From Hyphomonadaceae bacterium BRH_c29 (GTDB lineage Bacteria > Pseudomonadota > Alphaproteobacteria > Caulobacterales > Hyphomonadaceae), in contig LADW01000057.1 of the NCBI GenBank assembly GCA_000961695.1, positions 1 to 64,000 on the forward strand: a stretch of 64,000 nucleotides of DNA, in the 5' to 3' direction. This document shows, in pieces, positions 1 to 64,000 of this stretch (position 1 is its first letter; each line of letters starts with the position of its first letter). Below the pieces are notes generated by a model. That model searched no databases. It worked only from the letters and a program-made list of their open reading frames with translations, and was not told the DNA's origin. The translations under genes were made by a program, and so were the position numbers.

Positions 1-238
1 CGCGGATCGCCGGGCTGACGGCCTGAAGCGGGCGGGAGAGGAGGGGGGCGAGGGCGAGGTCGATCCGGCCCAGTTCGCGCAGGGCAGCGGAGGCGATGGC
101 GCGGGCAAAGCCCCGGTCCGGCCCGTCAATCTCTTCGAAGGGCGCGGACTCGGCCATGGCCTGATCCAGGGTGCGGCGCTTCTCAAGCGTCAGGAACAGG
201 AGATCGGCGGCAGCCCGCCGCACATTAGCACCACTCAC
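1..238 (-). CDS. RsmB-family 16S rRNA (cytosine) methyltransferase, N-terminal NusB-like domain (partial, runs off window start)
   Basis: Reverse-strand reading from a GTG at 238 gives VSGANVRRAAADLLFLTLEKRRTLDQAMAESAPFEEIDGPDRGFARAIASAALRELGRIDLALAPLLSRPL, typical of the NusB domain of RsmB/Fmu. Confidence 0.7.
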   Translation of the reverse strand, partial: MSGANVRRAAADLLFLTLEKRRTLDQAMAESAPFEEIDGPDRGFARAIASAALRELGRIDLALAPLLSRPLQAVSPAIR

Positions 239-254
239 GAAATCATCCTTTGAA

Positions 255-1163
255 CTAACCCCAGGGACCGGCCTGGCGGCGCGCCTCTGGCGCAGCAGCG
301 GGGCTAGTAGCAGGAGATACGCCCATTTCGGAAGCGAGGCGGCGCAGCGCTTCGACCCGGTTGGCAGTTGCCGGGTGGGTCGAGAAGAGATTGTCGGCGC
401 CGCGTCCGTTCAGCGGGTTCATGATATACATGTGCGCCATGGCGGGGTTGCGCTCCGCCGCGACATTGATCGTGGAGCGGGCGCCGCGTTCGATCTTTTC
501 CAGCGCCGAGGCGAGCCAGAGCGGGTTGCCGCAGATTTCCGCGCCCATCCGGTCGGCTTCGTATTCGCGCGAGCGCGAGATCGCCATCTGGACAAGGCCG
601 GCGGCAATCGGGGCAAAGATCATGATCGCGATGGAGCCGATCAGGCCGGTGCGCTCACGCCCGAAGAACAGGGCGAAGTTTGCCAGCATGCCGATGGCCC
701 CGGCAATCGTGGCGGTGACGGTCATGGTCAGCGTGTCGCGGTGTTTCACATGTGCCAGTTCGTGCGCCATGACACCGGCGACTTCCTCGCGGTTCAGCAT
801 GCCGAGCAGGCCGGTCGTGGCGCAGACAGCGGCGTGGCTCGGGTTGCGGCCTGTGGCGAAGGCGTTCGGCTGCGGGGTCTCGATGATATAGACACGCGGC
901 GGCGGCAGGCCTGCGCGATCCGCCAGTTTCTTCACGTCATTGGCAAACGTGCGCAGCATGGGCGAGGCGGTTTTCGGGTCGATCTCGCGGGCGCCCTGCA
1001 TTTTCAGAACGATCTTGTCGGCGTTCCACCAGGAGAAAAAGTTCATGCTTGCGACCACGACAAAGGCCACGGCCATGCCGGTCGTGCCGCCGATCAGATA
1101 GCCGACGCCCGTGAAGAGCGCGGTCATGGCGGCCAGTAGAGTGAAAGTTTTCAGTGTGCCCAT
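255..1163 (-). CDS. htpX: M48 family zinc metalloprotease HtpX
   Basis: 302 aa, [10 protein letters not shown] zinc motif, N-terminal TM segments, [16 protein letters not shown]-terminus. Confidence 0.95.
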
Positions 1164-1264
1164 TGGGCCTTAACTCCAATCGTCTCACCGCCTATGTAGC
1201 GGTGCGTTACCACTCCCCGATTTCCACAATTATATGGCGAGCGTTAACGAAAAGAGGAGTCTCC

Positions 1265-1495
1265 ATGTCCAGCGATGACAAAGCCGTAATCCCTGCGTTG
1301 ACGGAGGAAGAAGTGGCGCGCCGCATGTCGTTGCCTGAAGCTGCGCGCCGTGCGCTGGAAGAGGCCGACGCCCGCAAGGCGAAGGAAGCGGCTGACGCTG
1401 CGGCCCTGCCGGAAGACGAGCATGGCGGCCCGCGCAATGTGGAGCCGACGCGGTACGGGGACTGGGAACGCAAGGGCATTGCTTACGATTTCTAG
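1265..1495 (+). CDS. DUF1674 / SDHAF4-like protein (putative succinate dehydrogenase assembly factor 4)
   Basis: C-terminal GGPRNVEPTRYGDWERKGIAYDF is the family signature; ATG at 1265 preferred over the ORF-track start 1154. Confidence 0.85.
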   Translation: MSSDDKAVIPALTEEEVARRMSLPEAARRALEEADARKAKEAADAAALPEDEHGGPRNVEPTRYGDWERKGIAYDF

Positions 1496-1502
1496 GGCAG
1501 GC

Positions 1503-2687
1503 TCAGAGGTTCAGCACTTTCCGTGCAATGATGGTCCGCTGGATTTCGTTGGTGCCGCCATAGATGGATTGCGCCCGGCCAGCGAAATAGGTCGCCATGT
1601 CGCGCCCCGGTGAGCCGCCGGGATCGTTCTGCGAAGCCCAGAAGCTGAAATGCGGCTGAGCGAAGGCGCCGGCCGCGTCCACCATCAGTTCGGTGATCTG
1701 CTGATGCGTTGAGGTCGCAAGGATTTTTACCGTCGAGGCCGCATCCCCCGGCGAGCCGCCCTGGGCCAATGCCGAGAGAATGCGGAACACGGTCATCTCC
1801 AGCCCGTCGACCGCCATTTCTGCGGCGGTGAGCCGCCGGGCAAAACCTGCATCCTCGATCAGGCTCGCCCCGCCGCCATCCGGCGTTGCAGAGGCGACCT
1901 CGCGGATGTGGCGCAGCATGGCGCGCTTGCCGCCGATACGGGCGTAGGACGTGCGCTCAAAGCCGAGCAGGTATTGCGAATAGGTCCAGCCCATGCCGGC
2001 CTCGCCGATGCGGTTCTCCTCCGGCACTTTCACGTCTTCGAAGAAGACCTCGTTCAGCACGTGATTGCCGTCGATGGTGATGATCGGCTTCACCGTCACG
2101 CCGGGCGCATCGATGGGGCAGCAGATGAAGCTGATGCCCTGTTGTTTCTTCTCTTCCTGCGAGGTGCGGGCGAGGAGGAAGATCCAGTCGGCATGCTGGG
2201 CAGCGGAGGTCCAGATCTTGTGGCCGTTCAGCGTGTAGGTGCCGTTTTCCAGTTTCGCGCTGAACTGGAGGGAGGCGAGGTCCGAGCCTGCGCCGGGCTC
2301 CGAATAGCCCTGCGCCCAGCCGACCGAGCCGTCGCGGATGCCGGGCAGCCAGCGGGCTTTCTGGGCCTCGGAGCCAAACGTGTAGATCACCGGGCCGACA
2401 TAGACGACGCCCATGGGCGTGACCGTCGGCACACCGGCGCGTTCAAGCTCCTCGTCGAAAACGTATTGTTCCTCGATCCCCCAGCCGGGGCCGCCATACT
2501 CGGCGGGCCAGGCGGTGGCGAGCCAGCCTTTCGATCCGAGCGCCATTTCGGACTGGCGCACCTCCGCCGTGGTCAGCGGCAGGCCTGCCTTGTATTTCTG
2601 GATGATATCCTTCGGAAACTCTGTCTCGAACCAGTGGCGCACCCTGGCGCGGAAGGTTTCGATTTCGGGGCTGAAGGAAAGATCCAT
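1503..2687 (-). CDS. Acyl-CoA dehydrogenase family protein
   Basis: GYSEPGAGSDLASLQ, YGGTNEIQRTIIARKVL motifs. Confidence 0.95.
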   Translation of the reverse strand: MDLSFSPEIETFRARVRHWFETEFPKDIIQKYKAGLPLTTAEVRQSEMALGSKGWLATAWPAEYGGPGWGIEEQYVFDEELERAGVPTVTPMGVVYVGPVIYTFGSEAQKARWLPGIRDGSVGWAQGYSEPGAGSDLASLQFSAKLENGTYTLNGHKIWTSAAQHADWIFLLARTSQEEKKQQGISFICCPIDAPGVTVKPIITIDGNHVLNEVFFEDVKVPEENRIGEAGMGWTYSQYLLGFERTSYARIGGKRAMLRHIREVASATPDGGGASLIEDAGFARRLTAAEMAVDGLEMTVFRILSALAQGGSPGDAASTVKILATSTHQQITELMVDAAGAFAQPHFSFWASQNDPGGSPGRDMATYFAGRAQSIYGGTNEIQRTIIARKVLNL

Positions 2688-2764
2688 GATGATGCTCCGG
2701 GTTTGTCCCCCGAAAGGGTAGGGCAGGACCTCGCCCTGACAAGCCGTGACGGCGGGGCAGGACG

Positions 2765-3754
2765 TTACTCTGCGCGCGGCAGGGTGAGGCCCTCGTCCGT
2801 GGCCGTCACAGGCCGGATGCTGCCGTCTTCATTGAAATAGAGATGCTCGGCGCGGACCGAGCGGCGGCCGATGGCGCCGTCCTCCCCGTTCAGGCTGAGC
2901 GCGGCATTATGGTAGAAGAGATACCAGTCGCCTTTGAATTCCACGATGCCCGGATGGATGGTGAAGCTGTTCTCGCCGGGGCCCATGATCTTGCCGCGAT
3001 AGGTCCACGGGCCGGTGACGCTGGGGGCGGTGGAGTAGTAGAGCTGTTCGTTCTCGTTCTCCGCCTCGTCGATGCCGGCATAGGCCATGTAGTAGAGGTC
3101 ACCCCGGCGGAAGAGCCAGGGGCCTTCCTCGAAGTTTGTGAGCGCGACTTTTTGAATGGGCGCGGCGAAGCTGAACATGTCGTCCGCCAGCGGCGCATAA
3201 TAGAGATTGGCATTGCCCCAGTAGAGCCAGAAGGTTCCGTCCTCGTCCTCGAAGACGGTGGGGTCGATATCGTCCCAGGTGTGGGGACCGTCTGTGTCTG
3301 AATTGGCGACGAGGGCGCGGCCGAGCGCGTCATGGAAGGGGCCGGTGGGGCTGTCGGAGACGGCGACGCCGATGGATTTGCCGACATCTGTCTCGTCATG
3401 CTCGACGGCAGTGTAGAGCCAGAACTTGCCGTCTCTTTCGATTGGCTCGGAGGCCCAGGCGTCGCGGATCGCCCAGCTGAAGTCTGTCGGCTTCATGATC
3501 GGGCCGTGATCGGTCCAGTGCGCCATGTCATCGGTCGAATAGACGCGCCATTCGGTGATGTTGAACATCTGGTCGCCGGTCGCTTCGTCATGGCCGACAT
3601 AGAGGTAGAGCCGCCCGTCATGCACGATGGGGGCGGGGTCTGCGGTGAAGATGTTGGTGATGATGGGATTGGTGGCGGCGGTCGTCGCGGGCGGCGGGCT
3701 CGCGCAGGCGGCAAGGACCGCGGCGCCCAAGGTGATCGTTGCGACTTTCAGCAT
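2765..3754 (-). CDS. Glycoside hydrolase family 43 protein, lipoprotein signal
   Basis: NIFTADPAPIVHDGRLYLYVGHDE, WASEPIERDGKFWLYTAV, IDPTVFEDEDGTFWLYWG typical of GH43 beta-propeller; LAACASPP lipobox. Confidence 0.9.
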   Translation of the reverse strand: MLKVATITLGAAVLAACASPPPATTAATNPIITNIFTADPAPIVHDGRLYLYVGHDEATGDQMFNITEWRVYSTDDMAHWTDHGPIMKPTDFSWAIRDAWASEPIERDGKFWLYTAVEHDETDVGKSIGVAVSDSPTGPFHDALGRALVANSDTDGPHTWDDIDPTVFEDEDGTFWLYWGNANLYYAPLADDMFSFAAPIQKVALTNFEEGPWLFRRGDLYYMAYAGIDEAENENEQLYYSTAPSVTGPWTYRGKIMGPGENSFTIHPGIVEFKGDWYLFYHNAALSLNGEDGAIGRRSVRAEHLYFNEDGSIRPVTATDEGLTLPRAE

Positions 3755-3847
3755 GACGTCCTCCCGTTTTTGCCGACTGTCCGGGTGGGCGGGAGGTAAG
3801 TCAAGATAGCGCTAACAATTTGCGGGCAACGGGCGCGTCGGGCGGGC

Positions 3848-3878
3848 AAAAGAAAACCCTCCCCGTTTCCGGGAAGGG
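3848..3878 (-). terminator. Rho-independent terminator of the DUF885 gene
   Basis: Minus-strand CCCTTCCCG-GAAA-CGGGGAGGG hairpin followed by TTTTCTTTT, just past the stop at 3907. Confidence 0.75.
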
Positions 3879-3906
3879 CTCTCATGCGTGTCTGAGGGAA
3901 GGTGCC

Positions 3907-5778
3907 TTACGCCGCTTTCACTTCCTCGATCCACTGGTTGACGCGGCGCTCGAGCAGGTCGAGCGGCATGGCGCCGCCGCCGAGCACGGTGTCGTGGAAG
4001 GCGCGGATGTCGAACTTGTCGCCCAGCTCTTCCTCAGCGTGCTTGCGCAGCTCCTGGATCTTGATCATGCCGATCTTGTAGGCGGTGGCCTGTCCCGGCA
4101 TCACGATATAGCGCTGCACTTCGGAACGAGCCTGGCCTTCGGTGATGGCCGAATTGTCCAGGAAGTACTGAACGGCCTGTTCCTCGGTCCAGCCTTTGGA
4201 GTGGATGCCGGTGTCGATGACGAGGCGGATGGCGCGCCAGATTTCCGAGCCGAGACGGCCAAAGTCGGAATAGGGGTCCTCATAGGTGCCCGGGAATTCC
4301 TTGGCGAGCCATTCCGAATAGAGGCCCCAGCCTTCGGCATAGGCGGTGAAGTTGATCTGGGTGCGGAACTGCGGCACGCCGGTCAGCTCCTGCGCGATCG
4401 AGATTTGCATGTGGTGGCCGGGAATACCTTCGTGATAGGCGATCACTTCCAGCTCGCCCTTCGGCATGGATTTCATGTCCGAGAGGTGGGCGTAATAGGT
4501 GCCGGGGCGCGAGCCGTCCGGCGTGCCGGGGAAGTAGTGCTGGGCGGCGCCCGGCTGTTCGCGGAAGGGCTCGACGCGCTTCACGATGAGGTCGGCCTTG
4601 GGCAGGATGCCGAAGAATTCCGGCAGCTTGGCCTTGATGTTCTCGATCTTGGCGGTGGCGTCGTCGATATAGGCCTGGCGGCCCTCATCCGTGTCCGGAT
4701 AGTAGAAGCGCGGGTCGTCCTTGGAATCACGCTGGAACTTGAAGAATTCCTGCAGCGTGCCCTCGAAGCCGACCTTGTCTTTGATGGCTTCCATCTCGGC
4801 ATGGAGGCGGTCCACTTCGGCCAGGCCGATGGCGTGGACCTCGTCCGCCGTCAGCGACGTGGTCGTGTTGTTGGCGAGGCGCTCGTTGTAATAGGCGGCC
4901 CCGTCCGGCTGGAGGAAGGCGCCGACAGCCTGGGTGGAATCCGGCGAGTTGGCCATGTCCTCGGTCGCAAAGGCGATGATGTTGTTGAACGCGTCCTGGA
5001 AATCGTTCGTCATTGCGTCGACCGCATCGGACAGGATCACGTCGGACTCTTCCTGGGTCAGCTTGCCGTCCGTGACCAGCGTGGCGAGTTCGGATTTCAC
5101 GTCTGCCATCAGGGCGCTGTCTTCGCCGTCGGTGAAGGGGGCGCCGGTGATGACTTTCTGCGACTGGTCGATGACGCCTTCATAGGCGAATTTCGGGGCG
5201 TGCACGCCGTGTTCGGCGTTCTCGCGGGCCAGGTCGGTCGCTTCGTTCAGCGCGCGGGCGGCTTCGCGGATCCGCGAAACATAGGCGCGCATGTCGGCGG
5301 CATCGTCGACGCGGTGGAAGCTGATCAGGAATTGCGGGACGAAACCCTGCGGGCCGTTCATCTGGTCATAGACAAAGCCGTTATAGCGGAACTTCGCTGC
5401 CTCGGCGGCTTGCTCATACTGGTATTCAAACAGGTCCCAGGACAGTTTGTCGGCATCCGACAGGTCGTCATAGTTGAACCTGGCTTTCATCTCCTCGACG
5501 GCCGCCTTCTGGAGCGCGAGGTTTTCGTCGCCGCAGGCACGGGTGAAGCAATCGATCTGATCGTTCTTGTCCTTGCGGCCCAGGAAGGTGAGCATCACCG
5601 GGCTGCGCTGCAGCGTTTCTTCGTACTTGACGTCAAACCAGTCGTTCAGCGCCTTGCTGATCTCGGCCTTCTGGTCAGCCGTCATTTCCGTGGCGGCGGG
5701 GGCGGCGGGCGTGGCAGGTTTGCCGCAAGCGGTAACAGCGAGGGCGAGCGCAAGCGCCGACACAGTGGTTCTGATCAT
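3907..5778 (-). CDS. DUF885 family protein (secreted lipoprotein)
   Basis: ELEVIAYHEGIPGHHMQISIAQEL and YAEGWGLYSEWL motifs of DUF885; MIRTTVSALALALAVTACGK signal; start moved from 5955 to 5778. Confidence 0.9.
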   Translation of the reverse strand: MIRTTVSALALALAVTACGKPATPAAPAATEMTADQKAEISKALNDWFDVKYEETLQRSPVMLTFLGRKDKNDQIDCFTRACGDENLALQKAAVEEMKARFNYDDLSDADKLSWDLFEYQYEQAAEAAKFRYNGFVYDQMNGPQGFVPQFLISFHRVDDAADMRAYVSRIREAARALNEATDLARENAEHGVHAPKFAYEGVIDQSQKVITGAPFTDGEDSALMADVKSELATLVTDGKLTQEESDVILSDAVDAMTNDFQDAFNNIIAFATEDMANSPDSTQAVGAFLQPDGAAYYNERLANNTTTSLTADEVHAIGLAEVDRLHAEMEAIKDKVGFEGTLQEFFKFQRDSKDDPRFYYPDTDEGRQAYIDDATAKIENIKAKLPEFFGILPKADLIVKRVEPFREQPGAAQHYFPGTPDGSRPGTYYAHLSDMKSMPKGELEVIAYHEGIPGHHMQISIAQELTGVPQFRTQINFTAYAEGWGLYSEWLAKEFPGTYEDPYSDFGRLGSEIWRAIRLVIDTGIHSKGWTEEQAVQYFLDNSAITEGQARSEVQRYIVMPGQATAYKIGMIKIQELRKHAEEELGDKFDIRAFHDTVLGGGAMPLDLLERRVNQWIEEVKAA

Positions 5779-5882
5779 GTATGTCTCCCGACAGAATATC
5801 TCGATAAACGATAAGGTTTCTATCGGCGTTCCGCGGCGCTCTGTCAATTGGCAAGAGGAGCGCCCGGCGCTAGGGGAGAAGA

Positions 5883-6839
5883 ATGACCGAAAAAACTTCC
5901 CCCCGTACGCTCCGGATCGGCACACGTGGTTCGCCGCTGGCCCTGATTCAGGCAAATCAGATCGCCGCGAGCATCGAGGCAGCCTCCGGCGGCGCGATGA
6001 AAGGCGAGATCGTCACCTTCACAACGACCGGTGACCAGCTGACCACCGAGCGGCTGATCAATTCCGGCGGCAAGGGCCTGTTCACGCGCGAACTCGACGC
6101 CGCGCTCAGCCGGGGCGATGTGGACCTGACCGTCCACAGCCTGAAGGACGTGCCCTCCGTGCTTGAGCCGGGCCAGGTGTTCGCCGCCTTCCCGCAGCGC
6201 GAAGACCCGCGCGAGGGGTTTCTCTCTCCGCACGCCACGAGCCTGATGGACCTGCCGCAGGGCGCGAAAGTCGGCACGGCGTCACTGCGCCGGGAAGCGC
6301 AGACACGCGCGATCCGGCCGGACCTCGAAATCGTCACTTTCCGCGGCAATGTCGCGACAAGGCGGCGCAAGCTGGAAGAGGGGCTGGCGGATGCGACCTA
6401 TCTGGCCATGGCAGGCCTGACGCGGCTGGACCAGCAGGCCGTCGCCACCCCGATCCCGCTGGACCAGATGCTGCCGGCTGCCGCGCAGGGCATTATCGGC
6501 GTTGTCGTGCGCGATGATATCGACGCCGAGGCCGCTGACGTGATGCGAGCGCTGAACCACACGCCGACGCGTGAGGCCGCCATTATCGAACGCTCGTTCC
6601 TGCTGGCGCTGGACGGGTCCTGCCGCACGCCGATTGCGGCGCATGCGTTTGATCTCGGCGAAGACTGGAAACTGGTCGGCGAGGTCTATGCCATGGATGG
6701 CACGGCCAAGTGGAGCGCCGAAGGCGTCTGCCGCAAAGGCGCGACCGACATCCAGCTCGAAGCCCTCGGCAAGGAAATCGCCCGGATCGTGAAGCGTAGC
6801 GCAGGCGGCCATCTGCCGGTCTTCCGCGACGAATGGTGA
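5883..6839 (+). CDS. hemC: Hydroxymethylbilane synthase (porphobilinogen deaminase)
   Basis: [39 protein letters not shown]. Confidence 0.97.
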
Positions 6840-7552
6840 GCCAGCCGGATCTTTGGCCGGTCATCGTGACCCGGGCTGAACCCGGCGCCTCCGAAACCAT
6901 GGCCCGGCTGAAGGCAATGGGTCTTCAGGGCATTTCTTCGCCCATGCTGGAACTGGCGCGGCTGGACGTGGCGCTGCCGGACCTGTCGGGCATTGCGCAC
7001 CTTGTCTTCACCAGCGCCAATGGCGTGCGCTTCTTTGCTGAGGCGAGCGAACTTCGGACGGCGAAAGCCTGGTGCGTCGGCCCGTCCACCGCCGCAGCGG
7101 CGCGCGAGGCCGGTTTTGCCGACGTGCATGAAGGCGCAGGCGACGCGGTGGACCTTGCCGCAGACATCCTCGCCGCCCTGCCGGAAGGCACAGACGGCGT
7201 GCTGCATGTCGCCAATGAAGCCGCCGCGGGCGAGCTGGTGGCCCGGCTGAAGGCAGGCGGCATCCCCGCCGGCTTCCTGGCCCTCTATGAGACCCGGCCA
7301 GCGGATGAGCTGTCAGCTGAGGCGGAAGCCGCGCTGGCGGCGGGGCCTGCCTGCGTGCTGATTCATTCGGCCAAGGCAGCCGCCGCGTTTGCCTGGGCGG
7401 CCGGGGCGCTGGATCAGACCGTGCTGGTCGCGATCTCAGAAGCGGCAGCCCGTCCGCTGCAGGGCAGGGAGGTCGGCGCGGTCCATATTGCCGAGGCGCC
7501 AAACGAAGACGCACTGCTCGCCGCCCTCGCCGGGGCGACCAGCGGCCTTTAA
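6833..7552 (+). CDS. hemD: Uroporphyrinogen-III synthase
   Basis: [10 protein letters not shown] start, HemD-like layout, overlaps the hemC end. Confidence 0.88.
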
Positions 7553-7600
7553 GCCGCTGGAATCCTGTGCGAGTGTGTACCGGCTGAAACCGGATTCGAA

Positions 7601-8782
7601 ATGACAGACGATTCAATTCCTGAAAGCTCGGTTGACCCGGTCGAACCTATCGACGCGGATTTCGAGCCCGCTGTGGACGACCCGAAGACCGCAAGGACGG
7701 GCTCCGGCCCCGGCTGGCTTGGCGCGGGCGTGATGAGCCTGATGGCTGCCGGTCTCGGCGGCATCATCGGTATTGGCGCGCACATCCTGATGCCGAGCGG
7801 ATTGGGCGATCCGGGCGCAGAAGTCGCCGCCCTGAACACACGGCTCGACAGACTGGAACAGGCAGGCCCCGATGACCGCGCCGCCCTGAAAGCCGGGATC
7901 GACGCGCTGGCGAACCGGATCGACAGCCTGCCACAAGGCAGCGCCAGCGATCCGGTGGACCTCTCGGGCATCGAAGGCCGCCTTCAGGCGCTGGAATCCA
8001 TCGACGTGGGTGACACGGTCGCCCCGGAAGAGCTGGCCCGTGCGCTGACCTCCCTGTCGGAACGGATCGGGACCCTTTCGGAGCGGGTGGATGCGCTGGA
8101 GGCGCGCCCGGTGCCTGTCGATGTCACGGCCCGCGTGGACGCGATTGAGCGGGACTTCGGTACGCTTCGCGATTCGACCCTCGAACAGACCAAACAAGGC
8201 CGCTCACTGGCCGACATGCTGGCGCGGGTGCAGACCGAGCAGAGCGATGCGCGCGCTGCGGCGGCCTCTGCAAGCTCGGTTGCTGAAGCGGCGCTGGCCC
8301 TCTCGGCCATTGAAGCGGCCTCCCGCCGGGGCGACCCGTTTGAAGCCGACTATCGCGCCCTGCGCGCGGCCCTGCCGACGGTCGACGCTGTGCGTGCGCT
8401 TGGCGCCCTCGCTCCCACGGGTGCTCTGACCGTGTCGGAACTGGCGGATCAGTTCAGCGCCGCCGCCGATGCGGCTCGCAAGACCGTTCCGGTGGAAGAG
8501 TCCGGCAGCTGGGGCTGGATCAACAAGTTCTTTGGCGGCGCCGTCACCGTGCGCAAGGCGGATGGGGCTGACGACGACCCGTTCGGCCTGCTGTCGCGTG
8601 CCGGTGAAGCGCTGGAAGAGGGTGACCTGGACAAGGCGGTGGCCTATACCGCGCGCCTCGATGGGGCGCCGGGTGCGGCAATGTCCGGATGGACCGAAGC
8701 TGCAAAGCGCCGCATCAATCTTGAGTCATCTCTGGAGGCCGTGCGCCTCGCCCTGGCGAATGGGGGCGCCGAGACACCATGA
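7601..8782 (+). CDS. Mitofilin-like inner-membrane protein (COG4223-type)
   Basis: Single N-terminal TM, long coiled coil, located between hemD and hemY as in many alphaproteobacteria. Confidence 0.75.
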   Translation: MTDDSIPESSVDPVEPIDADFEPAVDDPKTARTGSGPGWLGAGVMSLMAAGLGGIIGIGAHILMPSGLGDPGAEVAALNTRLDRLEQAGPDDRAALKAGIDALANRIDSLPQGSASDPVDLSGIEGRLQALESIDVGDTVAPEELARALTSLSERIGTLSERVDALEARPVPVDVTARVDAIERDFGTLRDSTLEQTKQGRSLADMLARVQTEQSDARAAAASASSVAEAALALSAIEAASRRGDPFEADYRALRAALPTVDAVRALGALAPTGALTVSELADQFSAAADAARKTVPVEESGSWGWINKFFGGAVTVRKADGADDDPFGLLSRAGEALEEGDLDKAVAYTARLDGAPGAAMSGWTEAAKRRINLESSLEAVRLALANGGAETP

Positions 8783-10215
8783 ACCGGATTATTGTCTTCC
8801 TAGTTCTCTTGCTGCTGGTGATCGGCGCGCTCGCGTTCGGCTGGTGGGCCTATACGCTGCCCGGAAAGGTGACGATCCCGGTCGGCGCTGAAGAGATTTC
8901 CATCAAGTCCGGCGCTGCTGTTGCGCTGGTGCTCGCCCTGTCCGGCCTGATGGCGGCGGCCTGGTGGGTCGTGTCCGGCATTTTCGTGCTGCCGGGCCGG
9001 ATCAGCCGGTCGCGCAAACGGTCCAAGTCCCGCAAGGCAAACGCCGCGCTGACCGAAGGCCTGCTCGCCGCCGAAGCCGGCGATGCCGATGCCGCGCTGA
9101 AGCTCGCCCGCAAGGCCGCCAAGCATGCCGAGGATGAGCGGCTGAAACTCCTGCTGGAGGCTCGCGCCGCTGAAGCCAATGATGACTGGGCCGGGGCCGA
9201 GCGCGCCTGGAGCCAGCTGACCCGCCTTCCGGGCGGCCAGCTTGCGGGCCTGCGCGGCTCTGCCATGGCGGCCTCTGAACGCGGCGATGCGCTGACGGCG
9301 GAAAACCGTGCCCGCGAAGCGCTGAGCCTCAAATCTTCCGCCGACTGGCCGTTCAATTCCCTGTTCGACCTTCAGGTCTCGAAAGGGGAGTGGGACAAGG
9401 CGCTCGACACGCTGCTGACCGGCGAACGGCGCGGCCTGATCAAGGGCGACAGTTTGCGCCGCCGCCGGGCCGTGCTGCACACCGCCTATGCTGTGGGCCT
9501 GCCACACGACCGCAAGTCTGATGCCCAGAAGGCGCTGGCCGAAGCGATCCGCTCGGCACCGGGTTTCCCGCCGGCGGCTTTCCATGGTGCACGGGCGCTG
9601 ATGGTGGATGGCAAGGCCAAGGCCGCCCAGGGCGTGCTGGAGCTGGGCTGGAAAGCCCGCCCGCACCCGGCGCTGGCCCAGCTGTCGCGCCGCCTCGTGC
9701 CGCAGGACACGATGGCCAATATCGCCCAGCGCCTGCAGGGCCTGATCGCCACCCAGCCGAACCATCGCGAAAGCAAGATCCTGCTGGCCGAGATCGGCAT
9801 GGACAAGGCCGACTGGGTTGGCGCGATCCGCTCGCTGGCGCTGCTGGTGGAAGAGAACCCGACCGCGCGGCTCTGCCTGCTGATGGAGCGGGCCCTGAAA
9901 GGCTATGGCGACCAGTCCGAGGCGACCCGCTGGGGCCGCATGGCCGCGTCCGCCTCGCGGGAACCCGACTGGTCGGACATTGACCCCAAGGGCAATGCGT
10001 TCGATTTCGACAAGCAGGGCTGGGCGCGTCTCGTCTATGCCTTCGGCGATGTCGGCAATCTTGTGCATCCGCGCTATGAGAGCTTTGGCCGGGAACTGGA
10101 AGCGGGCCGCGTGCTCGCCCTGCCGGGCCCGGAGGCCGAGGAGGTGACCCACGCGCCCAAGGCGCCGGATCGCCCGCTCTCCCCGCCGCTTGACTATGCC
10201 TCGGACGATGACTGA
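8779..10215 (+). CDS. hemY: HemY N-terminal domain / heme biosynthesis HemY-like TPR protein
   Basis: Two N-terminal TMs, TPR-rich region, 4-nt overlap with upstream gene, heme cluster context. Confidence 0.85.
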   Translation: MNRIIVFLVLLLLVIGALAFGWWAYTLPGKVTIPVGAEEISIKSGAAVALVLALSGLMAAAWWVVSGIFVLPGRISRSRKRSKSRKANAALTEGLLAAEAGDADAALKLARKAAKHAEDERLKLLLEARAAEANDDWAGAERAWSQLTRLPGGQLAGLRGSAMAASERGDALTAENRAREALSLKSSADWPFNSLFDLQVSKGEWDKALDTLLTGERRGLIKGDSLRRRRAVLHTAYAVGLPHDRKSDAQKALAEAIRSAPGFPPAAFHGARALMVDGKAKAAQGVLELGWKARPHPALAQLSRRLVPQDTMANIAQRLQGLIATQPNHRESKILLAEIGMDKADWVGAIRSLALLVEENPTARLCLLMERALKGYGDQSEATRWGRMAASASREPDWSDIDPKGNAFDFDKQGWARLVYAFGDVGNLVHPRYESFGRELEAGRVLALPGPEAEEVTHAPKAPDRPLSPPLDYASDDD

Positions 10216-10310
10216 TCCGGGCGGCCGCGCCGCTGCCGTTCGGGGTGGCAAAAGCGGCTTGCGAAACAGGGCATCTGCCGGTATGAGGCGGGCCTTCGGA
10301 ATGGTCTTAA

Positions 10311-10386
10311 GCCGCTATAGCTCAGCTGGTAGAGCATCGCATTCGTAATGCGGGGGTCAGGTGTTCAAGTCACCTTAGCGGCACCA
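10311..10386 (+). tRNA. tRNA-Thr (CGT), CCA encoded
   Basis: GCCGCTA...TAGCGGC acceptor, GCTCAGCTGGTAGAGC D-arm, GCATTCGTAATGC anticodon arm, GTGTTCAAGTCAC T-arm, ACCA 3' end. Confidence 0.95.
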
Positions 10387-10395
10387 TTTCTCCCT

Positions 10396-10932
10396 TTACT
10401 CCAGCACGTAATCTGCCTCCGCGACGTAGCGGCTGGGGCGGCCTTTTGCTGTGTGGCTGGAATAGAGGTGGAAGCTGTCGGCGGTGAAGCGGTCGCTTCG
10501 GTAGGCCTGATGTGTCTCGACCCATTTGCGGGTGTCTTCCAACGTTGCCTCATGCAGGTAGGCGAGGGTGACGTGCGGGGTGAAGGGGCGTTTGTCGGGG
10601 GCGAGGCCGAGGCGGCGGGCGGCGCGTTCGCACTGGGCGGAGAGGCTGCGCAGGGCGTCATTCTCGCGCACGCGGGCCCAGACGGCAGACGGTTCGCGGC
10701 GGCCGAACCAGCCGGCGCCCTCCATCGAGATTTCGAACGGCGCGCAGCGGATTTCGGCCAGCAGCTCGTCCAGGTCGCGCGCCTGGCTGTGTGACAGGTC
10801 GCCGAAGAAGCGCAGCGTGATGTGGAAATTCTCTTCCGGCCGCCAGCTTGCGCCGGGCAGGTTCTTCTGAAGGGCGGCGAGGCCGTCCCAGAGGTCTTCC
10901 GGCACGGGCAGGGCGGCGAACAGTCTGTACAT
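10396..10932 (-). CDS. thpR: RNA 2',3'-cyclic phosphodiesterase (2H phosphoesterase)
   Basis: Two HxT/HVT motifs (FHITLRFFGD, FTPHVTLAYL); start at MYRLFAALPVPE. Confidence 0.9.
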   Translation of the reverse strand: MYRLFAALPVPEDLWDGLAALQKNLPGASWRPEENFHITLRFFGDLSHSQARDLDELLAEIRCAPFEISMEGAGWFGRREPSAVWARVRENDALRSLSAQCERAARRLGLAPDKRPFTPHVTLAYLHEATLEDTRKWVETHQAYRSDRFTADSFHLYSSHTAKGRPSRYVAEADYVLE

Positions 10933-10958
10933 GGACGTGTGTTTGCCCCGTGTGCAGG

Positions 10959-10989
10959 CAAAAGAAAACCCGGCCTGCCTGGCCGGGTT
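10959..10989 (-). terminator. Rho-independent terminator of the DUF2853 gene
   Basis: Minus-strand AACCCGGCC-AGGCA-GGCCGGGTT hairpin (9 bp) followed by TTCTTTTG. Confidence 0.75.
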
Positions 10990-11014
10990 TCCTGTTTTGC
11001 CATGTTCCGCCAGC

Positions 11015-11350
11015 TTAGCCGGCAAGCTCCCCGAGCTTTCCGAAATGCTCTGCGAGCAAATAGTAGAACGTCACCCTGGATTTCTGTCCGCCTTCGGCGC
11101 TCAGCTGCTCACAGACCGACTTGATGGCCCCGTCCAGTTCGCTCTGGTTCTGGGCCAGGCCGAGTTTGCCGCGGCACCACTTCTCCCGCACCCGGTCAAG
11201 TTCGCCGGAATCACTGCAGGCAACCACGGAACTGTCCCGGTTGCGAAGCGCGATGCCGAGATGCCCGACGATCTTCTCTGCGGCGGCCTGATTGTATCCA
11301 CCGTTAGCGTATTTCTTGATATTTTCGGCGTATGCCGACGCGTCTGCCAT
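11015..11350 (-). CDS. DUF2853 family protein
   Basis: YAENIKKY, VTFYYLLAEHFGKLGEL. Confidence 0.85.
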   Translation of the reverse strand: MADASAYAENIKKYANGGYNQAAAEKIVGHLGIALRNRDSSVVACSDSGELDRVREKWCRGKLGLAQNQSELDGAIKSVCEQLSAEGGQKSRVTFYYLLAEHFGKLGELAG

Positions 11351-11714
11351 GATATATATCCCCTAGTGTTCTCGGCGCCCCCCCACTGCTGGAACTGCGC
11401 CAGATTCAGCAGATTAACCTTGACGAAACGCGAGTCAATCACCTTCTGAAAAGGTGCGCGTGAGAGAACCTGTTAGCGATCTCACACCTTTTTCGGGCTT
11501 TCCCGGTCCAGACGGTGTCCCCAGCGCGCCTTTTCAGTATCCGGCAAGTATTCGCGGCAATTGTCACAATGATTTGATCACATCGCCGCCGCGCACTGGA
11601 TCGTTGCGGCGTATGCGTGTCCGGTTTTGCTTGCACAGACGAGCAAGCCCTCCCATATTTCGAGCATGTTCCGGGCAAGATCTGCGCCCGGCCAAATGAA
11701 AGGGCTAGAAACCT

Positions 11715-12491
11715 ATGAATGATTTCAATCGTGCTTATTCGCCGTCTGTCGGCGCGGGCTCGATGGATATGTCGGTCAATGTGGGCCTCCGGGCCTTCAT
11801 GCTGGGCGTGTACCAGAAGCTTGCATTCGGCATCGCGCTGGCTGGGGGCCTTGCCTTCCTGGTCGGCTCCAACACGTTCCCACCGCTGACAGAATTCGTG
11901 CTTTTCTCACCGTTCCGGATGGTCGTGCAGTTCGGCCCGATCGGCCTGATCCTGGTCTCGGCCTTTGCCATGCGCAATCCATCGCCGCTCGGCACAGCGA
12001 TCCTGTACTGGACCATCGTGACGCTGCTGGGCCTCAGCCTGTCGGTCTGGGTGCTCATGGCGACCATGAACACGGAAGCCGCCAGCCGCGCGGGGATCGT
12101 CTACAGCACGACGTTCATCACCATCGCGAAGGCCTTCTTCCTGACGGCCACGGCCTTTGGTGCCCTGTCTCTGTATGGCTATACGACCAAGCGTGATCTG
12201 GGGCCTGTCGGCGTCGTCGCCATCTTTGCCCTCTGGGGCATCGTCGGCGTCTCGCTGCTGAGCTTCCTGTTCCCGCCGTCGGGCTTCCTGGAAACGGCCA
12301 TCACCGTGGGTGTTCTGGCGGTTTCGGGCGTGCTGGTTGCGTTCGACACGCAGAAGCTGAAACAATCCTATTTCGCCCTGGAAGGGGACCATCGCAGCCT
12401 CGCCGTGATGACGAACATGGGTGCGCTCAACTTCTTCATCCTGTTCTACAACATCTTCGTCACGATCATGTCGCTTCTGTCCCGCCGATAG
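11715..12491 (+). CDS. Bax inhibitor-1/YccA family membrane protein
   Basis: Seven predicted TMs, VAFDTQKLKQSY, LNFFILFYNIFVTIMSLL. Confidence 0.93.
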   Translation: MNDFNRAYSPSVGAGSMDMSVNVGLRAFMLGVYQKLAFGIALAGGLAFLVGSNTFPPLTEFVLFSPFRMVVQFGPIGLILVSAFAMRNPSPLGTAILYWTIVTLLGLSLSVWVLMATMNTEAASRAGIVYSTTFITIAKAFFLTATAFGALSLYGYTTKRDLGPVGVVAIFALWGIVGVSLLSFLFPPSGFLETAITVGVLAVSGVLVAFDTQKLKQSYFALEGDHRSLAVMTNMGALNFFILFYNIFVTIMSLLSRR

Positions 12492-13589
<1,098 letters not shown>

Positions 13590-13597
13590 GCTGCTGA

Positions 13598-14143
13598 ATG
13601 GCCAATATTGGTCCGACACTTGAGACAGACCGGTTGATCCTTCGCCCTCCGCGGGCGGAGGATTTTCCGTTCATGTGCACCATGATGGCGGATGAAGAGA
13701 CGGCGCGCTTCATCGGCGGCGTGATGGAGCCCCCGGTTGTGTGGCGCTCGCTCTGTGCGCTGGCCGGTGCCTGGACGATCCGTGGCTATTCCATGTTTTC
13801 GGTGATCGAGAAGTCGACCGGAGACTGGCTCGGCCGGGTTGGTCCGTGGCAGCCGGAAGGCTGGCCGGGGACAGAGATTGCCTATGGCCTGACGCGCACC
13901 GCGCACGGCAAGGGCTATGCCTTTGAGGCCGTGTCGGCGTCGATCGATTATGCCGTCGACATTCTCGGCTGGGACGAGATCATCCACTGTATCGACAAGA
14001 AGAACGCGCCATCGCTGCGCCTTGCGGACAAGCTGGGCGCCCGGTGGCTGCGGGAGGCGCAGGCGCCTGCGCCGTATTCCGACATGTACTGGCAGGTCTA
14101 CGGCCAGAGCGCCGATGAGTGGCGCGCGCGCCGGGGCGGCTAG
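13598..14143 (+). CDS. GNAT family N-acetyltransferase
   Basis: LETDRLILRPPRAEDFP, AYGLTRTAHGKGYAFEA, IDKKNAPSLRLADKLG. Confidence 0.92.
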   Translation: MANIGPTLETDRLILRPPRAEDFPFMCTMMADEETARFIGGVMEPPVVWRSLCALAGAWTIRGYSMFSVIEKSTGDWLGRVGPWQPEGWPGTEIAYGLTRTAHGKGYAFEAVSASIDYAVDILGWDEIIHCIDKKNAPSLRLADKLGARWLREAQAPAPYSDMYWQVYGQSADEWRARRGG

Positions 14144-14231
14144 CTTCACGCCTGCGTGAGATCACGCGCTCGTGCATCGTCTGTCAGAAGGTGTGCCGGT
14201 AAGGCTGGGGCAACGAAAAGGAGCCCTGCCC

Positions 14232-14843
14232 ATGATCCGATCTGCCTCTCTCGCCTCGATTCTCGCCCTCCTGCCTGCCGCCGCAGGCGCGCAAGAGGCA
14301 ACCGACGCCACGCTGAACGCCAAAGCGACCCAGGCCGAACAAGCTGCCATGGCGGAAGAGATGCGGGTCGGCCCCGTGGTCGGCCAGCCTGCCCCTGTGG
14401 TGTCCGTCATCGGTCCGGGGGGCGCCGTCAGCTTTACCGATCTGGCGGGTGAGAAGGGGACTGTGGTCGCCTTCTTTCGCTCGGCCGACTGGTGTCCATA
14501 CTGCAAGAAACAGCTGATCGACCTGAAGGAGGCCGCAGCCCCGCTCGCCGCAGAGGGCTGGACGCTGGTGGGCGTCTCGTATGACAGCCCGGAAACGCTG
14601 GCGGATTTCAAATCGGCCAAGGAATTGCCCTACACGCTGTATTCCGACACCGGATCGGCCGCGATTGACGCGTTCGACCTGCGCAATCCGGATGTGCCGG
14701 CAGGCTCGCGCTATGACGGTATCCCGCACCCGGCCATCATCTTCATTGCCGCCGACGGAACCGTGAAGGCTGTGATGCGGGAAGAGGGCTACAAGAACCG
14801 GCCTGCGGTCGAGGCTATCCTCGAAATGGCTGCGGCGCTCTGA
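14232..14843 (+). CDS. Peroxiredoxin-like (AhpC/TSA) family protein, exported
   Basis: SADWCPYCKKQLIDLKEA motif; signal peptide from ATG 14232. Confidence 0.85.
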   Translation: MIRSASLASILALLPAAAGAQEATDATLNAKATQAEQAAMAEEMRVGPVVGQPAPVVSVIGPGGAVSFTDLAGEKGTVVAFFRSADWCPYCKKQLIDLKEAAAPLAAEGWTLVGVSYDSPETLADFKSAKELPYTLYSDTGSAAIDAFDLRNPDVPAGSRYDGIPHPAIIFIAADGTVKAVMREEGYKNRPAVEAILEMAAAL

Positions 14844-14914
14844 ACCGGCGCTGGCGGGTTTCAAGCTGACCCGGAATGGCTTAGCGTTCGCGCTTGCCAT
14901 TCCGGAGATGCCTT

Positions 14915-16345
14915 ATGAGATTTGCTGCTTTTGCTGCCCTTGGCGTGCTTGCCGCGTGCCAGACGATTCCCGCTTTCGCCGAGCCACCCGCTGACCGCGA
15001 GGCGCAAGTGCTGGCGACCGCAAGGGCGCTGGCCGATGCGGGCAAGACGGATGAGGTCGGCCTTCAGTTTGTCGAGGACCTGACGACCGAGATCGGGCCT
15101 CGTCTGGCTGGCTCTCCGGATGAACAGCGCGCCCGTGACTGGGCTGTCGCGCGCCTCAAGGCGATGGGCTTTGCCAATGTGCATGTCGAAGATTTCACCG
15201 TCCCGTACTGGAAGCGCACGCATGAAACCGCCCGCGTGGTCGGCGCGAGTGCCCAGCCGCTGATTATCACGGCGCTTGGTGGCAGTGCGCCGACGCCCGA
15301 AGGCGGGCTGGAGGCTGGCATCGTGCGGTTTGACGTGATGGCAGACCTGATCGCCGCCGATGATGCGGACGTGGCCGGAAAGATCGTATTCATTGACGAG
15401 ATGATGACCCGCACGCAGACCGGCGATGGCTATGGCCTGGCGGTTGCGAAGCGGGCGGCCTGTCCAAAAATCGCAGCAGCGAAGGGCGCGGTGGCCTGTC
15501 TTATCCGCTCGGTCGGTACGGATCATTTCCGCCGTCCGCACACAGGCGGCATCGACCGGCGCGGGCCGGACGGGATTGCCAAGCCGATAGGCCCGATCCC
15601 GGCCGCGGCTCTGTCTGCACCGGATGCAGACCAGTTGACGCGTCTTCTGGCGCGCGGGCCGGTTTCGGTGAACCTTGATATCGGCGTCGAGACAGCGGAT
15701 GCGGCGCCTTCGGGAAATGTGATTGCCGAAGTCGAGGGCGGCGCCCGCAAGGACGAGATCGTCCTGATCGGCTGTCACCTTGATTCGTGGGATCTTGGCA
15801 CGGGTGCTATCGATGACGGGGCGGGGTGCGGCATTATTGTTGGCGCAGCCAAGCTGATTGACGAACTTCCGGGCAAGCCGGAACGCACGATCCGCGTTGT
15901 TCTGTACGGATCGGAAGAGATCGGCCTGTTCGGCGGCGACGCCTATGCCCGTCAGCACTCGGAAGACCTCGGCAGCCACGTCCTCGCCGCCGAAAGCGAC
16001 CATGGCGCGAGCTATGTCTGGCAGTTCCAGACGAAATTCGGCGATGGCGCGCTGGACTATGCGAAGAAAATGCAGGACGTGCTGGCTCGCTACGGCGTGG
16101 CGGCGGGTGACAATCTTTCCGGCGGCGGCCCGGATGTCGGCGTGCTGGCGCGCTCCGGTGTGCCTGTGGTGACGCCCGCGCAGAATGGTTGGGATTATTT
16201 CGACTATCACCACACGCCGGATGACACGTTCGACAAGATCGTGCCGGACGAGTTCCGCCAGAATGTCAGCGTCTATGCCGCTTTTGCCTATATCGCGGCA
16301 GATAGCGGCTGGGATTTCCGTAAGGCGGCTGATCCGGCAGAGTAG
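14915..16345 (+). CDS. M28 family zinc aminopeptidase, lipoprotein
   Basis: IGCHLDSWDLGTGAIDDGAG and YGSEEIGLFGG; LAACQ lipobox; ATG 14915 with GGAG upstream preferred to TTG 14894. Confidence 0.9.
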   Translation: MRFAAFAALGVLAACQTIPAFAEPPADREAQVLATARALADAGKTDEVGLQFVEDLTTEIGPRLAGSPDEQRARDWAVARLKAMGFANVHVEDFTVPYWKRTHETARVVGASAQPLIITALGGSAPTPEGGLEAGIVRFDVMADLIAADDADVAGKIVFIDEMMTRTQTGDGYGLAVAKRAACPKIAAAKGAVACLIRSVGTDHFRRPHTGGIDRRGPDGIAKPIGPIPAAALSAPDADQLTRLLARGPVSVNLDIGVETADAAPSGNVIAEVEGGARKDEIVLIGCHLDSWDLGTGAIDDGAGCGIIVGAAKLIDELPGKPERTIRVVLYGSEEIGLFGGDAYARQHSEDLGSHVLAAESDHGASYVWQFQTKFGDGALDYAKKMQDVLARYGVAAGDNLSGGGPDVGVLARSGVPVVTPAQNGWDYFDYHHTPDDTFDKIVPDEFRQNVSVYAAFAYIAADSGWDFRKAADPAE

Positions 16346-16351
16346 GGGCCC

Positions 16352-16882
16352 ATGGCGCCGCGTGACCGGATCGGCCCGGCGCTGGGCACGGTGCTCGAGG
16401 GGCTGAAACTCGCCCGGCGGGAACTGGCCGGTTGCGAGACGGACCCACCACGGGAACGCTGGGTCGCTGTCGGTCTCATCTCTGCGCTGCAGGCCGGGCT
16501 GGCGACGGCGCTGTCCGGCTATGAAAGCGCGGCGGACGCGGACATTGCCGACCCTTCCCAGCCGGACCGGGTCGGGCCTGTCGCCTTGTTGTTGCGCCGG
16601 GCCCGCTCGGCGGAGTATCTCAACCCGCCGGAACGTCTGGAACTGAGCGGACGGGACATGAAGCAGATCGAGACGGTGATTGGCGCCCGCAACGCGGTGC
16701 TGCACGGTCTGGGGCCGGCGACGGACCTGCCAGTGAACGAAGCGTACGGGTCAATTTTGCAGGTGTTGCAGCAGGTCTGCCTGACCCACCCGGCTTTTCC
16801 GGTGGGCGAGCACGGTGTGATCCTCGTGCTCATCCGCGATGAAATTTCCGCGCTCCAGCGTCTGCTCGGCCCGTTTGGTTAA
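16352..16882 (+). CDS. Hypothetical alpha-helical protein with HEPN-like RNxxxH motif
   Basis: Intact ORF in a tight + strand cluster; IGARNAVLHGLG motif. Confidence 0.7.
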   Translation: MAPRDRIGPALGTVLEGLKLARRELAGCETDPPRERWVAVGLISALQAGLATALSGYESAADADIADPSQPDRVGPVALLLRRARSAEYLNPPERLELSGRDMKQIETVIGARNAVLHGLGPATDLPVNEAYGSILQVLQQVCLTHPAFPVGEHGVILVLIRDEISALQRLLGPFG

Positions 16883-16917
16883 TGTGCGGGTCATGATCTT
16901 TCGGCAAGACTGGCCGG

Positions 16918-18132
16918 ATGAAGGTGTTTCTCCGCGCGCCCATTTTCCGTGCTCTGGCTCCGGCAGTCTCGCTGCTGCTGCTGGCGGCTGCTGCGCCGGA
17001 CTCTTTCACGCGGGAAGAATTGAACGCACTTGAAGCCGAAAAACGGGTCGCGGAGCAGAAACTCGCGGTGCTGCAGGCCAGCGGGCAAGAGGCGCTGGAC
17101 GACATTGGCAATGTGGATGGCGAGCTGATCGCGGCAGCCATGGAAAGCCGCCGCCGCGAGGAGCAGGCGGCCGAGGCGGAAAAGAGCCTGGCGGACCTGG
17201 GCACCCGCCGGGTCAGCGCGCAGATGCGCCTCCTCGAAGACCAGCAGGCGCTGGAAGACCTGCTCGCTGCGCTCGCCGCCTCGAACCGGCGCAAACCGCC
17301 TGCGCTGGTGATTTCTCCCGGCAAGGCAAACACGGCTGTGCGCCGGGCCATCCTGATGAGCGAAACCATGCCGCGCCTGACCGACCGGACGGAGACAGTG
17401 CGGGTCGAAATCGACGAGCTGAACACGCTGGAACGCCGGATTCGCGGTGAAAAAGCGCGTCTGGACGCTGCTGAGGCGACGCTGGCCCTGAAACAGGTCG
17501 AGATCGAACGCCTGGCGGCGGCCAAACGCGGCGCCTTTGAAGACCTGTCCGGCGATATCGCGCAGCTGAAATCGCGCACCGCAGAACTTGGCCAGCAGGC
17601 CGATACGCTGCGCAACCTGTTGCGGGCATTGGAATCCGATGCGCCCTCGGCACCGGGGGCGAAGCCGTCCCTCCGGCCGCGCCTCGCCTCCGCCTCGCCG
17701 AAAACCACGAAGCCGACTGCCCCGGCCACGCGTCCGTTGGGCAAGGCGGCGCTGGGCGCGCTGCAGCAACCGGTGGCCGGCAATGTGCTGTATTCCTTCG
17801 GGGACAAGCTGAGCACCGGGAGCAAGGCGGAATGGATCACATTCTCGACCCGTGGCGAGGCGCAAGTCACCGCGCCCATCGCCGGAACGGTGGAATATGC
17901 CCGTCCGTTCCGCTCCTACGGATCAATGCTAATTTTGCGGACGAGTGACGGATACCATGTTATTCTATCCGGAATGAGCCGAATATACGTCACCGAAGGC
18001 CAGAACGTGGCCGCGGGCGAGCCGGTGGGCCGCATGCCGGACCGGTCTGACCCGCCTCCGGAACTCAATATGGAATTGAGGCTTGGCGATACGGTCATGA
18101 ATCCGGCAGACTGGTTACCGCGTCGCGGATGA
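16918..18132 (+). CDS. EnvC-type murein hydrolase activator, M23/LytM domain
   Basis: N-terminal coiled coil; C-terminal LytM-like fold; upstream of CtpA as in other alphaproteobacteria. Confidence 0.88.
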   Translation: MKVFLRAPIFRALAPAVSLLLLAAAAPDSFTREELNALEAEKRVAEQKLAVLQASGQEALDDIGNVDGELIAAAMESRRREEQAAEAEKSLADLGTRRVSAQMRLLEDQQALEDLLAALAASNRRKPPALVISPGKANTAVRRAILMSETMPRLTDRTETVRVEIDELNTLERRIRGEKARLDAAEATLALKQVEIERLAAAKRGAFEDLSGDIAQLKSRTAELGQQADTLRNLLRALESDAPSAPGAKPSLRPRLASASPKTTKPTAPATRPLGKAALGALQQPVAGNVLYSFGDKLSTGSKAEWITFSTRGEAQVTAPIAGTVEYARPFRSYGSMLILRTSDGYHVILSGMSRIYVTEGQNVAAGEPVGRMPDRSDPPPELNMELRLGDTVMNPADWLPRRG

Positions 18133-18139
18133 GGCACTC

Positions 18140-19489
18140 ATGAAAGAGGTTTGGAATATGCGTTCTTTGCTGATTGGGACCGGAATTGGATTGATCCTCG
18201 GGGCGACGGCCGTGGGCTTTTCCGCCCTCGCTGCGCCGCAGGAGCAGGCCCCGCCGAAAGATCCGCGCACGGTGACCTACCAGCAGCTGGAACTGTTCGC
18301 TGAAATTCTCGCCCGCGCGCGTCAGGACTATGTGACCGAGATCGACGAGCCTGCAGCGATGGAAGCGGCCATCAACGGCATGCTGACCTCGCTGGATCCG
18401 CATTCCGGCTATCTCAATGTCGATGATTTCAAGTCCATGCAGGTGCAGACCTCCGGCGAATATGGCGGTCTTGGCATCGAAGTGACGATGGAAGACGGCT
18501 TCGTGAAAGTCATCTCGCCAATGGACGACACGCCCGCCAGCCGTGCCGGGATTGAGCCGGGCGACCTGATCACCGCCATTAACGGCAAGCCGATCATCGG
18601 CCAGACCCTGAATGACGCAGTCAAGGAAATGCGCGGCGAGAAGGGTACCACGATTGATATCACCCTGATGCGCGAAGGCGTCGACCCGTTCGATGTCACG
18701 CTGACCCGCGAAGTGATCGAGCAGAAATCCGTCACCTGGCAGCTCGACCAGGACGATATTGGCTATATCCGCATCTCGACCTTCAACGAGCGCACCACGC
18801 CGCTGCTCGAAGCTGCCGTGAACGGTATTTCGGAAAAGACCGGCGGACGTCCGCGCGGCATTGTCGTTGACCTGCGCAACAATGGCGGCGGCTTGCTGGA
18901 TCAGGCGGTTTCGGTTGGCGACATGTTCCTGTCGGGCGGCGAAGTCGTCTCGACGCAGGGCCGCCGCGCCTCTGATGTGGAAAGCTATCGCGCCCATTCT
19001 GGTGAAGTGTTCAAGGGCGTGCCGATGATCGTTCTGATCAATGGCGGCTCGGCCTCGGCTTCCGAGATCGTGGCCGGCGCGCTGCAGGACCGCCACCGTG
19101 CGACGGTCGTCGGCACGACGAGCTTCGGCAAGGGCTCGGTCCAGACGGTCATTCCGCTCGGCGCAGACCGCGGGGCGCTGCGTCTGACGACGGCGCGCTA
19201 TTACACCCCGTCCGGCCACTCGATCCAGGCACTCGGCATCGAGCCGGACGTTTCAATCTCTCAGGCTCGCCTGACGGAAGAAGAACTGGCCAAGATCCGG
19301 CGCTTCTCTGAAGCGGACCTGCCGCACGCGCTGGAAAACGAGGAAGGTGCCGCGCGCCGCGCCCTCTCCATGCCGGACGAGCAACCGCCCGAAGACTACA
19401 AGGGCGAGGACTTCCAGCTGGAACGCGCAAAGCAGATGCTGAAGGACGGCACGATCACAGCCAGCGCCGGATTCAAGAAGGCGGGTTAA
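18140..19489 (+). CDS. ctpA: S41 family carboxyl-terminal processing peptidase
   Basis: PDZ domain, GGSASASEIVAGALQD and GTTSFGKGSVQ catalytic motifs. Confidence 0.93.
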   Translation: MKEVWNMRSLLIGTGIGLILGATAVGFSALAAPQEQAPPKDPRTVTYQQLELFAEILARARQDYVTEIDEPAAMEAAINGMLTSLDPHSGYLNVDDFKSMQVQTSGEYGGLGIEVTMEDGFVKVISPMDDTPASRAGIEPGDLITAINGKPIIGQTLNDAVKEMRGEKGTTIDITLMREGVDPFDVTLTREVIEQKSVTWQLDQDDIGYIRISTFNERTTPLLEAAVNGISEKTGGRPRGIVVDLRNNGGGLLDQAVSVGDMFLSGGEVVSTQGRRASDVESYRAHSGEVFKGVPMIVLINGGSASASEIVAGALQDRHRATVVGTTSFGKGSVQTVIPLGADRGALRLTTARYYTPSGHSIQALGIEPDVSISQARLTEEELAKIRRFSEADLPHALENEEGAARRALSMPDEQPPEDYKGEDFQLERAKQMLKDGTITASAGFKKAG

Positions 19490-19569
19490 CCTTCGTTTGC
19501 GACCTGTTAACCGAATTGCTGCAATTCTCGTCATTCAGAGTCGAATCAAACGAATAACGAGGCTGCCAT

Positions 19570-20868
19570 ATGGCAAATCGCCGGGATGCTGATCCGTCAC
19601 CGTTTCGCGCGGGCGTCGTGCACACAGGACTCAGCTTGTTGGTATTCGGGGGAATTGCCGGGGTTCTTGGCGCGGGTATCGTCCTCATGGGCGATCCGTC
19701 GGATGCCGGCCCAAAGCAGACGCTGGCCCTGTTCGACAGCCAGGACGTTGCCAATCCATCGCTGAAAACCCGCCTGCAAACCGATATCATGACGGCCGGG
19801 CTCGCCATCGAGACGCCGGACTATGTTGGAGATGCCGGCTCCGGAGACCTGCCGGATCTCGGCGTCGACGCGCCTGCTGAGGCTGTCGCGGTCGCATCCG
19901 CCGCTGTCGGGGAAGGGGATGCCGACACAGGCGGCGTCCGCATCAATGGCAAACTGGTCAAGCCCGGCGAATCCTATGGCGAAGTCACCCGCATGGTCTC
20001 GCTGCCGCGCGCGCCGGTGACTGAGGTCATGGAAAGAATCAACGGCATGACCCTGCCGCGCATCTCGCCCGAAGGGCGCGCGCCTGCAGATGTCTATGCG
20101 CGGCCGTTCATCAATCAGGGCAACCGGCCTGTGGTTGCGCTGGTCATCGGCGGCCTCGGCATCAATGCAACGCACACCAAGTCTGCGATCGATGAGCTGC
20201 CGCCAGAAGTGACCCTGGCCTTTTCGCCGGACGCAGGCGGCTTGCAGATGTGGATCGACCGTGCCCGGGCAGCCGGCCATGAAGTGCTGATCGAAGCGCC
20301 GTTGGAAGCCTATGATTATGGCCGGATGAAAATGCATCCGCTGACCCTGCTGGCCAGCGATGACAGCGCCCGCAACCTGTCACGTCTCGACCGGATTCTC
20401 AGCCGCTCGACCGGCTATTTTGGCCTGATGAATGATCTCGGTGCAAAGATTGTTGACGACGAGGCCGCGATGCAGCCGGTGCTGCAGGCTGTGGCCGACC
20501 GGGGGCTCGCCTTCATCGATGATGGCAGCCTCGATGGCGCCCACATGGACAAGCTGAGCACGGCAACCCATCTGCGCTATGTCCGCGCCGATTCGGCGAT
20601 TGATGCGAAGCTCTCTGCCGAAGACATTGCCTCGTCCTTTATGGACCTTGAGAGTCAGGCGCTGGAGCATGGCGCAGCGATGGGCGCAGGCGAAGCCTGG
20701 CCGATCACGATCGAGTCGACCAAGACCTGGGTCGCCGGGCTGGAGCAAAAGGGCATCGTGCTGGCGCCCGTATCGGCCCTCGCGGCCAAGGCGACGGCTG
20801 AAATCCTCGAAGATGGCAGTGTTCGCACTGGCAGCCTGGATCAGGCTCCTGTAAATCCTCAGGGGTGA
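19570..20868 (+). CDS. Divergent polysaccharide deacetylase family protein
   Basis: VALVIGGLGINATHTKSAIDELPPEVTLAFSP. Confidence 0.88.
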   Translation: MANRRDADPSPFRAGVVHTGLSLLVFGGIAGVLGAGIVLMGDPSDAGPKQTLALFDSQDVANPSLKTRLQTDIMTAGLAIETPDYVGDAGSGDLPDLGVDAPAEAVAVASAAVGEGDADTGGVRINGKLVKPGESYGEVTRMVSLPRAPVTEVMERINGMTLPRISPEGRAPADVYARPFINQGNRPVVALVIGGLGINATHTKSAIDELPPEVTLAFSPDAGGLQMWIDRARAAGHEVLIEAPLEAYDYGRMKMHPLTLLASDDSARNLSRLDRILSRSTGYFGLMNDLGAKIVDDEAAMQPVLQAVADRGLAFIDDGSLDGAHMDKLSTATHLRYVRADSAIDAKLSAEDIASSFMDLESQALEHGAAMGAGEAWPITIESTKTWVAGLEQKGIVLAPVSALAAKATAEILEDGSVRTGSLDQAPVNPQG

Positions 20869-21380
20869 CACAGGTTAAACTCGATCCCGACCGCTACAGG
20901 GCGAATGTCGGTCTGGCCCTCTTTTCGAAGGCCGGACACGTTTTCATTGGCCGGCGTATCAATGGCCGGGGCGCCTTTCAGTGGCAGATGCCGCAAGGCG
21001 GGATCGACAAGGGCGAAGACACCGCCGTCGCCGCCCTGCGCGAGCTGGAAGAGGAAGTCGGCGTTCCCGAGAAACTGGTCGATACGCTCCAGGAAACCGA
21101 GGACTGGCTGTATTACGACTTCCCTCCGGACCTGAAGAAGCGCTTGCCGGGGCCATATCTTGGCCAGCGGCAGAAATGGTTCGCGTTCCGCTTCAAGGGC
21201 TCTGACAGCGATGTGCGGCTCGACCGGCATACGCCGGAGTTCGATGCCTGGCGCTGGGCGGAGCTGGCGGAAACACCGTCTCTCGTTGTGCCGTTCAAGC
21301 GGCCCGTCTATGCCGAAGTGGCTGTGCGGTTCGAACGCTGGACGGAGCCGGTGCTTGGCGGCAAGGTGCCTCAGGGCTGA
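20865..21380 (+). CDS. rppH: RNA pyrophosphohydrolase (Nudix)
   Basis: WQMPQGGIDKGEDTAVAALRELEEEVG Nudix box. Confidence 0.95.
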   Translation: MTQVKLDPDRYRANVGLALFSKAGHVFIGRRINGRGAFQWQMPQGGIDKGEDTAVAALRELEEEVGVPEKLVDTLQETEDWLYYDFPPDLKKRLPGPYLGQRQKWFAFRFKGSDSDVRLDRHTPEFDAWRWAELAETPSLVVPFKRPVYAEVAVRFERWTEPVLGGKVPQG

Positions 21381-21412
21381 CGCGGCAGCAAGAACTGGAC
21401 GGAGGGGCGCGC

Positions 21413-22189
21413 ATGGCAAAGACCTTGCTGATGATACACGGCGTCGGATGCGGCGGAGAGGTCTGGGACCGGATGATTCCGGCTTTTGAGGCCGATGGCT
21501 GGACCTGCGAGGTGCCGACCCTGTTCCCGGAACGGCGCGTGAAGGAAAAGCCGCCCGTCTCGCTGAGCGAGCTTGGCCTTGATGATTATATCGCCGCCAT
21601 GTCAGCCAAGGCGCGTGAGATCACTGAGAGGACCGGCGAGAAGCCTGCCGTGATCGGCCACTCGATGGGGGGTCTGATTGCGCAGGTTCTGGCTGAGAAG
21701 GGGGAGGTCTCGCAGGCCGTTTTCCTGACACCGGCCCAACCCAAGGACTGCGCCGTGATCGGGCCGAGCGTCGCCTTCACCTTCCTCAACATCCTGATCC
21801 AGCAGAACCGGAAGAAATCCTACAAGGTCTGGCGCACGGGCTTTGATTTCGGGGTCACCAATTGCGTGCCCAAACGGCTGCGCGAGGGGATCTATGCCGA
21901 GGCGCTCTACGATTCCGGCAAGGTCTATGGCGACATGACCGACGGGATCGAAATCGACGAGAAGAAGATCGCCATCCCCACGCTGACGATTGCTGCGGGC
22001 AAGGACCGCGCGACGCTGGCGGCCGCTGTGCGCAAGGTGGGGGTCAAGTACAGCCACGCCGCTGTCGCTGGCGATTTCCTCGAATATCCCCGTAACGCCC
22101 ACTGGATCGTGGACGAGCCGGGCACGGACAAAGTGACCGCCGACATTGCCGACTGGCTGGCCCGCACACGCTCAAAGGAAACAGCATGA
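21413..22189 (+). CDS. Alpha/beta hydrolase
   Basis: VIGHSMGGLIAQ nucleophile elbow, C-terminal NAHWI. Confidence 0.88.
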   Translation: MAKTLLMIHGVGCGGEVWDRMIPAFEADGWTCEVPTLFPERRVKEKPPVSLSELGLDDYIAAMSAKAREITERTGEKPAVIGHSMGGLIAQVLAEKGEVSQAVFLTPAQPKDCAVIGPSVAFTFLNILIQQNRKKSYKVWRTGFDFGVTNCVPKRLREGIYAEALYDSGKVYGDMTDGIEIDEKKIAIPTLTIAAGKDRATLAAAVRKVGVKYSHAAVAGDFLEYPRNAHWIVDEPGTDKVTADIADWLARTRSKETA

Positions 22190-23115
22190 TAGACGACGAC
22201 GCCCACGGCGTTCACGATTACGTCGCCGACCCGCGCAATGCCGATATCCTGATCTCGGTAAATGGTGAGCTGAAGAAGCGGGACGAGGCGGTCGTCTCTG
22301 TCTTCGACAGTGGCTACATCCTGGGCGACGGCGTCTGGGAAGGCCTGCGCGTCATGGATGGCGGCGTCGCCTTCCTGCCGGAGCATATCAAGCGCCTCTG
22401 GGCCGGGGCGAAGACCATCGACATGGATATCGGCCTGACCAAGGACGAACTGACCGCGCGGGTCATGGACTGCCTGAAGGCCAATGGCATGGAGGATGGC
22501 GTGCACATCCGCCTGATGGTCACGCGCGGCATCAAGAAGACGCCCTATCAGGGGCCGCGCTTTACCATCACCAAGCCGACCATTGTCATCATTCCGGAAT
22601 ACAAGAACCCGGTGCCGGACATCATCCAGCGCGGGGTCACTCTGTTCACGGTTCATGTCCGGCGCACAGGCCCGGCTGAGCAGGACCAGAAACTGAATTC
22701 GCACTCCAAGCTGAACTGTATCCTTGCCTGTATCCAGGCCGACAAGGCGGGCGCTGACGAGGCGCTGATGCTGGACCCGCTGGGCTTTGTCGCGACGTGT
22801 AACTCCACCCACTTCTTTATCGTCCGCGACGGTGAAGTGTGGACCAGCCCGCCGGAATACTGCCTTGGCGGCATTACGCGCGCCAACATCATCAAGGTCT
22901 GCCGCGAGGTGGGCATCCCCGTGTTCGAGAAGCGCTTTTCGCTGTTCGATGTCTATTCTGCGGATGAGGCGTTCATCACGGGCACGTTCGCAGGCGTGAC
23001 GCCTGTGCGCGAAGTGGATGGCCGGAGCATCGAGAATATCGACGGCCCCATCTCGCAGAATATCCGCGAAGCCTACAAGGCCCTGCAAGCCCGTAGCCTG
23101 ACCCCAATCGCCTGA
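22186..23115 (+). CDS. Class IV aminotransferase (BCAT/D-amino acid aminotransferase-like)
   Basis: VFDSGYILGDGVWEGLRV, LNSHSKLNCI, ITRANIIKVC. Confidence 0.9.
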   Translation: MIDDDAHGVHDYVADPRNADILISVNGELKKRDEAVVSVFDSGYILGDGVWEGLRVMDGGVAFLPEHIKRLWAGAKTIDMDIGLTKDELTARVMDCLKANGMEDGVHIRLMVTRGIKKTPYQGPRFTITKPTIVIIPEYKNPVPDIIQRGVTLFTVHVRRTGPAEQDQKLNSHSKLNCILACIQADKAGADEALMLDPLGFVATCNSTHFFIVRDGEVWTSPPEYCLGGITRANIIKVCREVGIPVFEKRFSLFDVYSADEAFITGTFAGVTPVREVDGRSIENIDGPISQNIREAYKALQARSLTPIA

Positions 23116-23125
23116 GAATAAAGCC

Positions 23126-23854
23126 ATGACTGAGATTATCCGCATCGCCATGTGGTCGGGCCCGCGTAACCTGTCGACGACCATGATGCGCAGTTTCGGC
23201 GCGCGTCCTGAAGCCGCTTGCGTGGACGAACCCTTCTATGCTGCCTGGCTGGTCGCTGCGGGCGAGGTTCATCCGATGCAGGAGGAAATCCTGGCCTCGC
23301 AACCGAGTGATCCGGCCATCGTCGCGCAGGCCATGCTTGGTCCGTTACCGCCTGGAAAGACGTTGCACTATCAGAAGCAGATGACCCATCACATGCCGGA
23401 AAGCTTTCCGCTGGATTGGGTGGGTGAAGTGCGCAATGCGTTCCTGGTGCGCCATCCGGGCCGGGTGATCTCGTCCTATATGAAGAAGATGGACACGCTG
23501 AGCCTCGAAGCCATCGGCGTGCCGCAGCAGGAGCGGCTCTATCGCGAGATCACGGAACGTACCGGCACGCCGCCGCCGGTCGTGGATTCCGACCGTATCC
23601 TGGAAAACCCGCCCGAGATGCTGGCCCGACTCTGCGATGCGCTCGGTATCGACTGGGACCCGGCCATGCTGGGCTGGCCGCCGGGACCGAAACCTGAAGA
23701 CGGGGCCTGGGCGCCGCACTGGTATGATGCGGTGTGGAAGTCCTCCGGTTTCGGATCACCTCCCGGTGAACGGCCGGTTCTTGAAGGCAAGGCGGCTGAA
23801 ATCGAAAAAGAGGCGCTCGCGAGTTACGAGCGCCTCCTCAAATATCACATCTAG
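23126..23854 (+). CDS. Sulfotransferase-like protein
   Basis: MWSGPRNLSTTMMRSF P-loop-like PAPS region, VRHPGRVISSY motif. Confidence 0.75.
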   Translation: MTEIIRIAMWSGPRNLSTTMMRSFGARPEAACVDEPFYAAWLVAAGEVHPMQEEILASQPSDPAIVAQAMLGPLPPGKTLHYQKQMTHHMPESFPLDWVGEVRNAFLVRHPGRVISSYMKKMDTLSLEAIGVPQQERLYREITERTGTPPPVVDSDRILENPPEMLARLCDALGIDWDPAMLGWPPGPKPEDGAWAPHWYDAVWKSSGFGSPPGERPVLEGKAAEIEKEALASYERLLKYHI

Positions 23855-23901
23855 GCCAGCGACCCGGACTGGGCGATCAATCCTTCGCGATGTCAGTGCG
23901 C

Positions 23902-24525
23902 TCAGCCGTGGCCGGCCATGCGCAGGAACCGGTTGCGCAGGTCTGCGTCTGATTTGAACACGCCGGTAAACTGGGTCGTGATCGTCGAGACGTCCTTGTG
24001 GTGCACGCCGCGGGTCGACATGCACTCGTGCACGGCGTCGATCAGAACGGCCGTGCCCATCGGGGCGAGGCTTTCGGTGATCGCATCACAGATCTGGGCC
24101 GTCATGGTTTCCTGCGTCTGCAGGCGCTTGGAGAAAATCTCCACCACACGGGCAAGCTTGGAAATGCCAACGACGTTTTCCGACGGCATGTAGGCGACGA
24201 AGGCCTTGCCGAGGAAGGGCGCCATATGGTGTTCGCAATGGCTCTCCACGTCGATGTTGCGCAGCATGACGATGTCGTCATAGCCCTGCACGTCCTCGAA
24301 GGTACGAGAGAGGTATTTCACCGGGTCTTCGCCGTAGCCGGAGAACCATTCCTTGTAGGCGTTGACGACGCGCTTGGGCGTGTCGATCACGCCTTCGCGG
24401 GCTGGGTCGTCACCGGCCCATGCGATCAGAGTGCGAACAGCCTCTTCGGCCTCCGCCTGGGTGGGGCGTTTGACGGGATCAGCGCGCACGATGTCTTTCT
24501 TGGGTGTTATGGCGTCCATGGCCAT
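23902..24525 (-). CDS. folE: GTP cyclohydrolase I
   Basis: ESHCEHHMAPFLGKAFVAYMP, VGISKLARVVEIFSKRLQTQE; start set to ATG 24525. Confidence 0.96.
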   Translation of the reverse strand: MAMDAITPKKDIVRADPVKRPTQAEAEEAVRTLIAWAGDDPAREGVIDTPKRVVNAYKEWFSGYGEDPVKYLSRTFEDVQGYDDIVMLRNIDVESHCEHHMAPFLGKAFVAYMPSENVVGISKLARVVEIFSKRLQTQETMTAQICDAITESLAPMGTAVLIDAVHECMSTRGVHHKDVSTITTQFTGVFKSDADLRNRFLRMAGHG

Positions 24526-24746
24526 TGTCAGGAGTCCTTCGACTGAGGGACGGAGGTCGAGCCGGGGTGTTCGAGGGATTGCTGCCCCCACCCGGACTTA
24601 ACGCCCGCCCGAGTTGATACCCTCAGGGCGATAAAAGGGAACATAGGGCCGCAGATTGCCCGTTTCCAGCGGATTCTACGGTGACGTGGCGGTAGTGGAT
24701 CACAGGTGTGTTGCCTTTCCCCACGTCAACTGGTATCGGCGCGGCC

Positions 24747-24797
24747 ATGTTCGTGAGTGCATTTCCCCTTTCCTGCTGCGGCTGTTGTTGCCGCTGA
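24747..24797 (+). CDS. Putative Cys-rich leader peptide of cysS (MFVSAFPLSCCGCCCR*)
   Basis: ATG TTC GTG AGT GCA TTT CCC CTT TCC TGC TGC GGC TGT TGT TGC CGC TGA, 78 nt upstream of cysS; five Cys codons in a seven-codon stretch. Confidence 0.75.
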   Translation: MFVSAFPLSCCGCCCR

Positions 24798-24855
24798 GGC
24801 CACAACGCGCCATTAGGGCTGGCAACAGTTGAGCCGCCCGGCACACTCACGAACA
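24748..24855 (+). promoter_or_regulatory. Putative cysS leader RNA with long-range pairing (attenuator-like)
   Basis: 12-bp perfect complement TGTTCGTGAGTG (24748-24759) / CACTCACGAACA (24844-24855); Cys-codon region GCGGCT..TGTTGCC (24778-24792) complementary to GGCAACA....AGCCGC (24821-24837). Confidence 0.65.
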
Positions 24856-24874
24856 AATCGATTCAGAGACCCCC

Positions 24875-26260
24875 ATGACCATTCGCCTTTACGATACCGC
24901 TGCGCGCGAAAAGCGCGTTTTCACGCCTCAGGACCCGACACGCGTGACGATGTATGTCTGCGGCCCGACGGTCTATAATTACGCTCATATCGGCAATGCC
25001 CGCCCGCCCATCGTGTTCGATGTGCTGCGGCGCCTGCTGATCCGGACTTATGGCGAACACGCCGTCGTCTACGCGCGCAACATCACGGACATTGAAGACA
25101 AGATCATCAAGGCCTCATTGGAGAGCGGCGAGCCGATCTCAGCGATCACGAAGAAATTCGCCGACATCTACAATGCCGACACCACTGCGCTGAACGTGCT
25201 GGCGCCGACCATTGAGCCGTGGGCCACCGCGCATGTGGACGAAATGATCGAGATGATCGGCAAACTGGTGCGCAAGGGCTATGCCTATGCTGGCAAGGAA
25301 GGCGTCTGGTTCTCGGTCAAGCAGATGCCGGATTATGGCAAGCTGTCCGGCCGCAAGCTGGAAGACAATGAAGCCGGCGCCCGCGTCGAAGTCGACGCCG
25401 ACAAGCGCGACCCGGCCGACTTTGCTCTCTGGAAATTCGCCAAGCCCGGCGAGCCGGAAGACGCGATCTGGGACAGCCCGTGGGGCAGGGGCCGGCCCGG
25501 CTGGCATATCGAATGCTCTGCCATGGCGGCCAAGCACCTCGGCAAGACGATCGACATTCATGGCGGCGGCATCGACCTGCAATTCCCGCATCACGAGAAC
25601 GAAATCGCCCAGTCAGAGTGCGCGCATGGGGAAGTGATGGCCAATTACTGGCTGCACAATGGCTTCCTCGACATGGGCGGCGAGAAGATGTCGAAATCGC
25701 TCGGCAATGTCGTGCTGGTGCATGAGTTGCTGCAGGCGTGGAACGGCGAAGTCCTGCGGTTTGCCATGCTGAGCGGGCACTATCGCGCGCCGCTCGACTG
25801 GACCGAAGACCTGCTGAAACAGGCCAAGACGACGCTGGACCGGATCTATGGCGCGCTGCGCCGGGTGTGGGACGCAGATCACGGCGAGGCCCGTGACACG
25901 GGCGTCCTGCGCGCGCTGCAGGATGATCTCAATACGCCGGAAGCGCTGGCGGAACTGTCGCGTCTGGCCGGTGAAGCGAATACAGCGGCGGACCAGAAAG
26001 ACACTGTGGCGATGGCCAATGCGAAGGCGAACCTGCTGGCCGCCGGCAAGCTGCTCGGCCTCCTGACGCTGACGCCGAAGGACTGGGAACAGGGCGGCGA
26101 CGAAGACGGCAATGCCCGCATCGACGCGCTGGTCCAGGCCCGCATCGATGCCCGTGCGGCAAAAGACTGGGCCGAGGCCGACCGGATCCGCAATGAACTC
26201 GCCGCCGAGGGCATCGAGATCATGGACGGGGCGGGCGGCTCGACCTGGCGCCGCGTCTGA
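24875..26260 (+). CDS. cysS: Cysteine--tRNA ligase
   Basis: CGPTVYNYAHIGNARPPIVFD, GRPGWHIECSAMA, KMSKSLGN. Confidence 0.98.
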   Translation: MTIRLYDTAAREKRVFTPQDPTRVTMYVCGPTVYNYAHIGNARPPIVFDVLRRLLIRTYGEHAVVYARNITDIEDKIIKASLESGEPISAITKKFADIYNADTTALNVLAPTIEPWATAHVDEMIEMIGKLVRKGYAYAGKEGVWFSVKQMPDYGKLSGRKLEDNEAGARVEVDADKRDPADFALWKFAKPGEPEDAIWDSPWGRGRPGWHIECSAMAAKHLGKTIDIHGGGIDLQFPHHENEIAQSECAHGEVMANYWLHNGFLDMGGEKMSKSLGNVVLVHELLQAWNGEVLRFAMLSGHYRAPLDWTEDLLKQAKTTLDRIYGALRRVWDADHGEARDTGVLRALQDDLNTPEALAELSRLAGEANTAADQKDTVAMANAKANLLAAGKLLGLLTLTPKDWEQGGDEDGNARIDALVQARIDARAAKDWAEADRIRNELAAEGIEIMDGAGGSTWRRV

Positions 26261-26321
26261 TACGGTTTCCTGCCCTTTCGCCGCCTTGCGCTGGCGGAAG
26301 GGCGGGGCCATCTTCCGCGCG

Positions 26322-26780
26322 ATGAGCGAGCTTTACCACAACCGCATCCTGGAACTGGCCGCCGGCATCCCGCATGTCGGGCGGCTGGCGGATGCCGAAG
26401 GTTCGGTGACCAAGGTCTCTCGTGTCTGCGGATCGATCGTACATGTTGACCTGAAGCTCGATGAGGCTGGGGAAACTGTAACAGATATTGCAGTTGACCC
26501 GCAGGCCTGCGCGCTTGGACAGGCCTCGGCCTCGATCCTGGCGGAGCACGCCATCGGCGCATCTGTGACAGAGATCATCGCGGCGCGCGACGCGCTGAAA
26601 GCCATGCTGAAAGAGGGCGGCGTCCCGCCGGAAGGCCGGTTCTGGGAACTGCGCCACCTTCAGCCCGTCGCCGACTATGCCCCCCGCCATGCCTCGACCC
26701 TGCTTGCCTTTGAGGCTGCCGTCGCCGCCATCGAAGAGGCGCTCACAAGGCGCGCCGCCGCACATGCCAGCGCCCCGTAA
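26322..26780 (+). CDS. NifU/IscU-like iron-sulfur cluster scaffold family protein
   Basis: MSELYHNRILELAAGIPHVGRL, CGSIVHVDLKLDE, ACALGQASASILAEH; start corrected from 26112. Confidence 0.85.
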   Translation: MSELYHNRILELAAGIPHVGRLADAEGSVTKVSRVCGSIVHVDLKLDEAGETVTDIAVDPQACALGQASASILAEHAIGASVTEIIAARDALKAMLKEGGVPPEGRFWELRHLQPVADYAPRHASTLLAFEAAVAAIEEALTRRAAAHASAP

Positions 26781-27078
26781 AAGCCTCCGCCGACAGGCGG
26801 CTTATGCGCTCCTCTGGGTCTACAAACATGGGCCGAGCCAGGTGTTGTGGGCCTTTGGCGCGCGGTGTCAGCATACGCCAACCTGTAGTGAGTACGGGGC
26901 AGAATGCGTTGCGCGCTTTGGCTGGTGGCCGGGCTTCTGGATGACGTTGGCGCGGTTCCTGCGCTGCCGGCCGGGCGGCACGATGGGGTGCGATCCTGCG
27001 CCGGAGATAAAGCCTGATGTGCCGGTCTGGCAGCCTTGGCGATATGGCGACTGGCGAGGCCCGCGCGGGGAGAGTTGA
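26764..27078 (+). CDS. yidD: Membrane protein insertion efficiency factor YidD
   Basis: CQHTPTCSEYGAECVARFG...RFLRCRPGGTMGCDP. Confidence 0.92.
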   Translation: MPAPRKSLRRQAAYALLWVYKHGPSQVLWAFGARCQHTPTCSEYGAECVARFGWWPGFWMTLARFLRCRPGGTMGCDPAPEIKPDVPVWQPWRYGDWRGPRGES

Positions 27079-27109
27079 AAAACGCCCCGGCCCGTGACAT
27101 ATCGCGGCC

Positions 27110-27163
27110 ATGGATTTTCGTCTGATCACCGCTCTGACCACACGAACCCGCCGGGGTGCCTGA
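27110..27163 (+). CDS. Putative Thr-rich leader peptide of thrS (MDFRLITALTTRTRRGA*)
   Basis: ATG GAT TTT CGT CTG ATC ACC GCT CTG ACC ACA CGA ACC CGC CGG GGT GCC TGA; four Thr codons within ten, first ORF in the 357-nt yidD-thrS gap. Confidence 0.72.
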   Translation: MDFRLITALTTRTRRGA

Positions 27164-27288
27164 CGCGCCTTCGGCCCGCACCCTCGTGCGCGCCGCGCCT
27201 CACGCACCCGCCAAAAGCCCTCAAATGAGCCGCCGGACACCGTGTGAAACACAATATAAACACCGTGTAAGGGCCATATAAGGCTCAT
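27154..27288 (+). promoter_or_regulatory. Structured thrS 5' leader with alternative pairings
   Basis: GGGTGC (27154-27159) can pair with GCACCC at 27178-27183 or 27204-27209; downstream hairpin ATGAGCC/GGCTCAT (27225-27231/27282-27288) encloses two ACACCGTGT copies. Confidence 0.5.
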
Positions 27289-27435
27289 CAGACCTCCGGA
27301 TTTCGCCCGACTGCAGCCCGCCCGCTTTGAGGGTGGGAAAAGCGGTAAAGACGCGCTAAGCAAACCGCCGCATAAGGCCATCCGGATCCCCTGAATTCAC
27401 GCCCCTCTGGGCGACCCCGCCAAAGAAGAAGACCG

Positions 27436-29400
27436 ATGATCAAAGTAACGCTGCCCGACGGCTCTGAACGAGACTATGCCGACGGCGCCTCGCCGCTGGA
27501 CGTGGCCGAGAGCATTTCGAAATCCCTGGCCAAGAAGGCCCTCGCCGCCAAAGTGAATGGCGAGCTGTGGGACCTTGTCCGCCCCCTCGACGGGGACGCA
27601 AACGTCGCCATCATCACCGACCGCGACCCGGAAGGCCTGGAACTGATCCGCCACGACGCCGCCCACGTACTGGCGCAGGCGGTGCAAGAACTTTACCCCG
27701 ACGCGCAGGTCACGATTGGCCCGGTGATCGATGACGGCTTCTATTACGACTTCGCCCGCGAGGAACCGTTCTCGTCCGACGATTTCGAAAAGATCGAAGC
27801 GAAGATGCGCCAGATCGTCGATGCCGATTATCCCATTGTCCGCGAGGTCTGGGACAAGGACGAAGCCATCGCGATGTTCAAGAAGATCGGGGAGGACTAC
27901 AAGGCCCAGATCATCGACGACATCATCCCGCCGGGCGAGGCGATCACGATCTATCGCCAGGGCGACTGGTTCGACCTCTGCCGCGGGCCGCACCTGCCCT
28001 CGACGGGCAAACTGCCCAAGGCGTTCAAGCTGATGAAGCTGGCCGGCGCCTATTGGCGCGGCGACTCGAAGAACGAGATGCTTCAGCGCATGTACGGCAC
28101 GGCCTGGGCGAACGAGAAAGACCTCAACGCCCATCTCGTGCGTCTTGAAGAGGCTGAGAAGCGCGACCACCGCAAACTCGGCCAGCAGCTGGACCTGTTC
28201 CACTTGCAGCCCGAAGCGCAAGGCTCTGTCTTCTGGCACCCGAAAGGCTTCATGATCTGGCGCCAGCTGGAAGCCTATATCCGCCGCGCGCAGGACGAGG
28301 ACGGCTATGTCGAGGTGAAGACGCCGCAACTGCTCGATTCGGTGTTCTGGGAAAAATCCGGCCACTGGGACAAGTTCCGCGAGAACATGTTCGTGGTGCC
28401 GGACTTCATTCCGAATACGGATGAGGACGAAGTGCGCATTCCGGCCGAGACGAGCCTGATGGCGCTGAAGCCGATGAACTGCCCGGCTCACGTGCAGATA
28501 TTCAAGAGCGACCAGCGGTCCTACCGGGATCTGCCGATCCGCATGGCGGAATTCGGCTGCTGTCACCGCAACGAGGCCCATGGCGCGCTGCACGGCCTGA
28601 TGCGCGTGCGTCAGATGACGCAGGATGATGCGCACATCTTCTGCCGCGAAGACCAGATCGGCGACGAGACGCTGCGTTTCCTGAAACTGTTCTCGCGCGT
28701 CTACAATGATTTCGGCCTGACGGAGATTTCCTACAAGCTGGCGACGCGCCCGGAACAGCGCGGCGGTACGGATGAGAACTGGGACCGCGCCGAGAAAGCG
28801 CTGGCCGATGCGCTGAACGAAGCGGGTCTCCCCTTCGACTATGCCGAAGGGGAGGGCGCGTTCTATGGCCCGAAACTCGAATTCCACCTGACGGATGCCA
28901 TCGGGCGGACGTGGCAGTGCGGCACGTTCCAGCTGGACTATGTCCTGCCCGAACGTCTGGATGCAGAATATACGGGATCGGACGGCGCCAAGCATCGCCC
29001 GGTCATGCTGCACCGGGCTGTGTTCGGCACGTTCGAGCGGTTCATGGGCATCCTGATCGAGAACTATGCCGGGGCGTTCCCGATGTGGCTCTCGCCGGTT
29101 CAGGTCGTCGTGGCCGCCATCACGGACTCGGCGAACGATTATGCCGAGGAAGCTGCCGCGGTGCTGCGCAAGGCAGGCCTGCGCGTCGAGACGGATCTTC
29201 GCAACGAGAAGATCAATTACAAGGTGCGCGAGCATTCGCTGCAGAAAGTGCCGGTGATTGCCGTGGTCGGTGGGCGTGAAGCCGAAGACCGCACGCTGGC
29301 GCTGCGCCGGCTTGGCTCCAACGGCCAGCAGATGATCACGCTGGACGAGGCCAAAGTGGCGCTCGCGCTGGAAGGCCTCGCGCCGGACCTGAAAGCCTGA
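27436..29400 (+). CDS. thrS: Threonine--tRNA ligase
   Basis: TGS domain, [63 protein letters not shown]. Confidence 0.98.
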
Positions 29401-29427
29401 TGCTGACTTAGGCGGCTGACAAACGGG

Positions 29428-30696
29428 ATGGGAACGGACAAAGTGCGCGCCATGTCCTACGCACCCATACTCGCAGCCGCCTTCGTCCTCTGGCCCCTGA
29501 TGGGATTGCTGGGCGGGCAGGGCTATGCGCCCTTGCTCGGCCTTGCAGCCCTGCCGGCGCTGGCGTTTGCCCGGCCGAAATGGCCCCCCACCATCTATGC
29601 CGTTCTGGCCGTGCTGTTTGTCGTCTGGGCCGCGATCAGCGAATTCTGGTCGCCGACCTCTACCGGCCTTATCAGCGGGAATATTTTCGAGGGCAATTTC
29701 GGCGTGAAGGCGTCCAGTCTGCGGATCGTTCTGACAGCGGCGTTTGGCTTGCTGGCAGTAGGCGGGGCGCTGCAGGTCGCGTCCGGCACGGCGCAGGTGT
29801 CGACGCGTGTGATGCTGGGCGCCTTTGCCGCACAGGGCTTTATCGTTGCCGTTTCGACCATCTTCTCCGGCCCGCTCATCGACCTCGTCTATGGAGATGA
29901 TCCGACACAGGCGGGGTCAGGCATCCAGAATATCGGGCGCAATGCGAACGCGTTCGCGCTCATTTTGCCGGTCCTGATTGCCTATCTCTCCGCCCGGCCA
30001 CAATTCATGTGGAAGCCGGTCGTGGCCCTGCTGGTCGTCACCAGCCTGCTGATCTTCACGCGCGCCGACACGCAGAGCGCGATCATCGGCATGGTCCTGA
30101 TGATGGCGGCCATGGGACTGATCCATGCGCTGCCGAAAAATGGCTTCCGTGTCCTGTTCACGTCGATCGGGGCCTATATCGCCTCAGCGCCTTTGGTGAT
30201 GGGGGCGGCCCTGAAGTTTCTGGACGCCTATAACATCCATCTGCCGGGGTCGTTCCAGTCGCGCGCCTGGGCCTGGCATGTCGCCATTTCAAAGATCTCG
30301 GAACGTCCGTTGACGGGGCAGGGTATTGCCGCGTCCAAGACATGGAACGACACCTATGCCGACTATCCGGCCTGGCTGGCGCAGTTGCCTGACTTCTGGG
30401 CGGCGTATGAAGTTGTGCCGGGGCATCCGCACAATATGGCGCTGCAGATCTGGGCTGAGACCGGTCTGATCGGGGCGTTGCTGGCCGCGTTTGCGCTGAT
30501 CGCGCTGGGGTTCCGTCTGCCGCGTCCGGACGCGATGCGCGCGGACATCCGCTACGCGATTGCGGGCATGACCGGCGTGGCGGTCAGCCTGTTCAGCTTC
30601 GCCTACAATATGTGGAACGAGGCCTTCTGGTCGACTCTGATCCTGGCGGCGGTTGCCATCATCCTTCTGTCGAAACGTGAGCGGGCCTCCCTTTGA
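29428..30696 (+). CDS. O-antigen ligase family (Wzy/WaaL-like) polytopic membrane protein
   Basis: Multiple TMs; periplasmic-loop-like GTGIAASKTWND...PGHPHNMALQIWAETGLIGALLAAFAL typical of the family. Confidence 0.85.
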   Translation: MGTDKVRAMSYAPILAAAFVLWPLMGLLGGQGYAPLLGLAALPALAFARPKWPPTIYAVLAVLFVVWAAISEFWSPTSTGLISGNIFEGNFGVKASSLRIVLTAAFGLLAVGGALQVASGTAQVSTRVMLGAFAAQGFIVAVSTIFSGPLIDLVYGDDPTQAGSGIQNIGRNANAFALILPVLIAYLSARPQFMWKPVVALLVVTSLLIFTRADTQSAIIGMVLMMAAMGLIHALPKNGFRVLFTSIGAYIASAPLVMGAALKFLDAYNIHLPGSFQSRAWAWHVAISKISERPLTGQGIAASKTWNDTYADYPAWLAQLPDFWAAYEVVPGHPHNMALQIWAETGLIGALLAAFALIALGFRLPRPDAMRADIRYAIAGMTGVAVSLFSFAYNMWNEAFWSTLILAAVAIILLSKRERASL

Positions 30697-31505
30697 GCTA
30701 CTTCCCGAGCATCACGGCACTGGTGGTGACCTATCATACCGGTCCGCGCCTGCACGAATGTCTCTATGCCCTGAAGGGCGACCATGACGTCACCCAGATC
30801 GTCATTGTCGACAATGGCAATCCGCAGGCAGATCAGGACTGGCTCGATCGGTTCGTGGTGACCTGCCGGAAGGCGAGCCTGATCCGGCAGGGTGACAATC
30901 CGGGCTTCGGAACGGCGGTGAACCGGGCGGCGCGGACGGCGACGGGCGAAATGCTTCTGGTCTGCAATCCGGACTGCGTAATCAAGCGCGGGGCGATGCA
31001 GCCACTGGTCGCGGCCTATCGGGGCGCACCACACCCGGCGATCATTGGTGGACGGATCTTTGACCTGAAGGGCCGGGAAACACGCGGCGCGCGGCGCAAC
31101 ACGCTGACGCTGTGGAACGCGCTCGGTCTTGGCAAGTGGACGCTGGAGAAAGAGCCGCAGCCGGACGGGCCGGTAAGGGTCGGCGCTGTGTCTGGCGCAT
31201 TCTTCCTGATCCACGAACTGGACTTCAAGCAACTCGGCGGCTTCGATGAGGGCTATTTCCTGCATGTCGAAGATGTCGATCTCTGCCGCCGCGCCATCGA
31301 GATGGGGGGGTCGGTGATCTATCAGCCCGAGGCCGGCGCGCTGCATTATACGTCCACATCGGATGCGCCGCGCGGGGCGGTGCAGGCGCACAAGGTGGAC
31401 AGCCTGAAACGCTATTTCCGCAAGTTCGCGAAGACGCCCGCCGAGAAGTTCGCCGCTGCGCTGCTGGTGCCGCTGATGGGGCTTGCGATGCGGCTACGCG
31501 GCTAG
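30693..31505 (+). CDS. Glycosyltransferase family 2 protein
   Basis: VVTYHTGPRLHECL, IVDNGNPQ, DNPGFGTAVNRAA, GGFDEGYFLHVEDVDLCRRA. Confidence 0.93.
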   Translation: MSYFPSITALVVTYHTGPRLHECLYALKGDHDVTQIVIVDNGNPQADQDWLDRFVVTCRKASLIRQGDNPGFGTAVNRAARTATGEMLLVCNPDCVIKRGAMQPLVAAYRGAPHPAIIGGRIFDLKGRETRGARRNTLTLWNALGLGKWTLEKEPQPDGPVRVGAVSGAFFLIHELDFKQLGGFDEGYFLHVEDVDLCRRAIEMGGSVIYQPEAGALHYTSTSDAPRGAVQAHKVDSLKRYFRKFAKTPAEKFAAALLVPLMGLAMRLRG

Positions 31506-31948
31506 ACCTGCGGGCGCCAGTCCGGCGGGGCCAGCTCGAAGCCCGCAAAGTCAAAGCCCGGCGCCACCACGCAGGAGACAAGCGTCCAGGCGCCCAGTGT
31601 CTCGGCGGCCTGCCAGTGATGCGCAGGCACGATGCCTTGTAGGCGCTGTCCGGCGCGCAGGTCTGGCCCGAGGGTGAGCGTACTTGCACCCTTGCCGTCC
31701 GGTGGCGAAGTGGTGAGGACCAGCGGCCCGCCTGCCTGCCAGAGCCACATCTCATCCGCATCGACCCGGTGCCAGGCGGAGACTTCATCGGCCTGCAGCA
31801 GGAAATGGATCAGCGTAGACGAGGGCCGTGCGCCATCCGGGGCAGGGGCGCGAAATGTCTCGGCATAGTGACCGCCTTCCGGATGCGGCTGCATGTTCAG
31901 GAGGCGGATAATCTCCCGCGCGCCGAGATCACCGGAGAGGGCCTGCAT
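31502..31948 (-). CDS. Cupin domain-containing protein (DUF985)
   Basis: IIRLLNMQPHPEGGHYAETFRA, STLIHFLLQADEVSAWHRVDADEMW. Confidence 0.92.
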   Translation of the reverse strand: MQALSGDLGAREIIRLLNMQPHPEGGHYAETFRAPAPDGARPSSTLIHFLLQADEVSAWHRVDADEMWLWQAGGPLVLTTSPPDGKGASTLTLGPDLRAGQRLQGIVPAHHWQAAETLGAWTLVSCVVAPGFDFAGFELAPPDWRPQV

Positions 31949-32709
31949 CAGAACCGGTCCTTGCGGCCACGGATTTCGGCGAACGTGGCGACGGTGTCTC
32001 CCGGATGGCCCATGGCGGCCTGCAGCGCTGGCACATCTGCGCGCAGGAAGGGATTGGTGGCCAGTTCCTTCTCCAGAACCGGCGGCACGGTGGAAAGACC
32101 TTCGGCGCGGCGCTCTTTCACCCAGGCGACATAGTCCTGGAGCGCGGCATTGTCCGGCTCGATCGTGATCGCAAAGCGGGCGTTCGATTCTGTATATTCA
32201 TGCGCGCAGAAGAGGCGGGTCTTCGGGGGAAGGGCTTTGATCTTCGACAGGCTGTTCCACATCATGTCCATCGTGCCCTCGAAGACGCGGCCACAGCCGA
32301 GCGCGAACACACTGTCCCCGACAAAGGCGGCGGCAGCGTCTTCCAGCACATAGGCGATATGGCCGAGCGTGTGGCCCGGTACGTCCAGGACGCGGGCCTT
32401 GAGCGGGCCGAGGTCCACCACGTCGCCCTCTTTCACCGCGCGGTCGAGGCCGGGAATCTTCGCCGCCTCGCCCGCCGGGCCGATGATCTCACAGCCGGTG
32501 GCTTCCTTGATGGCGAGATTGCCGCCGGCATGGTCCGGGTGCCAGTGCGTGTTCCAGATGGCGGTGATGGTCCAGCCCTTGGCTGCGGCCTCAGCGAGGT
32601 ATTTCTGCGCGTCCGGCGTATCGATAGCGACGGTCTGCCCGGAGGTCGGCTCGTGGACGAGGTAACCGTAATTATCGTTCAGGCAGGGAAATTTGTGTAT
32701 GTCGAGCAT
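31948..32709 (-). CDS. gloB: Hydroxyacylglutathione hydrolase
   Basis: NTHWHPDHAGGN metallo-beta-lactamase motif, VPGHTLGHIAY, FCAHEYTESNARFA. Confidence 0.95.
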   Translation of the reverse strand: MLDIHKFPCLNDNYGYLVHEPTSGQTVAIDTPDAQKYLAEAAAKGWTITAIWNTHWHPDHAGGNLAIKEATGCEIIGPAGEAAKIPGLDRAVKEGDVVDLGPLKARVLDVPGHTLGHIAYVLEDAAAAFVGDSVFALGCGRVFEGTMDMMWNSLSKIKALPPKTRLFCAHEYTESNARFAITIEPDNAALQDYVAWVKERRAEGLSTVPPVLEKELATNPFLRADVPALQAAMGHPGDTVATFAEIRGRKDRF

Positions 32710-32762
32710 GAAGTGTGTCTCCCTGAAGTATAGCTGGAGACCGGGTTAGCACAGGGAATCCC

Positions 32763-33506
32763 ATGCGTCAGGATGCCGTCACGCTGGAACGCTTCTACGG
32801 TGCCCCTCTGGGGCAGGCCGCAGCGCGCGTGTTGTCTGGCCGCCTGACGGACCTCTGGGGTGAGGCGCGGGGCCTTTCCATGCTGGGGCTCGGCTTTGCC
32901 ATTCCGGTACTGGACGCGTTCGGGCAGGCGCCCTCGCGTATTGTCGCGGCCGTGCCGCAGGAACATGGCCCGGTGAAGTGGGACTATTCCGGGCGGGGCA
33001 ATGCCACGGTTGGTGTCGGTGACGACCGCTTGCCATTCCCCGATGGCCTGTTCGACCGGGTGATCGTGCTGCATGGGCTGGAAGAGGCCGGAAACCCGCG
33101 CACGTATTTGCGCGAAATCTGGCGCGTGACAGCGCCGGAAGGGCGGATCGTTCTGGCGGCCTCGAACCGCAGCGGGCTCTGGTCGCGCGCGACGCGCACG
33201 CCGTTCGGCCATGGTCGTCCGTGGAGCCGGTCTCAGCTGGTGAACCTGCTGTCTTCAGGCCTGTTTCAGGTCACCGCGTCAGCCAGCGCGCTCTACATGC
33301 CGCCCATGTCGGCCAGCCTTGTCACCTCTGCGGCGGAGGGCTGGGAGGCTATCGGCAGTCTGATTGCGCCTGGCCTTGGCGGCGTGGTCCTGGTTGAAGC
33401 GGTCAAGCGCCTCTACGCCAGTCCGGGTGGCGGGGCGCCCGCAACTGTGACAGAAAAGGTACGCATCGCCCGTCCTGCGACCACTCAGGGGCGCGAAAGC
33501 CATTGA
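32763..33506 (+). CDS. Class I SAM-dependent methyltransferase domain protein
   Basis: LPFPDGLFDRVIVLHGLEEAGNPRTYLREIWRV. Confidence 0.88.
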   Translation: MRQDAVTLERFYGAPLGQAAARVLSGRLTDLWGEARGLSMLGLGFAIPVLDAFGQAPSRIVAAVPQEHGPVKWDYSGRGNATVGVGDDRLPFPDGLFDRVIVLHGLEEAGNPRTYLREIWRVTAPEGRIVLAASNRSGLWSRATRTPFGHGRPWSRSQLVNLLSSGLFQVTASASALYMPPMSASLVTSAAEGWEAIGSLIAPGLGGVVLVEAVKRLYASPGGGAPATVTEKVRIARPATTQGRESH

Positions 33507-33563
33507 CGGGCTCCGACCACCGCCGATAACTTCGCACCTGCAACAATTACTAGGAAAAGCGCC

Positions 33564-33908
33564 ATGAAGCTTGTCACAGCCATATTCAAGCCGAGCCGGC
33601 TCGACGCCGTGATCGATGCGCTCTCCGAAGCCGGGGCCACGGGCCTCACCGTTTCCGAAGTGCGCGGCTATGGGCGCCAACTCGGAAAAACCGAAGTCTA
33701 TCGTGGTGCGGAATACGAAGTCCGCCTCCTGCCGAAGGTGAAAGTGGAAGTCGCCTGTCCGGACGATGCGGCAGAGCGGTTTGCCGATGCGATCACCCAG
33801 GCTGCGAATACCGGCACGATCGGTGACGGCAAGATCTTCATCCTCGATCTCGGTTCGGTCATCCGCATTCGCACGGGCGAGCGCGACGAACTGGCCGTTT
33901 CCGGCTAG
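33564..33908 (+). CDS. P-II family nitrogen regulator
   Basis: MKLVTAIFKPSRLDAV, EVRGYGRQLGKTEVYRGAEYEVRLLPKVKVEV, TGTIGDGKIFILDL. Confidence 0.93.
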   Translation: MKLVTAIFKPSRLDAVIDALSEAGATGLTVSEVRGYGRQLGKTEVYRGAEYEVRLLPKVKVEVACPDDAAERFADAITQAANTGTIGDGKIFILDLGSVIRIRTGERDELAVSG

Positions 33909-33918
33909 GTCAAACGCC

Positions 33919-34308
33919 TCAGGAGGCGTTTGCGTCCCCATCGACATCGGTCGCTTTGACTTCGGTGGCATCGTGGTGCAGCTGCAGGTTCAGCAGGATT
34001 GCCTTCGCGATGGGAAGCAATAGCAGGATCAATCCGATCACCACGCCGCACAGAACGGCGAAGGTGATGATCTTGATCCATACCGGCATCGAGATCATGG
34101 GAACGATGAAAATGAACGGGGCCGTGAGGATCAGCACGCCGAACCCGACGAAGAAGGCGGGGCCGTCGGCCGTGTCTCCGCTGTCCATCTTACGTCCGCA
34201 GACCGGGCACGCATCGTTCAGTTTCAGATAGCTCTTGAACAGCTTTCCTTCGCCGCAATTGCCGCATTTCAGCTGCAGGCCGGACAGGATGGGGGAGGGT
34301 TTCGACAT
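33919..34308 (-). CDS. DUF983 domain-containing protein
   Basis: GLQLKCGNCGEGKLFKSYLKLNDACPVCGRKMDSGDTADGPAFFV. Confidence 0.92.
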   Translation of the reverse strand: MSKPSPILSGLQLKCGNCGEGKLFKSYLKLNDACPVCGRKMDSGDTADGPAFFVGFGVLILTAPFIFIVPMISMPVWIKIITFAVLCGVVIGLILLLLPIAKAILLNLQLHHDATEVKATDVDGDANAS

Positions 34309-34457
34309 GGGGGAACTCCGGGAAACTACGCGTCACATCGGGCTTTGAGCCATCCCCCGCAATGCGACACATGGCACGACGCGGCAACGGAACTCTTGAC
34401 GGGCCGGGCTGTATTGCCCACCAGAGCGACCGGTAATTCGGAATACGGAACACGCAA

Positions 34458-35399
34458 ATGTCTGACCCTAGCTTCGAGCGGATCGCCATTATTGGCGCTG
34501 GCCTTATCGGTTCTTCGATCGCGCGGGCCGCAAAGGCCTATGGCGCGGCAGGGTCGATTTCGCTCTACGACGTCAGCGATGATGTACGCGCACGCGCTGC
34601 CGGGCTGGGCCTTGGCGAAGTCGCCGGCACGCTGGCCGATGCCGTGAAGGACGCCGATTGCGTGATCCTGTGTGTGCCTGTGGGCGCGCTGGAGGCCGTG
34701 TCAAAAGCCGCTGTGCCGCACATGAAAGCGGGCGCCGTGCTCACCGATGTCGGCTCTGTGAAGAAGCAGGCGGCTGACGCGCTGGCCTCCGCCGATGATG
34801 GCCGGGTCCATATCATTCCGGGCCACCCGATTGCGGGCACGGAACAATCCGGGCCGGAAGCCGGCTTCCCGACCCTGTTCCGCGATGCCTGGTACATCCT
34901 CACCCCGCAGGACGGAAAGGGCGAGGATTATGCCGAAGCCGTGCAGCGCCTGACGGAATTCTGGGCTGCGCTCGGCTCGAAGGTCGAGACGATGGACCCC
35001 GGCCGGCATGACCGCGTGCTGGCCATTACCTCGCACCTGCCGCACCTGATCGCCTTCAACATCGTCGCGACCGCGTTCGATATGGAGACGGTGGAGCAGG
35101 GTGAAGTGGTGAAATTCTCCGCCGGTGGCTTCCGGGACTTCACGCGCATCGCGGCGTCTGACCCGGTCATGTGGCGCGATGTGTTCCTGAATAACAAGGA
35201 AGCCGTGCTGGAATGCCTTGGCCGCTTCTCCGAAGACCTCGCCGCCTTGCAACGCGCGATCCGCTGGGGCGATGGGGATTACCTGATGCAGGAATTCACC
35301 CGTGCCCGGACCATCCGCAAGGCCGTGATCGATGCCGGACAGGATTCGGGCGCGGTGAACTTCGGCCGGAACCAGAACGGAACCAAGGGGGCGCCATGA
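34458..35399 (+). CDS. Prephenate/arogenate dehydrogenase family protein
   Basis: IAIIGAGLIGSSIARAAK, HPIAGTEQSGPEAGFPTLF, SHLPHLIAFNIVATAFD. Confidence 0.94.
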   Translation: MSDPSFERIAIIGAGLIGSSIARAAKAYGAAGSISLYDVSDDVRARAAGLGLGEVAGTLADAVKDADCVILCVPVGALEAVSKAAVPHMKAGAVLTDVGSVKKQAADALASADDGRVHIIPGHPIAGTEQSGPEAGFPTLFRDAWYILTPQDGKGEDYAEAVQRLTEFWAALGSKVETMDPGRHDRVLAITSHLPHLIAFNIVATAFDMETVEQGEVVKFSAGGFRDFTRIAASDPVMWRDVFLNNKEAVLECLGRFSEDLAALQRAIRWGDGDYLMQEFTRARTIRKAVIDAGQDSGAVNFGRNQNGTKGAP

Positions 35400-35635
35400 A
35401 ACCGCTGACCCTCTCGGACGAAAGGCGGGAAGCGCTGGCGGCGCGTCTGGGCCGCCTGTTCGCGGAACAGTTCGACGAGGACCTCAGCGGCTTTCGCGCC
35501 GAAGCGATCATAGATCTGATGCTGAAAGAGCTAGGGCCGGTCGTCTATAATCAGGCTGTGGAAGATGTCCGCGCGCATATGCAGGGCAAGCTGGATGACC
35601 TGTCGGGCGAAGTCTGGGTCGACGGCGGCGTCTGA
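35396..35635 (+). CDS. DUF2164 family protein
   Basis: LFAEQFDEDLSGFRAEAIIDLMLKELGPVVYNQAVEDV; ATGA overlap with upstream gene. Confidence 0.88.
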   Translation: MKPLTLSDERREALAARLGRLFAEQFDEDLSGFRAEAIIDLMLKELGPVVYNQAVEDVRAHMQGKLDDLSGEVWVDGGV

Positions 35636-35701
35636 GCTGCCTCACGAAACCTCACGGGAATTTGTGTCGCACCGCCGCCGCACGGCGGCTAGGGAAGGGA
35701 C

Positions 35702-36238
35702 ATGACACAGACCAAGCACATCGTCTCCCGCCGCGGCCTCCTGTTCGCAGGGGCAGCCTCTCTTGCCATTGCCGCCTGTTCGGGCGGCACGCACACGGCG
35801 AATGCCGAAACCGACGCGAAGACCAAAGGCAGTGATCCCTATGCGGGTGACGAGTGGCGCGCGCTGACTGAGGCGCAGTGGAAAGAGCGGCTGAGCCCGG
35901 CGGCCTTTGCCGTGCTGCGCGAGGAAGACACCGAGCGCGCCTTCAGCTCGCCGTTGGAGCATGAAAAGCGTGAGGGAACCTATCATTGCACCGGGTGTGA
36001 TCTGCCGCTGTTCTCATCGGCAACGAAATTCAACTCCGGCACCGGCTGGCCGAGTTTCTATGATGTCCTGCCGGGCGCCATCGGCACCAGCCTGGACAAG
36101 AAGCTGTTCTATACGCGCACGGAATATCACTGCGCGCGCTGCCTCGGCCATCAGGGGCACGTCTTCAATGACGGGCCTGCGCCGACCGGTCAGCGCTGGT
36201 GCAATAATGGCGTCGCGCTGACCTTCCGGCCTGCCTGA
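35702..36238 (+). CDS. msrB: Peptide-methionine (R)-S-oxide reductase, exported (Tat-like signal)
   Basis: YHCTGCDLPLFSSATKFNSGTGWPSF, RTEYHCARCLGHQGHVFNDGP; RRGLLFAGAA signal. Confidence 0.95.
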   Translation: MTQTKHIVSRRGLLFAGAASLAIAACSGGTHTANAETDAKTKGSDPYAGDEWRALTEAQWKERLSPAAFAVLREEDTERAFSSPLEHEKREGTYHCTGCDLPLFSSATKFNSGTGWPSFYDVLPGAIGTSLDKKLFYTRTEYHCARCLGHQGHVFNDGPAPTGQRWCNNGVALTFRPA

Positions 36239-36241
36239 TCC

Positions 36242-37468
36242 CTATTCGACGATTTCCGTCCCTGGGGGGATGACGAAGGCCGGAACGGAGGCGACGGCAA
36301 AGTCACCCTCCTCGATCACTTCACCAGGGCCATTCTCACGCCGCTCATAGGCGGTGACCAGTGATGTATAGGGCGGGACATAATCCCAGCCGCCATTGCC
36401 ATTGTTCTGCGTGATCTCGAAATGAAGGTGCAGCACTGTTGGTGTGCCGCCGAAATCGTTCGAGACATAGCCGATCGTGTCACCAGCCTTCACCGTGTCA
36501 CCGATCTTCACGGACAGCTTCGCCATATTCAGATGGAGATATTTGTAGACCCGTCCGCCCGAGCGCAGGTTTACGCTGTAGGAGCCGACATTGGAAATGA
36601 CGCCGTCTTCCACCGCGACAACTTCATTGGCCATGCGGTCTGCCGCGGTGGTCGAGCGTTCGGACTTGCAGCTGGCGGACGTGCCGACGCGGATGTCCTG
36701 GCCCTGGTGGATCTTGTTGACCGGGCAATAGATAGAGCCGCGATTGGCCGAGCGGGTTTCGCAGAAATTGTCCCGCCACGGATATTCGAAATTGCGTGTG
36801 TCGCATTGGTCGCCGCCGACCATGCCGCCACCGAAGGTGAAGACCATGGACTGGAGATAGGCGGGTGAGGACTTGATCGGGAAGACCATGTCCGGAGCAA
36901 ACACCATTGTGTCCTCCGTGCCTTCGCCTGTGCCGGGCAGAAGGGCGCCGGGTGGGTAGTAAGCAAAGGCTGGCTCGACCGGGGCTGGCGGTTCCGGATC
37001 GACGGTCACGTCTGGTACATCGACAGGGGGCGTTGTGTCCGTGTCGGCCGTGTCAGTCGGCGTATCGGTGTCAGGCGTGGCGTCGGTATCGGTGCTTGCG
37101 TCTGTGCCTGGATCTGTGTCGGGAAGCGTATCGGTGCCGGTATCGGGCGTCGCATCGACTTCCGTGTCTGTATCCGTGGCGCCGGGTGCATCCGGCGTGG
37201 TGTCGGTGTCACCTGTATCGGTATCGGCGGGGCCTGTATCCGGCGTGCCCGTGTCCGGACTGGTATCGCCTGTCTGGTCGCCCGTTCCATATGGATCGAC
37301 AACGGGCGCGGAGGGCGGCGGCGGGCCGGGCGCACCGGGCGGAATGGCTGGGCCTGCATCGGGCTTCACTGGCGGCGGGCCACCGTCACCCGGAAAGCGG
37401 ACGAAGTCACAGGCCGTCAGGCTGAGCAGGGCGGCGGCAAGCAGGAGGGAACGTGAACCCGTCATCAT
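36242..37468 (-). CDS. M23 family metallopeptidase lipoprotein with Asp/Thr-rich low-complexity linker
   Basis: C-terminal HQGQDIRVGTS...YLHLNMAKLSVKIGDTVKAGDTIGYVSNDFGGTPTVLHLHFEI; LTACDF lipobox; long (D/T/P)n linker. Confidence 0.88.
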   Translation of the reverse strand: MMTGSRSLLLAAALLSLTACDFVRFPGDGGPPPVKPDAGPAIPPGAPGPPPPSAPVVDPYGTGDQTGDTSPDTGTPDTGPADTDTGDTDTTPDAPGATDTDTEVDATPDTGTDTLPDTDPGTDASTDTDATPDTDTPTDTADTDTTPPVDVPDVTVDPEPPAPVEPAFAYYPPGALLPGTGEGTEDTMVFAPDMVFPIKSSPAYLQSMVFTFGGGMVGGDQCDTRNFEYPWRDNFCETRSANRGSIYCPVNKIHQGQDIRVGTSASCKSERSTTAADRMANEVVAVEDGVISNVGSYSVNLRSGGRVYKYLHLNMAKLSVKIGDTVKAGDTIGYVSNDFGGTPTVLHLHFEITQNNGNGGWDYVPPYTSLVTAYERRENGPGEVIEEGDFAVASVPAFVIPPGTEIVE

Positions 37469-38130
37469 CAGCGCGACCTCACGGCCACGAGCGAATCGGC
37501 GATGGACAGCGCGTCCGCTTCGCTGATGCAGTTGGCATTCTCGCCTTCGGCATGGGTGCACTCGAATTCAATCAGATAGTCGGCGCCATATTTGGTGAAG
37601 GAAACCTGCGCGCCGCTCATCGTGGAGATGAAGCGGGCCGGTGTTTCCATCGTGCCGGGGGCGCGCTCGCCGATCACTTCGTTCGTGCCGTTGACGACGA
37701 TGTTGTAGTCAGTTCCCGGATAGAAGGCGAAATAGCCGTCTGACAGGGACTGGAACTTCACGCTTGATTCGGCGCCCTGCGGCAGCACGATACCGGACGG
37801 CAACATCACCGGAACCGGCGGCGCGTCACCTCCGGCGGCGACCGAGAAATTGCCGGCGCCATCTTCGCTGGAATTCGAGGCGACATCAGCGCGGGCGGCG
37901 CTCCAGTCAATCGTTGCGGTTTCCGACATGGCCTGAGTGTAGACCGGCGTGTCATCGGCGGCGGCGGGCTGGGCGGTGTCAGTGCCGGTCTCGTCTGCCG
38001 GCGCTGTTTCTTCCGGCGCGGAGATGTCGCTGGCCGGTTCGTCGCCCATGCCGCGGATGAACTTGTCACAGCCGGCAAGCCCGAGAAGGGCGCAGGCAGG
38101 CACCAAAGCGAGATATATCGGCTTTCTCAT
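37468..38130 (-). CDS. Hypothetical lipoprotein
   Basis: MRKPIYLALVPACALLGLAGCDK lipobox; start corrected from 38862. Confidence 0.75.
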   Translation of the reverse strand: MRKPIYLALVPACALLGLAGCDKFIRGMGDEPASDISAPEETAPADETGTDTAQPAAADDTPVYTQAMSETATIDWSAARADVASNSSEDGAGNFSVAAGGDAPPVPVMLPSGIVLPQGAESSVKFQSLSDGYFAFYPGTDYNIVVNGTNEVIGERAPGTMETPARFISTMSGAQVSFTKYGADYLIEFECTHAEGENANCISEADALSIADSLVAVRSR

Positions 38131-38135
38131 GGCAA

Positions 38136-38720
38136 TCATTCCTTTCCGGGTTGAGCCACATAATCCGGATCTGCATAGGCGACGCTGTTGACCTGCAGGA
38201 TCCGGCTCTGAATATCGTTGATAGTTGCGCGTGTCGGCTCCAGGCCCGGCGGGAGCTGGTAGGCCAGCTTGATCTCCCCCGAATAGCTGGCGCCCACGAG
38301 AGCGAAATCCGCCAAAACCGGATAGCGCGCCTGGAGATTGGCCCAGGCGGTTTCCGCAACAGCCGGATCGCGCTTGTAATTGCGGGAAATGACGTCGATC
38401 TCGGGCTCGCCCTTGATCCGTACGATGAATACGACCTCCGTGCCCGCCGTATTGACCTGCGCAAGTTTGATCCCTGCGGGGGCGCGCGTTTCGGCAGAGG
38501 CTGGCAATTCGGCAGGCCGGACCATGGGAAAGGCGTCGCCCGGATGGGGGCGGGGCGCAGGCGTCCCCGGCTGCGGTTCCGTCTGTGAGACACCTGCCTG
38601 TTGCGGCGCCGGGGCGTCTGGTCCATTCATCACGAACAGTCCGGTTGCCCCCGCCAGCACGGCAAGGCCTGCCAGCCCCAGCGGACCACCCAGGTGGAGG
38701 GGGGGATTGTCGCCACTCAT
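38136..38720 (-). CDS. Hypothetical membrane-anchored protein
   Basis: Abuts the S8 protease gene; N-terminal TM segment. Confidence 0.72.
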   Translation of the reverse strand: MSGDNPPLHLGGPLGLAGLAVLAGATGLFVMNGPDAPAPQQAGVSQTEPQPGTPAPRPHPGDAFPMVRPAELPASAETRAPAGIKLAQVNTAGTEVVFIVRIKGEPEIDVISRNYKRDPAVAETAWANLQARYPVLADFALVGASYSGEIKLAYQLPPGLEPTRATINDIQSRILQVNSVAYADPDYVAQPGKE

Positions 38721-41081
38721 TCAGTCGCCACCGCCTCCCGCGCGGCCGAGTTCCGGCACGTTCGCAAGATTCAGGATGCGTCCACCGCAGGGTCGGCGGC
38801 ACATGCCATTGGAGCCTGGGATCGGCGTTGTATCCGGATATTCGGAGCAGAGGCCCGAACACTGCATATCCGAACGCGGATCAGAGGCGGCCAGCAGCTC
38901 AGCCACAAGCTCGTCCGATGACGCTTCCGGCTGGCGTGCCTTCAGCAGGGCGAGCGCAGCCGAGACGTGCGGTGCGGCCATCGAAGTGCCTTGCTCGTAG
39001 GCGTAGAAGCAATCGGCCACGGCTTCGCCGGTCACCGGATCATAGCAATCGGTGGAGGCCTTGGTGGACAGGATGCCGTCAGGCCGGGAGTCGTGATTGT
39101 CATCGCGGGCCATTTCCCCGCCGGGGGCGAGAATGTCGACGCCGTCGCCGAAATTCGAATAGGCCGTGATCTCACCCAGCGCGTTGCCTGCCGCGACGGA
39201 GATGACATTGTCACAGCCGCCGGGGGCGTAATAGGCCGTGTCGATACGGGCATTGCCGGCAGCAGACACGACGACGGCGCCGCGCTCGGTGACCGAGTCG
39301 ATGGCATCCTGCAGCGAGGCTGGGCAGTATTCGAACAGGCCGATCGACAGGTTGATGATGTCGGCCGGATTGTCATTCCACACTTCGCTGCCGTCTGCGC
39401 CTTCAGCCGGAATGAGGCCGGCGGCCCAGCGGATGGCATCGTTGATGTCCGACAGGCGTCCGCCGCATTTTCCGAGGGCGCGAACCGGAACGATCTTCAC
39501 GTTCCAGGCCCCACCGGCGACGCCGGCGCCATTATTGGAGGCCGCTGCGCCAATCGTGCCGGCGACATGTGTTCCGTGGAAGGAGTCAGCAGAGCCGGGC
39601 ACGGCGGCATTGCAGAGGTCGCCCGGATCGTTCGGATCGGAATCGCGTCCATCGCCGTCATTGCCCATGCGCGGGTCGGAGACCATGTCCCAGCCGGGGG
39701 CGATGTTCGGCGAGCCGACAATGTCCGGATGGTTCATTTGCAGGCCGGTATCGACCACGGCGACCACGACAGACGACGAGCCTTCAATGCCCTGGCGGGT
39801 CCAGAAATCCTGGAAACCGGCGCCGCCAAGCGACTGGCCTTCACCAGAGCCGTTCGGCATCATGTCCCATTGCAGTGCCCAGAGCGGATCGTTCGGCGTC
39901 ACCGCGATCTTTGCGGGCGGTGTGCTGGTTGCGGTTGTGCCGGTGGAAGGTGTTCCGGTTCCCGGCGTCACACCGGAGGAGGTTGACGGGGAATCCTTGG
40001 GCGGACGGCGCACGAACTGGTTGTCGAAGATAAAGTCCTTCTCGACATATTCGAACTGGCCGGAGGCGCGAAGGTCTTCCACGAAACAATTGGTGGCCAG
40101 GACCGGGTCGGCTTCGATAGCGGCCAGATCGTTTGTGTCCGGACAGCCTTTGCCGTCATCGAAAGCAAGATAGCTGAGCGTCGGGTCACTGGCATCTTCC
40201 GGCGAGAACAGGGTCGGGCTGGCGCCTTCGACCTGGATGACCATCTGGCCTTCGCGCGACAGCGTGACCTCTGCATTCATCTTGTACTTGGCCAGCGTGT
40301 CCAGCATTACGGAATTGGCGTCGCGCTGGGCCTCGATGGCATCGCGCGAAACGACAGACCGCCTGGCGATCTTGCGTGCGGCCTGTTGTTCCAGGACCGG
40401 CGCGCCCTCAAGCGAGCGCGGTTTGATCGAGCGCGAGACTGGCGCGGAGGAAGAGGGCGCGGAGGGAGCGGGTGCGGGCGCCGGGACCGCCTGATCGGCC
40501 GCCTTGGTGCGCAGGCTGCGGGTTGCGGCATCGAAATCGGCCATCGATTTCTCGCGGGCCTTCGGATCGAGCTTCACGCGCGGGGCAATGCCGGCTTCGG
40601 TGCGGAAGACCTGTAGCGAACGGGTTGATGGCGCGCGGGCGCGGGCGCTGTCATCCGCCGGGGGCGGGGCGGGCGCAGCAGCAGGCGCTTCCTCGGCCAT
40701 GACTTCTGCGAGCATGCCTTCGTCTTCAAGGTAGAGATCGCCGTCTTCGATCTCGGCCATGGCTTCGGCAGGGGCGATGTCGGCGGGTTTGGCAACGACG
40801 GACAGGAGGGCGAAGGCGGGCTTGTCGGTCGGTCGGCCCGTAATGTCGCTGACGACCTTGCCGGCAATTGCGCGGGCCTCAATCGGTACGGACCGCATCG
40901 GATCGGGCATTTCGGCCTTGTCGACCACCGTCTCACCGGAGATCTGCTTGATCGAGGCCTCGGCGATTTCGCGGGCACGCTCCAGCCGCTCGCCCTGGCG
41001 GTCGCAGGCCGTGACGAGCAGAAGGCTTGTCAGCGCGACCCCTAAGAGGAGACGGGCGGTTTTTGTGGACTGGTTCGACAT
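38721..41081 (-). CDS. S8 family serine peptidase (subtilisin-like), lipoprotein
   Basis: Catalytic triad motifs VVAVVDTGLQMNHPDI, FHGTHVAGTIGA, GTSMAAPHVSAALALL; LLLVTACDR lipobox. Confidence 0.95.
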   Translation of the reverse strand: MSNQSTKTARLLLGVALTSLLLVTACDRQGERLERAREIAEASIKQISGETVVDKAEMPDPMRSVPIEARAIAGKVVSDITGRPTDKPAFALLSVVAKPADIAPAEAMAEIEDGDLYLEDEGMLAEVMAEEAPAAAPAPPPADDSARARAPSTRSLQVFRTEAGIAPRVKLDPKAREKSMADFDAATRSLRTKAADQAVPAPAPAPSAPSSSAPVSRSIKPRSLEGAPVLEQQAARKIARRSVVSRDAIEAQRDANSVMLDTLAKYKMNAEVTLSREGQMVIQVEGASPTLFSPEDASDPTLSYLAFDDGKGCPDTNDLAAIEADPVLATNCFVEDLRASGQFEYVEKDFIFDNQFVRRPPKDSPSTSSGVTPGTGTPSTGTTATSTPPAKIAVTPNDPLWALQWDMMPNGSGEGQSLGGAGFQDFWTRQGIEGSSSVVVAVVDTGLQMNHPDIVGSPNIAPGWDMVSDPRMGNDGDGRDSDPNDPGDLCNAAVPGSADSFHGTHVAGTIGAAASNNGAGVAGGAWNVKIVPVRALGKCGGRLSDINDAIRWAAGLIPAEGADGSEVWNDNPADIINLSIGLFEYCPASLQDAIDSVTERGAVVVSAAGNARIDTAYYAPGGCDNVISVAAGNALGEITAYSNFGDGVDILAPGGEMARDDNHDSRPDGILSTKASTDCYDPVTGEAVADCFYAYEQGTSMAAPHVSAALALLKARQPEASSDELVAELLAASDPRSDMQCSGLCSEYPDTTPIPGSNGMCRRPCGGRILNLANVPELGRAGGGGD

Positions 41082-41305
41082 GAGAACATTCCCCGTGAGT
41101 TTCCCAAACACTATGCCCGCCTGCCTAGATTAACCCTATGGAAAGATTATGACGGCGTTGCCTTTCTGTCCAATGCTAAGGCCGTGCGTTGGCGAAGGAA
41201 TGTGAGCGATTGCGCGTCTCGTGTCCCGCGCCTGACGCAAGGGGAGCATTCCAAAAGACCTTTATCATGGCTGGACAAGCAAAGGGACGCGGCGGAATAA
41301 GGGAC

Positions 41306-42583
41306 ATGAGCGAGGGCCTCAAGTTGCCACCAGATCAATCGCGCCCGGATCGTCGCGGCGCGTTTTTCCTTTTATTTTTCTGCCTGATGGCCATCGGCGC
41401 CGGCAATACGATGCTGATTGCGGCAGTTCTGCCGCCGCTGTCGCGTGAGCTGAACCTGCCGGACTGGATGGCGGCCGCAATCTTTGCGTTGTCAGCTTTT
41501 TTCTGGTCGGCGACGTCACCGTTCTGGGGCAAGCAGTCAAACCGGCTCGGTCGCCGGCCTGTCGCCGCGCTCGGTCTGGCGGGTTATGCGGTGTCCATGC
41601 TGTTGCTCTATCTGTCAGGCCTGGCGGCCATGACCGGCATGATGACCAATATATTCCTGATCTTCACGTGCCTTGCCGTGTCTCGGTCCTTTTTCGGTCT
41701 GTTCGGCTCCGGCACGAACCCTGCCGCGCAGGCCTATGTTGCCGACCGGACGAGCCAGGCGGAACGGCGCTCGGAAATTGCTTTCATTTCATCGGGTTTC
41801 AGCGTGGGGACGGTGATTGGTCCGGCCTTTGCCGCCGCCCTTGTTGCCACGGCGGGCCTTCTCAGCCCCTTGCTGGCGACCTCTGTCATCGCCGCGCTCA
41901 TGGCAGCCGCGCTCTGGTTCCTTCTGCCGGAACAGCGCGACCCGATTACGGATGCGACGCATCTGGAAGTGGAGACCAATTCGCGGGGGCTGTGGCACTC
42001 GCGGGATGTGATGCCGTTTCTGGTGTTCGCGGTCTGCCTGTCGCTGGCGACGGGCATCCTGACCCAGGTGTTTGCGTTTGCCGTGATGGACAAGCTGCAG
42101 GTGTCGGGCCGGGATGCGGCGCAATATACCGGCCCGGCGTTCACGGTCGGTGCAATGGCCGTGCTGCTGGCGCAGCTGGTGCTAATTCCGCGGATGAAGC
42201 TGCGCAACAAGACCCTGATGTGGGTCGGCTGCATTCCGCTTCTGTTGGGCGCGCTTCTGATGGTTGTGGCGAAGGATTTCGCCACACTGATCATCGTTCA
42301 GTTTCTGCTGGGCCTTGGTCAGGGCTTCGCCCGGCCGGGCTTTTCAAGCGGCGCCTCGCTTGCGGTTTCCCCGCAACTGCAGGGAAATGTCGCCGGTCTC
42401 GTCATTTCAGCAAACGGGGCCGGCTATATCGTGACGCCCTTCTTCGGCCTGTTCCTGTACCAATATGTCGGCCCCAGCATCCCTTTCCTGGTTGCATCCT
42501 GCCTGCTCGTCTTCATGGGCTTCTACGCATATTTCGCCCTGCGGGACGGGGTTGGCGAGTACGATCCTGAAGAAGAGCTCTGA
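41306..42583 (+). CDS. MFS transporter
   Basis: About 12 TMs, GKQSNRLGRRPVAALG motif; ATG 41306. Confidence 0.92.
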   Translation: MSEGLKLPPDQSRPDRRGAFFLLFFCLMAIGAGNTMLIAAVLPPLSRELNLPDWMAAAIFALSAFFWSATSPFWGKQSNRLGRRPVAALGLAGYAVSMLLLYLSGLAAMTGMMTNIFLIFTCLAVSRSFFGLFGSGTNPAAQAYVADRTSQAERRSEIAFISSGFSVGTVIGPAFAAALVATAGLLSPLLATSVIAALMAAALWFLLPEQRDPITDATHLEVETNSRGLWHSRDVMPFLVFAVCLSLATGILTQVFAFAVMDKLQVSGRDAAQYTGPAFTVGAMAVLLAQLVLIPRMKLRNKTLMWVGCIPLLLGALLMVVAKDFATLIIVQFLLGLGQGFARPGFSSGASLAVSPQLQGNVAGLVISANGAGYIVTPFFGLFLYQYVGPSIPFLVASCLLVFMGFYAYFALRDGVGEYDPEEEL

Positions 42584-43939
42584 TCAGTTCGAAACGGAAG
42601 AGGCCGTACCGACTGTGCTCTGGCCTGTGAGCAGGGCCAGCATGTCCTTGGTCGGGTAGCCATCTGCGATCACGCCCTGGGATTTCTGGAACCCCTGCAG
42701 CGCGGTGCGTGTCTTGCGGCCCGGAATGCCGTCCACGACGCCCGCATCGAACCCGCGCGAATTGAGACTTGCCTGCAGGATCTTGATCTCGGCCACGGTC
42801 AGCGGCTGGATGTCGGTCGGCCAGGAGGCGACGGGCACTTTCTTGCCGGTGAAGGCATCGCCCGACAAACCGACTGCGAGAGCGTAGGAGTCGGCATTGT
42901 TGTACTTCTTGAACACCTTGAAATTGTTGAAGATCAGGTATTTCGGCCCGGTCGCGCCAGCGGGCAGCCAGAGCTCGGCATACTCGGCGCCACCGGTTTC
43001 AAAATCGCCGCCCCGGATCGGGATGAGGCCAAAGCTGCGCCAGCTGTCCATCCGGCGCTCATTGCCGTCGGCCAGCGAATAATCGAACGCTTCGGGCAAG
43101 ATGACTTCGATGCCCCAGGGCTGGCCGGGGGAATAGCCGGAGGATTTCAGGTAGAAAGCGGCCGAGGCGAGCGCGTCGCCTTCATTCTTCCAGAGGTCTT
43201 TCTCGCCGTCGCCGTCAAAGTCCTGTGCGTAGGCATAATAGGTCGATGGCATGAACTGGGTCTGGCCGAGTGCCCCGGCCCAGCCGGAGATCAGCTCGTC
43301 GCGGTGGGCATCGCCGCGCTCGACGATTTTCATCAGGGTCAGCAATTCGCTTTCGGCAAAGGACCGGCGGCGACCTTCAACCGCCATGTTGGCGAGCGTG
43401 TTCGGCCCATCGAAATTTCCGATTACGGCGCCGAAGCTCGACTCCATGCCCCAGATCGCAGCGACATATTCTGCATCGACGCCGTATTTTGCTTCGATTG
43501 CGGCAAACAGGTCGTGCTCATTGGAGAGGTGGGCGGCGCCATTCGACACGCGGCTATTGCCCAGCGGCACTTTCATATAGTCCCAGATCGGCTTGGCGAA
43601 TTCGGCCTGATCGCCCACGCCAACGGCGGCGGTTTCGAATTTTGAGCCGAGATAGAGATCCAGCGGCTTGATGTTTTCAAGGAAGGATTTGACCACAGCG
43701 CGGTCATGGCCTGCAGCAAGGGCACGTGCGGAAAAGTCTGCGCGCCATTCGTCCATGTCCCTGTTTCCGGAGGACTTGTAGGAGATCGGCCCGGTCTCTG
43801 GCGCAGGCTGGCCGGTTGATGCGGGCGGCGTGGCCGGTGTTCCAGGTGCGGCCTGGGGCGCGTGGGCGCATGAGACCAGCAGGCCGGCCAGAATGGCCGC
43901 GCCAGCGATGTGCGAACGCGCGATTGCGTAGCGTGCCAC
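42584..43939 (-). CDS. Lytic murein transglycosylase (MltB-like) with C-terminal peptidoglycan-binding domain
   Basis: IWGMESSFGAVIGNFDGPNTLANMAVEGRR, GWAGALGQTQFMPSTYYAYAQDFDGDG, ILQASLNSRGFDAGVVDGIPGRKTRTAL; GTG 43939 with AGGAG upstream. Confidence 0.92.
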   Translation of the reverse strand: MARYAIARSHIAGAAILAGLLVSCAHAPQAAPGTPATPPASTGQPAPETGPISYKSSGNRDMDEWRADFSARALAAGHDRAVVKSFLENIKPLDLYLGSKFETAAVGVGDQAEFAKPIWDYMKVPLGNSRVSNGAAHLSNEHDLFAAIEAKYGVDAEYVAAIWGMESSFGAVIGNFDGPNTLANMAVEGRRRSFAESELLTLMKIVERGDAHRDELISGWAGALGQTQFMPSTYYAYAQDFDGDGEKDLWKNEGDALASAAFYLKSSGYSPGQPWGIEVILPEAFDYSLADGNERRMDSWRSFGLIPIRGGDFETGGAEYAELWLPAGATGPKYLIFNNFKVFKKYNNADSYALAVGLSGDAFTGKKVPVASWPTDIQPLTVAEIKILQASLNSRGFDAGVVDGIPGRKTRTALQGFQKSQGVIADGYPTKDMLALLTGQSTVGTASSVSN

Positions 43940-44050
43940 TTTGTGTGCTCCTGAAAACAGCCGCGCATGACAGCGCGCGTCCTTGACTCTGGTATCCGGA
44001 TTCATTACTCGCACCGCTTTCCAATTCCTTATGACCCACGGGGCCATCCC

Positions 44051-44176
44051 ATGAAAGTCCGTTCGTCTCTCAAATCGCTCAAGACGCGTCACCGCGACTG
44101 CAAAGTCGTTCGCCGCAAGGGCAAGGTCTATGTGATCAACAAGACCGATCCCCGCTTTAAAGCCAAGCAAGGCTGA
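44051..44176 (+). CDS. rpmJ: 50S ribosomal protein L36
   Basis: [41 protein letters not shown]. Confidence 0.97.
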
Positions 44177-44207
44177 GCGAAACATGAACGGGCAATAAGG
44201 CGGCAAA

Positions 44208-44816
44208 ATGGCTGGCCTGATTGCCCTTTTCGATCTTGGACGGGTCGTGCTCGACTGGGAGCCGGCCCGTTTGTTTTCGCGACTCCTGCCCGATGCAGAA
44301 GAACGCGACCGCTTTCTATCCGACATCTGTTCCATGGCGTGGCATACCCGGCACGATGCGGGTGTGAGCTTTGCTGACAATGCGCTGCCGCTGATTGCGC
44401 AATTCCCGGAATATGAAACCGAAATCCGGGCCTGGGGCGGGCGCTGGATGGAGATGTTCGACGGCTATATCCAGGGCACGCCCGCTCTGATCGAGCGTCT
44501 CGAAGCCCGCAATGTGCCGCTCTATGCGCTCTCGAACATGCCGTCGGAAACCTGGCCGATGATGCTGGAGCACTTTCCGCTGCTGACGCGCTTCCGCCAT
44601 ACGGTCGTCTCCGGCGATATTGGTCTGGTAAAGCCAGACCCTGCGATCTTTGCCCATACGCTCAGAATGCTCGGCGATCCGGCCCCGTCGGACGTGTTCT
44701 TCATCGATGACAGCGAGAAGAACATCCTCGCCGCCAACGCGCTGGGCTTCCGCACGCACCTGTTTCGCTCCGCCGAAGGGCTAGAGGCGGCGCTGGTGGC
44801 GGAAGGCCTCCTCTGA
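44208..44816 (+). CDS. HAD family hydrolase
   Basis: FDLGRVVLDWEP, ALSNMPSETW, GLVKPDPAIF, FIDDSEKNILAANALG. Confidence 0.93.
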   Translation: MAGLIALFDLGRVVLDWEPARLFSRLLPDAEERDRFLSDICSMAWHTRHDAGVSFADNALPLIAQFPEYETEIRAWGGRWMEMFDGYIQGTPALIERLEARNVPLYALSNMPSETWPMMLEHFPLLTRFRHTVVSGDIGLVKPDPAIFAHTLRMLGDPAPSDVFFIDDSEKNILAANALGFRTHLFRSAEGLEAALVAEGLL

Positions 44817-44872
44817 CAGTCAGACAGAAAGAGGACATTGCCCGGCCGCATTGGGGCGATAGTATCAGGTCC

Positions 44873-45409
44873 ATGCTGAGAGCCCTCCTCCTCACCGTTG
44901 CCTTTGTCGTCGCCGGCCTGCCCGCACTGGCCGTGCCGACGGACGAGATGTTCGAGAAGCTCAAGACCGCGCCCAGCGAAAGCGAAGCGAACGATGTCGC
45001 GCAGGACATCTGGGCGTCCTGGATGGAGTCCGGCTCGGCCACGGTGGACATGATCATGCAGCGCGGCGTCGAGGCGCAGATGGTGGGTGACGCCGAGACC
45101 GCCCGCACGTTTTACGACCGCGTCATCCTGATCGAACCGGACTATCCGCAGGCCTGGTTCCGCCGGGCGGGCATTTTCCTGGCGGAGGAAAACTTCCCCG
45201 AGGCGCTACGCGACCTCAACGAGACGCTGAAGCTTGAGCCGCGCCATTTCGGCGCCTGGGCCGGGCTCGGCTCTGTCTTCGAGACAATGGGGGCGAAAGA
45301 CCAGGCGCTGGAAGCCTGGCGTGAGGCGCTCGCCATTTATCCCTTCATGCGTGACGGGCTGCAGGCCGAGAAACGCCTGACCAAGGCGGCAGAAGGCCAG
45401 GGGCTCTGA
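44873..45409 (+). CDS. Tetratricopeptide repeat protein, exported
   Basis: TPR motifs around YDRVILIEPDYPQAWFRRAGIFLAEENFPEALRDLNETLKLEP. Confidence 0.88.
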   Translation: MLRALLLTVAFVVAGLPALAVPTDEMFEKLKTAPSESEANDVAQDIWASWMESGSATVDMIMQRGVEAQMVGDAETARTFYDRVILIEPDYPQAWFRRAGIFLAEENFPEALRDLNETLKLEPRHFGAWAGLGSVFETMGAKDQALEAWREALAIYPFMRDGLQAEKRLTKAAEGQGL

Positions 45410-45413
45410 GGCC

Positions 45414-46355
45414 TTGCTGACGGCATACGCCATCGTGCTGGGCGCGTTGGGCCTCGGCGCGTGCGCCTCCTCGGGGGCGTACACATCCCGTGCCAACAAG
45501 GCGCACCCCGCCTCTGGCCACCGCGTCGAAGTCGGCGGCTATGGCACGCACGTGCTGGAGGCAGGAAAGGCCGGGCCGCCCGTCCTGATGATCCACGGCG
45601 CCAGCGCCAATGCGCGGGAGTTCACCTGGACGCTCGCGCCGAGGCTGGAACAGGATTTCCGTGTGCTGATGGCGGATCGTCCGGGGCATGGCCATTCGCA
45701 GCGCCCGCCGCGTGCTGACATGCTGGGCGTTCAGGCCGCGCAGATGGCGGGCGTGCTGGAACAGCTGGCGCCCGGTGAGAAGGCCGTCGTGGTGGGTCAT
45801 TCGTTCGGCGGGGCCGTGGCGCTGCGCCTCGCGCTCGACCGGCCGGAACTTGTCAAAGGTCTCGTCCTACTGGCACCGGTGACGCATGACTGGGGCGGGG
45901 ACGGCCATGCATGGTATAACCGGTTTGCGTCCTCCCGTCTGTTCGGCCCGGCCTTCAGCCAGGTCGTGCCGCTGGTCGGCCCGGCGCAGGTGGGCGCAGG
46001 AATCGGCGGCGTGTTCGATCCGGCCCCGGCGCCGGAGGGTTATTACGAGAAATCCGGCATCGGTCTTCTGTTCCGTCCGCCGTCGTTCCGGGCCAATGCC
46101 CGCGACGTACGCGTGCTGGACCGGGAACTGGCGGCGCAGTCAAAGCGCTACGGAGACCTTTCCGTGCCGATCACGGTGTTTTCCGGCAGCAAGGACACAG
46201 TCATCACGCCCGCGAAACACACAGCCCGCCTGAAGAAACAGGTGGATATTGATCTCGTCATTCTGGCGGAAGAGGGCCACATGCCCCATCACCGCCATGG
46301 CGAAGATGTCGCCCGCGCCATCCGGCATCTGGCCAGCCTGCCCGAGAGCCGCTAA
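45414..46355 (+). CDS. Alpha/beta hydrolase (start uncertain; TTG in ORF track)
   Basis: VLMIHGASANAREF, VVGHSFGGAVALRLAL, EEGHMPHHRHGEDVARAI. Confidence 0.88.
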   Translation: MLTAYAIVLGALGLGACASSGAYTSRANKAHPASGHRVEVGGYGTHVLEAGKAGPPVLMIHGASANAREFTWTLAPRLEQDFRVLMADRPGHGHSQRPPRADMLGVQAAQMAGVLEQLAPGEKAVVVGHSFGGAVALRLALDRPELVKGLVLLAPVTHDWGGDGHAWYNRFASSRLFGPAFSQVVPLVGPAQVGAGIGGVFDPAPAPEGYYEKSGIGLLFRPPSFRANARDVRVLDRELAAQSKRYGDLSVPITVFSGSKDTVITPAKHTARLKKQVDIDLVILAEEGHMPHHRHGEDVARAIRHLASLPESR

Positions 46356-46398
46356 GACGCGGCTCCCTTTTTGATTCTTCCCTTTACTGGAGCCCCTC

Positions 46399-46659
46399 AT
46401 GGACGATGCCCCGATCGAGCACCTGACCGAAGCAACCCGCGAGAAGCTGCGCCAGACGGTCGCCAAGATCGAGCGCCTCGAAGAGGAAAAGAAAGAAGTC
46501 GCCGAGCAGATCAAGGAGGTCTACTCGGAAGCCAAGGCATTCGGCTTCGACACCAAGGCGCTGCGCCAGGTGGTCCGTCTCCGCAAGATCGAGAAGGCCG
46601 ACCGCGAAGAACAGGAAATGGTTCTGGAAACCTACCTGATCGCGCTTGGCGAAGCCTGA
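46399..46659 (+). CDS. DUF2312 domain-containing protein
   Basis: RQTVAKIERLEEEKKEVAEQIKEVYSEAKAFGFDTKALRQVVRLRKIEKADREEQEMVLETYLIALG. Confidence 0.95.
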   Translation: MDDAPIEHLTEATREKLRQTVAKIERLEEEKKEVAEQIKEVYSEAKAFGFDTKALRQVVRLRKIEKADREEQEMVLETYLIALGEA

Positions 46660-46714
46660 TTCCTTTTGCTGCCGGGGCTTTGATGCACCGGCAATAGCAG
46701 GCTAGGCTTGGCCC

Positions 46715-47260
46715 ATGGGCCGCGATGTCGACGAACGGAAGAAACGAGCTGCGCTGCGCAAATTGCGCAAGGCGGCCGAGCTTGCCGAACAGGGCAAGGG
46801 TCCGCCGCTGTCCGACTGGGAACGCCAGTTCCTGGAAGAGGTCGAGGAGCGGATCGAGAAATATGGCTCCGCCTTCGCAGACCCGATGAAGGGCGACGAG
46901 GGCGAGGCGCTCTCCGCCCTGCAGCGGGTGAAGCTCAAGGAAATCGACAAGAAGGCACGCGGCAAGGCCCGTACCGGCTTCAAGCAGAAGCCGGGTCCGG
47001 GCAAAAGCGACAAGAAAGCCAGCTTTGCTTCCCGCTCAGGCCCGCGTGTGCGCAACATTGATGATGATATCGAGGAAGAGCTGCCAGAAACACCGCCCGC
47101 TCCGCCCGTGCGCAAACCGCCCATCCTGAAAGCCGTGCCGAAAGCAGCGCCGTCTGATCCGCCCTCCGGCACGTATGAAGAAAAAACGCCGGCGCCGCGC
47201 CCATCGGGGCGGGCGGTATTCCGTGTTATCGATGGCGGGAAGTCGGAGCCCGAGAGCTAG
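46715..47260 (+). CDS. Hypothetical charged protein
   Basis: Intact ORF in a + strand run, strongly charged composition. Confidence 0.65.
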   Translation: MGRDVDERKKRAALRKLRKAAELAEQGKGPPLSDWERQFLEEVEERIEKYGSAFADPMKGDEGEALSALQRVKLKEIDKKARGKARTGFKQKPGPGKSDKKASFASRSGPRVRNIDDDIEEELPETPPAPPVRKPPILKAVPKAAPSDPPSGTYEEKTPAPRPSGRAVFRVIDGGKSEPES

Positions 47261-47284
47261 CTCCCGCAACCAAGGAGCTTCACG

Positions 47285-48139
47285 ATGAAAACCGTTCTGA
47301 TCACAGGCGCTTCGACCGGGATCGGCGCAGCGGCGGCGCGTCACATGGCGGCCAAGGGCTGGCGGGTCTTCGCTGGGGTGCGCAAGGCGGCAGATGGCGA
47401 CGCGCTGAAAGATGGCGCGACCGGAGACCTCCGCCCGATCATTCTGGATGTCGCCCGGCCCGAGCAGATTGCCAGCGCCGTTCAGACCGTCTCGGAGTCT
47501 CTGGCTGGCGAAAAGCTGGCCGGCCTCGTTAACAATGCCGGCATTGCCAAGATGGGGCCGCTGGCGATCCAGCCGATGGAGGACTTCAAGGCCCATTTCG
47601 ACGTGAACGTGTTCGGCCTGCTGGCGGTGACACAGGCCTTTGTGCCCCTGCTGGGCGCGACGACAGAGCGTTCGGGTGCGCCGGGTCGGATCGTCAACAT
47701 TACCAGTGTCGGCGGCAGGCTGTCCGCGCCTTTCCTCGGGGCTTATACGGCGACCAAGCATGCGGTGGAGTCGATCACGGATTCGCTGCGCCGCGAACTC
47801 GTCATCTATGGCATCGACGCCATCGCCATCGGGCCGGGCTCGGTACGCACGCCGATCTGGGACAAGGCCGAGGCGGCCAATACCGAAGGACCCTATGAGA
47901 AAAGCGACTGGGCCGAATCGCTGAAACAGTTCGAACAGGTCATGCTGTCCGGCGGGCGCACCGGCTTCACCCCGGAACAGATTGCCGGATATATCGACAC
48001 CGCGCTCACCGCCGACAAGCCAAAGGCGCGCTATGCGCCGGTGCCGGACAAGCTGACCAACTGGACCATTCCGACCCGCCTGCCGAAACGCTGGCTGGAC
48101 AAGATTTTCTGGAGCCGGTTCGGGTTGAAAAAATCGTGA
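47285..48139 (+). CDS. Short-chain dehydrogenase/reductase
   Basis: LITGASTGIGAAAA, NNAGIAKMG, YTATKHAVES. Confidence 0.93.
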   Translation: MKTVLITGASTGIGAAAARHMAAKGWRVFAGVRKAADGDALKDGATGDLRPIILDVARPEQIASAVQTVSESLAGEKLAGLVNNAGIAKMGPLAIQPMEDFKAHFDVNVFGLLAVTQAFVPLLGATTERSGAPGRIVNITSVGGRLSAPFLGAYTATKHAVESITDSLRRELVIYGIDAIAIGPGSVRTPIWDKAEAANTEGPYEKSDWAESLKQFEQVMLSGGRTGFTPEQIAGYIDTALTADKPKARYAPVPDKLTNWTIPTRLPKRWLDKIFWSRFGLKKS

Positions 48140-48218
48140 CGCCCTCGTCATGATTTGCCCTTGACGAACGGCAGGGAAACCCCGCGCATTGTCCCCGTAC
48201 ATAAACGGAGGAAACATC

Positions 48219-49088
48219 ATGGCGGATCTCAGTGGCAAGGTTGCCGTAATCACAGGCGCAGCGAGCGGCATTGGCCTTGCGGGCGTGGAGACGTTCGTTG
48301 CCGCCGGCGCGAAAGTCATCGCCGGGGATATTCAGGACGAAAAGGGCCGCGCCCTCGAAGCGCGCTTTGGCACAGACAAGGTCCGCTATGTCCATTGTGA
48401 TGTGATGGACCTCGCAGAGCTGGAAGCCGTGATGGAAGCCGCCATCAGCCATTTCGGACAGCTCGACATTGCCTGGAACAATGCCGGCAGCGGCGGATCA
48501 CCCGCCAGTATCGAAGAGCTGGATGAAGCTGGCTACGACCTCACGATGAACCTGCTCCTGAAACAGGTCTTCTTCGGCACCCAATATGCAGCGGCCCGCA
48601 TGAAGAATGGCGGCTCCATCGTGAACACGTCGTCCGTCAGCGCGCTGATGGCCGGCTATGCCCCGATCACCTATTCCGTCGCCAAGATCGGTGTGGCGCA
48701 CTTCTCCCGCATCGCGGCGGCTCAGCTCGCCAAGAACAAGGTTCGCGTCAATGCGATCCTGCCGGGCTTTATTGCGACGTCGATCTTCGGCGCCTCGCTC
48801 GGCATGTCGCGCGAAGTGGCGGATCAGATGGCCGAGATGCTGGCCCAGCAGGGCGGATCGATGCAGCCCATCGGCCGCGTCGGAAAGGGCAGCGACATTG
48901 CCGAAATGGCCGCCTTCCTAGCGTCTGACGCGGCGGGCTTCATCACCGGCAGCCAGTTCACCGTCGATGGCGGCATCACCGTCGGCCCGCGCCATTCCTG
49001 GGACGAGTCTGCAGGCGGTCCGATCCTCGAAGCCCTCGGCATCACGCCGGAACAGGCCGAACAGATGGCGGCGGCGCAGCGGGGCTAA
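48219..49088 (+). CDS. Short-chain dehydrogenase/reductase
   Basis: VITGAASGIGLAGVE, WNNAGSGGS, YSVAKIGVAHF, GSQFTVDGGITVG. Confidence 0.94.
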   Translation: MADLSGKVAVITGAASGIGLAGVETFVAAGAKVIAGDIQDEKGRALEARFGTDKVRYVHCDVMDLAELEAVMEAAISHFGQLDIAWNNAGSGGSPASIEELDEAGYDLTMNLLLKQVFFGTQYAAARMKNGGSIVNTSSVSALMAGYAPITYSVAKIGVAHFSRIAAAQLAKNKVRVNAILPGFIATSIFGASLGMSREVADQMAEMLAQQGGSMQPIGRVGKGSDIAEMAAFLASDAAGFITGSQFTVDGGITVGPRHSWDESAGGPILEALGITPEQAEQMAAAQRG

Positions 49089-49378
49089 AAATCCTGACGC
49101 CGCGCAGGCCGGTCGAGGCCCGGAATGGCCTCGACGGCGCTGAGCAGATCTTGCAGGGAGGCCGCCCGGACAGTGCGGCGGCCTTTCTCGTCCGACAGGG
49201 CATAGCCCTCGCCGGTCTTGATCAGGGGAAAGCGCCGCCAGTGGGCGCGCGTGCGGAAAATCCAGACCTGTTCGGGGGACTCGCCAGCCGCCGCCCATCC
49301 GGTCCACATATGGTCCTGCGGCAGGCTGCGCCAGATGGCGTCGATCTCATCCAGCTCGGAAGGCGTGAAATTAGTCAT
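49085..49378 (-). CDS. Hypothetical protein
   Basis: MTNFTPSELDEIDAIWRSLPQDHMWTGWAAAGESPEQVWIFRTRAHWRRFPLIK; internal start of the 194-aa ORF. Confidence 0.6.
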   Translation of the reverse strand: MTNFTPSELDEIDAIWRSLPQDHMWTGWAAAGESPEQVWIFRTRAHWRRFPLIKTGEGYALSDEKGRRTVRAASLQDLLSAVEAIPGLDRPARRQDF

Positions 49379-50312
49379 GGCGATCAGTCCTGATCCATCC
49401 GGTTTGGCCGACGTTAATACGGTGGAGCGCCCTCGCAACCTCGAGGGTGCTATCTGGATGCTTGCTTCGGGCGCGATTTTCACGGTGTTCCTGACCCTGT
49501 CCAAGATCCAGTCGGCACATTTCGACCCCGGTTTTCTGGCCTTTTTCCGGTCGTTCATAGCCCTTCTTATGGTCGTACCGGTGATCCTGCAGCAGGGTTT
49601 GGGCATTCTACGTGTCCACCAACCGGGTCTTGTCCTGCTGCGCAGCCTGTTCGGCACGCTGGGCTTCATATTCAGTTTCTATGCCGTGTCGGCCCAGTTC
49701 GGCCTGCCGCTGTCGGAATTCAACGCGATCAGCTTCTCCCGGGCCATGTTCATCACGATCCTGGCCGCGCTGCTGCTGAAGGAGCAGGTTGGCTGGCACC
49801 GCTGGGGCGCGACGCTGGCCGGGTTTGTTGGCGTCCTCATCATGACGCAGCCTCAGTCGGGTGTCAGCCTGGGCACGCTTCTGGCGCTGGCGGCGGCCTT
49901 CTGCATGGGCGGGGCGATCACGCTGGTGAAGCTGTTGTCCCGCCGGCACAGGCCGATGACCCTGCTGATCTGGGCGAACCTCCTGTCCTCAGCCATGCTC
50001 TTGCCGCTGGCCATCTGGAAGATGCCGGACGTCATGCCCACGCTGCAGGACTGGCTGCTGATCGTGCTGATGGGGGCATGCGGTGTGGCGGGCCAGTATT
50101 TCTATATCCGCGGCATGGCCATCGGGGACGCCTCGTTCCTGTCACCGATCGACTATCTGCGTCTGCCCATGGCGGCGGGGGTCGATTGGGTCCTGTTCCA
50201 TGCCTTGCCGGGCACCTGGACCTGGATCGGTACGGCCATCATCATTTCCGCCACGGCCTATATCACGCTGCGCGAACAGAACCTGAGGCGCAAAGCCCGC
50301 CGGAACACCTGA
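49377..50312 (+). CDS. EamA/DMT superfamily transporter
   Basis: Ten-TM layout with two EamA repeats. Confidence 0.88.
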   Translation: MAISPDPSGLADVNTVERPRNLEGAIWMLASGAIFTVFLTLSKIQSAHFDPGFLAFFRSFIALLMVVPVILQQGLGILRVHQPGLVLLRSLFGTLGFIFSFYAVSAQFGLPLSEFNAISFSRAMFITILAALLLKEQVGWHRWGATLAGFVGVLIMTQPQSGVSLGTLLALAAAFCMGGAITLVKLLSRRHRPMTLLIWANLLSSAMLLPLAIWKMPDVMPTLQDWLLIVLMGACGVAGQYFYIRGMAIGDASFLSPIDYLRLPMAAGVDWVLFHALPGTWTWIGTAIIISATAYITLREQNLRRKARRNT

Positions 50313-50377
50313 CAGCTTTCCCTTGTGAATATTGGCGATCTCGTTCACTAATCACGCAAAATCAGGGAGAGACACAC

Positions 50378-51400
50378 ATGGCCAAGGTTCTCGTCACTGG
50401 CGCAACCGGCTTCATTGCCGGTCACGTCATCCTCCAGCTTCTGGAAGCGGGGCATGAGGTGCGCGGCACGGCACGGTCTGCCTCGCGGGCGACGCCGCTG
50501 AACACGATCCTCGGGGATTATTCCGGCAAGCCGGTCAATATCGAGATCGTCGAAGCCGACCTCAACAGCGATGCCGGCTGGGCCGAAGCCGTGGCGGGCA
50601 TGGACTATGTCCAACACGTCGCCTCGCCCTTCGCAGCCGTGATGCCACGTGACCATGACGAACTGATCCGTCCCGCCCGTGACGGTGCGCTGCGCGTGCT
50701 GAAGGCGGCAAAGGCGGCGGGTGTGAAACGGGTCGTGATGACGTCTTCCATGGCGGCGATTGCCTATGGCTGGGGCGATGCCCGGCCCAATCCGCTGACC
50801 GAGGAACACTGGTCCAATTCAGACAACCTGAAAGACAACACGGCCTATACCCGGTCCAAGACCATCGCGGAGCGTGCGGCGTGGGACTATATGGCGGGCG
50901 AAGGGAAGGGGATGGAGCTTTCCGTCATCAATCCATCCGCCGTGCTCGGCCCGGCGATGAGCCGGGATCTGTCCACCTCGCTCGAAATCATCACCCAGCT
51001 GATGACCGGCAAGGCGCCCGCCTCTCCGCGCGTCGGCTTCTGCGTCGTGGACGTGCGTGATGTTGCCGATGCCCATGTGAAGGCGATGACCGTGCCGGAA
51101 GCGGCGGGCGAGCGTTTCCTCGCGTCAGGCCGGTTCATGTGGATGTCTGAAGTTGCCGACGTGCTGCGCGAGAGCTTCCCCGATTATCGCAAGAAGCTGC
51201 CACGCGGCGAACTGCCGGACTGGTTGCTGAAGATGATGACCCTGATCAATCCGCCGCTGAAGGCCATCGTGCCGGAGCTTGGCCGCGAGCGTCACTGCTC
51301 GAACGAGAAGGCACAGCGGGTTCTCGGCTGGCGGCCGCGGATGGAAGAAGAGGCCATTATCGAGGGCGCGCGCAGCCTGATCGATCTGAACGTGATCTAG
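50378..51400 (+). CDS. NAD-dependent epimerase/dihydroflavonol-4-reductase-like SDR
   Basis: MAKVLVTGATGFIAGHVI, VDVRDVADAHVKAM; ATG 50378 after GGGAG. Confidence 0.93.
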   Translation: MAKVLVTGATGFIAGHVILQLLEAGHEVRGTARSASRATPLNTILGDYSGKPVNIEIVEADLNSDAGWAEAVAGMDYVQHVASPFAAVMPRDHDELIRPARDGALRVLKAAKAAGVKRVVMTSSMAAIAYGWGDARPNPLTEEHWSNSDNLKDNTAYTRSKTIAERAAWDYMAGEGKGMELSVINPSAVLGPAMSRDLSTSLEIITQLMTGKAPASPRVGFCVVDVRDVADAHVKAMTVPEAAGERFLASGRFMWMSEVADVLRESFPDYRKKLPRGELPDWLLKMMTLINPPLKAIVPELGRERHCSNEKAQRVLGWRPRMEEEAIIEGARSLIDLNVI

Positions 51401-51915
51401 GCCTCGTTGCGGCCCCGGAAGGTCGCAGTCGCCGCCACGAAGCTCAGTCCGGCCAAAATGACGGAGACGACGCCGTTCCAGCCTGCCATGGACAGGCCGA
51501 GAATGTAGAAGGGCGCATCGGTGCAGGACGGCACGGTCATCGGCCGGTCCAGCGAACCCATGTTCATGAGGTCGATTTCGCTGCCGCCTGCACAGCCGGT
51601 TGGCGGCGGGAAGATCTTCCACTCCACACCGGAATGGTAGAACGCGACCACGGCGCTGACGCCGAAGACGAGGCCGATCAGCACGTTCAGCGCGATCATG
51701 AAGCGGCGGGTCGGGCGGATTTTCCACAGTGCCAGGCCCGTCAGTGTCATGGCGATCAGGGCCCAGTAGACCTCCCGTTGGCGCAGGCAGAGCGGGCAGG
51801 GATAGAGCTTGCCGAATGTCTCGAAGGCATGGGCGGTCGCCAGCATCAGGGCAGACACCACAATCGCGGTGACCGGCCATTTCCAATCCTTGAGAAGGCT
51901 CGTCAGAAGGTTCAT
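51397..51915 (-). CDS. Disulfide bond formation protein B family
   Basis: YPCPLCLRQREVYW CxxC motif, four TMs. Confidence 0.88.
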   Translation of the reverse strand: MNLLTSLLKDWKWPVTAIVVSALMLATAHAFETFGKLYPCPLCLRQREVYWALIAMTLTGLALWKIRPTRRFMIALNVLIGLVFGVSAVVAFYHSGVEWKIFPPPTGCAGGSEIDLMNMGSLDRPMTVPSCTDAPFYILGLSMAGWNGVVSVILAGLSFVAATATFRGRNEA

Positions 51916-51963
51916 CGAAATCACGCTAACATGCGCGCCGCTATGCAGAAGTGCGGCGCAGCG

Positions 51964-52605
51964 TCACGATCTGACAAGACCGGTCACCCAGTCCTTGCCG
52001 AAGTGAATGGCGGTGAGGACAGCTGTCGGGCCAAGGATCAGCAGCGACGAGACCCAGACAAAGCCGAGCAGGCAGCCGATCACGACCAGAAAGCCGTCCT
52101 TGTTGATCAGGCCAAAGGCCGCAAGCGCCACGGCAAAGCCGGGCACGGTGTTGGTCATGGGCAGCGGGACCAGAATCGAGGCGCAGAACAGGCAGAGTAT
52201 GACGCCGACAAGGCGTTCGGAACGCGGGCCGGTAATGGTGGTCAGGCGGGGTTTCGAGAAGGTCTCGATCCAGCCGAGCCATTTGCGGCCGCCCTTGGCC
52301 ATGGCGGTCAGGCCGTCTCGGTTGATCTTGCGGGTGCCGAGCGCGTCGGGCAGCCACGGCTGTTCCTTGCCCATCGCCATCTGGACCGCCAGCGCCATCA
52401 TCGGCAGGGCGACGACTTGCGGCACGCCATAGAGGAACGGGATGCAGCAGGGCAGGGCCAGCAGGAACAGGCCGGCCCCGAAGGCGCTCTCGTCCAGCTG
52501 GTCGAAAATCTCACGCAGGGAATAGCCTTCTTCCGGCGCCCCGGCAGCCATGCCCTCGACGGTCTGAAGGAGGGTTCTCTCGTTTCCGGCTTCCATGACA
52601 CTCAT
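51964..52605 (-). CDS. ExoD family exopolysaccharide biosynthesis protein
   Basis: LREIFDQLDESAFGAGLFLLALPCCIPFLYGVPQVVALPMMALAVQMAMGKEQPWLP. Confidence 0.9.
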   Translation of the reverse strand: MSVMEAGNERTLLQTVEGMAAGAPEEGYSLREIFDQLDESAFGAGLFLLALPCCIPFLYGVPQVVALPMMALAVQMAMGKEQPWLPDALGTRKINRDGLTAMAKGGRKWLGWIETFSKPRLTTITGPRSERLVGVILCLFCASILVPLPMTNTVPGFAVALAAFGLINKDGFLVVIGCLLGFVWVSSLLILGPTAVLTAIHFGKDWVTGLVRS

Positions 52606-52692
52606 TCGCGTTCGATCCGTCCTGCATTTCGGCTACAAGGGTGAGATTGACGGGCCTGCCTGCCTCGGGCAGGAGAGGCCTTCCCGTATAGG

Positions 52693-52778
52693 GCCTCTGT
52701 GGCGGAATGGTAGACGCGGCGGATTCAAAATCCGCTTCTGGTGACAGAGTGCCGGTTCGAGTCCGGCCAGAGGTACCA
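52693..52778 (+). tRNA. tRNA-Leu (CAA), CCA encoded
   Basis: GCCTCTG acceptor, GCGGATTCAAAATCCGC anticodon arm, long variable arm, CCGGTTCGAGTCCGG T-arm, ACCA 3' end. Confidence 0.95.
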
Positions 52779-52795
52779 AGCACGTCCGCGTGCCA

Positions 52796-53494
52796 TCAAT
52801 ATTCGTATTTCTCCACCCGTGTCAGGTCGATGATATAGGCAGCGTCCGCAAGGTCGCTTTCCTGCTTCTCTGCATGAAGCGTGCCTTCGATCCAGACAGC
52901 CTGCGGCAGGTCCTTCAGCAGGATCGGCTTGTCGGTGCGGATGAAGATGGTCTGGTTCGGCGGCGGCGGCGGGGCGTGGATACAGGCCCCGAAGTAGGGC
53001 ACCAGCAGGAATTCGCTGATCTCGGCCTTGGCGTCATAGGAAAACGGCACCGTATAGCCCGGCATCCGGATCTTCTTGCCGTCAAAGGTGTCGACCGTAT
53101 TGAACGAGCCAATCTGCGTGGCTGTGTCGGCTGAAGAGCCTTCCGCGATGGAATACATCGCCGCCATCTGGGCCGCGTACATTTTCTGGAGGCGTTCTTC
53201 CTCGCCTTCCGGCATCAGGTCTTCCCAGCCGATCGCGGTGACGCCGCGGGCTTTCATCTCTTCTTCCGCTTTCAGGGCCTTTGCCGCTGCCGCCGCGATG
53301 GAGGAGTCGGCGGCCGCTTTTTCCGCGTCGCTTTCACCGATCTTGTCGCCGACTTTCGGCTCAGCCGGGGCGGAGGTTGCCTGAGCCGTCTGGGTCTTTG
53401 AAGTTTCTGCATCGGCCGCCGGGGCTGAGGCTTCGCTACAGGCGGCCGACAGGCTGAGCAGGACGAGGGCGGGCAGGATATGAGAGCGCTTCAT
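52796..53494 (-). CDS. DUF3299 domain-containing lipoprotein
   Basis: IGWEDLMPEGEEE...MPGYTVPFSYDAKAEISEFLLVPYFGACIHAPPPPPNQ. Confidence 0.9.
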   Translation of the reverse strand: MKRSHILPALVLLSLSAACSEASAPAADAETSKTQTAQATSAPAEPKVGDKIGESDAEKAAADSSIAAAAAKALKAEEEMKARGVTAIGWEDLMPEGEEERLQKMYAAQMAAMYSIAEGSSADTATQIGSFNTVDTFDGKKIRMPGYTVPFSYDAKAEISEFLLVPYFGACIHAPPPPPNQTIFIRTDKPILLKDLPQAVWIEGTLHAEKQESDLADAAYIIDLTRVEKYEY

Positions 53495-53548
53495 GTGTGT
53501 TTCTTAGGCCTTCAGGGAGGAGTGTGCCAGACAGGTTTGAGGGTGACT

Positions 53549-54817
53549 TTACAGCTTCACGGACAGGCCGTCTGCGAGCGATCTGCGGAAAGCTGCCCAG
53601 GCCGGGATGGCGCCCGCCAACAGGGACGCCCCGGTTACGGCCAGCAGGGTGATCAGGTCGGTCATGCCGGGCCCCGTGCCTCCAAGGGAAATGCCATAGC
53701 GCTGCATCACGATGGGACCTGCAATCAGGACCAGGACGTGCACGATCACAATTCCGAGAGCCGCCCCGCCAAAGCCGATCAGGCCCGCCTCCAGCGTCAG
53801 CAAACCGAAGATATGCCCTGGCCGGGCACCCACGGCCCGCAGGATCGACATTTCCCGCCGCCGCTCGTTCAGGCTGGTCAGGATGGATGTGAGGATGGAC
53901 ACGACGCCGACCGCGATCACGAAGATCGACACGGCCAGCAGCGCCCGCTCTGCCATCGCGGTCACGCTCCACAGCTCGGCCAGCGCCTCGCCGGGGATGA
54001 TCGCCATCAGGGGCTCGCCCTTGTTGGTATTGATCTCGCGCCGCGTGCGCAGGATCGTGCCCTTGCGCTTGAGGCCCGCATAGATCGCGGTGACCGTCTT
54101 GGGCGTCAGGTTGAAGCTGCGGATCATGTCTTCGGTGATCGAGTCGGATAGCGGGTTCTTCGCGCCGGATTCCCAGCCGACATGGATCGCCGTGATGGCC
54201 TCCAGCGAGACGATCACCGTGCGGTCGACCGGTGTGCCTGTCGGCGCGAGAATGCCGACCACGCGGAACGGGCGGTTCTCATGACCCGAGCCGAAATCCG
54301 CCTTGCCGAGCCCGTGGGACAGGACAAGCGGCGAGCCGATCTCATAGCCAAGCTCGCGGGCGACGTCGGCGCCGACCACGGCATCGAACAGGTCGTCCAT
54401 TTCCCGGCCCTTGGCGAAGCGGAGCGATTCGCCGCGGCCATATTGGTAATGCTCGAAATAGGCGTGATCCGTCCCCATCACGCGGAAGCCGCGATGGCTG
54501 TCGCCGAGCGAGATCGGCACCGTCCAGGCGATGTCGTCACGCGCGGAAAGCTTCTGATAGGTCGGCCAGGAAACCTCTGCCGTCGCATTGCCCATCCGGA
54601 AGACCGAGTAGAGCAGCAGGTTCACGCTTCCCGTGGGTGCGCCGATGATCAGGTCCGTGCCGGAGATCGTATGGCCAAAGCCTTCGCGCGCGCCGGTGCG
54701 GGCCTTGTCGACCCCCAGGAACAGCGCCACGGACAGGGCGACGGCAAACAGGGTTAGCAGGAAAGAGGCGCGCCGGTTCAGCAGGCTTTTCCAGGCGAGC
54801 GTAAACAGGGCCTTCAT
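53549..54817 (-). CDS. FtsX-like/MacB-type ABC transporter permease
   Basis: N-terminal TM, periplasmic domain, C-terminal FtsX TMs; ERRREMSILRAVGARPGHIFGLL. Confidence 0.92.
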   Translation of the reverse strand: MKALFTLAWKSLLNRRASFLLTLFAVALSVALFLGVDKARTGAREGFGHTISGTDLIIGAPTGSVNLLLYSVFRMGNATAEVSWPTYQKLSARDDIAWTVPISLGDSHRGFRVMGTDHAYFEHYQYGRGESLRFAKGREMDDLFDAVVGADVARELGYEIGSPLVLSHGLGKADFGSGHENRPFRVVGILAPTGTPVDRTVIVSLEAITAIHVGWESGAKNPLSDSITEDMIRSFNLTPKTVTAIYAGLKRKGTILRTRREINTNKGEPLMAIIPGEALAELWSVTAMAERALLAVSIFVIAVGVVSILTSILTSLNERRREMSILRAVGARPGHIFGLLTLEAGLIGFGGAALGIVIVHVLVLIAGPIVMQRYGISLGGTGPGMTDLITLLAVTGASLLAGAIPAWAAFRRSLADGLSVKL

Positions 54818-55524
54818 GCGGTCACTCCCGCCGTGTTGATTTCTGCAAGGTCCACCGCGCGGTCGAACAGGCGGGCGAGGCTGGCATCGTGGCTGACGAA
54901 CAGAAGCGCCGCGCCGGTGCGGCTGGCCTCCTCGCTGAGCAGTTCGATGAACCGGTCGCGCGCATCGGCATCCAGCGCCGAAGTCGGCTCGTCCGCGATC
55001 ACGATGTCCGGCCCGCCGATCAGGGCGCGGGCGGCGGCTACGCGCTGTTGCTGGCCGACAGAGAGATCCGAGACGCGCCGGTCGAGCATGGCAGGGTCTG
55101 TCAGGCCGAGCCGGCCCAGAAGGCGCCTTGCTTCTTCGTCCGGATGGGCGCCCACGGCCTTGCGCCGGGCAGGGGAGAAGTGAAGCGGCAGGGTCACGTT
55201 CCCGGTCACCGAGAGATACGGCACCAGATTGAACATCTGGAAGATAACGCCGAGATGATCGGCCCGGACCCGGTCACGCGCTGCGGCGCTGAGGCGGGCC
55301 ATGTCATTGCCCAGCACGTTGATCGTGCCGGTGCCGGGACTGAGCACGCCGGCGATCAGGCCCAGAAGGGTCGACTTCCCGGACCCGGAGGGTCCGCGCA
55401 GGAACAGCTTCTCCCCGCGCCCAAGGGTGAAGCTCTTTATGTCCAGAACCGGCGGATTGCCCGGCCAGGCAAAGCGGAGGTTCTCGACCCGGATGGCGTC
55501 CGTGCTCGATGTGTCAGATGGCAT
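54814..55524 (-). CDS. ABC transporter ATP-binding protein
   Basis: GPSGSGKSTLLG Walker A, LSVGQQQRVAAARAL signature, VIADEPTSALD Walker B. Confidence 0.95.
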   Translation of the reverse strand: MPSDTSSTDAIRVENLRFAWPGNPPVLDIKSFTLGRGEKLFLRGPSGSGKSTLLGLIAGVLSPGTGTINVLGNDMARLSAAARDRVRADHLGVIFQMFNLVPYLSVTGNVTLPLHFSPARRKAVGAHPDEEARRLLGRLGLTDPAMLDRRVSDLSVGQQQRVAAARALIGGPDIVIADEPTSALDADARDRFIELLSEEASRTGAALLFVSHDASLARLFDRAVDLAEINTAGVTA

Positions 55525-56162
55525 CAGTCGAAATCGATCTCGGTATCTGTGGGGGTGAGTTCCTTGGCGACCTGCTCGCCCGCCGGGCCGAGATAGATCG
55601 CGTCGATATGCTGGAAGGCGGGGTAGAGGTCGAACAGGTGGATCTGCATGCCCTCGACCCGGTCGATCTTCGCGCAGCGCCAGACAACGGAGATCGTCAT
55701 CGCGCCATGACTGCCATCGGTGCGCCCGGTGACAGAGCGTTCGGTCTCTTCGCACTCGGTCGGCCCGAACGGCTCGGCGATGCCGTTGGCGTATTCCTCC
55801 GATTTGGTGCCGCTCGGTGCCTTGGCTTCGGACAGGCCGAAATTCGCCAGCGGCGCGTCGAGGGTCAGGGTCAGGAAGTCGTCTTCCTGCGTGATCGACA
55901 GGTCGCCGCCGCCATGGACATGAGGCTCGCCTGCATGATCCGGCTCGCTGTCGAGCGCAGGATCGGCGCCCTCAACTTCACCGGCTGCCGGGATCTCGGC
56001 TTCGACGGAGTCGATCACTTCCACGTGTGGCGGTGCGGCTTCGAACGCAGCCGGTTCAGGCGCCTCAGGCTCGTAAGGCTTGGTGGCGGGGCTGCAGGCT
56101 GCCAGGACAAGCAGGCTGAAGCCGGACATGGCCGCAATTGGCCTCGAATTGAAAGATATCAT
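55524..56162 (-). CDS. DUF2796 (ZrgA-like) His-containing lipoprotein, putative zinc uptake
   Basis: HAGEPHVHGGGDLSITQEDDFLTLTLDAPLANFGLSEAK...MQIHLFDLYPAFQHIDAIYLGPAGEQVAKELTP. Confidence 0.82.
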   Translation of the reverse strand: MISFNSRPIAAMSGFSLLVLAACSPATKPYEPEAPEPAAFEAAPPHVEVIDSVEAEIPAAGEVEGADPALDSEPDHAGEPHVHGGGDLSITQEDDFLTLTLDAPLANFGLSEAKAPSGTKSEEYANGIAEPFGPTECEETERSVTGRTDGSHGAMTISVVWRCAKIDRVEGMQIHLFDLYPAFQHIDAIYLGPAGEQVAKELTPTDTEIDFD

Positions 56163-56227
56163 TGTGGGCCTCCGGTGCGCCTCACAGCGGGATAATGCGA
56201 AAATATCAAGATTTTTGTCGCGGTTGC

Positions 56228-56254
56228 GATAATGATACTCTATCACATTTAATC
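56228..56254. promoter_or_regulatory. Putative Fur/Zur-family operator between the DUF2796 operon and the ZIP gene
   Basis: GATAATGATACTCTATCACATTTAATC; left half equals the Fur-box half GATAATGATA, right half ends CATT (AATG...CATT symmetry). Confidence 0.5.
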
Positions 56255-56313
56255 AAGGCGGGGCTTGCAGGAGTCCGACCGCTAATTTCTTAACGCCGCC
56301 GGTTTGCTCACTT

Positions 56314-57105
56314 ATGCTCGAAACGCTCCAGGCCCCTCTTCTGTTCGGCTTGACCGCCGCCTTCATGACCACGCTCGGCCTGCTCACAGTGTCGGTGCGC
56401 GGGGACTGGAGTGCGCGCTATTCCGGCCTGTTCGCGCTGACCGCTGGTGGCATGTTGGTCAGCCTGACCCTGTTGCACATCGCGCCGGAAGCCTTCGAGC
56501 TGAGCCGGCATGCGCCAGTCTTCATGATGGTGGGCTTCTTTGGCGGTCTTTTGCTCCACTTCGGAATCGGGGCCCTGTTCCCCGAAAGCGCGGGCCGGGG
56601 CAAGACGGCGGCGATCACGCCGCTGGCGGCGGTGGCGGTCCATTCCCTGCTGGATGGTGTGATCTATTCGGTGACCTTCGCGGCCAGTTTTTCCTCAGGC
56701 GTGTATGCGGCGGCCGGCCTGATGCTGCACGAGTTTCCGGAGGGCGTGATCGCGTTCGCCATTCTGCGCCGACACAGTTTCTCCAACCGGGAGGCCTTCT
56801 TCTGGGCCTTCCTGGCCTCGGCCCTCACAACGCCGCTCGGTGTGCTGGTGGCAACGCCCTTCATGTATGGCCTGACGCCGGACATTGTCGGCAGCCTGTT
56901 CGCTGTCTCGGCCGGTCTGCTGCTCTACGTGGCCACCGGACCGCTGATGGAGCCAATGGATGAAGAGCCGCCCCTGCGCAGCATGCTCGCGCTCAGCGCC
57001 GGTGTGGCTCTGGCCGTGCTGATGGCGCTGGTGCCGCTTCACCCGCACGAGGACGAAGGCGGGCACATCGTGCCTGCGCCGCACGCCATCACGGACCACG
57101 ACTAG
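56314..57105 (+). CDS. ZIP family metal transporter
   Basis: AVAVHSLLDGVIYSVTF and LMLHEFPEGVIAFAIL metal-site TM motifs. Confidence 0.9.
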   Translation: MLETLQAPLLFGLTAAFMTTLGLLTVSVRGDWSARYSGLFALTAGGMLVSLTLLHIAPEAFELSRHAPVFMMVGFFGGLLLHFGIGALFPESAGRGKTAAITPLAAVAVHSLLDGVIYSVTFAASFSSGVYAAAGLMLHEFPEGVIAFAILRRHSFSNREAFFWAFLASALTTPLGVLVATPFMYGLTPDIVGSLFAVSAGLLLYVATGPLMEPMDEEPPLRSMLALSAGVALAVLMALVPLHPHEDEGGHIVPAPHAITDHD

Positions 57106-57265
57106 GCAGGGGACAAGCGGCATGTCGCTTGCAGCCTGATCCTCGGACAGCCGTCTTTATCTGAGGCGGCGATGTGGGGAGAAGTCGATGCGGAACGGAC
57201 AGAAGGGCTCTATTTACGAATTCGCCGGACAAGCAGGTCTTCGGAATACCGGAGACGCCCCCGCC

Positions 57266-57877
57266 ATGCTGACCCTGCCCATTCTTGCGAAACTGTCCTC
57301 CGCCGCCGTCGCAGCGGCGCTGACGGCCAGCATCACCTATGGCCAGTATACGATTGCCTCCGGTCCGAACGGGTCCGGCCTGATGCCGCCTGCCAGTGTC
57401 CTGCATCCTCAGGCCAGCACGGACGCCGTGCTCGATCCGCTGGCCGAGATGATGCAGGCGCTGGGCGCCATGAAACAGGAACAGGCCAAGTCGGCGCGCA
57501 ACCGGGCCATGGTTGACTGGCTGGCCTCCCTGCGCACGGATTTCACGGTGGAGCGCTTCGATTCCGGGCTTGTTTACAAGGTGCGCTATGCACCTGACGG
57601 TGACGCAGGTGAGGTTCTGGAAGACTTTGTGGCGGTGCCGTATGGTCCTGAAATGTCGTTTGCGGTGACCCTGAAGGCCGCCGATGCGGGCGCCGTGACC
57701 GTTGAGGGCATATCGTGCACCGCTCAACAGACGTTCCGTCGTGTGGATATTTCGGCCGGGACGGGCGCAGCGCAGGCTGAGGCCATGTCACAGGCCGAGG
57801 CCTACCTCGCCGCACCTGATGCGGCTGACCCGAGCCTGCCTGCAGATTGCCTGACGGCCCGCCTTAAGCGCGGCTAG
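57266..57877 (+). CDS. Hypothetical exported protein
   Basis: MLTLPILAKLSSAAVAAALTAS signal-like N-terminus; start could be 57188. Confidence 0.6.
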   Translation: MLTLPILAKLSSAAVAAALTASITYGQYTIASGPNGSGLMPPASVLHPQASTDAVLDPLAEMMQALGAMKQEQAKSARNRAMVDWLASLRTDFTVERFDSGLVYKVRYAPDGDAGEVLEDFVAVPYGPEMSFAVTLKAADAGAVTVEGISCTAQQTFRRVDISAGTGAAQAEAMSQAEAYLAAPDAADPSLPADCLTARLKRG

Positions 57878-59160
57878 CTTTCGGCCTGTGCCGCTTCGTC
57901 CAGTTCGCGATCAGTGAACCGGTTTGTAAACTGGGTCACGCGCGGGACGATCTCTGTCCGGAAGCGGTTGCCGTTGAACACGCCATAATGGCCAACGCCG
58001 GGCTGGATATAGTCCGCCTTCAGCTTGTCCGGCAGCTTGGAGCAGAGGTCGTGCGCCGCCTGTGTCTGGCCGATGCCGGAAATGTCGTCTTTCTCGCCTT
58101 CCACCGTCATCAGCGCGACATCGCGGATCGTCTCCGGCTTGATGAGACGGGAATGGCGATACTTCATGACGCCGCGCGCCAGGTGGTGTTCCTGGAACAC
58201 GCGCAGGATGGTCTGCAGGTAGAATTCTTCCGTCAGGTCGAGGACGGAGAGGTATTCGTCATAGAATTCCCGGTGCTTGCCAACATTGTCGCCGTCGCCA
58301 TCGACGAGGTGGTTGAAGAAGCGCCACTGCGCATCGACGTGGCGGCCCCAGTTCATGTTCATGAACGAGGCAAGCTGCACGAAGCCCGGATAGACCCGGC
58401 GGAACACGCCCGGATAGGGGCCCGGCACCGTGTGGATCATGTTCTCCTGGAACCAGTCGAAGGGTTTCTCCTCGGCCAGTTCGTTCGGGATGGTCGGGCT
58501 GCGGCGCGCATCAATGGGCGAACCCATGAACGTCATCGAGGCCGGACGGTTCGGATCATTGTCCTCAGCCATCATGGAAATCGCCGCCAGCACTGGCGGG
58601 CCAGGCTGGCAGACGGCCAGCACGTGCGCGCCGGGGCCGATATGGGTGATCATGTTGCGGACATGATCCATATAGTCGTCGAGATCGAACCGGCCGAGCC
58701 AGACCGGCGCCATGCGCGCATCCGACCAGTCGGTGATATAGACGTCATGCGTTTCCAGGAAGCCTTCGACCGTGCCGCGCAGCAGCGTGGCATAGTGGCC
58801 TGACAGCGGCGCAACGATCAGCATCCGGGGCAGGGGCGCGGCGCCCGGCTTGCGCGCGGCGGCCAGCGCGTCCGGATCCTTGCGGAAGTGGACCATGTTG
58901 CACCAGGGAGATTTCCAGGCGACCGTCGGGGTCACGTCGACCGGCGCGCTGTTGATCCTGACGGTGTCGATGTTCCATTCCGGCTTGCCGTAATAGCGCG
59001 TTGCGCTTTCGAACACGTCCGCAAAGGCGCCAAGCGTCTTGCCGTATTCAGTCTTCGCCATCGGGTTCAGCGGGGAATGCATCGCCATGCGGCTTGCCTT
59101 CACGGCCAGACGCATCGGTGCCATTGCGGCGCGATTCATTTCGACAAGGGAGTAGAGCAT
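57874..59160 (-). CDS. Intracellular polyhydroxyalkanoate depolymerase
   Basis: MLYSLVEMNRAAMAPMRL, PRMLIVAPLSGHYATLLRGTVEGFL, VLAVCQPGPPVLAAISMMAED. Confidence 0.95.
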   Translation of the reverse strand: MLYSLVEMNRAAMAPMRLAVKASRMAMHSPLNPMAKTEYGKTLGAFADVFESATRYYGKPEWNIDTVRINSAPVDVTPTVAWKSPWCNMVHFRKDPDALAAARKPGAAPLPRMLIVAPLSGHYATLLRGTVEGFLETHDVYITDWSDARMAPVWLGRFDLDDYMDHVRNMITHIGPGAHVLAVCQPGPPVLAAISMMAEDNDPNRPASMTFMGSPIDARRSPTIPNELAEEKPFDWFQENMIHTVPGPYPGVFRRVYPGFVQLASFMNMNWGRHVDAQWRFFNHLVDGDGDNVGKHREFYDEYLSVLDLTEEFYLQTILRVFQEHHLARGVMKYRHSRLIKPETIRDVALMTVEGEKDDISGIGQTQAAHDLCSKLPDKLKADYIQPGVGHYGVFNGNRFRTEIVPRVTQFTNRFTDRELDEAAQAES

Positions 59161-59356
59161 TGCTTTACCAGCCTTCCATGTTGCAGCGCAGCATATGTCC
59201 ATGAATCTGATGTGGCAAATGGATTCGCCAGCCGGGCGCCTTACCCAAAGGTTAACCGAACCATTTGAATTTGCTCGAAACTTGCAAGGTTCCGGCTGCT
59301 CCCGATTAAGAGCCGGCTGTTAGGTCTTAAGAACGAAACGAGGCGAGGGGGTCACC

Positions 59357-59740
59357 ATGTTCCTCAAATGCGAACCCAATCCGCATCATGGCGGTCGCAT
59401 GACGCGGGCCGTGCTGTTCGATCACGGGGCAGGCCAGCGCTTCGCCATTGATGCCGAAGCCGTCCACAAACAGCCCGATCTGCTGAATGAATTCGGCGCC
59501 CATAATGGCCTGCGCTTCAAGACGCTGGACGCGGTGGCCTATGGCCTCTGCTTCATTGGCGGTGTGGGCACGATCACGGTGGCGTGGTGGATGTTTTTCG
59601 TCGGGCTGGCAGCCTGCGTGCTGATGCTGGCGGTCAATCGCAAGTCAGCCGGGGAAGCGGCCCGCAATGCGGCCCGGCGGTCGTCGATCAATTTCCGCCG
59701 CCTGCACGAACTGGGCTGTCTCTGGCTGGTCTATAACTGA
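59357..59740 (+). CDS. Hypothetical membrane protein
   Basis: Intact ORF with central TM hairpin; no recognised family. Confidence 0.55.
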   Translation: MFLKCEPNPHHGGRMTRAVLFDHGAGQRFAIDAEAVHKQPDLLNEFGAHNGLRFKTLDAVAYGLCFIGGVGTITVAWWMFFVGLAACVLMLAVNRKSAGEAARNAARRSSINFRRLHELGCLWLVYN

Positions 59741-59747
59741 CCGACGG

Positions 59748-60170
59748 TCAGATCCCGACCATTCCGAGGACGGCGGCGACAATCGCCACCAGCATGAACA
59801 TCAGCGACAGGCTGACTGAGACGGCGCGCTGGCCTTTGCGGCTGGTGCGCGAGCCGTGTGGGGCCTTGCCGGTCTTCGGGGCCAGCATCCAGCGGTTCGA
59901 ATAGAAGCCGAACGCGGCCAGAAGCGCGGTTGCGCCTGCGGCCCAGTCGGTCGCTAGCAGGAAACAGGCGCCAGCGGCCAGCATCATGCCGGCAATCGGC
60001 GTAGACGTGGCGTGCAGCAATTCGCGCACATGCCGGTCGGCCCGGCTGCCGTCGAGTTCCTCGAAGCTGCAATTGGGTGAGGCAATCGCTGCCACCCAGG
60101 ACGCGCCGATGGCAAGCGCGCTGAAAATCAGACCGAGATTGGAGGCGAGGACGGCAAGGTTCTGGAACAT
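59748..60170 (-). CDS. Hypothetical membrane protein
   Basis: About four TM segments. Confidence 0.65.
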   Translation of the reverse strand: MFQNLAVLASNLGLIFSALAIGASWVAAIASPNCSFEELDGSRADRHVRELLHATSTPIAGMMLAAGACFLLATDWAAGATALLAAFGFYSNRWMLAPKTGKAPHGSRTSRKGQRAVSVSLSLMFMLVAIVAAVLGMVGI

Positions 60171-60203
60171 GGGGTGGAATATGCGCGGGATTCGCGCCGC
60201 GGC

Positions 60204-60776
60204 CTAGAGAAAGCTTGTCGTCACAACCTGTTCGATCAGGGCGTCATCGGGCGGAACCTGATTGTCCAGGATCAGCATGGCCAGCCCGTGCACCAGCGAC
60301 CAGGCCTGCAGGCGCCGCATCTTCCGGTCTGCCCGTGAGGCATCGGGCGGCAGCAGGGCATTCAGCGTGTCCGACAGCATGCCGAACGGTTCATCCGTGG
60401 CGCTCGGCCCGTCGCTCCGGTCTCCGCCGGGGGCGGCGCGGGTCATCATCAGGCGAAAGACGGACGGATTGGCGAGGGCGAACTTCACATAGGCCCGGCC
60501 CATGGCCTTGAAGGCGTCCTGCGTATCGGCAGCGCTGTCCATCGCGGCGCGGAACGCCTCCGCCATGCGCTGGCCGCCGACATCACACAGCGCGGTCAGC
60601 AGCGCGGCCTTGTCCGGAAAGTGGCGGTAAACCGCCGTCGCCGAGACGCCGACATTGCGCGCAATCTCGCGCAGGCTGACATCTTCCGGCGCCCTGGTGT
60701 CCAGAAGCGCGAGGCCTTCCTCAATGAGGGCAGAGCGCAGGTCGCCATGATGGTAGCGGCCTGCGCGCGGCTTCAT
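60204..60776 (-). CDS. TetR/AcrR family transcriptional regulator
   Basis: YHHGDLRSALIEEGLALLDTRAPEDVSLREIARNVGVSATAVYRHFPDKAALLTALC; start 60776 or 60803. Confidence 0.93.
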   Translation of the reverse strand: MKPRAGRYHHGDLRSALIEEGLALLDTRAPEDVSLREIARNVGVSATAVYRHFPDKAALLTALCDVGGQRMAEAFRAAMDSAADTQDAFKAMGRAYVKFALANPSVFRLMMTRAAPGGDRSDGPSATDEPFGMLSDTLNALLPPDASRADRKMRRLQAWSLVHGLAMLILDNQVPPDDALIEQVVTTSFL

Positions 60777-60818
60777 GTTGACAGTGTTATCATTCGTTGG
60801 CATGTTAGCAGTGTAAAC
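60777..60818. promoter_or_regulatory. Two operator-like 15-mers, candidate TetR binding sites
   Basis: GTTGACAGTGTTATC (60777-60791) and GTTAGCAGTGTAAAC (60804-60818) in the divergent intergenic region, 27 bp apart start to start. Confidence 0.5.
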
Positions 60819-60859
60819 ATGGTTTCTGTTCCCTGCAACGCGACACGGAGTCCCTGCAC

Positions 60860-62299
60860 ATGCCAAGTCCAGTCGAAACAGCTATCCGCGGCGTCGTCAC
60901 CAAAGGTGTCGTCGCGCTCTCCGGCTTCAACCGCGAGCGCAAGAAGGCGAAGGGGCCGAACCCCTTCCTCGAAGGCGTGCACACGCCGGTGACGCAAGAG
61001 GTGACCGACACGGCGCTGAAAGTGACGGGTGAGATTCCGGCGGCGCTGAATGGGCTTTATGTGCGCAACGGGCCGAACCCGCTGACCAAGGTGCATGCGC
61101 CGACGCATCACTGGTTCATCGGCGATGCCATGCTGCACGGCATTCGCCTGCAGGACGGCAAGGCGCTCTGGTATCGCAATCGCTGGGTCCGCTCCAATGG
61201 CGTCAGCGACGCGCTGGGAGAACCGCGTGCGCCAGGCCCGCGTCATCCGCGCACGGATATCGCCAACACGAATATTGTCGGCCATGCGGGCAAGCTCTGG
61301 GCTGTGGTCGAGGCGGGCGGCTTCCCGGTAGAAGTGGCCGATGACCTCTCCACAGTCGCGCACTCCAATTTTGACGGCACGCTGGGTGAATCCTATTCTG
61401 CCCACCCGCACATGGATCCTGAAACCGGCGAGATGCACGCGATCTGTTACGAGGCCCAGCACCCGGACACGATCTGGCACACGGTGGTCGACACGAGCGG
61501 TCATGTCCGCCGCAACGAACCCATCGCGGTGAAGAATGGCCCGATGATCCATGACTGCCAGATCACGCCAAACTATGTTATCGTGATGGACCTGCCGGTG
61601 ACCTTCTCCATGGCAGCCTTGATCAGTGGCGAGAGTTTCCCCTTCCGCTGGAACCCGAAACATCAGGCGCGCATCGGCCTGTTGCCGCGCGAGGGCAGGG
61701 GGGATGAGATCATCTGGTGCAGCGTGGACCCGTGCTACATCTTCCACCCTGCGAATGCCTACGAAACCGAAGACGGCAAAGTGGTGATGGATGCCTGCGT
61801 CTATGAGACCATGTTCGACACGGGTGGGCACGGTCCGGATTCTCCGACCGCGAAATTCGAGTCTCTGATCATCGATCCGAAGATGCAGACGGTGACCCGC
61901 GAAGTGATTGACCGGGCACCGCAGGAATTCCCGCGCTATGACGAACGCCTGACCGGCAAGCCCTATCGCTACGCCTATGTCGTGGCCCTGCCGGAAGGCC
62001 AGGAAGCGGCCTTCATCAACGAGACCAAGCTGTTCAAGCACGATCTGGGCGCGGGCACACGCGAGGTGCACGAGTTCGGACCGGGCCGGATGCCGGGTGA
62101 GTTCGTCTTCGTGCCCGCGCACGAGACCGCCGCCGAGGATGAAGGCTGGCTGATCGGCTATGTCAGCAATACGACCACGGACAGTTCAGACTTCGTCATC
62201 CTCGACGCCGCGAACTTCACCGGGCCACCTGTGGCAGAGATTCATATTCCGTACCGCATCCCGCCGGGCTTTCACGGCAATTTCGTTCCGCAGGCCTAG
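60860..62299 (+). CDS. Carotenoid oxygenase family protein (RPE65/lignostilbene dioxygenase-like)
   Basis: LYVRNGPNP, HHWFIGDAMLHGI, SAHPHMDPETGEMHAICYE, MIHDCQITPNYVIVMDLP, RIPPGFHGNFVP. Confidence 0.95.
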   Translation: MPSPVETAIRGVVTKGVVALSGFNRERKKAKGPNPFLEGVHTPVTQEVTDTALKVTGEIPAALNGLYVRNGPNPLTKVHAPTHHWFIGDAMLHGIRLQDGKALWYRNRWVRSNGVSDALGEPRAPGPRHPRTDIANTNIVGHAGKLWAVVEAGGFPVEVADDLSTVAHSNFDGTLGESYSAHPHMDPETGEMHAICYEAQHPDTIWHTVVDTSGHVRRNEPIAVKNGPMIHDCQITPNYVIVMDLPVTFSMAALISGESFPFRWNPKHQARIGLLPREGRGDEIIWCSVDPCYIFHPANAYETEDGKVVMDACVYETMFDTGGHGPDSPTAKFESLIIDPKMQTVTREVIDRAPQEFPRYDERLTGKPYRYAYVVALPEGQEAAFINETKLFKHDLGAGTREVHEFGPGRMPGEFVFVPAHETAAEDEGWLIGYVSNTTTDSSDFVILDAANFTGPPVAEIHIPYRIPPGFHGNFVPQA

Positions 62300-62313
62300 A
62301 GGGCGCGCTGGGT

Positions 62314-62988
62314 TCAGCCAATGCTCATGGCGAGCAGGCGGCTGATCTGGGCGCGGGGCAGGCCGCTGTCGGCATGGTAGTCGTTGAAGGCTGCCTGAAG
62401 GCTTGCAAGGTCGCGCTTGCTGGTGGCGACCGGCTTGTCCAGCACGCCCTCGCGCACCAGCGCCGCGCACACATGCGATGACGTGATCCAGGCGTCCCAG
62501 CCGGCAAAGCGCAGGAAATACTGCCCCGTCGCGCCGCCAAGGCGTGAGCCGCGCTTGTTCAGCTCCGCCATCAGGCCGACCTGATCGTCCGCTGGCCAGG
62601 TGGCGAGGAAGTGACCGAAGCCGCCTTCTTTCGCTTCCACATCCGCAACGAATTTCGCGTTTTCCAGCGTCGCCTTGATCTTCTGGCCATTTCGCACGAT
62701 CCGTTCGTCCGAGACCAGACGATCAAGCATTTCCTCGCCGAAGAAAGCCAGCTTGCCGGGGTCGAAGCCGTCGAACGCGGTTTCGAACCCGTCCCACTTC
62801 GCCTCGATGACTTTCCAGTTGAAGCCGGCATTGAAGACGCACCGCGTCATCGTGGACAGCAGACGGTCGGCGGACACTTTGGAAAGGTCCGCCACCGCAT
62901 GCGTGTTCCGGGATTTGTCCAGCGCGGCCGCTTCCCCGCCATGATGGCCAGCGGCCATCTTCAGGATCGGGGCAAACTTCCGTGCCAT
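62314..62988 (-). CDS. DNA-3-methyladenine glycosylase I-like protein
   Basis: TRCVFNAGFNWKVIEAKWDGFETAFDGFDP, QYFLRFAGWDAWITSSHVCAALVREG. Confidence 0.82.
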   Translation of the reverse strand: MARKFAPILKMAAGHHGGEAAALDKSRNTHAVADLSKVSADRLLSTMTRCVFNAGFNWKVIEAKWDGFETAFDGFDPGKLAFFGEEMLDRLVSDERIVRNGQKIKATLENAKFVADVEAKEGGFGHFLATWPADDQVGLMAELNKRGSRLGGATGQYFLRFAGWDAWITSSHVCAALVREGVLDKPVATSKRDLASLQAAFNDYHADSGLPRAQISRLLAMSIG

Positions 62989-62999
62989 GACAAGCTCCT

Positions 63000-64000
63000 T
63001 TAGCCGAGCGCGATTTCATACACTTTCGCGTAGTCGTCCGCACTCATCGGTTTCGGGTTGCCATAGTGCGCAAGGTCTTTCAGCGCATAATCGACGATGC
63101 CTTGCGCATCTTCCATGCCGAGGCCGAGTGCTTTCAGATTGGCCGGAATGCCGATCTCTTCGTTCAGCTTCGCGATGGCGTCAGCGAGGTCAGCCCCTTC
63201 TTTCAGGCGCATGGCGTGGCGCAGGCGGACATATTTCGCATCGGCAGCACCTTCATGGAAGCGCAGGATGTGCGGCAGGAAGATCGCGTTCAGCGTGCCG
63301 TGGTGCAACTTCTTCTCCTGCAGGCGCCCAGCGGCGTGAGACAGCGCGTGCACGCCGCCAAGCCCCTTCACGAAGGCCAGTGCGCCTTCATAGCTCGCCA
63401 TCATCATGTGCCAGCGGGCTTCCGGGTCAGAGCCATCCTGCACGGCCTTCTTCAGCCAGCCATCGCCGAACGCACGGTAGGCGCCGTCATAGCCGATGCC
63501 TTCCGCAGGCGGATTGATGGAGGGGGCCAAAACGGCTTCGATACAGTGTGTGAGGGCGTCCATGCCGGTCGCCGCTGTCAGGCCGGCGGGAAGGCCGAGC
63601 GTCAGGTCCGGATCACAGATCGCGGTGGCCGGGATCAGGTTCGGCGAGACGATGGTTTCCTTGCGGCCGTTCTCCAGGATCACCACGGTGCCGACGGAGA
63701 CTTCAGAGCCGGTGCCGGCGGTCGTCGGGATGGCGATCAGCGGCGGGATCTTCTTGATCTTCTTCGCTCCGCCCGTGATGGCGGCATAGGCTTCGAGCGG
63801 TTCGTCATGGGTCACCAACAGACCGATGGCCTTGGCATGGTCCATGGACGAGCCGCCGCCGACTGCGATCAGGCCATCAGCGCCGCAAGCCCTGTAGGCT
63901 TCGGCGGCCAGTTTGGCCTGGGATTCCTGCGGGTTCGGCACGGTGTCGGCAAACACGCCGGCGGGCGCCATGCCGAGCGCATCTTCGACCTTGGCCAGGA
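63000..64000 (-). CDS. Iron-containing alcohol dehydrogenase (partial; runs off window end)
   Basis: IAVGGGSSMDHAKAIGLL, AIPTTAGTGSEVS, GMDALTHCIEAVLAP, HALSHAAG; reading continues upstream of 63971 (LAKVEDALG). Confidence 0.93.
   Translation of the reverse strand, partial: LAKVEDALGMAPAGVFADTVPNPQESQAKLAAEAYRACGADGLIAVGGGSSMDHAKAIGLLVTHDEPLEAYAAITGGAKKIKKIPPLIAIPTTAGTGSEVSVGTVVILENGRKETIVSPNLIPATAICDPDLTLGLPAGLTAATGMDALTHCIEAVLAPSINPPAEGIGYDGAYRAFGDGWLKKAVQDGSDPEARWHMMMASYEGALAFVKGLGGVHALSHAAGRLQEKKLHHGTLNAIFLPHILRFHEGAADAKYVRLRHAMRLKEGADLADAIAKLNEEIGIPANLKALGLGMEDAQGIVDYALKDLAHYGNPKPMSADDYAKVYEIALG

Follow-up and report, generated by a model that had tools for sequence, protein, structure and literature searches.

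The cysS gene of Hyphomonas is very probably preceded by a ribosome-mediated, Cys-tRNA-responsive regulatory leader, as read from its sequence and its conservation in the genus. Among 37 sampled Hyphomonas genomes, 36 include the sequence upstream of cysS, and 34 of these 36 loci have an intact ATG frame there, exactly 16 codons long and closing with a run of Cys codons; the mean identity of residues 2-12 between species is 22%, codons 14 and 15 are invariably Cys, and the leader always adjoins cysS, whose product charges tRNA-Cys. It is this combination of conservation, low peptide identity around two invariant codons and constant tie to cysS that makes a cysteine-sensing leader well supported.

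The leader ORF and its conservation in Hyphomonas

In the window, by which we mean the whole stretch of 64,000 nucleotides that was analyzed and that comes from a Hyphomonas genome, with H. beringensis and Hyphomonas sp. as its named relatives, the leader ORF occupies positions 24747..24797 of the + strand. Its letters, ATG TTC GTG AGT GCA TTT CCC CTT TCC TGC TGC GGC TGT TGT TGC CGC TGA, encode MFVSAFPLSCCGCCCR*, with Cys at codons 10, 11, 13, 14 and 15 of 16. The distance from the leader start to the ATG of cysS (24875..26260, + strand; cysteinyl-tRNA synthetase, 461 aa, with the Pfam domains tRNA-synt_1e at E 6.5e-124, DALR_2 and CysS_C) is 128 nt. Position and frame are exactly those given in an earlier note on this DNA, and the letters bear out the series of Cys codons listed there, TGC TGC (GGC) TGT TGT TGC. 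The accompanying remark that TGT should be rare in such a GC-rich genome agrees with the six + strand genes of the window, in which Cys is encoded 17 times by TGC and 4 times by TGT. The pattern TGTTGYTGYYGYTRA, which comprises the Cys codons and the stop, has one match in the whole of this genome, at cysS, and the search with this pattern revealed no further Cys-leader genes there.

The earlier note had also suggested a comparison of cysS upstream regions from relatives. This comparison was run, and it shows that the frame, the 16-codon length and the cysteines at 14 and 15 are kept and that the rest has diverged, as in the further Hyphomonas peptides MFVPASVLCRPCCCCR, MLDVRFALCPACCCCR, MKTTRFPCPSACRCCC, MKLFRTLLALPKGCCC and MSRNAFAYSACRSCCC. 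A loss of the frame or of the Cys codons in close relatives, named in the note as an outcome that would speak against its reading, is thus not what the genus shows. Codons 14 and 15 (TGT TGC in the window, 24786..24791, + strand), the predicted stall site, specify Cys in 32/32 distinct intact leaders; codon 14 is always TGT, codon 15 is TGC in 28 cases and TGT in 5, and codon 16 specifies Cys or Arg. Additional in-frame Cys codons are found at positions 9-13, and the Cys content ranges from 3 to 6 of 16 residues, with a mean of 4.7. TGC and TGT are exchanged synonymously at codons 13, 15 and 16, and the stop codon varies between TGA, TAA and TAG, always in frame. Two loci depart from the pattern, both in incomplete genomes: L116 (G092) is without a leader at cysS and carries the box motif described below on another contig, and L117 (G093) has the frame with TGC changed to TGA at codon 11. 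These departures could be due to loss or assembly error.

The presence of a Cys-rich 16-codon ORF before Hyphomonas cysS is far beyond chance expectation. In a strict test, 300-nt upstream regions were searched for an ORF with at least three Cys among its last four codons. The test was passed by 32/36 Hyphomonas upstream regions, every time with an ORF of exactly 16 codons, and by 12 of 20,000 simulated regions, none of them with an ORF of 16 codons. Applied to the reverse strand it gave 0 hits, and applied to 129 control cysS loci it gave 0/76 for distant loci and 0/53 for others of the order.

Codons 14-15 hardly vary at the nucleotide level, with TGT throughout at codon 14, and they pair in a predicted hairpin (P1, see below). 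Both findings would also suit a non-coding element, in which the TGTTGYTGY tract is an RNA hairpin or a protein site that merely resembles Cys codons. This seems very improbable to us, given that a start codon, a length of 16 codons, an open frame with a varying in-frame stop and the extra Cys codons at 9-13 are all kept, and that unrelated sister lineages hold other Cys-rich mini-ORFs at the same place. Harder still to credit is a small Cys-rich product that acts in trans, for example by binding metal. Leader peptides can work in trans, as S. meliloti peTrpL does (PMC7298713), but in Hyphomonas only the terminal Cys codons are kept in an otherwise strongly diverged peptide, and the ORF is always tied to cysS.

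Promoter-like element, RNA structure and possible routes of control

Upstream of the leader, a -35-like hexamer TTGCCT (genus consensus TTGGCT; 24711..24716, + strand) begins 36 nt before the leader ATG, and 17 nt after it follows an extended -10-like element, TGGTATCGG (24731..24739, + strand). Among 34 aligned leaders, the T at -35 is invariant, TTG occupies -36 to -34 in most, and the -10-like element has T at -13 in 30/34, A at -12 in 27/34 and TG at -16/-15 in 27/34. The pair, TTGGC or TTGCC and TGnTA at a spacing of 17 nt, is thus nearly fixed at -36 and -13 from the ATG, with a shift by 1 nt in the three clade B leaders. A sigma-70 promoter scan of the window gave no match. By ordinary promoter geometry, a promoter-like pair at this near-fixed distance would make transcription begin on the leader ATG or no more than about 1-2 nt away, so that the leader mRNA is probably leaderless. 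A Shine-Dalgarno sequence is not recognizable in most leaders, L022 being an exception, and alphaproteobacteria do use leaderless mRNAs, 375 of which have been described in Caulobacter (PMC4117421). The reading of the ORF as a leader peptide, put forward in the earlier note, stands, with a probable leaderless start that had been missed.

The leader stop lies in the loop of a hairpin, P1 (24784..24806, + strand), predicted by MFE and alifold, in which the Cys codons (24784-24788, 24790-24792) pair with a post-stop CAAC segment (24798-24800, 24802-24806). P1 is predicted in most Hyphomonas leaders. Its covariation across 26 sequences was no better than in shuffles, in a test that is weak because in the 3' arm the rows of clade D are out of alignment and the clade A pairing register lies 3 nt away, and that had little covariation information to draw on since the P1 core is invariant. 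Overlapping the 3' arm of P1, the alignment reveals a conserved box after the leader stop, CAACGCGCCATTAGGGCTG in the window (24803..24821, + strand) and ...GGGCCATAGGGCTG or ...GTGCCCATTAGGGCAT in other clades. It reads CAACNCGCCATTAGGGCTG in most Hyphomonas clades, and CATTAGGGCTG was found in 24/42 genus genomes, mostly once and at cysS. A search of the region against Rfam 15 at permissive thresholds gave no match, to the T-box riboswitch or any other family.

Together, these features suggest a model in which transcription would begin at or next to the leader ATG and ribosomes would load on the leaderless mini-ORF. With Cys-tRNA fully charged, the ribosome would pass the Cys codons to the stop and then leave. 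When charged Cys-tRNA is scarce, it would stall at codons 13-15, hold P1 open and leave the conserved box after the stop free, and cysS expression would rise. What the sequences show is the frame, its conservation, its absence from the controls, its tie to cysS and the promoter-like spacing; from these we infer where transcription starts, that the frame is translated, that ribosomes stall on it, and in which direction and by which mode cysS is controlled. 

For the step from stalling to expression, several routes have to be weighed. In the window's clade, premature Rho-dependent termination in a C-rich, G-poor stretch would be the most likely one, at a probability somewhat short of even. The last 45 nt before cysS have a C content of 0.36 and a G content of 0.21, versus 0.31 and 0.25 in 53 other cysS loci of the order, a composition consistent with termination by Rho.

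Classical attenuation of transcription at an intrinsic terminator, the mode of trpL and the one suggested for the uORFC-8-2 leaders discussed below, appears rather doubtful as the general route. Its support comes from clade D: here U-rich sequence comes after a GCCC-loop-GGGC hairpin, and this terminator-like hairpin is broken by an alternative cruciform, which is favored when a ribosome is modeled at Cys14; for this clade the predicted folds make the layout of a classical attenuator plausible. A terminator scan detected hairpin and U-rich tract in 4/35 leaders, all of clade D (L017, L019, L021, L027), and L020 has both below the scan threshold. A U-run terminator is absent from the other 30/35 leaders, and a scan of the window found no hairpin with U-run, which argues against this route outside clade D.

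Translational attenuation, in which the cysS start would be hidden by RNA of the leader or downstream of it until a stalled ribosome exposes it, is unlikely in our view. In favor of it, the region of the cysS start becomes more accessible, by over 0.05, when the ribosome stalls in 8/34 modeled leaders, and in the window the 5' end of the leader can form a 12-bp pairing with -31 to -20 of cysS (P0, see below). Against it, modeling of cysS start sequestration in three ribosome states gave no consistent change in accessibility: the mean unpaired value was 0.63 with the ribosome stalled versus 0.59 at the stop, the change was 0.00 in the window and of opposite sign in 3 leaders, and P0 is not common to all clades. 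The proposal of ribosome-mediated attenuation in the earlier note accordingly divides in two. The cysteine-sensing leader peptide is borne out by its conservation in the genus; the attenuation step is not, in that the window has no U-run terminator and masking of the cysS start is not consistent.

The long-range pairing P0 deserves separate mention. In the window it is a perfect 12-bp inverted repeat between the first leader codons (24748..24759, + strand) and a segment 20-31 nt upstream of the cysS ATG (24844..24855, + strand), and its duplex energy was matched by 1/200 shuffles. A 6-bp form, whose two arms both differ in sequence between A and E/F, occurs in clade A (TGTTCG/CGAACA) and in clades E and F (ATGTCG/CGACAT); in the other clades P0 is not shared at this position. 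When 3' regions were swapped between clades, A, E and F had the longest complementarity with their own partner, but the energies were not uniformly best, and for this reason we do not claim P0 as a general feature. It is conceivable, at quite a low probability, that the leaderless 5' end pairs with the stretch before cysS and that the fate of the cysS mRNA depends on whether ribosomes occupy the mini-ORF, in place of a terminator. If so, the leader would be an attenuator that works without a terminator and is centered on a leaderless AUG.

Neighborhood of cysS and folE

Downstream of cysS, the same strand carries, within 24875-29400, an ORF with a NifU-like N-terminal domain (26112..26780, + strand; Pfam NifU_N, E 9.9e-11), whose true start lies inside the ORF, and then the genes for YidD and ThrS. 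Going by strand and spacing, the NifU_N ORF is possibly co-transcribed with cysS, and leader control may reach genes beyond cysS. A possible implication of this neighbor is a link between cysteine sensing and Fe-S assembly.

On the other side, a strikingly conserved non-coding element lies upstream of the divergent folE gene (start about 24528), at 24541-24630 on the minus strand of the window. It consists of GGGCGGGCGTTAAG(T/A)CCGG, an apical hairpin that varies in length from 0 to about 40 nt and (C/T)CGGCTCGACCnnCGnCCC, and is present in 62 fetched loci that span several families and genera of the order. With two helices connected through invariant internal loops, it is similar to the THF-II riboswitch (folE motif), for which reports exist only from Rhizobiales (PMC6800512). 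In the nucleotides of its loops, however, it seems to deviate from THF-II, and it matched no Rfam 15 family; it could represent either a variant of THF-II or a new class related to it.

Relation to other cysteine leaders

Outside Hyphomonas, a sister genus (g4) has different mini-ORFs, led by a Shine-Dalgarno sequence, at some of its cysS genes (MPMRVICCVCICG, MVFAAYRSCCRCC), and one genome from another family of the order has MKHKPLFFIHFICC at cysS. In a sample of Rhodobacteraceae (L248-L275), most cysS genes are preceded by short leaders of 11-15 residues with mixed Cys and Ile codons (CIICCI patterns), for example MNQSICIIICCITC and MKSICIICCIIPC; Cys leaders at cysS thus recur in the class. 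Most of the Rhodobacteraceae leaders have TTG near -35/-36 and TA near -12/-13 from the ATG, the same spacing as in Hyphomonas, and from these motifs they also look leaderless. A different conserved Cys-containing mini-ORF, MTCRCCRKNTTES(L/P)A, was seen upstream of cysS in two genomes of one family of the class (L218, L227). The Hyphomonadaceae, to which Hyphomonas belongs, were formerly classed in Rhodobacterales.

The closest published counterpart is the uORFC-8-2 motif of Brewer et al. 2021, with 145 examples upstream of cysS in Rhodobacterales (PMC8632094). Its uORF begins with AUG and has two Cys codons in tandem, as a rule codons 14 and 15, for which UGC is the dominant choice. The motif has two stems, with the Cys codons in the first, and every example carries a U-run at its 3' end; ribosome-mediated attenuation was proposed (PMC8632094). 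The suggestion in the earlier note that no alphaproteobacterial cysS leader peptide of this kind had been described is wrong, as the kind is already known from uORFC-8-2 (PMC8632094). Both are AUG mini-ORFs at alphaproteobacterial cysS with tandem Cys codons at 14 and 15 (32/32 distinct intact Hyphomonas leaders). A hairpin over the Cys codons, P1, is predicted in most Hyphomonas leaders, with covariation no better than in shuffles. In contrast, codon 14 is always UGU in Hyphomonas and codon 15 mostly UGC, the window and most Hyphomonas clades are without the U-run, and peptide and conserved box, CAACNCGCCATTAGGGCTG after the stop in Hyphomonas, differ. Because gene, class and codon positions agree and the U-run and UGC dominance do not, we call the Hyphomonas form a variant of the uORFC-8-2-type leader and not a member. 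Cys-sensing cysS leaders would thereby extend beyond Rhodobacterales, with an exact length of 16 codons fixed across Hyphomonas.

In S. meliloti trpL (rnTrpL), an attenuator leader from another alphaproteobacterium, the RNA begins with the ATG, as is predicted for Hyphomonas; this leaderless RNA encodes a 14-aa peptide with Trp codons before the trpE(G) operon, and transcription attenuation with a released sRNA has been shown experimentally (PMC7298713). With trpL-type attenuators the Hyphomonas leaders share the richness in codons for the relevant amino acid. Mutually exclusive antiterminator and terminator structures are not seen in the window and are plausible in clade D only.

By analogy, the Hyphomonas form would work most like the leaderless polycysteine sORFs of mycobacteria, which were predicted by Seliverstov et al. 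2005 (PMC1262725) and which, according to papers that cite Canestrari et al. 2020, exert Cys-responsive control of the downstream gene. They are likewise short and apparently leaderless, with contiguous Cys codons near the stop and no clear intrinsic terminator; they precede cysteine biosynthesis operons, whereas the Hyphomonas leader precedes cysS, and they belong to a different phylum, with no sequence relation seen. The Hyphomonas leaders and most of the sampled Rhodobacteraceae leaders, probably carried on mRNAs that start at the ATG, parallel these mycobacterial ORFs, and offer in a culturable alphaproteobacterium a system for studying the control of a synthetase gene by a leaderless mini-ORF that has no visible terminator.
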